Shown one piece after another: positions 1 to 35,889 of a DNA stretch of 35,889 nt. Numbering within the stretch: position 1 is the first letter of the stretch; each line of letters opens with the position of its first letter. The translations under genes and the position numbers were made by a program. The notes beneath the pieces were generated by a model that was not told the origin of the DNA, did no database searches, and was given only the letters and a program-made list of their open reading frames with translations. The stretch is from Nitrospirota bacterium (GTDB lineage: Bacteria > Nitrospirota > Thermodesulfovibrionia > Thermodesulfovibrionales > UBA6898): assembly GCA_003252075.1 (NCBI GenBank), contig QKDO01000027.1, positions 1 to 35,889 of the forward strand. The letters are read 5' to 3'.

Positions 1-288
1 GTCATGGCTGCATTCGCATTCGGGACGAAATCATAAAAAAATTCTTTCAGAAAGTTGAGATGAACACCCCCGGAGAGGTAATATATATCTCGGTAAAAGC
101 TGCTGTCTCTGAAAAAGCGGAGGTCTTCCTTAGAAGTCCACAGAGTTTATTACACATTGATAAAGAATTTCGACGAAGAGGCAGGAAAGCGGCTTGAAAA
201 AAACGGGGCTACGTATAACATCGACGGGGAAACAGTACAAAAAGTCCTGAGGGAACGCTCAGGAACTATAGAGGACGTGTCATTATGA
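1..288 (+). pseudogene. L,D-transpeptidase (YkuD/LdtD-like), C-terminal end, frameshifted
   Basis: Only the 3' end of the gene lies in the window. The frame starting at base 3 opens with HGCIRIRD, the catalytic Cys motif of YkuD-family L,D-transpeptidases, which form 3-3 cross-links in periplasmic peptidoglycan. That frame stops at 195-197. The natural C-terminus continues in the next frame: EVFL joins EVHRVYYTLIKNFDEEAGKR if one base is dropped near 131-134, and this second frame runs to TGA at 286-288. A single extra base therefore separates the two halves, which means either a real frameshift or a sequencing error. The corrected frame's stop overlaps the ATG of the next gene (ATGA), the arrangement expected for two coupled cell-wall genes. 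In E. coli ldtD and mepK (ycbB-ycbK) are likewise neighbours, which supports both calls. Confidence 0.75.
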
Positions 289-806
289 TATCACGAAGGA
301 AATTCATACTGTGTTTGTCTGTTGCTGCTGTCGCATATCCGTTATCGGGGGCATTCGGCAGTTGGCCCTCGGAAAGATCGCTGCATGCGTACAATGTTCA
401 TACTGACGAGTCCCTTGAAATAACCTATTTTTCTGAGGGTTCTTATAACAGAGATGCACTCGAAAAGATCAACCATCTGCTGCGCTGCCACTACACGAAT
501 GAGGTGTATCCCATCGATACCGGCGTCCTCGATCTCCTCTGTGGCATAAAGAATAGACTCGGCGAAAACAGGCGGATCGAGGTTATTTCTGCATATCGGT
601 CGCCTGAATATAATGACGTCCTGAGGACTCAAAGCAGAAATGTTGCTCGCAACAGCTTTCACCTGCAGGGCATGGCCATAGATTTCACGATCAGTGGAAT
701 AAGTAAGAAGTCGCTTGCCCGCGTAGCCAAGTCATTCTTTGCAGGCGGCGTCGGGATATACCAGGATTTTGTTCATATCGATGTCGGCCCTGTCAGGTAC
801 TGGTAA
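285..806 (+). CDS. mepK: MepK/YcbK-like murein endopeptidase (DUF882, peptidase M15 fold)
   Basis: A 173-residue exported protein of the DUF882/peptidase M15 family. The N-terminus SRRKFILCLSVAAVA has a twin-arginine-like motif and a short hydrophobic core, as in E. coli YcbK. The zinc-site motifs are visible: ISAYRSPEYN near residue 107, SFHLQGMAID near 124-133 and FVHIDVGPVRYW at the C-terminus. Length matches the family (about 180 residues). E. coli MepK cleaves L,D (3-3) cross-links, so a position directly behind an L,D-transpeptidase, with a 4-base ATGA overlap, fits a pair that makes and opens 3-3 bonds. The family assignment is firm; the exact bond specificity is inferred from the neighbour and the E. 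coli precedent. Confidence 0.85.
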   Translation: MISRRKFILCLSVAAVAYPLSGAFGSWPSERSLHAYNVHTDESLEITYFSEGSYNRDALEKINHLLRCHYTNEVYPIDTGVLDLLCGIKNRLGENRRIEVISAYRSPEYNDVLRTQSRNVARNSFHLQGMAIDFTISGISKKSLARVAKSFFAGGVGIYQDFVHIDVGPVRYW

Positions 807-848
807 GGCCGGAGTCTTCTGAGAAAATATGGGTAAAGGAATTCTTAC

Positions 849-1502
849 ATGGGAAAAGAACTAAAACAGCTAAAGGACCTCTTTCAGGAAGTTGTTCAAT
901 TTATCCGGATCAATCATACAGAAATTATAGACAAGGCTTACAGCTATTATTGGGACGGTGAAAACCCTGACGAATTCCTCGGCGGCACCGCACTGTCGCT
1001 CGGCTTTCACAACTTCGAGGATTGGATGGTCTTTAACTATAAGGTAAGTGAGGAAGGCGAGACCTTCGTCGACCTTTTCATGAAAAGCCAGGGCCTCAGT
1101 GATGATGCGGCATCGATTCTCCGAAGAGCAAACGATTCCGTATTGAGTCTCTACGAGGTGATTTCCGTTGCCAAGGACAAAAGGGTTCTCCTGAAAGATG
1201 TCCTCCTCGACAGGGAGGTCGAACTTAGGGACAAGACCATGACTCAAGGGCTGAAAAAAGGAGATCTTTTTGCAACGAGGATCCTGAAACTAGATGGCAA
1301 GGATGTTATGGGCGGATGTGTCTATCCCTACCTGTCATCTCACAAGAAGCAGATTCTCGCGTACATTGCGAGACAATTCAAGCGTTACACAAAGAACGTC
1401 AAACAAGAGGGCACCCTGAAGGATTACCTGAAGGACTATGGAGATGTTTTTAACCTTATCTGGATGAATTTCATCGTCGAGCCCCCTGAAGCAAAGGATT
1501 AA
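849..1502 (+). CDS. Hypothetical protein, unrecognised
   Basis: A 217-residue, charged, apparently soluble protein that I do not recognise. It has no signal peptide or membrane segment. AAAGGA lies eight bases before the ATG and supports this start. The N-terminal 60 residues look helical (KELKQLKDLFQEVVQF). The middle segment, roughly residues 115-155, has the pattern LKDVLLDREVELRDK followed by KKGDLFATRILKLDGKD, which loosely recalls the region flanking SEC-C motifs in some bacterial proteins, but no SEC-C cysteines are present. The resemblance is too weak for a functional name. It lies 42 bases after mepK on the same strand and may share its transcript. Confidence 0.7.
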   Translation: MGKELKQLKDLFQEVVQFIRINHTEIIDKAYSYYWDGENPDEFLGGTALSLGFHNFEDWMVFNYKVSEEGETFVDLFMKSQGLSDDAASILRRANDSVLSLYEVISVAKDKRVLLKDVLLDREVELRDKTMTQGLKKGDLFATRILKLDGKDVMGGCVYPYLSSHKKQILAYIARQFKRYTKNVKQEGTLKDYLKDYGDVFNLIWMNFIVEPPEAKD

Positions 1503-1579
1503 TTTCTCCCGTTGTCCTGCTGACCTACTTTCAGGGAGGAGAAAAATCCTTGGGCATTAAGCCTTTTTTCTGATACATT

Positions 1580-2335
1580 ATGAATATCATGGATTGCAAC
1601 CGGGCCGTCATCAAAACAGCCGGACTTATCATTATAGGAAATGAAATTCTTTCCGGCAAGATTCAGGATCAAAACTCTTTTTTTCTTGCAACCGAACTGA
1701 GAGCTCTTGGCGTAAGCCTCATGCGCATATCCGTGATCCCCGACGACCTTGCTATGATAAGCAGGGAAACCCAGTCTTTTTCAAGTACTCATGACTTCGT
1801 CTTTACCACAGGTGGGGTAGGTCCCACACATGATGACGTTACCATGGCCGGAATTGCAAAAGGGTTCGGCGTACATCTTGTCCGGCATCCTCTGCTTGAA
1901 AGAAAATTTCTGGAACGCTATGGCAAAGCAGTAAACGCGGCGATCATGAAAATGGCCGAGGTGCCGGATGGCGCCGAGGTAATCGAATTCACCACGAGTA
2001 ACTTTCCTCTTGTCGTATTCAAGAATATATACATATTCCCGGGTATCCCGCGGTATCTCCGGGAAAAGTTTACGCTTGTCCGAGAACGTTTCAGGACATC
2101 GGATTTTTACCTGAAGCGCATATATCTCAAGGCAAATGAGTCAGATATAGCAGCAATTCTGAATAGTGTAGTAGAAAAAAACGATTGCGTGGACTTCGGC
2201 TCGTACCCGATCCTCGACCATCCTGATTACCAGATTATTTTAACCGCCGAATCAAAGCTGGAAACAGACCTTGATAAAGCCCTTGACGAACTGGTCGGAA
2301 AACTCCCCAAAGATATCCTTGTCCGTATCGAATAA
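1580..2335 (+). CDS. CinA N-terminal / molybdopterin-binding (MoCF) domain protein
   Basis: A 251-residue protein made of the MoaB/Mog-like MoCF_biosynth domain that forms the N-terminal part of CinA. Residues 15-30 (AGLIIIGNEILSGKIQDQNS) and FTTGGVGPTHDDVT near residue 75-88 are the two signature loops of the family. CinA proteins usually carry a C-terminal nicotinamide-nucleotide deamidase domain; the length here leaves no room for it, so this is the short stand-alone form. Such proteins are often annotated as competence/damage-inducible protein A, but the true substrate is unknown. No clear ribosome-binding site precedes the ATG at 1580, and the in-frame ATG at 1589 is an alternative. The gene converges with the minus-strand gene ending at 2392. 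Confidence 0.85.
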   Translation: MNIMDCNRAVIKTAGLIIIGNEILSGKIQDQNSFFLATELRALGVSLMRISVIPDDLAMISRETQSFSSTHDFVFTTGGVGPTHDDVTMAGIAKGFGVHLVRHPLLERKFLERYGKAVNAAIMKMAEVPDGAEVIEFTTSNFPLVVFKNIYIFPGIPRYLREKFTLVRERFRTSDFYLKRIYLKANESDIAAILNSVVEKNDCVDFGSYPILDHPDYQIILTAESKLETDLDKALDELVGKLPKDILVRIE

Positions 2336-2391
2336 CATAGGCCGGAATGGCGACATCCTACCTATGTCCTCTGCTTCTCTTTGCTGAGCGC

Positions 2392-2886
2392 CTAGACTGC
2401 CTGAATCTTAGGGATAAGCGGTGCCATTCCTTCCTGCTTGATGTCTCCCTTTATGCCGATCACGGTTTCGCTGTAAGGGATATCCTTCCCGGAGTTCTTG
2501 ATGGCCTGCTGGGTAATATAGGCAAGACCGCCGCAACAGGGGACCTCCATGCGCACAACAGAAACGCTCTTGATCGAAAAGTCCTTGAATAACCCGGTCA
2601 GCTGTTCGAAGTATTGCTGAGCATTATCAAGCTTCGGACATCCAATGAGGACTTTCTTGTCTTTTATGAATCGGTGGTGGAATCCGATAGTTGAGAACGC
2701 TGTGCAGTCTGCTGCCAAAAGAATATCAGCATTATTGAGATAGGCTCCACCTGTCCCTACCAGCTTAAGCTGAATCGGCCAATTCTGCAGCTCCGGCTTC
2801 TCATCCCCGGCAATGTTATGTTTCGTCGCCATTTCGCTAAAATCTACCGGTTTCGTGCCTGCACATCCACAAAATCCATCACCCAT
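2392..2886 (-). CDS. Iron-sulfur-type protein related to the C-terminal part of polyferredoxin-like ATP/4Fe-4S proteins
   Basis: A 164-residue cytoplasmic protein. Its core (HNIAGDEKPELQNWPIQLKL, ADILLAADCTAF, LIGCPKLDNAQQYFEQLTGL, VVRMEVPCCGGL) matches a conserved anaerobe protein that normally has an N-terminal 2x[4Fe-4S] ferredoxin part. That ferredoxin part is absent here and only a short Cys-containing head remains (MGDGFCGCAGTK). The remaining cysteines are Cys6, Cys8, one in AADC, one in IGCPK and the pair in PCCGG, enough for a metal or Fe-S site. AAGGAGG precedes the ATG, so the short form is a genuine start. A promoter with a CRP/FNR-like box lies 50-100 bases upstream, consistent with redox control. 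The biochemical role is unknown. Confidence 0.75.
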   Translation of the reverse strand: MGDGFCGCAGTKPVDFSEMATKHNIAGDEKPELQNWPIQLKLVGTGGAYLNNADILLAADCTAFSTIGFHHRFIKDKKVLIGCPKLDNAQQYFEQLTGLFKDFSIKSVSVVRMEVPCCGGLAYITQQAIKNSGKDIPYSETVIGIKGDIKQEGMAPLIPKIQAV

Positions 2887-2935
2887 TTCTTCGCCTCCTT
2901 GGTACGGTGTTTCCCCTAGCTGCTTCGATCTATTC

Positions 2936-2984
2936 TGTTGTTAGTATAAGACGAGAGGAATATCATTGCTATGATTTATATCAT
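2936..2984 (-). promoter_or_regulatory. CRP/FNR-type class II promoter of the Fe-S-type gene
   Basis: Reading the minus strand, TATACT (2948-2943) is a good -10 box, which places +1 at about 2936. A palindrome ATGAT-N4-ATCAT spans 2984-2971. Its core TGAT-N4-ATCA is the FNR half-site pair. Its centre (2977.5) falls at -41.5 from the predicted +1, exactly the position of a class II CRP/FNR activator site, and there is no good -35 box, as is usual for such promoters. The match is by eye; the outer base pair differs from the ideal FNR TTGAT. Confidence 0.55.
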
Positions 2985-3029
2985 CTTCTGTGACAAGGCA
3001 AACAACGGCGCTATATTGATATGATCTAA

Positions 3030-3345
3030 CCGTCCGTTATCTGGATGAACGTACCTGCAAGTAGTTCAGCCTGATGTGCATTAGGGGCTGTCATGAGCAC
3101 GGTGATAGTCTCTTTCTTCACGCCAATGTATTATCTCCTCGATAATACTGTATTCCTTGTATACCCAGATGAGGTTGGCGCGTCAAGAAAGAGAATTTCT
3201 AGCTCGATAACTAGTGTCCGCGCAATTCCAAGCCGCTGCGTTTCTCCTCTCAAAAGGGTATTGGCCCTCTGATCTTTCTTGCCTGCCAGTCCCGCAAACT
3301 CAAGGTCTTTCTGCGCCTTCTGATCAGCCTCCTATCTTTTTATTC
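3030..3345 (-). pseudogene. ABC transporter ATPase remnant
   Basis: On the minus strand a readable stretch of about 3330-3175 encodes FAGLAGKKDQRANTLLRGE, then QRLGIARTLV and LEILFLDAPT. This is the signature motif and Walker B region of an ABC ATPase (normally LSGGEQQR...LLLDEPT). It is damaged: LSGG reads LLRG, E of DEPT reads A, and the following region needs at least one frame change, with SIIEEIIHWR in one frame and ETITVLMTAPNAHQAELLAG in another, to restore the usual C-terminal half. No Walker A part is found. The order and wording recall the small ATPases of tungstate/molybdate-type importers, but this is a guess. No start codon or full frame remains, so it is called a decayed gene. 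Confidence 0.65.
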
Positions 3346-3692
3346 CACGGATGGGGAACCCGTTGGAAGCATTTCTGAAAACCGTGGTATAGAATCTTGG
3401 GTAAAGTAAGAAATACCCTGTGCTTTCGAGGCCTTTATCATGGTGCCGTATGCCTGAATTAGTCCTCGCAGTGCCACTCTTCCACAGCCCGGAAATGTGC
3501 CTTCACTTCCCTTGATCCAGATTTGACGCCTGATAGAAGGTGCTGATTGAGAGTGTTAGTTTTTGTAAGCTTAGGTTTTTGTATGGCGTAATATAACAGG
3601 GAATAGCGAAAGGACAGAGCCTGACTTTTCAAGAACTTGAGCAATAAACAAAGCCTGTGACACCCGCCGCAGACTCCGTAACTACCTGCTTA
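3346..3692. other. Intergenic stretch with no supportable gene
   Basis: About 350 bases between two decayed genes. A 61-codon minus-strand frame (3644-3459) exists, but it has no recognisable motif, no clear ribosome-binding site and an atypical composition. The stretch may hold the eroded 5' half of the ABC ATPase. I see no repeat, tRNA or terminator in it. Confidence 0.5.
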
Positions 3693-4254
3693 TTACAATG
3701 TTCGCCAGTTCATTACCTCACTATATTCCGCCGGGGACTCCGTCCTCGAAAACGCCAGCCAGGCAGGGTAGATAAAACCTACGAGAGAAACAAGCACCAG
3801 CAGGCCGAGCCATTTATTCCTGCCAAGATTTTCAGTTATGCACATCCAGAGGTAGACACCGTCAACAATGTTTACCAGAGGTACGAGAAGGAGGAGGATC
3901 CACCAGGCTGGCTTGTCCGCTGACATTACGAATGTCCTTATCTGTACTATCGAGATCCATGCTGTCCAGGGAGCCGGGACATTGAGTTTCTTTGCTATCA
4001 GATACAGGCAGAGACAGTAAATTACATGGAGTGCTATGGCTATGATAACCGAGACACCATGCCGAATGCTGCCAAAATGGCGACCATTGCCGCTTTCCCT
4101 GAGCCTCCAGGCATTTGTTTCTTCGGAGCGGGAAAATGGGGAGCTGCTGGAACAGGCACAGCAGGCTGCTGAGAGGGTGAAAACTTCTTCCCTGATGCAT
4201 CGGGTTTCTGGGCTTATGCCTGGGCTGGCTTGAGACCTTCTGATCTTCGCTCAT
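3693..4254 (-). pseudogene. DUF5684-type membrane protein, disrupted by two frameshifts
   Basis: The intact tail (77 residues from 3926) reads ADKPAWWILLLLVPLVNIVD and YPAWLAFS, the typical end of DUF5684 small membrane proteins. The same frame continues upstream without a start: VSVIIAIALHVIYCLCLYL, then AKKLNVPAPWTAWISIVQI, up to about 4058. There the homologous sequence shifts frame to a Pro/Ala-rich linker (PSQQPAVPVPAAPHFPAPKK) and MVAILAAFGM. A second shift near 4200-4230 is needed to reach the ATG at 4254 (MSEDQKVSSQ). Two shifts in one short gene argue for real decay rather than a single read error. The protein would have had a cytoplasmic Pro-rich head and about four membrane segments; its function is unknown. 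Confidence 0.65.
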
Positions 4255-4355
4255 CGAAGGCCGCCTATTCAGGCATGTTTGGCCGAAAAAAACCTATCGA
4301 AGGTTCAAGAGGCCTCAATTCGGCTAACGACAGAGGTAGACTTATGTTGGTAACC

Positions 4356-4667
4356 TTAGGGAACTTTCTTTATTAACCCAACTTTTCCCAGGGAAAAATC
4401 CGGATCGATCAGAAATGCCTGGCGAAAATATTCATCTGCCTCGGTGAACTTTCCCTGCATATAAAGAGCATAGCCCATAAGGTAATATGCCGTGGGGTCA
4501 GGTTTCTTATTTATGTATTCCCTGAAATGTTTTATCGCTGCACCATAGTTTTTCATGTTGTAGGCCTTAAGTCCCGCCATGAAGTCTTTGTCGCTGCTGG
4601 GAATGGCTGCTCCGGCTGCTGCGGCAAGCAGTACGAGCATTACAAGAATCAATACTGTCTTCTTCAT
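4356..4667 (-). CDS. Small exported TPR-repeat protein
   Basis: A 103-residue protein with a clear Sec signal peptide (MKKTVLILVMLVLLAAAAGAA) followed by about two tetratricopeptide repeats: FMAGLKAYNMKNYGAAIKHF and TAYYLMGYALYMQGKFTEAD, the latter ending in FRQAFLIDPDF. It should be periplasmic and mediate protein-protein contacts. AAGGAGG stands ahead of the ATG, and an extended -10 promoter lies about 55 bases upstream. It is intact although both flanks are decayed. No partner can be named from the context. Confidence 0.8.
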   Translation of the reverse strand: MKKTVLILVMLVLLAAAAGAAIPSSDKDFMAGLKAYNMKNYGAAIKHFREYINKKPDPTAYYLMGYALYMQGKFTEADEYFRQAFLIDPDFSLGKVGLIKKVP

Positions 4668-4718
4668 ATAACCCTCCTTGGTTTTCTGCCGACTTACGCC
4701 CTTCTCAATATTTGCTCA

Positions 4719-4727
4719 ATTATATCA
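4719..4727 (-). promoter_or_regulatory. Extended -10 promoter of the TPR gene
   Basis: On the minus strand TGATATAAT (4727-4719) is a perfect TATAAT with the TGn extension. There is no convincing -35 box, which extended -10 promoters do not need. A start near 4712 would give a leader of about 45 bases before the ATG at 4667. Confidence 0.5.
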
Positions 4728-5312
4728 AATCCCTCTGCCCATAAATGGTGATTGTGCTCACTACCATCAGAAAGACCGATGCATGCAGACACAGGAGCAG
4801 CGAATATATCATCAGGCAATCTTCCCATTGCAAAAACTTAGCTACGGATTCTTTTGACGTGGTCGCATCAAAAACAACTTCGCCTTGCTGAATCCTCTGG
4901 TCATGGCTTTTTCTTGCGATCTCGGGCTTACGTCTGTTAGCCATACTCCTGATATGAACATGAGCACGACTGCTCGACTTGCGGACTGTTTTCGCGTGGT
5001 CACGGAGTCCATAGAACTCATCAACGAACTGATTGCCTCTGGCCTCTCAGCGCAACATTTACCCCTGTAAGCAAAGGAAGATAGGGGCATGAGTGCATTT
5101 GAAGTACCAGAAGGACTCCCCGACCATAGCCATAAATGACATGAGGTAAGATTGTGTCATCCCAACGAGCCAGAACCATACGAATCCCCGGCAAATTCCT
5201 GAAGAACTTCCATTGCATACGGTAGGGAAAAAAAGACCGCTATATCAGACTGCGCAGAAGCTGAAAGGGCCTATGACCCGCGCATATCCTTCTCGGTGCA
5301 CTGACGTGGGTA
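4728..5312 (-). other. Stretch without an intact gene; possible decayed gene
   Basis: No intact gene is supportable here. On the minus strand two neighbouring open frames abut. One runs from 5218 to 5021 and reads LLTGVNVALRGQR near its end. The next frame continues from about 5067 as QFVDEFYGLRDHAK, then AHVHIRSMANRRKP, then VVFDATTSKESVAKFLQWED, and stops at 4720. Joined by one frame change they would give about 160 residues of plausible protein sequence. I do not recognise the family and there is no ribosome-binding site at 5218, so this remains a possible third remnant in the decayed block. Confidence 0.35.
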
Positions 5313-6206
5313 TCAGCCCTCTGTCGTCTCCGGTTGTCTCTTTTTACGTTCAGTCATTATTTTCGCCTGTGCCTGTTTCCGAGCATCTTCGTTCACGATA
5401 AAATCCCCTTCACCGAACAAAGTGAACCTGAGCCACGAGAGGGAAAATTTCAAAAGTTCTATTTCGTCTTCCTGCATCTTTTGGACTACGCCAGGCTCGA
5501 TCTTGTATGCCTTGAGAAAATTGCTTTCAAAAACAAATCTCTTGAAGTCATCGAGATTAGAGCTCACCATATAAAAGAGCTCAAGGGACTTCGGACTGAA
5601 CTCAACCGTGCCGAGGGTCTTTGCCTTGAGCACGACCTCCATCCAGTCGTTGTTGACCTCATCATACACATCCGATCCCTGGTCTGCCCGCCATTCGTCA
5701 ATCGTCCACTCCTTGTCTTCATTATGTCCAAGACAGTGGTCTTCCTTGACCTTTATGAAAAAATTGGTGCCGGTCTTCTTGTCATACTGCTTCATGATGC
5801 CCATGCCTATCGGATAATAACGGCACGTAAGCGGCCGATCAGTGTAAACCGTACACCCCTCGGACGTCACAAAGGGGCATGAATTATTTTCGTCATCTTT
5901 CATCTTGAGTACAGGAATCGGCAGCATGCTCTTTTCTATGAACGATTGGTACGTATAGGTCGAAAGAAATTCAGTACATGTCAAGCCAAGCCTTTTCTTC
6001 AATGCATATATATCATAGGGTGAGAGTAGAATCTTGATCCCGCTGCAACATCTTGTAAAACAGCCTATCCCCGGATAGCAGCGGAAATTCATCCTGGACT
6101 GTCCGGTAAGGTACTCAGGCACAATCACGCTTTTCTTTATCTCGCCGGCAACGTCCTCGTCCGCTCCGGACAACTTCTCATCAAACCCATTCTTGTCACG
6201 ATTCAT
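5313..6206 (-). CDS. YkgJ-type cysteine-cluster (zinc/iron-chelating) protein
   Basis: A 297-residue cytoplasmic protein with the Cys pattern of the YkgJ / zinc- or iron-chelating domain family: RCYPGIGCFTRCC near residues 43-55, CPFVTSEGCTVY near 110-121 and RPLTCRYYPIG near 124-134. These cysteines are thought to bind a metal or Fe-S cluster. The protein is longer than minimal family members; the C-terminal 130 residues are helical, and the tail (RKQAQAKIMTERKKRQPETT) is highly charged. AAAGGA lies about 11 bases before the ATG. It stands alone between the decayed block and a 320-base gap, so context gives no hint of a substrate. Confidence 0.8.
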   Translation of the reverse strand: MNRDKNGFDEKLSGADEDVAGEIKKSVIVPEYLTGQSRMNFRCYPGIGCFTRCCSGIKILLSPYDIYALKKRLGLTCTEFLSTYTYQSFIEKSMLPIPVLKMKDDENNSCPFVTSEGCTVYTDRPLTCRYYPIGMGIMKQYDKKTGTNFFIKVKEDHCLGHNEDKEWTIDEWRADQGSDVYDEVNNDWMEVVLKAKTLGTVEFSPKSLELFYMVSSNLDDFKRFVFESNFLKAYKIEPGVVQKMQEDEIELLKFSLSWLRFTLFGEGDFIVNEDARKQAQAKIMTERKKRQPETTEG

Positions 6207-6528
6207 TTCGGTCTGTTCCTTTATGATTATTTATAACACGATACCAACGGAAGTGAAAAAACTTGCCGCCTACCTGTTTGCCGTTATCCAAGTTTACGCT
6301 ATATGTAATTATAACAGAAAGTCATATCCCGATGCCTTAAACCACCTGAAAAACCCTGTCCTGTCCCTGGATCTTTGTTTCTGGCGGACTTAATCTGAGT
6401 CATACTGATGTGATATACTACAGGTGAAAATCGGAACGCACGGATTTCTTACAAACTCTTTTCTCTCCTGAAAAGGCTTAATCCCCGGTTGTTGGTCCAG
6501 GGCAGGGAATCCGAGAAGGGGCAATAGA
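6207..6528 (+). promoter_or_regulatory. Intergenic region with candidate extended -10 promoter for the 6529 gene
   Basis: About 320 bases without a gene, between divergent coding regions. TGATATACT at 6411-6419 is an extended -10 box on the plus strand; no good -35 is seen, only TTAATC at 6390-6395 with an 18-base gap. A start near 6426 would give a leader of about 100 bases, with AAGGGG before the ATG at 6529. The rest is AT-rich with no repeat or RNA that I can identify. Confidence 0.35.
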
Positions 6529-6921
6529 ATGGATTGCAATGAATTCAACGAGATGGACATTTATGACATATTCGGACTTGAGGACATAAAAAAGAGTCCT
6601 GATATCCTCGGCAAGATTAAACTTGATGTATCACCCAAAATTCTCGTTCAGCCGAGGTTCCAGTCCCAGCCCGAAGACCTCCAAAAACTGAAGGAGATTG
6701 CAGGCTATATGTTTTACGTTGAAGGGGAGTGCAGCCCGCCTGCGCTTATGCTTCTGAAGATCGGCAAGACCGATATCACGAGCACCATTGCCAAGATCGA
6801 TGAAATACCCGATGCGCTTGTTCGGGAGGCCATAAGTTCGCCGGTCAATCCTCCTGTCCACGGCATGTATGAGATTACGGATAACATCAAAGAATGGTTA
6901 AGGAAAGAGCTGGGGATCTGA
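6529..6921 (+). CDS. Hypothetical protein, unrecognised
   Basis: A 130-residue soluble protein, acidic at its N-terminus (MDCNEFNEMDIYDIFGLEDI), with no signal peptide and no membrane segment. The body contains QSQPEDLQKLKEIAGYMFYV and ALMLLKIGKTDITSTIAKID, alternating strand and helix as in a small alpha/beta domain, and it ends in an amphipathic helix (IKEWLRKELG). Two cysteines, one near the start and one in GECSPP, are too few for a classical metal motif. A ribosome-binding site (AAGGGG) and a strong terminator after the gene support it as real. It converges with hppA. I cannot assign a function. Confidence 0.7.
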   Translation: MDCNEFNEMDIYDIFGLEDIKKSPDILGKIKLDVSPKILVQPRFQSQPEDLQKLKEIAGYMFYVEGECSPPALMLLKIGKTDITSTIAKIDEIPDALVREAISSPVNPPVHGMYEITDNIKEWLRKELGI

Positions 6922-6956
6922 GTTTTTAGTAGGCCTCAAACTGCATCCAGCCACGC

Positions 6957-6992
6957 AAAAAAAGGCCGCCCGGACACCCGGACGGCCTTTTT
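6957..6992. terminator. Bidirectional rho-independent terminator
   Basis: GGCCGCCCGG (6964-6973) pairs with CCGGACGGCC (6978-6987), ten positions with one C-A mismatch, around a 4-base loop. It is flanked by an A-run on the left and a T-run on the right, so it ends transcripts from both convergent genes: the 6529 gene and the hppA-terminated sulfate operon. Confidence 0.9.
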
Positions 6993-7013
6993 ACGATTAT
7001 GCTGCCGTTCTGA

Positions 7014-9089
7014 TTAGAGCAGAGGTACTATCAGCAGTGCAACGATATTAATGACCTTGATCATAGGGTTAATTGCCGGACCTGCGGTGTCCTTGTAAGG
7101 ATCGCCGACCGTATCGCCTGTGACAGAGGCCTTGTGTCCATCGCTCCCCTTTTTGTGCACGACACCTTTGTCATCGGTAACGCCTTCTTCAAAGGATTTC
7201 TTGGCGTTGTCCCAAGCTCCGCCACCGCTTGTCATGGCAATAGCCTGGAAGAGTCCGGTCAGGATGCTTCCGATAAGAACGCCTCCGAGGGCTTCCCTGC
7301 CAAGGGTAAGTCCAACTATAACAGGAACTACAACTGGGATAAGCGCAGGGACCATCATCTGCTTGATAGCGCCTTTTGTGACAATGTCAACGCACTTTCC
7401 ATACTCGGGCTTTGCCTTGTATTCCATAATTCCGGGGATCTCCCTGAACTGTCTTCTGACTTCATCAACAATGCTGCCTGCCGCCTTTCCGACAGCCTCC
7501 ATGAGGAGTGAGCCGAAATAGTAGGGGAGAAGGCCGCCGATGAAAAGACCTGCCAGAACCATTGGATTTGAAAGGTCAAAATAAAGGACCTCGCTGAACG
7601 ATCTTGAATACTCCGCAAAAAGAACAAGGGCCGCAAGACCTGCTGAACCGATAGCATAACCCTTGGTAACAGCCTTTGTGGTATTTCCAACTGCATCCAA
7701 TGGATCTGTGATGTTACGGATATCTTCAGGCAGTCCTGACATCTCTGCGATACCGCCTGCATTGTCTGTAATAGGACCGTACGAATCAATCGCAACAACG
7801 ATACCGGTCATCGAAAGCATCGAAACTGCTGACAGAGCGATAGCAAAAAGACCGCCCGCTGCATCGCCGGCAAATCCGCCGCCCAATGAATAGGCACCGA
7901 GGATCGAGGCAACAATGACAATAACGGGAGCTGCGGTTGACTTCATGCTGACTGCCAGACCGGCGATCACGTTTGTGCCGTGACCGGTCAGGCTGGCCTT
8001 TGCAATGTGTTTCACCGGAGAATACTGAGAAGCGGTGAAATACTCAGTTATAACCACGATCAGTCCGGTCAATGCAAGACCGATAAGCGCCATAAGGAAT
8101 ACGTTCATTTGTGTAAACGACGGATGATCAACTACTGAAGTCTGTGCTGATGCACCTTGCAGAAAATAGCCTGTCACAATATAAAATGTTATTGCCGCAA
8201 GAACTCCGGCAACGGCAAGTCCCTTATACAGGGCGCCCATGATATACTGGCTTTTACCGAGTCTTACCGCAAACGTTCCGATAATGGAAGCTATGATCGA
8301 TATTCCTCCGAGGAGCAGCGGGAACTCAATCCAGTCGCTACCTACGCCAAAAACAGTCTTAGCAAGGAGCATTGCTGCAACAAGCGTTACGGTGTATGTT
8401 TCATAAAGGTCAGCTGCCATACCTGCGCAGTCACCTACGTTGTCACCCACGTTGTCTGCGATAACCGCCGGATTTCTCGGGTCGTCTTCGGGAATACCTG
8501 CTTCAACCTTTCCAACGAGGTCAGCACCTACGTCAGCAGCCTTTGTGTAGATACCGCCGGCGATACGGGCAAACACGCTCATGAGTGAGCATCCGAAGCC
8601 GAGGCCTACCAGGGCATGGAATACCATCTCAGGATCTGCAGCCTTTGCGATCGTATAAAAGCCTGCAAGGCCTATGATTCCAAGACCAACCACCATAACG
8701 CCGGTAACCGAGCCGCCCTTGAAGGCGAGGCTGAGTGCCGCCTGAAGACCCTTGCTGGCAGCCTGTGTGGTGCGTACGTTTGCCCTGACAGTGACCCACA
8801 TGCCCACAAAACCTGCAAGTGCCGAACCGACCGTGCCGATGACAAAACCGATAGCAGTCCACATACCCAGTTTCAGTGCCACGATAAGGACTACGAGAAT
8901 TACTGCAACCATCGCTACGGTTTTATATTCGCGTGCAAGAAATGCGTATGCGCCTTCCTTGACTGCATTGGAAATCTCCTGCATCTTTGTACTTCCCGCA
9001 TCCTGCTTCGATACCCACATTGCGGTAATCACGGCATATACAACTCCGAGAAGACCGCATCCTAAAGCAAATAAAATAGTCGAACTCAT
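7014..9089 (-). CDS. hppA: Membrane-bound proton-pumping pyrophosphatase (K+-independent type)
   Basis: A 691-residue polytopic inner-membrane protein of the H+-PPase family. It hydrolyses PPi and exports protons. The catalytic loop is intact: [20 protein letters not shown], then [20 protein letters not shown]. The later acidic motifs include [10 protein letters not shown] and, at the C-terminus, [11 protein letters not shown] and [17 protein letters not shown]. The sequence [17 protein letters not shown] has Lys and Thr at the two positions that separate K+-independent enzymes (K, T) from K+-dependent ones (A, G/A). AAGGAGG precedes the ATG. It is the last gene on the minus strand after qmoABC and the CBS protein, ahead of a strong terminator, so its natural PPi source is Sat in the same cluster: it makes sulfate activation both favourable and partly energy-conserving. 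Confidence 0.95.
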
Positions 9090-9182
9090 TAAATTCCTCC
9101 TTGTTTTAAAGTTTAGAAACCGTGCGCATATAATCTATCTTAATCTTGAAATTCCCCCACCTCCTGTTACGATAGAATTGTC

Positions 9183-9629
9183 TCATCCGGGATATTTGTC
9201 AGATATATAATCCTTGAGATAGTGATTCTCTGCCCTGAGGTCTGAAACCTGAGCCTTGACCACGTCCCTGATAGAAAGCATCGCTACGATCCGGTGGTTT
9301 TCCACGACAGGAAGATGGCGTATCCTGTTCTTTATCATGATAGTTGTCACATAGCAGAGATCATCGTTACTTTCAACGATAATAAGATTTGTGGTCATCA
9401 CCTCAGCCATTTTAATATCCTTGAAATGCCGGTCGCCTTTCCTGGTCCAGCACTTGAGCACATCCCTTTCCGTAAACATCCCTACAGGTTTCCCTTCATC
9501 GTCAACGACAACCAGAGCTCCAATCTCATTTTCGACCAGCTGGGTCACTGCATCGGCGACCATCTTTTCCTTATTAATTGAAATGATATCCCTTTTTACA
9601 TCTCCAATTATCTCTTTTACTGTTGCCAT
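9183..9629 (-). CDS. Two-CBS-domain protein
   Basis: A 148-residue soluble protein built of a CBS pair and a short C-terminal tail. CBS1 includes VTQLVENEIGALVVVDDEGK followed by PVGMFTERDVLK; CBS2 includes TTIMIKNRIRHLPVVENHRI followed by VAMLSIRDVVKA. CBS pairs (Bateman modules) typically bind adenosyl ligands such as AMP, ATP or SAM. The gene lies 34 bases after qmoC and 93 before hppA, on the same strand as the sulfate-activation genes, whose products turn over ATP, APS, AMP and PPi. A role as adenylate sensor for this pathway, perhaps for the pyrophosphatase, is inference; in Firmicutes soluble CBS-PPases are controlled by AMP/ADP in cis. A general stress CBS protein is the alternative. 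GAGGATAAGG precedes the ATG. Confidence 0.85.
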   Translation of the reverse strand: MATVKEIIGDVKRDIISINKEKMVADAVTQLVENEIGALVVVDDEGKPVGMFTERDVLKCWTRKGDRHFKDIKMAEVMTTNLIIVESNDDLCYVTTIMIKNRIRHLPVVENHRIVAMLSIRDVVKAQVSDLRAENHYLKDYISDKYPG

Positions 9630-9663
9630 GGCCTTATCCTCGCCTTTCCGATGTTAACGGGAT

Positions 9664-10875
9664 TTAATATTTCTTCTCTTCTCTGCCCGAATATTTCGCA
9701 AATACCAGGGCAGTCGTACGGTATACCATATGAGCCATCTTCGAAAACGGGGCGTATGCAAAAAGGAAGAAAACCGAGACAAGATGGATAAAATATGTCG
9801 GATACGCGAGCATGCGCAGATCTGCAAGCCTCAGACCATCTTCCGTTCCGATATCAGCAAGTCTGAGAACCTCAGATAGAATACCAGTCACCACGATGGA
9901 CGTGATGATGCCAATGAAGAGCCAATCGAAATAACTGCCTGCCCCTGCCTTTTCAGCGTTCTTTCTCCTGTTGGTTATCACCTGAAGTATTCCGGCAAGA
10001 AGAAGGATAGCGCTCACATTGCCAACGATCTTCATGGGGTCATACAGCGGATAGGGTGATTCCCCGAAATGAAAGACCGAAAATGCTGTAATGCCAAAGA
10101 ACTCGTAGCCGTACAGATAGGCGATCGCCCACGTGGTCGTTATTGCCAGCCCTACGAAGCCAAAGAAGACGAACAGATGCGTATTCGCCCGGTCTTTTGT
10201 CACTTCGCATTTTTTGAAGCGCTTGTGGGTCACGAACTCAAAGATTGTCCCGAGAATAATCGCAATCATCGGGCCTTTAACTTTTCTCTGCCAGGGATTA
10301 GAGCTCATTTCGATGCTTTTGGTCAGATCCTTCCAGTACCGACTGACACCCATGATGAAGCCGATTACGGCAAAGAGTGCGGCAGCGCTGAATATCACAT
10401 CGATATAGGGCACCTTCATGAACTTTTCCGCATATACAATTCTGCCTTCCGGGATGAAGGAATTCCCCTGCATGAGGATTGCAACGATGAAGATGATTAC
10501 GGGTAGGGCAAGAAGGCCGATAAGGGCTTTTGGGCTGCCAACCGCCTTTGCCAGGAAACTCGGCGTTGCATAGTGCTGGATGCTCAACTTCCTGACCGCG
10601 CCAAGGACCTCTCCCGGCTTCGCCCCCCGCGGGCAGTAAGCAGTGCAGTCGCTGCACTGGTGACAGAGCCAGACATCAGGGTTGCTGATGAGCCTGTCCT
10701 TGAGTCCCCACTGGGCATGGATCATCTCCTTCCGCGGGAACGGATTATCCTCCGGCGTGACATTGCACACGACAGAGCAGGTTGCGCATTGAAAACATTT
10801 CTTGACGGACTCACCGCCTGCGGCAATGACATCGTTTATAAAATTGACATCAGGTTTTATGATCTGTTCTGCCAT
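9664..10875 (-). CDS. qmoC: QmoC, membrane subunit of the quinone-interacting oxidoreductase
   Basis: A 403-residue fusion of an HdrC-like domain and an HdrE/NarI-like cytochrome b domain. The N-terminal 90 residues carry two [4Fe-4S] motifs, CFQCATCSVVCN and CHQCSDCTAYCPRG. From about residue 115 onward there are roughly six membrane spans with His residues able to hold haem b. QmoC takes electrons from menaquinol and passes them to QmoAB and on to AprBA at the inner face of the membrane. AGGAGGAAG stands before the ATG. The gene follows qmoB with a 65-base gap that contains a 7-bp hairpin. Length and order match characterised qmo operons. Confidence 0.95.
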   Translation of the reverse strand: MAEQIIKPDVNFINDVIAAGGESVKKCFQCATCSVVCNVTPEDNPFPRKEMIHAQWGLKDRLISNPDVWLCHQCSDCTAYCPRGAKPGEVLGAVRKLSIQHYATPSFLAKAVGSPKALIGLLALPVIIFIVAILMQGNSFIPEGRIVYAEKFMKVPYIDVIFSAAALFAVIGFIMGVSRYWKDLTKSIEMSSNPWQRKVKGPMIAIILGTIFEFVTHKRFKKCEVTKDRANTHLFVFFGFVGLAITTTWAIAYLYGYEFFGITAFSVFHFGESPYPLYDPMKIVGNVSAILLLAGILQVITNRRKNAEKAGAGSYFDWLFIGIITSIVVTGILSEVLRLADIGTEDGLRLADLRMLAYPTYFIHLVSVFFLFAYAPFSKMAHMVYRTTALVFAKYSGREEKKY

Positions 10876-10907
10876 CTACTTCCTCCTCTTAAAATGCTAT
10901 GCATGAT

Positions 10908-10937
10908 CCTGCCATTGTTACATCAGTCACTGGCAGG
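10908..10937 (-). repeat. Hairpin between qmoB and qmoC
   Basis: CCTGCCA (10908-10914) and TGGCAGG (10931-10937) form a perfect 7-bp stem with a 16-base loop in the short gap between the two genes. No T-run follows on the minus strand, so it is not a classical terminator. It may affect mRNA processing or translation of qmoC. Confidence 0.5.
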
Positions 10938-10940
10938 GTG

Positions 10941-13169
10941 TTAGAATCCCTTGAACGGGTTAGGGCCGACCTCGTCGATTCTCTTCATGAAATCATCGAT
11001 CATCGCCGGCAGTTTGTCGTAGTCAGATATCGCGACCTGCAGCAGCTGGCAGCGATCCGCCTCGAGCTGAAGCTTGCTGAGCGTCTCCTGCAACTTGCTG
11101 AAGCGATAGTTCGCGAGCTCACTGCCCTTCACGAAATGGCACTGGTAGTTCTCTCCGTATTTGCAGCCGAGAAGGATCAGGCCGTCAATGCCCCGCGACA
11201 GGGCGTCCGTCACCCAGACAAGGTTCGTCGATCCGAGACACCTAACCGGAATGATCCTCACTGCTGGATGGAGCTTCATCTTCTTTATAGCCGCGCTATC
11301 GAGCGCCGGATAGGCGTCGTTTTCGCACGCCAGCACGATGACACGATAGCCTTCGTCGGGAACATCCACGCCATCTTTTATCATGGAGCCGACGATATCA
11401 ACGCTGAAGTCCTTGAAAGAAACGATCCTTTCCGGGCACGCACCCATACAGGTACCGCACCGTCTGCAGCGGTTGAGCCGATAGAATGGCGTTCCCTTCT
11501 CATCCTCATCGATTGCGCCGAACGGGCACTCCTCAGTACACCTCTTGCAGGATGTGCACTTGATCATCAGGGGATCAGGGAACGTGGTGTCCCATGCCCT
11601 CGGGTGTACAGCCATGCCTTTTGCTACATGCTCGACACACTGGATCGCCTTAAGCGCTGCGCCTGCTGCGTCTTCAGCTGCGTCTGACATCGTCATCGGC
11701 TGCTTCACGCAGCCTGCAGTATAGATCCCCGTCCGTCTCGTCTCATACTGGAAGCAGATGAAGTTGGAATCCGCAAAGCCGTATGCTCCTTCGAGGGTAG
11801 GGATTTCCGGGCCCTGACGGTAAGTGAGGTTCAAGATGGAATCCGGCTTCGGCGTTTCGTCAAGAAATGCCTTTTTTGCGTCATCACCTTTTTTGCCTGC
11901 TTCGGTGAGGGCGTCAAAGTACTCCTGGGTCGCCCTTGTTGCAGGAACAATACCGGTAGCAAGCACCACGAGATCAGCCTCCACCTTGATCTTTTCACCG
12001 AGGAGGGTATTTTCTGCTTCAACATGGAGGTTACCGTTGCCAGCGTCGGTAATTGCCGTTACATCGCCCTTGGTGAGAAGAACTCCCGGATCGTTCTGCA
12101 TATTTTTGTAGAAGAGCTCCGTCTGGCCGGGGGTCCTGATATCTTTATAGAATATCATGGCTACAGCATCGCTGTTCTTCTCTCTCACATACTTGGCCTG
12201 CTTGAGCGAAGTACCACAGCAGAAAGATGAGCAGTAGGGAAGATGGTTTGCATCCCGCGAACCAGCGCACTGAATGAAAGCAATTTTTTTGGCCTCCTTA
12301 CCGTCGGAGGGCCGGACGATTTTACCCTTCTTCGCGATCTCTTCCATCTGTACATTTGTTATGACATTGGGATTTCCGTAGCCAAGATACTCGAGCTTCG
12401 ATGCATCATAGGGTTTCCAGCCGGCAGCCATAACGAATGCTCCGACCTTTACGGTTTGGCTGGAACCGTTTGTCCTTAAGGTCACGTCAAAAAGACCCGG
12501 CTGGCCGTCGGTCTTTTCAACCGTTGTCGCTTTGTAGATCGTAACGTTTTCGTTCGATTCTACTTCCTTTATCTTGTCAAAGATCCTCGGCTCCTCGAGT
12601 TTGTCATAGGGATAGAGTCGCGGGGTTTCTTTGTAAAGTTTTGCCGCCCAGCCGCCCAGTTCGGCCTCTTTTTCTACCAGAAAAACCTTATAGCCTGCGT
12701 CGGCCGCTTCAAGCGCTGCGGTAATGCCGGTGATGCCACCGCCAATAACCATGATGGTGTTGCTGAGATCCTCAAGGATATTCGGCTCGGGCAGACCACC
12801 CTTCTGCACCTTGATGACGCCCATCTTCATATAGTCTTCGGCAACAGCCTGCGTATCTTCATTACCCGGCTCCATGGTCCATGCAATAAATTCACGGAGA
12901 TTAACCCGCTCCGTGATCGTACCCGGAAAGTCAAACTCCTCAAACTTCACACGAGGCGAGCAGGCGCCAATCACAACGCAGGTCGTGCCTTCTTTGACAT
13001 CATTCCTGATCATCTCGAGGCCTTCGGGGCTGCAGAGAATGCCGTGGTCCTTGACCGCCTCGGCCGGGACCTTAGCCCCACCAGCCGTCGCCTTTTTCAA
13101 ATCATCGACATTCAGCGCCTCACCTATGCCGCACCCTTTGCAGATATATACACCGAATTTCTTTTCCAT
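10941..13169 (-). CDS. qmoB: QmoB, HdrA/MvhD-like flavo-iron-sulfur subunit
   Basis: A 742-residue cytoplasmic protein. Residues 1-135 are a reduced HdrA N-terminal domain with YICKGCGIGE. An FAD-binding fold begins at IMVIGGGITGITAALEAADA, and the HdrA-type segment FIQCAGSRDANHLPYCSSFC follows near residue 300. Two [4Fe-4S] motifs, CTSCKRCTEECP and CRRCGTCMGACP, lie near 540-585. The C-terminal 140 residues are MvhD-like, with VRCLGSTNLVWVTDAL and LLGCKYGENYQCHF. QmoB works with QmoA and QmoC to move electrons between menaquinol and APS reductase; flavin-based bifurcation has been proposed for the complex but cannot be judged here. The Shine-Dalgarno sequence of this gene is made by the last two Arg codons (AGGAGG) of qmoA, 12 bases before the ATG, which ties the two genes together translationally. 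Confidence 0.95.
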   Translation of the reverse strand: MEKKFGVYICKGCGIGEALNVDDLKKATAGGAKVPAEAVKDHGILCSPEGLEMIRNDVKEGTTCVVIGACSPRVKFEEFDFPGTITERVNLREFIAWTMEPGNEDTQAVAEDYMKMGVIKVQKGGLPEPNILEDLSNTIMVIGGGITGITAALEAADAGYKVFLVEKEAELGGWAAKLYKETPRLYPYDKLEEPRIFDKIKEVESNENVTIYKATTVEKTDGQPGLFDVTLRTNGSSQTVKVGAFVMAAGWKPYDASKLEYLGYGNPNVITNVQMEEIAKKGKIVRPSDGKEAKKIAFIQCAGSRDANHLPYCSSFCCGTSLKQAKYVREKNSDAVAMIFYKDIRTPGQTELFYKNMQNDPGVLLTKGDVTAITDAGNGNLHVEAENTLLGEKIKVEADLVVLATGIVPATRATQEYFDALTEAGKKGDDAKKAFLDETPKPDSILNLTYRQGPEIPTLEGAYGFADSNFICFQYETRRTGIYTAGCVKQPMTMSDAAEDAAGAALKAIQCVEHVAKGMAVHPRAWDTTFPDPLMIKCTSCKRCTEECPFGAIDEDEKGTPFYRLNRCRRCGTCMGACPERIVSFKDFSVDIVGSMIKDGVDVPDEGYRVIVLACENDAYPALDSAAIKKMKLHPAVRIIPVRCLGSTNLVWVTDALSRGIDGLILLGCKYGENYQCHFVKGSELANYRFSKLQETLSKLQLEADRCQLLQVAISDYDKLPAMIDDFMKRIDEVGPNPFKGF

Positions 13170-13178
13170 TATGTAATC

Positions 13179-14432
13179 TTACCTCCTTGCGCTCTGAATG
13201 CTTTTGATCGCCACCCCTGTTGCATCCTGCACAGAGCGTGCAACGTCGACAGGACTCTTGAGCGTTCCGACTGCATAAATACCCTTTTTCAGTGAAGCTG
13301 CTGCGACAAAGCCGTCAGGCGTGTATGAGATGTCTCCCGGTAGCTTGGCTGTCTTTGTCGAAGGCACCATGCCGGCCGCAAGCACAACCATATCGAACCT
13401 TGCCTGTATCTTCTTGCCTGCCATAATATCTTCCGCCTCGACGATCACATCCTTCGTCTCCGGATCCTCCGTAATTCTCGCAATCTTTCCCTTGGTAAAG
13501 GAGACGTTCGGATCATCCTTAACCTTCCAATAGAACTGCTCGTACCTTCCTGGTGTCCGCAGGTCTATATAGAAGATCCGGGCCTTGGAATCCGGATACT
13601 GCTCCCTGATATAGGTCGCCTGCTTCATGGATGCCATGCAGCAGATATAGGAGCAGTAAGGCAAATGGTTTTCATCGCGCGAGCCTGCGCACTGCACAAA
13701 GGCAATGTTTTTTGCCGGCTTGTTGTCCGATGGCCTGAGAATCTTTCCGCCGGTGGGGCCATTCGGGGATGCGAGCCTTTCCATCTGCATATTTGATATT
13801 ACGTTTGCCACCTTGCCGCCTCCGAGATTGTCGAGCTTGGCGATGTCATAGACATCCCAGCCAGTTGCCAGAACAATGGCTCCGACATTGACTTGGATGG
13901 TCTGCGGCTTCATATTAAGATCTATTGCATCGTATTTACAGACCGCGACGCACTTGGCACAGGACGTCCCCTTGCAGTGTTTTCCGTCAATGGCATAAAG
14001 AAAGGGGAATGCCTGGTTATGCGTAATAAATGCCGCTTTGGTCTTGCTGAGGCCGAAATTGAACTCATTGCTCATCTCGACCGGACAGGCCTCTGCGCAT
14101 GCATTGCAGCCGACACACTTGTCATTTACAAACCGGGGGCTTATTTTAAGGGTAACGTCATAGTTGCCTTCCTGCCCCGAGATCTTTTCCACTTCAGCCT
14201 GCGTATAAAAGGTAATGTCTCCGCTGTTCTTGATCCTCTTATAGTTCATCTCCAGCCCGCAGTTCGGAGGGCAGAGCTTGGGGAAATACTTATTGAGCTG
14301 TGTCACCCTTCCACCAAAGAACGGCGTCTTTTCGACGATGATCACCTCGAAACCGGCCTCTGCGGTCTCCACTGCTGCAGTCAGCCCGCTGAATCCTCCT
14401 CCGACCACCAGCACCTTTTTATTTTCTGCCAT
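13179..14432 (-). CDS. qmoA: QmoA, HdrA-like flavoprotein subunit
   Basis: A 417-residue protein starting MAENKKVLVVGGGFSGLTAA, an FAD dinucleotide-binding fold. It holds Fe-S-type cysteines at CVGCNACAEACPVE and CKGTSCAKCVAVCK, and the HdrA-type segment FVQCAGSRDENHLPYCSYIC, parallel to the one in QmoB. The start at 14432 is chosen because AAGGAGGATAGAG lies directly before it. The frame is open upstream to 14564, but that extra part lies in the hairpin region and is not protein-like. QmoA is the soluble partner of QmoB in the Qmo complex that links the menaquinone pool to AprBA. It ends ten bases before qmoB. A 143-base gap with two strong hairpins separates it from aprA. Confidence 0.95.
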   Translation of the reverse strand: MAENKKVLVVGGGFSGLTAAVETAEAGFEVIIVEKTPFFGGRVTQLNKYFPKLCPPNCGLEMNYKRIKNSGDITFYTQAEVEKISGQEGNYDVTLKISPRFVNDKCVGCNACAEACPVEMSNEFNFGLSKTKAAFITHNQAFPFLYAIDGKHCKGTSCAKCVAVCKYDAIDLNMKPQTIQVNVGAIVLATGWDVYDIAKLDNLGGGKVANVISNMQMERLASPNGPTGGKILRPSDNKPAKNIAFVQCAGSRDENHLPYCSYICCMASMKQATYIREQYPDSKARIFYIDLRTPGRYEQFYWKVKDDPNVSFTKGKIARITEDPETKDVIVEAEDIMAGKKIQARFDMVVLAAGMVPSTKTAKLPGDISYTPDGFVAAASLKKGIYAVGTLKSPVDVARSVQDATGVAIKSIQSARR

Positions 14433-14477
14433 CTCTATCCTCCTTAAGGCAGGGGTTGATGTAACATGCAAAATGCG

Positions 14478-14516
14478 GATCGCTGGAGCCAAAACCCTGT
14501 TTTGTATCCAGCGATC
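14478..14516 (-). repeat. Hairpin 1 between aprA and qmoA
   Basis: GATCGCTGGA (14478-14487) pairs with TCCAGCGATC (14507-14516), ten perfect base pairs. Inside, CAAAAC (14490-14495) pairs with GTTTTG (14499-14504) around a 3-base loop, separated from the outer stem by a symmetrical 2-by-2 internal loop. It shares CCAAAACCCT with the hairpin next to it. No poly-T tract follows on the coding (minus) strand. Confidence 0.75.
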
Positions 14517-14535
14517 GGCATTGTGCCGGCGGGAT

Positions 14536-14567
14536 ATTTTGGGGAGGGCCAAAACCCTCCCCAAAAT
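14536..14567 (-). repeat. Hairpin 2 between aprA and qmoA
   Basis: ATTTTGGGGAGGG (14536-14548) and CCCTCCCCAAAAT (14555-14567) form a perfect 13-bp stem with a 6-base loop, nine bases after the aprA stop codon. The tip again reads CCAAAACCCT. The stem is strong enough to terminate or to protect the aprBA mRNA 3' end, but no T-run follows it. Partial read-through into qmoA or a processing site is the likely role. Confidence 0.8.
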
Positions 14568-14575
14568 GCTCTCAA

Positions 14576-16579
14576 CTATGGGTACATCTGGACATAGGGA
14601 ACCTTCTTGAATTCCCAGGTGTGCGTTTCGGCGTTATACTTGGAATTGGTGAAGCACTTCCAGTTTGCGTCATCGATCTTGTTGAAGTCCCCGCGGTAGT
14701 AGTAGCCGGGGTACCGGGACTCTTCCCTGAAGAGAATATGGCGCGCATGTGCCTCGACCGACAGGATCCTGTGGTAGTTCTCAAAGCACCTGAGAAGCTC
14801 GTGGAGGTCTTTTGCGGCCATCTTTGCTGCGTCCTCTTTGAGCATTTCGAGCTTCTGGAGACCTGCCTCAAGCATGGTCTTCGAGGTCATATACCAGGTC
14901 GCAACGCCTCCGAAATACTCGTCAGCGATCTTCTGGAGTCTGAGCTGAAGAGACTTCGGCCCGATATAATTCGGATTGATCGTAGGATCAGTTGTGTATA
15001 CTTTGTACTTCTCATAGATCTCAAACGGCAGATAAAGCTCAGCCGCTATCTCATCAAGAGACATCTTCGGAGACGGCTTGTAGTCTGCATGGTCGAGTAT
15101 GTAGGCAAGTGCGGACTTTGCAGCGATCCTGCCCTCCGCATGGGAGCCTGAAGAGAACTTGTGACCGGATGCGCCGACAACGTCACCGGCCATGAAGAGC
15201 CCGGGAACCGTGGACATCCTGTTGTAACCCCAGCTGTAATGCTCAGGGGTGCCCGACAGGTCGCCAGGGCCACTTACCCAGAAGCCTGCGCAGCCTGCGT
15301 GTGACCCAAGGAGATACGGCTCGGTCGGCATGATTTCCGAGGGGGTCTTATCCGGCTCGGTATTTGTTGCGGCCCAGATGGATGCCTGTCCAATAGCCAT
15401 GTCAAGGAAGTCTTCCCATGCCTCTGCCTCAAGGTGCTTCATCTTCTTGGCGCCTTCTTTGTCTCCCAGCTTTTCCTTGAAGGCAGCACCCAATTCGGCC
15501 ATTGCCGTATGGGTGTTCATCAGGATCGGCCCCTTGCCGTCCTTCATGGCTCTCATCATCAGGTGGTTTCTGATGGCGGTGCCCATACCCTTTGCATAAT
15601 CGCCGTAACGCGCAACTGCATCGTCAAAATATTCCTTATTGGCGCAGTAGTCCTCACCAAAGCTGTCGGTTGCCTTTGCCTTGAAGAAGAGGAACCATGC
15701 GCCGACAGGGCCGTACCCGTCCTTAAATCTTGCTGGCACGAACCGGTTCTCCATAAGGGTGAGCTCAGCACCGGCCTGCATGCCGAAAGCATATCCTGAT
15801 CCGGCGCTAAATACAGGGTACCAGGTCCTTCCCATACCTTCACCGACCGACCTCGGCCTGAAGCAGTTAACTGCGCCTGCTGTCGCACAGATCATGGCCT
15901 TTGCCTTGAAGGAATAGATCTTGTTCTCTCTGGTGCTGAAGCCGATGGCTGCAGCCACATTCTTGCCATTGGTATCCATAACAGCCTTAACGATAAATAC
16001 CCTTTCGAAGTGGTTCTGTTCCATGCCGGTTTTTTCCCGGTTGGACTTAAGAGCCATCTTTGCCGCCTCTGCGACGATGACCTTGTAGGACTCGCCATTG
16101 ATCATGATCTGCCACTTTCCGGACCTGACCGGCGTTCCTCCGTCCTTCAGGCTCGCCTTGCCGGCATCTCTTGCCTGGAAGCCGTCAAGTGAGAAACCGT
16201 CGTCACCCTTCTTCCAGATAGGCAGTCCCCATTCTTCAAAGAGCTGAACGGAATTGTCAACGTGCCTGCCGAGGTCAAATACGAGGTCTTCCCTGATGAT
16301 GCCCATCAGGTCGTTTCTGACATACTTGACATAATCAGCAACCTTGTTCTCACCTACGTAAGTATTGATAGCTGACAGGCCCATTGCAACCGCGCCGCTT
16401 CTGTCCGTTGCGGCCTTGTCAACCATAACGACCTTCATGCCCTTCTCGTTTGCCCAGCGGCATGCCTCAAAAGCTGCGCCGCATCCAGCCATGCCTCCGC
16501 CCATGATCAGGAGATCGCATTCAACTTCGGTCACTGGGGGCTTCTGACAAAATGAAAACGTACAAGTTTCTTTTTCCAT
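14576..16579 (-). CDS. aprA: AprA, dissimilatory APS reductase alpha subunit
   Basis: A 667-residue FAD enzyme that reduces adenosine 5'-phosphosulfate to sulfite and AMP, or runs in reverse in sulfur oxidisers. The FAD fold is LLIMGGGMAGCGAAFEACRW near residues 24-43, followed by DRSGAVAMGLSAINTYVG. The substrate-pocket side shows YAFGMQAGAELTLMENRFVP and, later, GDVVGASGHKFSSGSHAEGR. The C-terminus VPYVQMYP is typical. Length is as in other AprA proteins (about 650-670). TAGGAGG precedes the ATG, only 12 bases after aprB stops. Together with AprB it forms the cytoplasmic heterodimer that receives electrons from QmoABC, encoded next. Confidence 0.97.
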   Translation of the reverse strand: MEKETCTFSFCQKPPVTEVECDLLIMGGGMAGCGAAFEACRWANEKGMKVVMVDKAATDRSGAVAMGLSAINTYVGENKVADYVKYVRNDLMGIIREDLVFDLGRHVDNSVQLFEEWGLPIWKKGDDGFSLDGFQARDAGKASLKDGGTPVRSGKWQIMINGESYKVIVAEAAKMALKSNREKTGMEQNHFERVFIVKAVMDTNGKNVAAAIGFSTRENKIYSFKAKAMICATAGAVNCFRPRSVGEGMGRTWYPVFSAGSGYAFGMQAGAELTLMENRFVPARFKDGYGPVGAWFLFFKAKATDSFGEDYCANKEYFDDAVARYGDYAKGMGTAIRNHLMMRAMKDGKGPILMNTHTAMAELGAAFKEKLGDKEGAKKMKHLEAEAWEDFLDMAIGQASIWAATNTEPDKTPSEIMPTEPYLLGSHAGCAGFWVSGPGDLSGTPEHYSWGYNRMSTVPGLFMAGDVVGASGHKFSSGSHAEGRIAAKSALAYILDHADYKPSPKMSLDEIAAELYLPFEIYEKYKVYTTDPTINPNYIGPKSLQLRLQKIADEYFGGVATWYMTSKTMLEAGLQKLEMLKEDAAKMAAKDLHELLRCFENYHRILSVEAHARHILFREESRYPGYYYRGDFNKIDDANWKCFTNSKYNAETHTWEFKKVPYVQMYP

Positions 16580-16591
16580 GTATATAGCCTC

Positions 16592-17011
16592 CTATTCTGT
16601 TCTTGCCGGCCCGTTGAAGAACCCGGGCTTCTTAAGGTTCGCAAAATCCGGTGTTGGCTTTCCTGCATAGGGATCAACAGAACCTTCAGCGGTTGTCCGG
16701 ATAGGGAACTTGAATCGCTTCAGGATACCGTTCCTGAATTTAATCGTCCACATGATGGAGTCAGTACCCCTCATAGGGATGTTGCTGGAACCCAGCGGAA
16801 CGAAGTCCGAATAGCCTCTGGTCTCGATCGCCTGCTGAGGGCAGATCTTTACGCAGTTGAAGCACTCCCAGCACTGCTCGGGCTCCTGATTATACGCCTT
16901 CATCTTTTCCCTGTCCAGGGCCATGAGATCATGAGGGCAGATATACTGACATGCAGTCTTATCCTGCGCCTTGCAACCGTCGCACTTCTCAGTGATAACA
17001 AAACTTGGCAT
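16592..17011 (-). CDS. aprB: AprB, dissimilatory APS reductase beta subunit
   Basis: A 139-residue ferredoxin-type subunit. Two [4Fe-4S] motifs are visible: CDGCKAQDKTACQYICP with the insertion typical of AprB, and CWECFNCVKICP. Clusters I and II, with very different potentials, carry electrons to the FAD of AprA. The C-terminal tail (FPIRTTAEGSVDPY onward) wraps around AprA in known structures. The start is supported by AGGAGG seven bases before the ATG. It is the first gene after the 212-base gap behind sat. That gap contains two inverted repeats and may contain a promoter. Confidence 0.97.
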   Translation of the reverse strand: MPSFVITEKCDGCKAQDKTACQYICPHDLMALDREKMKAYNQEPEQCWECFNCVKICPQQAIETRGYSDFVPLGSSNIPMRGTDSIMWTIKFRNGILKRFKFPIRTTAEGSVDPYAGKPTPDFANLKKPGFFNGPARTE

Positions 17012-17048
17012 ATCCCTAACCTCCTGTAAAAAATTTAAACATATAGTT

Positions 17049-17066
17049 TGCCTGAAACATCAGGCA
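17049..17066. repeat. Short palindrome in the aprB leader
   Basis: TGCCTGA-AACA-TCAGGCA is a perfect 7-bp inverted repeat with a 4-base centre, about 40 bases before the aprB start. It could be a small hairpin or a dimeric regulator site; no family consensus that I know matches it. Confidence 0.45.
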
Positions 17067-17110
17067 TGAAACGCGAACAGTACCTTTCACCCCCTCTCAA
17101 TCAGTGGTGA

Positions 17111-17152
17111 GTGGCTGGTGCCGTGCTCTTCTGCTGAAACTGCACCAGCCAC
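17111..17152 (-). repeat. Hairpin between sat and aprB
   Basis: GTGGCTGGTGC (17111-17121) and GCACCAGCCAC (17142-17152) form a perfect 11-bp stem with a 20-base loop, about 70 bases after the sat stop and 100 before aprB. No T-run follows on the minus strand. Very short open frames overlap it, but none is convincing. Confidence 0.65.
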
Positions 17153-17223
17153 AGACACTTCCTGTCATTTATGCACCTTCTGAGCATTTATGTGTCTTGA
17201 TCGCTACCTTCTCGGTCATGAAT

Positions 17224-18423
17224 CTATTTTTCAAGACTCTGATAATACTTAATCAGAATCTCAGCCACTTCAGGACGTGAGAATTCTTTGGGTGGTGCAA
17301 TACCCTTACCTAACATTTCACGAACCTTTGTACCTGAAAGCAGAACAAAGTCTTCTTTTTTATGATCAGGCGCTTCACACATCATCACAACCTTATTCAG
17401 TTTCTTCGAGTATGCAGTGTGGTCAGCTTTGAAGATTTCAATTTTAAGTGCACCAGCAGGTACTTCGTCGTCAAAGATTTTTTGCGCATCAAATGCTCCA
17501 TAGTGGTCACCTACACCCGCATGGTCGCGACCAACGATGAAGTGAGTTGCGCCCATGTTTTGACGGAATATAGCGTGCAATACACCTTCGCGCGGACCGG
17601 CATACAGCATATCAAAGCCGTAACCAGTAATCATTGCACTGTTGGGCGGGAAGTACAGCTCAACCATTTTACGAATCGCTGCATCACGAACAGGCGCCGG
17701 GATATCGCCCTTTTTCAGTTTACCAAGCAACATGTGAATAACCAGACCATCACAACCTAATCGCTTCATTGCCATGTGGCAAAGTTCTTCGTGAGCCAGA
17801 TGCATTGGGTTACGAGTCTGGAAGGCAACAACCTTCTTCCAGCCGCGCTCAGTAATTTCGTTACGAATTTCCACCGCAGTACGGAACGTGTCCGGAAATT
17901 CATTCTGGAAGTAAGAGAAGTTCAGTACTTTGATTGGACCAGAAAGACAGACTTTACCTTGAGCGTTGAATGCTTCAACACCGGGATGTGCTTCATCAGC
18001 CCTGGGACGGTAAACTTTTTGAGACATCAGCGCCATCTCTGCATCGCTGAATTCCTCAACCGCGGCAACATCCATAACTGCAAGGACGGGATTGCCTTCA
18101 ATATTTGGATCTTTAAGTGCAATGCGATCGCCCGCCTTGATTGAGCCTGCACCTTTAACCAGGTTTAAAATTGGCGTAGGCCAGAACAAACCAGATGTTG
18201 TTTTCATATCTGTAGCAACAGACAGAGCATCAGCTTTATTCATGTAGCCTGTTAATGGGTTGAAGTAACCACCACCCATCATAACTGCGTTAGCAGCAGT
18301 AGCTGAACTCACAACAATAGAAGGCAGCCTCTCCGCTTCTTTCTGCAGGGCTTCATTTGCAGCCGTATCATATACAAATAGTGGATTTAGTTCGTCTGAA
18401 CCATGTGGTTTAATTAAAGACAT
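17224..18423 (-). CDS. sat: Sat, dissimilatory ATP sulfurylase
   Basis: A 399-residue sulfate adenylyltransferase: ATP + sulfate = APS + PPi. The active-site motifs are intact: FQTRNPMHLAHEE (QxRNP and the His pair) and FIVGRDHAGVGDHYG, plus SGTKVREML near the C-terminus. There is no APS-kinase domain, so it is the stand-alone dissimilatory type. The N-terminus MSLIKPHGSDELNPLFVYD strongly recalls Sat of gammaproteobacterial sulfur oxidisers such as purple sulfur bacteria. Codon use agrees: this gene favours GGT, CGT, GTT, ACT and CAA, whereas apr and qmo favour GGC, AAG and GAG. One 60-base line here (17281-17340) has 25 G+C against 31 in aprA (15061-15120). A later transfer into the cluster is therefore likely but unproven. 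AGGAGGAAG precedes the ATG. Confidence 0.96.
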   Translation of the reverse strand: MSLIKPHGSDELNPLFVYDTAANEALQKEAERLPSIVVSSATAANAVMMGGGYFNPLTGYMNKADALSVATDMKTTSGLFWPTPILNLVKGAGSIKAGDRIALKDPNIEGNPVLAVMDVAAVEEFSDAEMALMSQKVYRPRADEAHPGVEAFNAQGKVCLSGPIKVLNFSYFQNEFPDTFRTAVEIRNEITERGWKKVVAFQTRNPMHLAHEELCHMAMKRLGCDGLVIHMLLGKLKKGDIPAPVRDAAIRKMVELYFPPNSAMITGYGFDMLYAGPREGVLHAIFRQNMGATHFIVGRDHAGVGDHYGAFDAQKIFDDEVPAGALKIEIFKADHTAYSKKLNKVVMMCEAPDHKKEDFVLLSGTKVREMLGKGIAPPKEFSRPEVAEILIKYYQSLEK

Positions 18424-18464
18424 AGTACTTCCTCCTGTTTAGGTTTTATATGCTAATGCAAAGG

Positions 18465-19115
18465 TTATTTCAGATCAAGGGCTTTACAGACCTTGACAAA
18501 TATCTCATCGATCGTCCCGGAACCGCCGTCAACCGCCTTCAGAATGCCCTTTTTTCCGTAATAATCGATGAGCGGTGCAGTTTGGGCACTATAGACGTCG
18601 AGACGCTTCTTGATCGTTTCTTCCTTGTCGTCGTCCCTCTGGAACAGTTCTCCGCCGCATTTATCACAGATCTTATCTTTTTTCGATGCATTGAAGTAGA
18701 CATTGAACATCTGACCGCAGGCCTTGCATGTTCTCCTGCCGGTAAGCCTCTTCATAAGGCTCTCAAAAGGAACATCTACGCTAAGCGCAGCAGTGAGCGA
18801 CATGTTCAACTTGCCGAGCATGATATCAAGGGCCTCTGCCTGCTTGGTATTCCTCGGAAATCCGTCCAGGATATAGCCTTTCTTGCAGTCATCCTGTTTA
18901 AGCCTTTCTTCAACCATGCCGAGCACAACACTGTCAGGCACAAGTTCTCCCTTGTCCATGACCGCTTTTGCTTCCTTGCCAAGCGCTGTCCCCGCTGCAA
19001 CAGCAGCCCTCAACAGATCGCCTGTAGATATCTGCGGGATAGCGTTTTTCTCTATGATCTTTTTTGCCTGTGTTCCCTTACCGGCGCCAGGCGCTCCGAG
19101 CAGTACCAACCTCAT
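18465..19115 (-). CDS. adk: Adenylate kinase (zinc-type)
   Basis: A 216-residue adenylate kinase: AMP + ATP = 2 ADP. The P-loop is LLGAPGAGKGTQAKKI (residues 5-20), the AMP site ISTGDLLRAAV and the motif ILDGFPRNTKQAEAL. The LID holds four cysteines in CKACGQMF and CDKCGG, a structural zinc site seen in many Gram-positive and anaerobic bacteria. It is the first gene of the sulfate-activation unit, 41 bases ahead of sat, behind a sigma-70-like promoter. In this position it recycles the AMP made by APS reductase, so it serves the pathway as well as general metabolism. GAGGAGG lies before the ATG. Confidence 0.96.
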   Translation of the reverse strand: MRLVLLGAPGAGKGTQAKKIIEKNAIPQISTGDLLRAAVAAGTALGKEAKAVMDKGELVPDSVVLGMVEERLKQDDCKKGYILDGFPRNTKQAEALDIMLGKLNMSLTAALSVDVPFESLMKRLTGRRTCKACGQMFNVYFNASKKDKICDKCGGELFQRDDDKEETIKKRLDVYSAQTAPLIDYYGKKGILKAVDGGSGTIDEIFVKVCKALDLK

Positions 19116-19215
19116 GCAGCCTCCTCATGTATTACCTATATTTACTCTCAGGAAAACCAAAACCGTTGATTTAGACACATTAGTGACGGCGGTTTGAACT
19201 AGTTGAAACCCTATA

Positions 19216-19245
19216 ACTATATAGCCCCGCATTTTTTTTAGTCAA
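19216..19245 (-). promoter_or_regulatory. Sigma-70-like promoter of the adk-sat-apr-qmo cluster
   Basis: On the minus strand TTGACT (19245-19240) is followed 18 bases later by TATAGT (19221-19216); TATATA at 16 bases is an overlapping alternative. An A-run lies in the spacer and the region upstream is AT-rich, as in strong promoters. Transcription from about 19209 would give a leader of roughly 94 bases before adk. Confidence 0.6.
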
Positions 19246-19328
19246 ATTCATATTTTTGATACATAGATAAAATTTACTTATTTTATGCAGGATATCTTCG
19301 CAGCACACCTTTGAGCTACCCTTTTAAA

Positions 19329-19925
19329 TTACTCAAGCATCCGCTTTATATATGAATAGAGTTTCTTCATTGCTCTTCCCCTGTGGCTCAAAACGTCCTT
19401 TTCAGAATCAGCCATTTCGGCAAACGTACGGTCATGGCCCAGGGGGTAGAATATGGGGTCATACCCGAAACCGTTAGATCCTTTTGGTCTTTTTCCTATC
19501 GTGCCCTTGACGACCCCGGTAAAGGTCTTGCTCCTTCCGTCAGGAAGGGCTAGGGCAATGCAGCACACAAAACGGGCCGTTCTGCTTCTTGGGTCATCAA
19601 TATCTCTCAGCTCTTTAAGCACTTTTTTCATATTGCGGCTGTCATTGGCATCTCGCCCTGCATAGCGGGCAGAATAAACGCCCGGGGCCCTGCCGAGGGA
19701 CTCAACCTCGAGACCCGAATCATCAGCGAGGGCAGGGCAACCGGTATAACATGCTACTTGAACAGCTTTTTTTATTGCATTTTGCCTGAAGGTCCTGCCG
19801 TCCTCTATTACCTCCGGGCAATCGGGAAAGGCATCCAGTGTCTGAAAAACTACGGGATAGCTGACAAACATTCTTGTCAACTCATCTGCCTTTTTACTGT
19901 TTCGCGTTGCAAGCACGATATTCAT
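19329..19925 (-). CDS. rdgB: RdgB/HAM1-type non-canonical purine NTP pyrophosphatase
   Basis: A 198-residue house-cleaning enzyme that hydrolyses XTP, ITP and dITP to monophosphates and PPi. Signature motifs: MNIVLATRNSKKADEL at the N-terminus, ALADDSGLEVESLGRAPGVY (residues 64-83), GSNGFGYDPIFYP and, near the end, LSHRGRAMKKL. Length is typical (about 200). AAGGAGGC precedes the ATG at 19925. It points the same way as adk but is separated from it by 213 bases containing the adk promoter, so it is probably a separate unit. Confidence 0.95.
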   Translation of the reverse strand: MNIVLATRNSKKADELTRMFVSYPVVFQTLDAFPDCPEVIEDGRTFRQNAIKKAVQVACYTGCPALADDSGLEVESLGRAPGVYSARYAGRDANDSRNMKKVLKELRDIDDPRSRTARFVCCIALALPDGRSKTFTGVVKGTIGKRPKGSNGFGYDPIFYPLGHDRTFAEMADSEKDVLSHRGRAMKKLYSYIKRMLE

Positions 19926-20011
19926 GATGTGCCTCCTTGATAAGCTTGGAAGTAACTTTGGTCCTCCCCGCCTCTTCTACCGTTTCACGTACCGCGGCAA
20001 GGTGATATTGT

Positions 20012-20464
20012 ATGTTAATTATTGAAAAACATGAAAGGCTTTTGTTAGTATTTCCAATGTCCGAGGAACCGAGAAGTGCTGGGCTCCTTTTGAGAACAGC
20101 AGCAAAAGTTCTTGATTTTATTCTTATAGCAGCAGTTGTTGAAATAATACCGAGAGCAGGGTTTCTTGCAGGTCTTGCCTATCTCCTCCTGAGCGACGGA
20201 TTGTTTGACGGAAGGAGCATTGGCAAGAAACTGATCAAGCTTAAAGTCGTTTCTTCCGAAACCCGGCAGCCCTGCACGTTCAGGGATTCGATCCTGAGGA
20301 ACAGCACCTTTGCCTTAGGTTACCTTCTCTGGCTTATCCCCTGGATAGGATGGATATTTATAGTTATTATTTCTGCGCTGGAGCTTGTACTAATCCTCGG
20401 AAGTGAAGAGGGAAAACGTCTCGGCGACGAATTCGCCAAGACGTCAGTAATCGAAGAAACCTGA
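20012..20464 (+). CDS. RDD-family membrane protein
   Basis: A 150-residue protein of the RDD family with about three membrane segments: FILIAAVVEIIPRAGFLAGL, a short one around LLLSDGLFDG, and GYLLWLIPWIGWIFIVIISA. The family mark is the Arg near the first helix (LLRTAAKVLDF) and the Asp pair further on (GDEFAKTSV). Some RDD proteins are ion transporters; the function here is unknown. Two starts compete. ATG at 20012 has AAGGTGA seven bases before it. ATG at 20057 (MSEEPRSAG) gives a more typical RDD N-terminus and lies five bases after a possible -10 box (TTGAAA 20022-20027, 18 bases, TAGTAT 20046-20051). It precedes mreB by 20 bases and may be co-transcribed with it. Confidence 0.8.
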   Translation: MLIIEKHERLLLVFPMSEEPRSAGLLLRTAAKVLDFILIAAVVEIIPRAGFLAGLAYLLLSDGLFDGRSIGKKLIKLKVVSSETRQPCTFRDSILRNSTFALGYLLWLIPWIGWIFIVIISALELVLILGSEEGKRLGDEFAKTSVIEET

Positions 20465-20484
20465 CGCCACATTGAGGAGTCATC

Positions 20485-21516
20485 ATGTTATTCCATAATA
20501 TACTGGGACTGTTTTCAAATGATCTTGCAATAGACCTCGGCACAGCAAACACACTCGTTTATGTGAAGGGACGCGGCATTGTCTGCGACGAGCCTTCTGT
20601 CGTCGTTATACGAAAGGACAATAAGAAAACAGTGGCAGTCGGCGTAGAAGCAAAACGGATGCTCGGTAAGACACCGGCCAATATCATGGCAATCAGGCCG
20701 ATGAAAGACGGCGTCATCGCAGACTTCGATGCGACCGGCGAAATGTTGAAGTATTTTATCAAGAAAGTGCATAACCGCCGGAGCTTTGTTTCTCCGCGAG
20801 TCATTATCGGCGTGCCTTCGGGAATCACCCAAGTCGAACAAAGGGCGGTGAAAGATGCGGCAGAGGCCTCAGGCGCGCGCGAGGTCTACCTCATCGAGGA
20901 ACCTATGGCTGCCGCTATCGGGGTCGGCCTCCCTGTTGGGGAACCCTCAGGCAATATGATTGTTGACGTCGGCGGTGGGACAACCGATGTTGCTGTGATC
21001 TCACTTGACGGTGTCGTATACAGCAAAGCTGTCCGCGTTGGCGGAGACAAGATGGATGAGGCGATCATGGCATATATAAAACGAAGGTACAATCTCATGA
21101 TCGGCGATGCGACATCCGAGCAGATCAAGATAGACCTTGGCTCGGCCTACAGCTCTGACGGCCAGGAAAAGAGGGCCATGGATATCAAGGGCAGGGACCT
21201 GATTTCCGGCATCCCCAAGACAATTACCATTAATGAGGATGAAATCCGCGAGGCCCTGTCTGAACCGGTCAACATCATTCTCGATACGATTCGGGTCGCC
21301 TTGGAGAACACACCGCCTGAGCTTGCTGCAGACATCGTTGACAGGGGGATTGTGCTTGCCGGTGGGGGAGCACTTCTCAGAGGCCTTGACTTGCTTATTA
21401 AGCAGGAGACGAACCTTCCGGTTATCGTTGCAGAAAATCCCTTGAAGGCTGTCGTGCAGGGTGTCGGCAAAATGCTGGATGAGCTCGAACTGCTCAGAAG
21501 AGTCGCTATCACCTAG
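20485..21516 (+). CDS. mreB: MreB, actin-like rod-shape protein
   Basis: A 343-residue bacterial actin. The phosphate-1 motif is [13 protein letters not shown], phosphate-2 is [16 protein letters not shown] and the adenosine motif is [15 protein letters not shown]. It polymerises with ATP at the inner membrane and guides the elongasome in peptidoglycan synthesis. The N-terminus [12 protein letters not shown] is the amphipathic membrane-contact helix. GAGGAG lies before the ATG. It is the first gene of mreB-mreC-mreD-mrdA-rodA, the full cell-elongation operon, so the organism is expected to be rod-shaped or curved. Confidence 0.97.
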
Positions 21517-21524
21517 TCATTGGG

Positions 21525-22304
21525 ATGCTCAAAAAGAGGACCATTTTTTTTCTCCTTGTTATAGTCATTCTCTTTTCCGTCATGACCTACCAAGGCAGGA
21601 AGGGACATTCCCTGACAAGTTCTCCTCTTGCGTGGCTGATTAACAGCATGTCTTCGGCAATAACATCGACAACCGCTGCAATTACGCGGCCGTTCAAGGA
21701 GATCGCCCTCAGGAATGAGGAAAACCGGTCGCTACGCAAGCAGATCGACGAACTCCTCCTTGAACAGACGAGATATCAGAATGCGCTTTTCGAAAACAAA
21801 AGGCTCAGGGACCTCTTGAAGCTGCGTGATACCTGGAAAGAAGCCATTACTGCTGCGCGCATAATTGGACGGGGAGCAAATTACTGGTCACAAACCTTCA
21901 TTATCGACAAAGGTCTTCAAGACGGCATCGTAAAAGATGCTGTCGCGATCACGCCGAAAGGACTGGCAGGAAAGATCTTCAATGTTTCACCGTCGTACGC
22001 AAGCCTGCTCCTTGTCACAGATATTAACTTCTCGGCCTCGGTCAGGATGCAGGAGAGCAGAAAAGAAGGAGTACTGTCCGGGACAGGCACAACCAAGACC
22101 GTCTTAAAATACATCCCCCCTGAAGAGGAGATTAAGACCGGAGAGGTCGTCATAACGTCAGGACTTGATCGTTTATTCCCTCCGGGCATACCCATAGGAT
22201 ATGTCTCAAAGGTCGACCGTCAGGGTACCGGCTACTTTCAGAATATTGAGGTCATTCCCTTTGCTGACAATTCACGGATAGAAGAAGTCCTCATCATCAG
22301 ATGA
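21525..22304 (+). CDS. mreC: MreC, rod-shape-determining protein
   Basis: A 259-residue bitopic protein: an N-terminal membrane anchor (TIFFLLVIVILFSVMTY), a coiled coil over roughly residues 60-105 (EIALRNEENRSLRKQIDELL), then the two beta-barrel domains in the periplasm (VITSGLDRLFPPGIPIGYVS is the usual signature). It links MreB to PBP2 and RodA and activates PBP2. It starts eight bases after mreB and ends in a 4-base ATGA overlap with mreD. Confidence 0.93.
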   Translation: MLKKRTIFFLLVIVILFSVMTYQGRKGHSLTSSPLAWLINSMSSAITSTTAAITRPFKEIALRNEENRSLRKQIDELLLEQTRYQNALFENKRLRDLLKLRDTWKEAITAARIIGRGANYWSQTFIIDKGLQDGIVKDAVAITPKGLAGKIFNVSPSYASLLLVTDINFSASVRMQESRKEGVLSGTGTTKTVLKYIPPEEEIKTGEVVITSGLDRLFPPGIPIGYVSKVDRQGTGYFQNIEVIPFADNSRIEEVLIIR

Positions 22305-22756
22305 TGTATGTGGCATGGGCATTAGCCGTAGTTCTTGCCTTTTTGCTCCAGGCAAAGATCTCTCTCATCTCGATCGTTCCGAATGTCTCGGTTCTGCTTG
22401 CATACTATGCCGGCATGAAATACGGGGAGACGAGAGGAATGATTGCCGGCCTCATCATTGGCGGCGTTGAGGACAGCCTTTCCGCCTCAATCATAGGACC
22501 TAACATGCTGGGCAAAGCACTTGCCGGCTTTTTTCCCTCCTTCTTCCTTTCCGGAGGTTTTTTTATCTGGACACCGCTCTTTGGCATCCTGGGTGCGTTC
22601 TTGCTCACTATGATTGATAATACGGTCGTCTTTTCCACGCTCGGCATATTTGATAGACCCCCGACCAGCCCGTCGTCAGCGCTGCGCATTGCTATCATGC
22701 AGTCATTGATTAATGCTGCTGCCGGCATGTTTATACGGCCCCCTCATGCAGACTGA
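22301..22756 (+). CDS. mreD: MreD, rod-shape-determining membrane protein
   Basis: A 151-residue hydrophobic protein with four to five membrane segments (VAWALAVVLAFLLQA, VSVLLAYYAGMKYG, ALAGFFPSFFLSGG, FGILGAFLLTMID). Sequence conservation in MreD is low and the call rests on size, hydrophobicity and position between mreC and mrdA. It overlaps mreC by four bases and mrdA by eleven, so the three are translationally coupled. Confidence 0.88.
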   Translation: MMYVAWALAVVLAFLLQAKISLISIVPNVSVLLAYYAGMKYGETRGMIAGLIIGGVEDSLSASIIGPNMLGKALAGFFPSFFLSGGFFIWTPLFGILGAFLLTMIDNTVVFSTLGIFDRPPTSPSSALRIAIMQSLINAAAGMFIRPPHAD

Positions 22757-24527
22757 ACAGTCAAATACCGAAAAAATCGCCATCAGCGGTTTCGTCATCA
22801 TCTTGGGATTCCTGATAATCCTCCTCCGATTATGGCAGCTCCAGATACTGCAGGGCAGTGAGATGCGGAGGGCATCCGAAACAAACCGTCTCAGGGTCAT
22901 CGGTGTGCCAGCGCCACGAGGCATCATCTTTGACAGAAACAACCTTCCCCTTGTCAAGAATACACCGTATTTCTGTGCCTCAATCATACCCCAGGAATTC
23001 AATCAGAACAGCATCTCGGATCTTGCCCAGCTGTTCGACATTCCTGTGGCCGATCTCTATGACAGAATCACCCGGAAGGCCGCAAGCCCATTCACCCCTG
23101 TGCGGATAAAGGAGGGGCTGACATTCAGTGAAGTAAGCTACATAGAAGCCCGGCGCTCCGATTTCCCGGGTCTTTTGATAGAGGTGGAAACGAGCAGGGA
23201 ATATATCTATGGTAGTGTAGGCTCACATCTGGTTGGCTACCTTGGTAAGCTCAACCCGCAACAATCCCGGGACCCGAGCTTCAAGGATGTCCCTTCCGAG
23301 GCTTTTATCGGGCAATGGGGCGCAGAAAAACTTTACGATAAGACCCTTCGGGGAACAGCAGGTCAGAAGATTATAGAGGTCGATGCCGTTGGCCGGGAAA
23401 TACGGCTTCTTGCTGAAACTCCGCCGATAAAGGGTTCTGACCTTGTGCTGAGCGTAGACATCGCCGTCCAGAAAGCGGCGGAGAAGGCATTTGACGGCAG
23501 AGCAGGAGCTTTTGTCGCCTTAAGGCCGGAAACCGGCGAGGTCCTTGGCCTTTTAAGTTCGCCATCCTTTGACCCGAACAAGTTTGCCAAAGGCGTCAGT
23601 TCAGAAGACTGGCAGGCCCTTATGGAGGACAAGAAACTACCGATGCTGAACCGGGCGATCCAGAGTCAATACCCTCCCGGCTCGACCTTCAAAATCATGA
23701 CCGCAATAGCAGCTCTCGAGGAAGGGGCTATTGATACCGGCACGAAGTTTGACTGCAAAGGGGGGCTGAGCTACGGAAAGTGGCGATTTGGATGCTGGCA
23801 AAAAAAAGGACACAACGTCCTATCCATCCATCGGGCCCTGGTTGAATCCTGTGATGTCTTTTTCTATGAGACCGGCAAACGTGTCGGATTTGACAAGGTG
23901 GCTGAGTACGCTGAAAAATTTGGGTTAGGCTCGGAGACCGGCATCCCGCTGGGCAACGAGAAGAAAGGCCTCATGCCCAACTCCCGCTGGAAACTTGAGA
24001 CAAAAAAAACCCAATGGTTCCTGGGCGAAACGTTCATAAATTCCATTGGTCAGGGCTATGTATCCACGACACCGATTCAGCTGGCGGTCATGATGAGTGC
24101 TATTGCGAACAGCGGGCGGGTATACCGGCCGATTCTCCTCAGAGACGATTCTTCCGTGCTGGTAAGAAAGGTGGATATCAGGCCTGAGACTTTTGAGATT
24201 GTAAGAGATGCATTAAAAGGGGTCGTGAACGAACCCGGCGGAACCGGGGCTGCAGCGCGTTCCTTCATAGCTACCATAGCAGGCAAAACTGGGACTGCTC
24301 AGGTCGTTGGCATCAGGAAGGACTCCAAGTATCTTGCCGAAAAATTCCGTGACCATGCATGGTTCGTCTCCTTTGCCCCCGTTGAAAAGCCGGAGATAGC
24401 TCTCGCCGTCTTTGTTGAACATGGGGGTCACGGGGGAAGCGCTGCTGCTCCCATTGCCAAAAAGGCTATCGAGGCTTACCTCCTGCCTTTGGACAAGAAG
24501 AAGGAGTTAGTCAATGTTCAATATTGA
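22746..24527 (+). CDS. mrdA: Penicillin-binding protein 2 (elongation transpeptidase)
   Basis: A class B PBP of 593 residues from the ATG at 22746 (MQTEQSNTEK). The frame is open to 22713, but that start would bury 44 bases in mreD, and the extra residues are not PBP-like. It has one N-terminal membrane helix (IAISGFVIILGFLIILLRL), the PBP dimer/pedestal domain and the transpeptidase domain with SxxK (PPGSTFKIMTA), SxN-type SCD (VESCDVFFYE) and KTG (AGKTGTAQVV). It cross-links new peptidoglycan on the lateral wall with RodA, whose gene overlaps its end by 14 bases. Confidence 0.94.
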   Translation: MQTEQSNTEKIAISGFVIILGFLIILLRLWQLQILQGSEMRRASETNRLRVIGVPAPRGIIFDRNNLPLVKNTPYFCASIIPQEFNQNSISDLAQLFDIPVADLYDRITRKAASPFTPVRIKEGLTFSEVSYIEARRSDFPGLLIEVETSREYIYGSVGSHLVGYLGKLNPQQSRDPSFKDVPSEAFIGQWGAEKLYDKTLRGTAGQKIIEVDAVGREIRLLAETPPIKGSDLVLSVDIAVQKAAEKAFDGRAGAFVALRPETGEVLGLLSSPSFDPNKFAKGVSSEDWQALMEDKKLPMLNRAIQSQYPPGSTFKIMTAIAALEEGAIDTGTKFDCKGGLSYGKWRFGCWQKKGHNVLSIHRALVESCDVFFYETGKRVGFDKVAEYAEKFGLGSETGIPLGNEKKGLMPNSRWKLETKKTQWFLGETFINSIGQGYVSTTPIQLAVMMSAIANSGRVYRPILLRDDSSVLVRKVDIRPETFEIVRDALKGVVNEPGGTGAAARSFIATIAGKTGTAQVVGIRKDSKYLAEKFRDHAWFVSFAPVEKPEIALAVFVEHGGHGGSAAAPIAKKAIEAYLLPLDKKKELVNVQY

Positions 24528-25635
24528 CAGGAGGCTTATCCGCAATTTTGACTGGATCACGTTCTCTGTCATCATAGCAATATCCTTCATCGGGATCTTG
24601 ACTATATTCAGCGCAACGCGCCAGCCGGGAGATGCGCCGCAGGCTACGTTCTATATCAAACAGGTCGTTTGGCTGCTTATCAGCATCTGCGCACTTATTA
24701 TCATTGTCAGTTTCGATTACATCTGGCTTGCCAGAATAGCACCGGTGCTCTATATCACCGGTGTTCTGCTGCTCTTTTTTGTGCTCATCTCCGGAAGAAC
24801 CGGCATGGGCGCCCAGAGATGGATCGGCATAGGCTTCTTCTCGTTTCAGCCCTCTGAATTTTTTAAGCTCATTTTTATCATTATGCTTGCAGGCTACTAT
24901 AGCCTCAGGCGGGAATTGCTTAACACGTTTGCCCTGTTTCGGGTCTTTCTGATCGTCGTATTGGTCCCGTTTGTGCTCCTTTTTAAGCAACCGGACCTCG
25001 GCACGGCAGTCGTCATTCTTCTGTTATTCATTTCGATTTCACTCGCTCATGGCCTTCAGAAAAAGCTTCTGATCACCCTGCTGATCGTTGGCATGGTCTC
25101 TCTCCCCTTTATCGGCAATATCCTGTGGACTGGACTGAAAGATTATCAGAAGAATCGTATTATTGCATTCATTGATCCTGAGGCCGACCCTTCGGGGATC
25201 GGATACCATATCAACCAGTCAAAGATTGCTATTGGTTCGGGTGAATTTGCCGGGAAGGGATTTTTAAAAGGTACGCAAGGCCCGTTCAGATTCCTTCCCG
25301 AGAAACACACGGACTTTATCTTTGCCGTATTTGCCGAGGAAAGGGGGTTCATGGGCTCTCTATTATTGCTCTTTCTATACTTTGTCCTTATACTGCGGGG
25401 GCTTGATACCGCCCGGAAGGCAAAAGATGAATTCGGCAGGTTTCTCGCGCTCGGCATCACCTTCATGTTCAGCATCTACTTCTTTGTGAATGTCGGCATG
25501 ACCCTCGGTATCATGCCGGTTGTCGGTATCCCCCTTCCATTCATGAGCTATGGAGGAACAGCCCTGCTTTCAAACTTCATTTCAGCGGGTGTCCTGATCA
25601 ATGTCCGGACCCGGCGTTTCACTCTCTTTTATTAG
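24514..25635 (+). CDS. rodA: RodA, SEDS-family peptidoglycan glycosyltransferase
   Basis: A 373-residue SEDS protein with about ten membrane segments. Family motifs: GRTGMGAQRWIGIGFFSFQPSEF (split here as GMGAQRWIGIG and FQPSEFFKL), LFKQPDLGTAVV, FLPEKHTDFIFAVFAEERGF and GIPLPFMSYGGTALLSNF near the C-terminus. RodA polymerises lipid II into glycan strands as the partner of PBP2. It is the last gene of the shape operon; a tRNA with its own promoter follows. Confidence 0.96.
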   Translation: MFNIDRRLIRNFDWITFSVIIAISFIGILTIFSATRQPGDAPQATFYIKQVVWLLISICALIIIVSFDYIWLARIAPVLYITGVLLLFFVLISGRTGMGAQRWIGIGFFSFQPSEFFKLIFIIMLAGYYSLRRELLNTFALFRVFLIVVLVPFVLLFKQPDLGTAVVILLLFISISLAHGLQKKLLITLLIVGMVSLPFIGNILWTGLKDYQKNRIIAFIDPEADPSGIGYHINQSKIAIGSGEFAGKGFLKGTQGPFRFLPEKHTDFIFAVFAEERGFMGSLLLLFLYFVLILRGLDTARKAKDEFGRFLALGITFMFSIYFFVNVGMTLGIMPVVGIPLPFMSYGGTALLSNFISAGVLINVRTRRFTLFY

Positions 25636-25647
25636 TCGATCTGATTT

Positions 25648-25656
25648 TGGTATAAT
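25648..25656 (+). promoter_or_regulatory. Extended -10 promoter upstream of the tRNA
   Basis: TGGTATAAT is a perfect TATAAT with the TGn extension, 13 bases after the rodA stop and about 80 before the tRNA. A second, weaker pair, TTGAAT (25672-25677) and TAAACT (25695-25700) at 17 bases, could also serve the tRNA. Confidence 0.55.
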
Positions 25657-25735
25657 GCGGTTCCTGAATTATTGAATATTTTTTCTGTTGACTTTAAACT
25701 ATCGGGTATACTGCTTTCCTTTTATGGCATTGAAC

Positions 25736-25811
25736 GGCGGTGTAGCTCAGTTGGTAGAGCATGCGACTCATATTCGCAGTGTCCGGGGTTCAAATCCCTG
25801 CACCGCCACCA
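25736..25811 (+). tRNA. tRNA-Met (CAT)
   Basis: A complete 76-base cloverleaf. Acceptor GGCGGTG pairs with CACCGCC; the D arm is GCTC-AGTTGGTA-GAGC; the anticodon arm TGCGA-CTCATAT-TCGCA carries CAT; the T arm has GGTTCAAAT; CCA is encoded. CAT can mean elongator Met, initiator Met or lysidine-modified Ile2. A regular G1-C72 pair argues against the initiator. Overall sequence fits elongator Met best, with Ile2 not excluded. It lies convergent to, and 6 bases from, the stop of ogt. Confidence 0.9.
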
Positions 25812-25817
25812 ACCCCC

Positions 25818-26324
25818 TCAAGTCTTCGACAGCTTGGTGTAGTACTCGATCTCGAGGAGCCGCCGCTTGATATCGATGCCGGAGGAGTATCCGCCGATGG
25901 AACCGTCGGACTCAATTATCCTGTGGCAGGGAAATATAATCGGGATGGGATTTTTCCCGAGGGCGTTGCCGACCGCGCGAAAGGCATGGGGTTTGCCGAT
26001 TCTCTCTGCGATCCACTTATAGGTTTTCGTTTCTCCGTAGTGCACCCCCCTCAGGGTCTCCCAGACCTCTCTCTCAAACTCGGTTCCTTCGACAAAGCTG
26101 GTCTTCACCATAAACTCTGTCCTTCCGGCTGTAAAGTATTCTTCGAGCTCCTTCTTCGCCCGTATGCTGACCTTCGTCTGCCGCGGGGTTATACCGGAAG
26201 GTTTTTCGAAGATTATGCCGATAAGCGCCGATTGCGCAAAAATGAGATAGAGAGCGCCTATCGGGCTCTTGAGACTGTCATAGTATTCACTATGGTCCGA
26301 CCTGCTCTGCTTCATACTGCTCAC
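25818..26324 (-). CDS. ogt: Methylated-DNA--protein-cysteine methyltransferase
   Basis: A 168-residue O6-alkylguanine repair protein. The acceptor motif PIPIIFPCHRII holds the nucleophilic Cys, preceded by AFRAVGNALGKNP and followed by IGGYSSGIDIKRRLL, all standard for the DNA-binding domain. A short N-terminal domain is present, as in Ogt. The ATG at 26324 lies 35 bases inside the end of the upstream kinase gene; the in-frame ATG at 26315 is an alternative and neither has a strong ribosome-binding site. The overlap means it is probably translated from the kinase transcript. Confidence 0.93.
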   Translation of the reverse strand: MSSMKQSRSDHSEYYDSLKSPIGALYLIFAQSALIGIIFEKPSGITPRQTKVSIRAKKELEEYFTAGRTEFMVKTSFVEGTEFEREVWETLRGVHYGETKTYKWIAERIGKPHAFRAVGNALGKNPIPIIFPCHRIIESDGSIGGYSSGIDIKRRLLEIEYYTKLSKT

Positions 26325-29300
26325 TCGAATAGACCTCTACCCGGTCCCCTCCCTTTTTAATGGCATTCGCCAGGGCCCTCTCAGCGCAGAGCATCAGATC
26401 TTCGGTCGTCTGGCCGTCAAGGAATACTATACCGACACTTGCGGTGATCTTGCCCTTCGGCTGTCCTTCTTCATTCTGGAACGGATAGTTCCTGATGATC
26501 GCGGTGAATCTGTTGCTGAGTGACAGTCCTGCCGAGATGACCGTGTTCGGGAGAATGACCGCAAAAGCATCGCCGCCATAACGAACAACTACATCTGAAC
26601 CACGGATGTTCTTCCGCAACAGTTCCGACACTTTTTTCAGAACAATATTACCGTGATATTCACCGTTATTTTCGACATAGTTGCCGAAGTAGTCGATATC
26701 AAGGAGGAGCAGATTGAGCGGCAGCTTGTAGCGCGTTGCCCGCTCGACTTCCTGCGCGAGCCGTATCTGAAAGTACCGGTGACTGAAGACACCGGTCAGT
26801 TCATCGATAAGTCCGGCTCTCTTGGGATAGAGGACCTCAAGCTCTTTGATGTGATCTATCATTTCTTTGGTGTCAAAGGCATGCTTTCTGACAATACGTT
26901 CGATCTTCCCCATGAGCGACATCCTGTCCTCAACCGAAATATCCCTCTCCGTTAGGATAAATATCGGAATGTTTTTGGTATAGGGATTCGCCTTCAGTTC
27001 CTGTATTACATCAAAGCTCAGCATATCAGAAAGGCTGAAGTCCATGAGGATAAGGCTCGGCCTAAGGGTGGCAGCAAGGTCAATGCCCCTTTTCCCCTCT
27101 GAAGCCGTATAGATAAGGTACCCCTGTGGTTCGAAGATCTCTTTAAAAGAGTTGGTGATAATTTCCTCCTCCTCGATGATCAGAATCGATGAAGGAAGCA
27201 CGATCTTACCCTTGGAGATATTTAGTTCATCCAGTTTAGCCAGGAGCGCCGACTTGTCCAGAGGCTTCATAAGATAATCTGTCGCCCCAAGTGCAAAGGC
27301 AAGCTCTTTGTTGTCAATGATCGAATGAATGATGATCGGGATGTCGGAAGTCAGGGGATCGCTCTTGAGCGTCTGAAGCACTTCCCACCCGTCCTTTTTC
27401 GGAAGCATGACATCGAGGGTGATCGCAAATGGTCTCATCGTTCGTGCCCTCTCGATCGCCTCCTCACCATTATATGCGTGTGCCACCTTGTAACCTGACT
27501 GGGTGAGGTGGAGGGTAAGGAGTTCTGCCGTATCGAGATCATCCTCAACTACGAGGATTAAGGGGGCCTCCTCTTTCATCCAGGGGAAGGAAAGTCCAAT
27601 GGCCTCAGGCTCTTCAGGCTGAACAGGCTCAACCGGCGACGTTACCGGTACAGTAAATGTGAATATGCTGCCCTTGCCGAGGCTGCTTTCAACCGAAATG
27701 GTGCCGCCATGAAGTTCAACAAGCTTCTTCGATAGTGCGAGCCCCAGCCCTGCGCCGCCGTATTCCCGAGAAAGCGTGGTGTCAGCCTGCTCGAACTCAT
27801 CAAAGATCCTCTCCTTGTCACCCGGTCCGATACCCACGCCGGTATCCCAAACGGAAAACTTCAGCAGTTCGACCTTGCCAGGAGACTGACCCGCAGAGTA
27901 TCCGGCTGTGTCATCATACGCCACTTCAACGCCTACCTTCCCGCCTTCCGGTGTGAACTTGATAGCATTCGATAGCAGGTTATAGAGGATCTGCTTGATT
28001 TTTACCCTGTCTGCGGTGATGAAATCGATATCAGACTCTATCTGAGAGGAGATTTCAATAGACTTTTTTTCGGCAAGCGGCATCATGATTGATATCACTT
28101 CATCAAGAAAATCTGCCGCCAGGAATGTTTCATAGACGATCTCAAACTTGCCGGCCTCGATCTTTGCGATATCAAGGACATTGTTGATCAGTTCAAGAAG
28201 GTGCCTTCCTGCTGCGTTAATGTTCTTTACGTAGCGCTCCTGACTGTCGTTCAGCGGCCCGAAGCTCTTTTCGAGCAACACATCGGAAAATCCGAGTATC
28301 GAGTTCAACGGGGTTCTCAATTCGTGGCTGGTGTTCGAAACAAACCTGCTTTTAATCTGGTTCAGTCGCTCAAGCTCCCTATTCGAACGCTCGAGTTCCT
28401 CTGTTCTTTCCAGTACCTTCTGTTCAAGTGTCCGGGTTAACTCTTCAAGCTCGATTGTCTTCTTGTCGAGCGCACTCCGCAGCTCATTTTCCTCCTTGAG
28501 GCTACGCATGACAAAAATCGTGCCGTACCGGTTCTGCAGGCTGTCCTTGAGAACCACGGAATTGAGATTCACCTCGATCTCACTACCGCGGGAATCAACA
28601 ACAGCAGTAGCATATCCTTTAAGACTCGCACGCTTTGCAAGCTCTTTTTGTAAGGACTCTCCCCCATCGCTGCTCCTGATAAGCGACATAATGGTCTTGC
28701 CGACGATATCGTTCCTTGAATAGCCGAGAACCTCAGCAGCCTCATCATTACAGGTAATGACAAGGCCATTGGCGTCAGCAATGAGCAGGAGGTCATGGGA
28801 GGCGCCTGCAAGCCCGGCAAACTTCTGTTTGTATTCGTCTACCCCTCTCAGGAGGGAAAAATGGTCCATGGTCAAACCGATGATACCCGTAGCCAGGGTG
28901 AGGGAAGTCTTCTGCCGCTCCGAGAACTGCCTTGGCTTGAAATCGTAGAGATAGAGGGCACCGGCAACTTCTCCTCGTAAAAGAACGGGGCAGGCAAGCA
29001 CTGACTTGATCTTTTCACTCATAATTGCAGCGTTGTTGAGGTTCGCGGCCTTCGAGATATCCGGAAGTTCGCCGAATTCTCCCTTGCGGAACATCCTGTC
29101 GGCAATCTCCTCAGGAAGGGAACTCCACGCCCTGTTTTCGATAAATTTCTTGCTCAGCCCCTTTGCCGCAAGCATCTTCATCTGTCTTCCGCTGTATGCC
29201 GCAATACAACCTGCAGGAGCGTCTGCAATCTCACGTGTTTTTACGAGCAGCATTTCGAAAAAGCTCTCGAGAGAGTCTGCAGAGGAAAGTCTGGTTGCGA

Positions 29301-29673
29301 GTTGATAAAGAATCTTCTGGTCTGCTGTTGTTTTGATACTCTCTATCTTCGCCCGTTTCTGCTTTTCAATAATCTCCCAGAGGAAGCGTGCACCAACGCC
29401 TTCAATGACCTCTATCTTCTGCTGAAATGCTTCCCGGATCTTATTGCTGATCTCTGCCTCTCCGGTCACATTGATGACAACATCAGGCATCACCTTGGCA
29501 AGGTCTTCGATCATGACAAAAACGGGGATGTTCCATTTTCTGGCAAGAACGACTCCCGGAGCATCATGTTTCTTTTCATATATGCCGACGAGCGCCGTAT
29601 TCGCATCGCCCCTGAGCAGGGATATGAGCGCACTTCCACCTATGCCGCCACCAGCGATGGCGATCTTAAGCAT
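26290..29673 (-). CDS. Rossmann-GAF-PAS hybrid histidine kinase with two REC and a degenerate GGDEF domain
   Basis: An 1127-residue cytoplasmic signalling protein with no membrane segment. Domains in order: Rossmann-like nucleotide-binding fold (1-110; IAIAGGGIGGSALISLL, VVINVTGEAEI), GAF (about 118-275), PAS (about 285-395), coiled coil (395-440), HisKA with phospho-His450 (FVSNTSHELRTPLNSILGFS), HATPase (545-680; N, G1 and G2 boxes, DTGVGIG and GGAGLGLALSK), REC1 (705-820; Asp754 in LDVMLP), REC2 (830-945; Asp878) and GGDEF (955-1120). The GGDEF domain is altered: signature GGDAF, and the guanine-contact residues N and D are replaced (NGEYHGN instead of NDxxGHxxGD), so cyclase activity is doubtful and it may be a binding or dimer module. 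The N-terminal fold suggests sensing of a dinucleotide such as NAD(P)H. It is coupled by overlap to the HD-GYP gene upstream. Confidence 0.88.
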   Translation of the reverse strand: MLKIAIAGGGIGGSALISLLRGDANTALVGIYEKKHDAPGVVLARKWNIPVFVMIEDLAKVMPDVVINVTGEAEISNKIREAFQQKIEVIEGVGARFLWEIIEKQKRAKIESIKTTADQKILYQLATRLSSADSLESFFEMLLVKTREIADAPAGCIAAYSGRQMKMLAAKGLSKKFIENRAWSSLPEEIADRMFRKGEFGELPDISKAANLNNAAIMSEKIKSVLACPVLLRGEVAGALYLYDFKPRQFSERQKTSLTLATGIIGLTMDHFSLLRGVDEYKQKFAGLAGASHDLLLIADANGLVITCNDEAAEVLGYSRNDIVGKTIMSLIRSSDGGESLQKELAKRASLKGYATAVVDSRGSEIEVNLNSVVLKDSLQNRYGTIFVMRSLKEENELRSALDKKTIELEELTRTLEQKVLERTEELERSNRELERLNQIKSRFVSNTSHELRTPLNSILGFSDVLLEKSFGPLNDSQERYVKNINAAGRHLLELINNVLDIAKIEAGKFEIVYETFLAADFLDEVISIMMPLAEKKSIEISSQIESDIDFITADRVKIKQILYNLLSNAIKFTPEGGKVGVEVAYDDTAGYSAGQSPGKVELLKFSVWDTGVGIGPGDKERIFDEFEQADTTLSREYGGAGLGLALSKKLVELHGGTISVESSLGKGSIFTFTVPVTSPVEPVQPEEPEAIGLSFPWMKEEAPLILVVEDDLDTAELLTLHLTQSGYKVAHAYNGEEAIERARTMRPFAITLDVMLPKKDGWEVLQTLKSDPLTSDIPIIIHSIIDNKELAFALGATDYLMKPLDKSALLAKLDELNISKGKIVLPSSILIIEEEEIITNSFKEIFEPQGYLIYTASEGKRGIDLAATLRPSLILMDFSLSDMLSFDVIQELKANPYTKNIPIFILTERDISVEDRMSLMGKIERIVRKHAFDTKEMIDHIKELEVLYPKRAGLIDELTGVFSHRYFQIRLAQEVERATRYKLPLNLLLLDIDYFGNYVENNGEYHGNIVLKKVSELLRKNIRGSDVVVRYGGDAFAVILPNTVISAGLSLSNRFTAIIRNYPFQNEEGQPKGKITASVGIVFLDGQTTEDLMLCAERALANAIKKGGDRVEVYSSEQYEAEQVGP

Positions 29674-30670
29674 AGCTGTAACTTCCCTTTGACATAAGCT
29701 GCATCATCCGAATGAATATCCCTGTCAGTTCCGGGTCCCATTGCCCGGAAAAGCACTCTTTTTCCATTGACCAAACGGCCTGCTCTATCGACCGGTTGCC
29801 CCGATAAGGACGAACCGATACCATTGCATCAAACGTATCAAGAATGGCGAGTATCCTCGCGATAAGGGGAATAGCATCCCCGGAGAGGTTGTCTGGGAAT
29901 CCGCTTCCGTCCCATCGTTCGTGATGATGTCTGATGCCGGGAAGAATATCCTTCAGAGACTTGAGGGGTTTACATATCTCTTCTCCGAGAGCGGGATGCC
30001 TTCTGATCTCCTCCAATTCGTTCGTTAGAAGGGCATCTGGCTTCTTGAGTATTGCTTCGCTCAGGCCTATCTTGCCGATATCATGGAGTATCCCTGCTTT
30101 TTTCAACACCTCCAGATCCTTACACGGGAAGCCGAGGAACGAACCGAACTCATGGGCAAGGTCACCGACCCTGGTAGAATGCCCTTTAGTGTAATGGTCC
30201 CGCGCCTCCATGGTGATTACCAGACTGAAAATAATGCTTTCAGAATGGTCAAGCTGATCGTGAAGCTCCTTCAGTTTCAGGAGAGACCGTATTTTTGTTA
30301 TCAGTTCCTGCGTGTCAAAGGGCTTGCTGATAAAGTCATCAGCACCCGCCTCAAGACCGGCCAGCCTGTTCTTCTTATCACTCAGTGCTGTCACCAGAAT
30401 AACAGGGATGTATTCCTTTTCGGAAAAGTTCTTCAGCCTTCTACAGAGTTCAAAGCCATTAATACCCGGCATCATGACATCAAGGATGGCTATATCGATC
30501 TGATGATTTGCATAGATATCTAAAGCATCGTCGGCACCTATGGCAGCATGGACCTCCAGCCCAGCTTTCAGAAATACTGCCTCCATAAGTTCAAGGTTCG
30601 GTCGAACATCATCCACGACCAGAACCGATAGTCTCCTCTCCTCTCTCAAACGGCTAAAAGTGGATCTCAT
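29666..30670 (-). CDS. REC-HD-GYP response regulator (putative c-di-GMP phosphodiesterase)
   Basis: A 334-residue response regulator. The receiver domain (1-130) has the acidic pair DD (20-21), phospho-Asp64 in ILDVMMPG and Lys116 in SKPF. The output domain (145-325) is HD-GYP: ARDHYTKGHSTRVG, HDIGKIGLSEAI with His196-Asp197, and HHERWDGSGFPDNLSGDAIP, where the GYP motif reads GFP. All metal-binding His and Asp residues appear present, so hydrolysis of c-di-GMP (to pGpG or GMP) is likely. Its end overlaps the start of the hybrid kinase by eight bases, so the two are made together and the kinase probably phosphorylates this REC domain. The start lacks a Shine-Dalgarno sequence and sits six bases after a -10 box. 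Confidence 0.92.
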   Translation of the reverse strand: MRSTFSRLREERRLSVLVVDDVRPNLELMEAVFLKAGLEVHAAIGADDALDIYANHQIDIAILDVMMPGINGFELCRRLKNFSEKEYIPVILVTALSDKKNRLAGLEAGADDFISKPFDTQELITKIRSLLKLKELHDQLDHSESIIFSLVITMEARDHYTKGHSTRVGDLAHEFGSFLGFPCKDLEVLKKAGILHDIGKIGLSEAILKKPDALLTNELEEIRRHPALGEEICKPLKSLKDILPGIRHHHERWDGSGFPDNLSGDAIPLIARILAILDTFDAMVSVRPYRGNRSIEQAVWSMEKECFSGQWDPELTGIFIRMMQLMSKGSYSYA

Positions 30671-30676
30671 AGGATG

Positions 30677-30705
30677 ATTTAACCATTAGAATTATAAAAA
30701 GTCAA
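30677..30705 (-). promoter_or_regulatory. Promoter of the HD-GYP/kinase operon, leaderless type
   Basis: Minus strand: TTGACT (30705-30700), 17 bases, TTAAAT (30682-30677), then six bases to the ATG at 30670. A TATAAT at 30696-30691 is a second possible -10. Either gives an mRNA with no or almost no 5' leader, and no Shine-Dalgarno sequence is present. Confidence 0.5.
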
Positions 30706-30762
30706 TATTTTTCTTTAAGAATAATGTGTTATAGAGATTACTTAACTTTCTTCTTAAGGAAA

Positions 30763-30978
30763 TTAAATAATGCGGATGCCGGCGAAGTAACAGCAACAGT
30801 CGTTCTCGAGATCATTAATGAATGACCTTTCAATCTCATCATCGAAAAGTATCCTTACCATGCAGAAGCCCCCGGCCAGCGTGGAGTGCTGCTCTTCAAC
30901 CACCTCTCCCTCTCCCCATTGCGGATAACGGAGATGCGCAACCCTGTCACCGACCCTCAAATAACGTCTTTGCGTCAT
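30763..30978 (-). CDS. DUF3553 family protein
   Basis: A 71-residue protein from the ATG at 30978 (MTQRRYLRVGDRVAHLRYPQ). The rest reads WGEGEVVEEQHSTLAGGFCM and RSFINDLENDCCCYFAGIRI. This is the DUF3553 pattern: an SH3-like beta barrel resembling the CarD/UvrD C-terminal tudor-like fold, ending in a Cys-rich strand. The role is unknown; similar barrels bind RNA polymerase or nucleic acid. The frame is open from a TTG at 31008, but the ATG gives the conserved length. No Shine-Dalgarno sequence is seen. It is divergent to yjbQ. Confidence 0.75.
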   Translation of the reverse strand: MTQRRYLRVGDRVAHLRYPQWGEGEVVEEQHSTLAGGFCMVRILFDDEIERSFINDLENDCCCYFAGIRII

Positions 30979-30984
30979 GCTGAT

Positions 30985-30990
30985 AGTATA
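30985..30990 (-). promoter_or_regulatory. -10 box of the DUF3553 gene, leaderless type
   Basis: TATACT (30990-30985 on the minus strand) ends six bases before the ATG at 30978. The -35 region is weak. A start at the usual distance would fall on or next to the A of the start codon. Confidence 0.4.
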
Positions 30991-31025
30991 GCCCGTAAGT
31001 GAAAACAAGGGAATAACAAGCAGCC

Positions 31026-31054
31026 TTGTAGTAACCCCGGCGAGTTGCTATGAT
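31026..31054 (+). promoter_or_regulatory. Promoter of yjbQ-pdxA-rsmA, leaderless type
   Basis: TTGTAG (31026-31031), 17 bases, TATGAT (31049-31054), then seven bases to the ATG at 31062. There is no Shine-Dalgarno sequence in those seven bases, so translation probably starts at or near the mRNA 5' end. Confidence 0.5.
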
Positions 31055-31061
31055 GTAAGCC

Positions 31062-31478
31062 ATGAAAAGCTTTAGAAAAGAACTCTGGTTCGACATACCT
31101 GCACGCAGGGCCTTTATCAATATCACGGCGAAGGCAGAGGAATGCCTGCGAGAAAGCGGCATACAAGAGGGACTGATGCTGGTGAATGCCATGCATATAA
31201 CAGCCTCGATCTTCATTAATGACGATGAATCAGGGCTTCATCATGACTTTGACGCGTGGCTCGAAAGGCTTGCCCCCCATGCGCCTGTTTCGCAGTACCA
31301 ACACAATACGGGCGAAGATAATGCGGATGGTCACTTGAAACGTCAGATCATGGGCAGGGAAGCAGTTATTGCCATTACTAAGGGTAAACTCGACTTCGGT
31401 TCCTGGGAACAGATCTTCTACGGGGAATTCGACGGCAGGCGAAAGAAACGGGTCCTGGTAAAAATCATAGGAGAATGA
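31062..31478 (+). CDS. yjbQ: YjbQ/UPF0047 family protein
   Basis: A 138-residue protein of the UPF0047/YjbQ family, described as secondary thiamine-phosphate synthase because E. coli YjbQ can form thiamine phosphate weakly. Conserved parts: [20 protein letters not shown], the His-rich [20 protein letters not shown] and [20 protein letters not shown]. The true role in the cell is unresolved. Its stop overlaps the pdxA start by four bases (ATGA). Since pdxA makes a PLP precursor, a link to cofactor metabolism is plausible. Confidence 0.92.
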
Positions 31479-32449
31479 AAAACATTGCAATTACTATGGG
31501 CGACCCTGCAGGCATTGGGCCTGAAATCATTGCACGCGCTGTGTCCAATTCGGAGATCCAGAAAATCTGCCGACCGGTCGTCATTGGCTCTCGCGACATT
31601 CTTGAGGAGTCATTCGGGCTTGCGGGACAGTTTTTCAGGCCAAACGTGATCACATCAGTCGCAATGGTCGACCCTTCCCCTGGGACAGTAAATATCATGG
31701 ATATTGGCTCGATCAGAGACTTCCGCCGACAGGGGGCATCTGCGGAGGGAGGGAAAGCATCTGCTGCCTGCATAAAAAAAGCTGTTGAGCTCGCCTTGAA
31801 CAAACAGGTCGATGCAGTCGTCACCGCTCCGATCTCAAAAGAAGCGTTCAAGGCAGCAGGATTGAAGTGGCCGGGACATACGGAAATGCTCGCCGAACTG
31901 ACCAGGACAACAGAATATGCGATGATGCTCACCGGCGGTCCGCTTCGGGTGATCCTCGTGACCATACATACTGCCTTACGGAATGTGCCCGCTCTGATCA
32001 CGAAAGCGTCTGTCCTTAAGACAATCCTTCTCGCGAAAAAAGCCTGTGATATGCTGGAGTTGAAAGACCCTGACATTGCTGTGGCCGGACTGAACCCTCA
32101 TGCCGGCGAGACAGGAATTTTCGGCCGTGAAGAAATCGAAGCCATATCGCCTGCTGTCGAGGATGCGCAGCGGCAGGGACTTCCGGTCAGCGGACCCTAC
32201 CCTCCAGATACTATATTCCATAAGGCATATAAGGGCGAGGTTGATATCATTGTCTGCATGTACCATGATCAGGGACTAATCCCCTTGAAGATGATCTGCT
32301 TTGATACCGGGGTGAATGTGACTGTCGGTCTGCCGATCATCAGGACATCTCCTGACCACGGCACTGCCTATGATATTGCATGGAAAGGCATCGCCAGCCC
32401 CTCAAGCATGATCGAAGCAATACGGCTTGCTGTAAGGCTGCAGATCTGA
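31475..32449 (+). CDS. pdxA: 4-hydroxythreonine-4-phosphate dehydrogenase
   Basis: A 324-residue PdxA. It oxidises 4-phosphohydroxy-L-threonine with NAD+ in the DXP-dependent pyridoxal 5'-phosphate pathway. The start reads [13 protein letters not shown]. The metal-binding histidines are in [26 protein letters not shown] and [24 protein letters not shown] is also typical. Length agrees with the family (about 330). It overlaps yjbQ by four bases and touches rsmA without a gap (TGA then ATG), the conserved pdxA-rsmA pairing known from E. coli. Confidence 0.96.
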
Positions 32450-33214
32450 ATGCCGAAAAAACATCTTGGCCAGAATTTCCTCTCTGATCCGTCGATACTC
32501 ACCAGGATAATCTCCGCAGCCGATCTATCAGCCGAGGATACCATCGTCGAGATAGGGCCTGGCCCGGGACGCTTGACCCGTATGCTCGCAGAACGGGTAA
32601 GACATCTTATTGCTATCGAGCTTGACCACGAACTCTATCAAAGGCTCGCGGGTGATTTTATCGCCTACAGAAATGTGGAGATTGTTCACGGAGATGTTCT
32701 GCACTACCCATTCGAGGCTCTTGATGTGTTCAAGGTCGTAGCCAACATTCCTTACTATATAACCACCCCCATCATTTTCAGGCTGCTCGATGCAAAACAG
32801 AATCTCAAAAGCATGACCCTGACAATACAGAAAGAGGTTGCCCAGAGAATCGTAGCTACACCTGGCAGCAAGGATTACGGGGTACTTTCCATCAGCACGC
32901 AGTATCATGCAGAGTCCGAACTTAAGTTCATCATACCCAAAGAAGTCTTTAGACCTGTACCAAAGGTTGATTCTGCCGTTGTCCATATGATCATACGCAG
33001 CAAGCCGCCAGTATCCGTGAGGGACGAGAAACTCTTCTTCAGCATAATTCGCACGGCTTTCTCTCAGCGGAGAAAGACCCTGTCGAACTCCCTTAAACCA
33101 TTGGGTCAGGATATCAAGAGCGTATTGACCGTTGCCGGGATTGACCCGCAGAGAAGGCCCGAGACCTTGAGCATCCAAGAGTTTGCACGTTTGTCTGATT
33201 TTCTGACAAAATGA
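32450..33214 (+). CDS. rsmA: 16S rRNA (adenine1518/1519-N6) dimethyltransferase
   Basis: A 254-residue KsgA/RsmA. It dimethylates two adjacent adenosines near the 3' end of 16S rRNA late in 30S assembly, using SAM. Motifs: KKHLGQNFLSDP at the N-terminus, VEIGPGPGRLTRML (SAM loop), LIAIELDHELYQRL, and the catalytic NIPYYITTPI. The end carries the usual helical domain (RTAFSQRRKTLSNSL). It starts on the base after the pdxA stop codon and is followed by a hairpin. Confidence 0.97.
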   Translation: MPKKHLGQNFLSDPSILTRIISAADLSAEDTIVEIGPGPGRLTRMLAERVRHLIAIELDHELYQRLAGDFIAYRNVEIVHGDVLHYPFEALDVFKVVANIPYYITTPIIFRLLDAKQNLKSMTLTIQKEVAQRIVATPGSKDYGVLSISTQYHAESELKFIIPKEVFRPVPKVDSAVVHMIIRSKPPVSVRDEKLFFSIIRTAFSQRRKTLSNSLKPLGQDIKSVLTVAGIDPQRRPETLSIQEFARLSDFLTK

Positions 33215-33218
33215 AAAG

Positions 33219-33250
33219 AGGCTATGCCTTCTTGAATAAAGGCATAGCCT
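33219..33250. terminator. Hairpin terminator between rsmA and the cytochrome gene
   Basis: AGGCTATGCC (33219-33228) and GGCATAGCCT (33241-33250) form a perfect 10-bp stem with a 12-base loop. On the minus strand it is followed by CTTTTCATTTTG, a reasonable U-rich tail, so it best fits the cytochrome transcript. On the plus strand the tail is poor. Confidence 0.7.
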
Positions 33251-33266
33251 ATCAATACATGCGCAA

Positions 33267-33590
33267 TTACTCCTTGTCGAGAGATACCTCCCTTGTTATT
33301 GTGTGAATCGGGTACTTGTTGTCTGGATTTACCGCCTCATAGAAGAGATTAACGGTTATGTCCGCTGTCCGTACCCCCTCAGGGAGATCAAACTCAAATG
33401 TTTCTTTTTTTGCCTGATGCGGCTGGATACTTGTGTCCCGAATATTCGCAACTTTCCACTGCGCGCCATATTTCTCCTTTGTATCGCGACAGTTCGTTGC
33501 CTGAGGATGATAATGTCTTTCTTCTTTACCGATCTCTTTGCCCTCTGCTGTCTTTGCGGTCACTTCCAGGACCACTCGGTTGTGCGATGG
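33267..33590 (-). pseudogene. C-terminal part of the multihaem cytochrome, beyond an in-frame TGA
   Basis: Directly after the TGA at 33593-33591 the same frame continues PSHNRVVLEVTAKTAEGKEI and on to a normal end at 33267 (YPIHTITREVSLDKE). This is the beta-sandwich tail that usually follows the GHRxPxG motif in such cytochromes. An ATG at 33575 could start it alone, but it has no ribosome-binding site or signal peptide, and the tail makes no sense as a separate protein. It is therefore part of the upstream gene, separated by one codon. Confidence 0.7.
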
Positions 33591-34484
33591 TCAACCATCA
33601 GGGATGCGGTGGCCCGCATTAGAAGTAATTTTCGTGGTAACTATAACCTTCGGCGTATACGCATTAGCCTTTCGCAGCCACTCGTAACCAAGGGTTTCAA
33701 CATGGAGAGAAAGCGCGCTGGCAAGGAGTTCGGATGTCTGCTTTTCATCGTTAAAGTTGGGCGCGATAAGATGGTCGCCTTTCTTCATATGACATTCCTG
33801 GCACGACTGGGTGCCGCCTCCAGAAACATAATTATGGAGATAGCTCCCATAGAGGTTTGCGCACTGAAATGCCTGGTCAAATTCAAGATTCGGCCCGAGT
33901 CCATGGCATTGCCCGCAGTAAACAGAGTTGTTCATGATAGCGCTCTTTTTGACTGTCTTGAATGTAGCGTCCGGATGTGATGTAACCTCTTTTACGCTGT
34001 ACAGAACTCCCTTTTCCGGTCCGCCTAATTCCCGCTTGTGAATGATCGCCTTTTCATTGTGGCACACGATACAGGTAATCTGCAGTTTAGCAACTTTTTC
34101 CGAGTCCTTGGCAAGCAATGCCTCTGTCAACTCGACCGCGACCGAGTCTTCTGCATGCGTAACAGCCTGTGGAAGGTGACACTTGAAACAAGGAAAGTTG
34201 CCGATTTTCATTTTCTTGGGATCGTCCTCAGAAAAAGCAGTGCTCCCTTTTTCCCCTTTCTTGAGAGCAAGCGGAGTGAGCATTAGCCCACCTTTTACTC
34301 CCATCAACGGCCGTGCATGATGAGACTTCTCCCACTGCGCATAGATTTCGGCATGGCAGGATTTACACGGACTTGAATCGAACATTTTTGCAAGCTCATC
34401 GATGGTCTTTGCCTTTTGTGCCTCAACATTGGAGAGAGGCATCACGAAAAAGGTTGCGATCAACAACAACAGAATAATACGCAT
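33591..34484 (-). CDS. Pentahaem c-type cytochrome, ending at an in-frame TGA
   Basis: An exported cytochrome with signal peptide MRIILLLLIATFFVMPLSNV and five CXXCH haem sites at about residues 40 (CKSCH), 99 (CFKCH), 138 (CIVCH), 190 (CGQCH) and 228 (CQECH), plus the W-x-x-S-x-H pattern (QWEKSHHARPL) seen in c554/hydroxylamine-oxidoreductase-type multihaem proteins. The start at 34484 is set by AAGGAGGAGAT; the frame is open upstream to 34586 without protein-like sequence. At codon 298, after NAGHRIPDG, a TGA interrupts the frame, which otherwise runs on to 33267 for 405 codons. It should be periplasmic and carry electrons; the partner is unknown. The TGA may be a mutation, an error or a recoded codon. 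Confidence 0.85.
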   Translation of the reverse strand: MRIILLLLIATFFVMPLSNVEAQKAKTIDELAKMFDSSPCKSCHAEIYAQWEKSHHARPLMGVKGGLMLTPLALKKGEKGSTAFSEDDPKKMKIGNFPCFKCHLPQAVTHAEDSVAVELTEALLAKDSEKVAKLQITCIVCHNEKAIIHKRELGGPEKGVLYSVKEVTSHPDATFKTVKKSAIMNNSVYCGQCHGLGPNLEFDQAFQCANLYGSYLHNYVSGGGTQSCQECHMKKGDHLIAPNFNDEKQTSELLASALSLHVETLGYEWLRKANAYTPKVIVTTKITSNAGHRIPDG

Positions 34485-34579
34485 ATCTCCTCCTTTTTCC
34501 CTTGATATTTTGGAACACCGCGAGAGACCCTGTTTCCCCCAACAGGATATAAGATGCTCATCACCCCCTTTTCCCTTTA

Positions 34580-35889
34580 TGTACACTTATAGCTTGAGAT
34601 GAACATCATGTCAAGAGACAACATGGTTTTTCCTTCAGATAGGTATAGACATACTTTCCAGTTATTGAAATCAGGGGGAGGGGATGGGTCAAGGGAAGAG
34701 GAGGCTATAGAAAGGACAGAGGCTATCTATCACATCCTCGCTATACTGAGGAAGTTGGGGGTTCGTTGGCAGCGGACACCGAAGCAACTTCCTGGATGGA
34801 GGGACAGCCTATGATTACATACCATGAACTGCGGGAAATTTCACCCCAAAAAGCACGGGGGCTTGTACGGAAGGTGTTGGTGAAACAAGGTGGCGATGTG
34901 AGCAAGACAGCGAGGATTCTGAATGTCTCCCGCCCTACAGTACGAGTACGTCGGGCACGGGATGGGAAGCTTGAAGACAAAAGCAGGCGACCGCTTCATT
35001 CACCGACAAAGACGGCAAGCCACTTTGAGGAGCTGATCGTGCGGGAGGCAAAACGCACAGGGTTCCGGTACCGGAGGCTGGCGGGATATCTGCGGAAAAA
35101 GCTCAGCCTGAGATTCCCGGAGGATACCGTCAAGGCGATCCTCAGAAGCAATGGACTGAAGAAAAAGACCAGAAAGACCGCCAATGCCCGCAGAAGACCT
35201 CTGTACGACTATGAAGCCCTTATGCCTTTTCAGGAACTCCAATTAGACACCAAGCACATTCTGGACAAAGACGCCTTGCCCGCCGAGGTCTATGCCCATA
35301 TCAAACACTATCAGCTGCCCCTCTTTGAGTGGAATATCATCGATGTGGCAACACGTATCCGTTTTACCGCTTATTCCCATGAGCTGAACGCTGTCTTTGC
35401 CACAATGTTTCTGTCCCTCGTCCTGCTATGGCTCAGGGCGCATAATGTCACGGGGTCAATCCGTATTCGCCTGGACAATGGCACAGAGTTCTGCGGAGGA
35501 AGTCCGCGCAAGCTTGAACTGTGCAATGAGTACCTCTCCTGGTTCGACGCCTCGCTCGACCCCATACCCCCCGGTGCAAAGCATCTGCAGGCCATTGTGG
35601 AAAACTCCCATAAGGCAGACGATGAGTATTTCCTTATGATTCATGCTGAGCGCTGCAGGTCAACCGCTCAGTTCCTTATGAAGGCCCAGCAATGGCAGGA
35701 TACCTGGAACTGCTATCGCCCCAGTTACGGTATTGCCGTGCATGGGCTCACTCCCCAAGAAAAACTCAAATCTTCCCATGCGATGATCCAATGTCATGTG
35801 CTACAGTTTCCCGTGGTGCTTATGGAGAATGTGTTAAAATCCCTCGGGGTATTTACTGCGGCGCTAAAGCTCCATAGATCTGGAAAGTA
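34580..35889 (+). mobile_element. Insertion sequence (IS481-like), left part, cut by the window end
   Basis: The element contains a DDE transposase gene reaching the window edge. Its left end is not certain; TGTACACTTATAGC from 34580 is a candidate because IS481-family ends often begin with TGT. An imperfect palindrome, CATGTC (34607-34612) and GACAACATG (34617-34625), lies just inside. The roughly 230 bases between this end and the transposase carry a 71-codon frame that I do not accept as a gene. The right end is outside the window, so inverted and direct repeats cannot be checked. It inserted upstream of the cytochrome gene, within about 100 bases of its start. Confidence 0.6.
34811..35889 (+). 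CDS. DDE transposase with rve/integrase core, possibly complete but for its stop codon
   Basis: An open frame of 359 codons runs to the window edge. The N-terminal HTH reads QGGDVSKTARILNVSRPTVR, followed by a second DNA-binding region (RRLAGYLRKKLSLRFPEDTV). The integrase core has the three acidic residues: QELQLDTKHI, RIRLDNGTEFCGG and AIVENSHKADDEYF. The Pro-rich LTPQEKL near the end is usual for IS481/IS3-type enzymes. GGAGGG lies before the ATG. The last two bases are TA after Lys, so the stop may be the very next base. The reading frame is intact, so the element may be active. Confidence 0.85.
   Translation, partial: MITYHELREISPQKARGLVRKVLVKQGGDVSKTARILNVSRPTVRVRRARDGKLEDKSRRPLHSPTKTASHFEELIVREAKRTGFRYRRLAGYLRKKLSLRFPEDTVKAILRSNGLKKKTRKTANARRRPLYDYEALMPFQELQLDTKHILDKDALPAEVYAHIKHYQLPLFEWNIIDVATRIRFTAYSHELNAVFATMFLSLVLLWLRAHNVTGSIRIRLDNGTEFCGGSPRKLELCNEYLSWFDASLDPIPPGAKHLQAIVENSHKADDEYFLMIHAERCRSTAQFLMKAQQWQDTWNCYRPSYGIAVHGLTPQEKLKSSHAMIQCHVLQFPVVLMENVLKSLGVFTAALKLHRSGK

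Follow-up and report, generated by a model that had tools for sequence, protein, structure and literature searches.

Conserved hairpins between aprA and qmoA in sulfate reducers may mark a step between two expression levels

Results

Two hairpins lie between aprA and qmoA

Sulfate reducers almost always have a strong hairpin just past aprA, often followed by a second, lineage-specific hairpin, and the conserved feature at the aprA-qmoA boundary is structure. Both hairpins are found in the window, the 35,889-nt stretch of DNA analyzed here. On present evidence, we think it somewhat more probable than the alternatives combined that the first one (hairpin A) serves as a read-through or protective hairpin at the 3′ end of aprBA and the second one (hairpin B) as a qmoA leader, with aprBA expressed at a higher level than qmoABC.

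The window, contig C60, belongs to a 2.86-Mb genome comprising 146 contigs; among named contigs, the nearest matches to its QmoA come from Nitrospirota MAGs. The genes on the minus strand, which we take from family knowledge and homology to be sat, aprB, aprA, qmoA, qmoB, qmoC, a CBS-domain gene, and hppA, follow each other in this order. The features discussed below are as follows:

14576-16579, minus strand: aprA (APS reductase alpha), the upstream gene
14433-14575, minus strand: the aprA-qmoA gap, 143 nt
14536-14567, minus strand: hairpin A, putative 3′-end element of the aprBA mRNA, based on folding, conserved position, and covariation
14528-14535, minus strand: AUAUCCCG, directly past hairpin A, the place of the U-tract in relatives, with the U-tract absent here
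14468-14526, minus strand: hairpin B, structured leader upstream of qmoA, based on folding and covariation
14433-14452, minus strand: CTGCCTTAAGGAGGATAGAG, the conserved CTGCC and Shine-Dalgarno sequence of qmoA
13179-14432, minus strand: qmoA, the downstream gene
6957-6992, minus strand: canonical intrinsic terminator after hppA (15-bp hairpin and T7), used for comparison

An earlier note on this DNA had described a 143-base gap with two strong hairpins. The length is correct, and the hairpins are real and far outside chance: the folding energy of the gap region is -72.2 kcal/mol, compared with -46.5 ± 3.8 kcal/mol for shuffled sequences (z = -6.8; 0/200 shuffles as good). Elsewhere in the operon, the sat-aprB gap (17012-17223; z = -2.7) holds another strong interrupted hairpin, GTGGCTGGTGC...GCACCAGCCAC (17111-17152; -23.9 kcal/mol), about 70 nt past the sat stop. 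A CRP/HcpR-type operator is known at Desulfovibrio sat and apsAB (PMC545781); a site scan found none in the aprA-qmoA gap and no excess of such sites across the window.

The hairpin past aprA is conserved in position and covaries

The aprA-qmoA gaps of relatives were pulled with QmoA from the genus, the family, named genomes, and the phylum of a Syntrophobacterales MAG (called Desulfobacterota). Hairpins of -15 kcal/mol or below within the first 75 nt past the aprA stop were counted as strong. Such a hairpin is present in 86 of 88 distinct gaps, mostly from Nitrospirota, with a median start at +12 nt, compared with 1.4% of dinucleotide shuffles. The same is true for 44 of 52 Desulfobacterota gaps, where the hairpin often takes the form CTCCAGGCGCC...GGCGCCTGGAG-TTTTT. 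In control gaps of at least 50 nt from the same operon, strong hairpins occurred in 1/20 cases for sat-aprB and in 5/37 cases for qmoB-qmoC; most of the remaining junctions are too short for this comparison.

In the window, folding confirmed the perfect 13-bp stem that had been claimed for hairpin A and added a U-G closing pair (14 pairs in total; -23.5 kcal/mol); the hairpin starts 9 nt past the aprA stop. Several other genera of the family have a wholly different stem at this position, for example GTGCCCAGGGC. The core GGGAGGG...CCCTCCC is rare, with one to five copies per genome where present, and was found at 37 loci that allowed an analysis of covariation. Around this invariant core, outer pairs 1 to 4 covary, being Watson-Crick in 36, 32, 30, and 26 of the 37 loci, respectively, and each position uses three or four types of Watson-Crick pair. 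Shuffling of columns gave p ≤ 0.0004, which overstates certainty because the relatives are not independent; the covariation numbers for both hairpins are strong but are not probabilities.

Two further observations concern the genes that flank the gap. AprA identities to the window's protein fall into two classes, approximately 96-97% or 75-78%, that do not track qmoA identity (L012, L042, and L044 versus L013-L015, L038-L041, and L043), which suggests recombination or transfer of aprBA alone inside the family. One genus member has, besides the copy adjoining aprA, a second qmoA with 81% identity (L016, G007:C149) on a contig with a qmoB-like match.

Hairpin A occupies the place of a terminator and lacks the U-tract

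With its GC-rich stem, short loop, and location downstream of a stop codon, hairpin A resembles an intrinsic terminator, except that the best 8 nt past the stem contain only two T. The earlier observation that neither hairpin has a poly-T tail holds for the minus strand of the window. The conclusion drawn from it, that these are not ordinary terminators, is valid within the window, whereas in position hairpin A matches the ordinary U-tract terminators of many relatives. When a U-tract is defined as at least six T in the 8 nt past the stem, which applies to 4.5% of random gap places, the hairpin is followed by one in 34 of 87 relatives, chiefly Nitrospirota, and in 33 of 49 from Desulfobacterota. 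Judged by these features, hairpin A is an ordinary intrinsic terminator in many relatives. Within the window's genus, four genomes have six to eight T (G004-G007) and four, including that of the window, have two to four (G000-G003), and the sister genera are mostly T-rich past the stem, a pattern most simply explained by loss or weakening of the U-tract in the clade of the window. The ancestral form of hairpin A was probably an intrinsic terminator consisting of a GC hairpin and a U-tract. The organism itself does use U-tracts, as the T7 terminator at the operon end after hppA indicates.

An alternative is that hairpin A terminates transcription, completely or in part, despite the missing U-tract, and that qmoABC is transcribed from an unrecognised promoter of its own, with hairpin B in its 5′ UTR. 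The positional equivalence with U-tract terminators favors the first element of this scenario. As to the second, nine more distant relatives (L086, L089, L090, L097, L098, L100, L101, L107, and L110) carry, past hairpin A and about 90 nt before qmoA, a perfect extended -10 sequence, TGCTATAAT (expected, 0.8%). These nine also share a long, conserved hairpin in the leader, AGTAAGTCAAAAAGAG...CTCTTTGTGACTTACTGCC, which is unlike hairpin B and lies directly before the Shine-Dalgarno sequence of qmoA, ending in ACTTACTGCC; this combination suggests that aprBA and qmo are transcribed separately there. In the window, however, the two T past hairpin A contrast with the T7 at the operon end, the gap is only 143 nt long, and no sigma70-type promoter-like site was found on the minus strand within the gap. 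Across the gaps, U-tracts and sigma70 -35/-10 promoters were not associated, a single gap reaching 10/12. We therefore regard termination at hairpin A followed by a new start as unlikely, if still deserving attention.

Hairpin B is locus-specific and probably a leader structure

Hairpin B had been described as a 10+6-bp hairpin at 14478-14516. That hairpin is present, but the full structure is longer, extending over 14468-14526 with arms at 14468-14495 and 14499-14526 and 24 pairs (-33.3 kcal/mol). It is interrupted, with three stem segments and a 3-nt loop, and ends approximately 15 nt upstream of the CTGCC-Shine-Dalgarno block. Among 16 genomes, 13 of the 24 pairs show two-sided changes, and the covariation score of 0.287, compared with 0.153 ± 0.015, was reached by 0/500 shuffles and lies above all slid registers. 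The earlier note had proposed to look for covariation in the gap across relatives, and both these pairs and the outer pairs of hairpin A bear out the expectation. G-U cells (22) and A-C cells (17) are nearly equal in number, and the base changes thus do not prove a function of the mRNA strand over one of the DNA.

Hairpin B, or both hairpins, could be a cis-regulatory RNA or a protein-binding site that acts as a signal-sensing switch for qmoABC. The restriction of the covarying structure to the qmoA leader and the conservation of the CTGCC-Shine-Dalgarno block are consistent with this idea, as is the different leader hairpin of the sister lineage, which likewise ends in ACTTACTGCC by the Shine-Dalgarno sequence. 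Searches of Rfam, however, gave no match to the gap at the gathering threshold, and the 11 matches from a permissive search all scored far below it; 10 of the 11 were microRNA families, which any hairpin would draw. A ligand-binding structure is further disfavored by the lack of conserved bulges, junctions, and loops in what is a plain interrupted hairpin of fast-changing sequence. A switch of this kind is, in our view, improbable. About equally speculative is the idea that hairpin B and the AGTAAGT...ACTTACTGCC element of the sister lineage represent an undescribed qmoA regulatory leader in Nitrospirota, which would control the quinone-linked supply of electrons to APS reductase in concert with a tunable terminator or protector hairpin after aprA.

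We also considered a mobile or dispersed palindromic repeat of the REP or MITE type that had landed in the gap. A few relatives (for example, L063 and L072) have TGTCATTCCCGCGAAAG-type palindromes resembling a common intergenic repeat in the slot of hairpin B, which indicates that this slot tolerates substitution by other structures. For hairpin B itself, BLAST and a covariance model matched the aprA-qmoA locus only, the latter in 15 family genomes with one marginal extra match (G018:C52, E = 2e-4); in each genome, the scoring covered the best 150 of 400-1400 candidates. At this sensitivity, both hairpins are locus-specific rather than present in many genome copies, and even the core of hairpin A is rare, so that the intergenic repeat family envisaged earlier was rejected, and an origin of hairpin B as a mobile repeat appears very improbable.

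The sequence shared by the two tips looks like a coincidence

The shared tip (CCAAAACCCT/AGGGTTTTGG) had been taken as a hint of a common binding partner, either an RNA-binding protein or a small RNA. AGGGTTTTGG does occur literally in both hairpins, once in each, and these are its only two copies in the window (expected, 0.07); a repeat as long as this 10-mer, here within 143 nt, arose in 0.9% of shuffles. The structural positions differ, however: in hairpin A, AGGG belongs to the stem and UUUUGG to the loop, whereas in hairpin B, AGG forms the loop and GUUUUG belongs to the stem, so that the hairpins do not display the same loop, as a conserved target pair would. Both copies are kept only in the window's genome (G000) and its nearest relative (G001), the other relatives examined having one or none, and 16 of 88 gaps contain some 10-nt repeat. 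A search of the genome, suggested earlier as a check, yielded seven copies, and the five outside the gap are not in comparable hairpins. The shared tip was discarded as a functional motif; it looks like a coincidence, and a common binding site is barely credible.

Discussion

AprBA and QmoABC act jointly and are thought to be needed in unequal amounts, with more AprBA required than membrane-bound Qmo complex. The favored hypothesis is still the earlier proposal that structures in the gap set the ratio of APS reductase to Qmo, whether by partial termination, by RNase protection, or by processing; the shared-loop and repeat-family ideas fall. A conserved, covarying structure at the boundary fits this proposal. 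In sequence, a protective hairpin is hard to tell from a leaky terminator. Across sulfate reducers, the hairpin past aprA most likely marks the end of an abundant APS reductase message, beyond which less Qmo would be made.

In the preferred reading, with hairpin A as the aprBA 3′-end element and hairpin B as the qmoA leader, the gap would be the border between two expression levels along one sulfate-reduction transcript. Because the U-tract was lost in the window's clade, RNA polymerase would pass hairpin A and continue into qmoABC-hppA. The transcript could then be cleaved in the gap or decay from its 3′ side until hairpin A stops the 3′-5′ exonucleases, and aprBA would be stabilized. Hairpin B, as the structured 5′ leader of qmoA, probably influences how the qmo segment is processed or how its 5′ end is formed. 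The expected outcome is abundant AprBA and scarcer Qmo.

The presence of a conserved 3′ hairpin in Nitrospirota and Desulfobacterota, grading from terminator to plain hairpin, suggests that, in dissimilatory sulfate reduction, the AprBA:Qmo ratio is set by RNA 3′-end elements, and makes the boundary hairpin a simple, testable target. Although the genes are adjacent, the abundance of apr transcripts in metatranscriptomes does not have to follow that of qmo transcripts. Among the full-text papers searched, none brings together aprBA, qmoABC, and a stem-loop.

Among known systems, REP/BIME and MITE palindromes share with the gap hairpins that they are palindromic, intergenic, and probably cotranscribed, but the gap hairpins are not repeated in the genome. 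Intrinsic (Rho-independent) terminators resemble hairpin A in position and in the GC-rich stem, and many orthologous loci have the U-tract; hairpin A of the window lacks it, and the genes downstream lie in the same orientation and belong to the same pathway. The cip-cel cellulosome operon has stem-loops of selective RNA processing and stabilisation, SRPS (PMC4423207), which likewise are intercistronic, end highly expressed genes, and keep their structure in orthologous operons, as the gap hairpins do at orthologous junctions; the operon, the phylum, and the sequences are different ones. In differentially decaying operons, such as E. coli malE-malF and others, U-tract-less 3′ hairpins are found on stabilized upstream cistrons (Dar and Sorek 2018; PMC5927463). 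Hairpin A is similarly a stable, U-tract-less hairpin right past an upstream cistron that is expected to be the more abundant one. Whereas 3′ ends and half-lives were measured in those systems, the gap hairpins are defined by sequence and covariation, and the apr-qmo relatives form a graded series that includes true terminators. The gap hairpins are a conserved element of a known kind.
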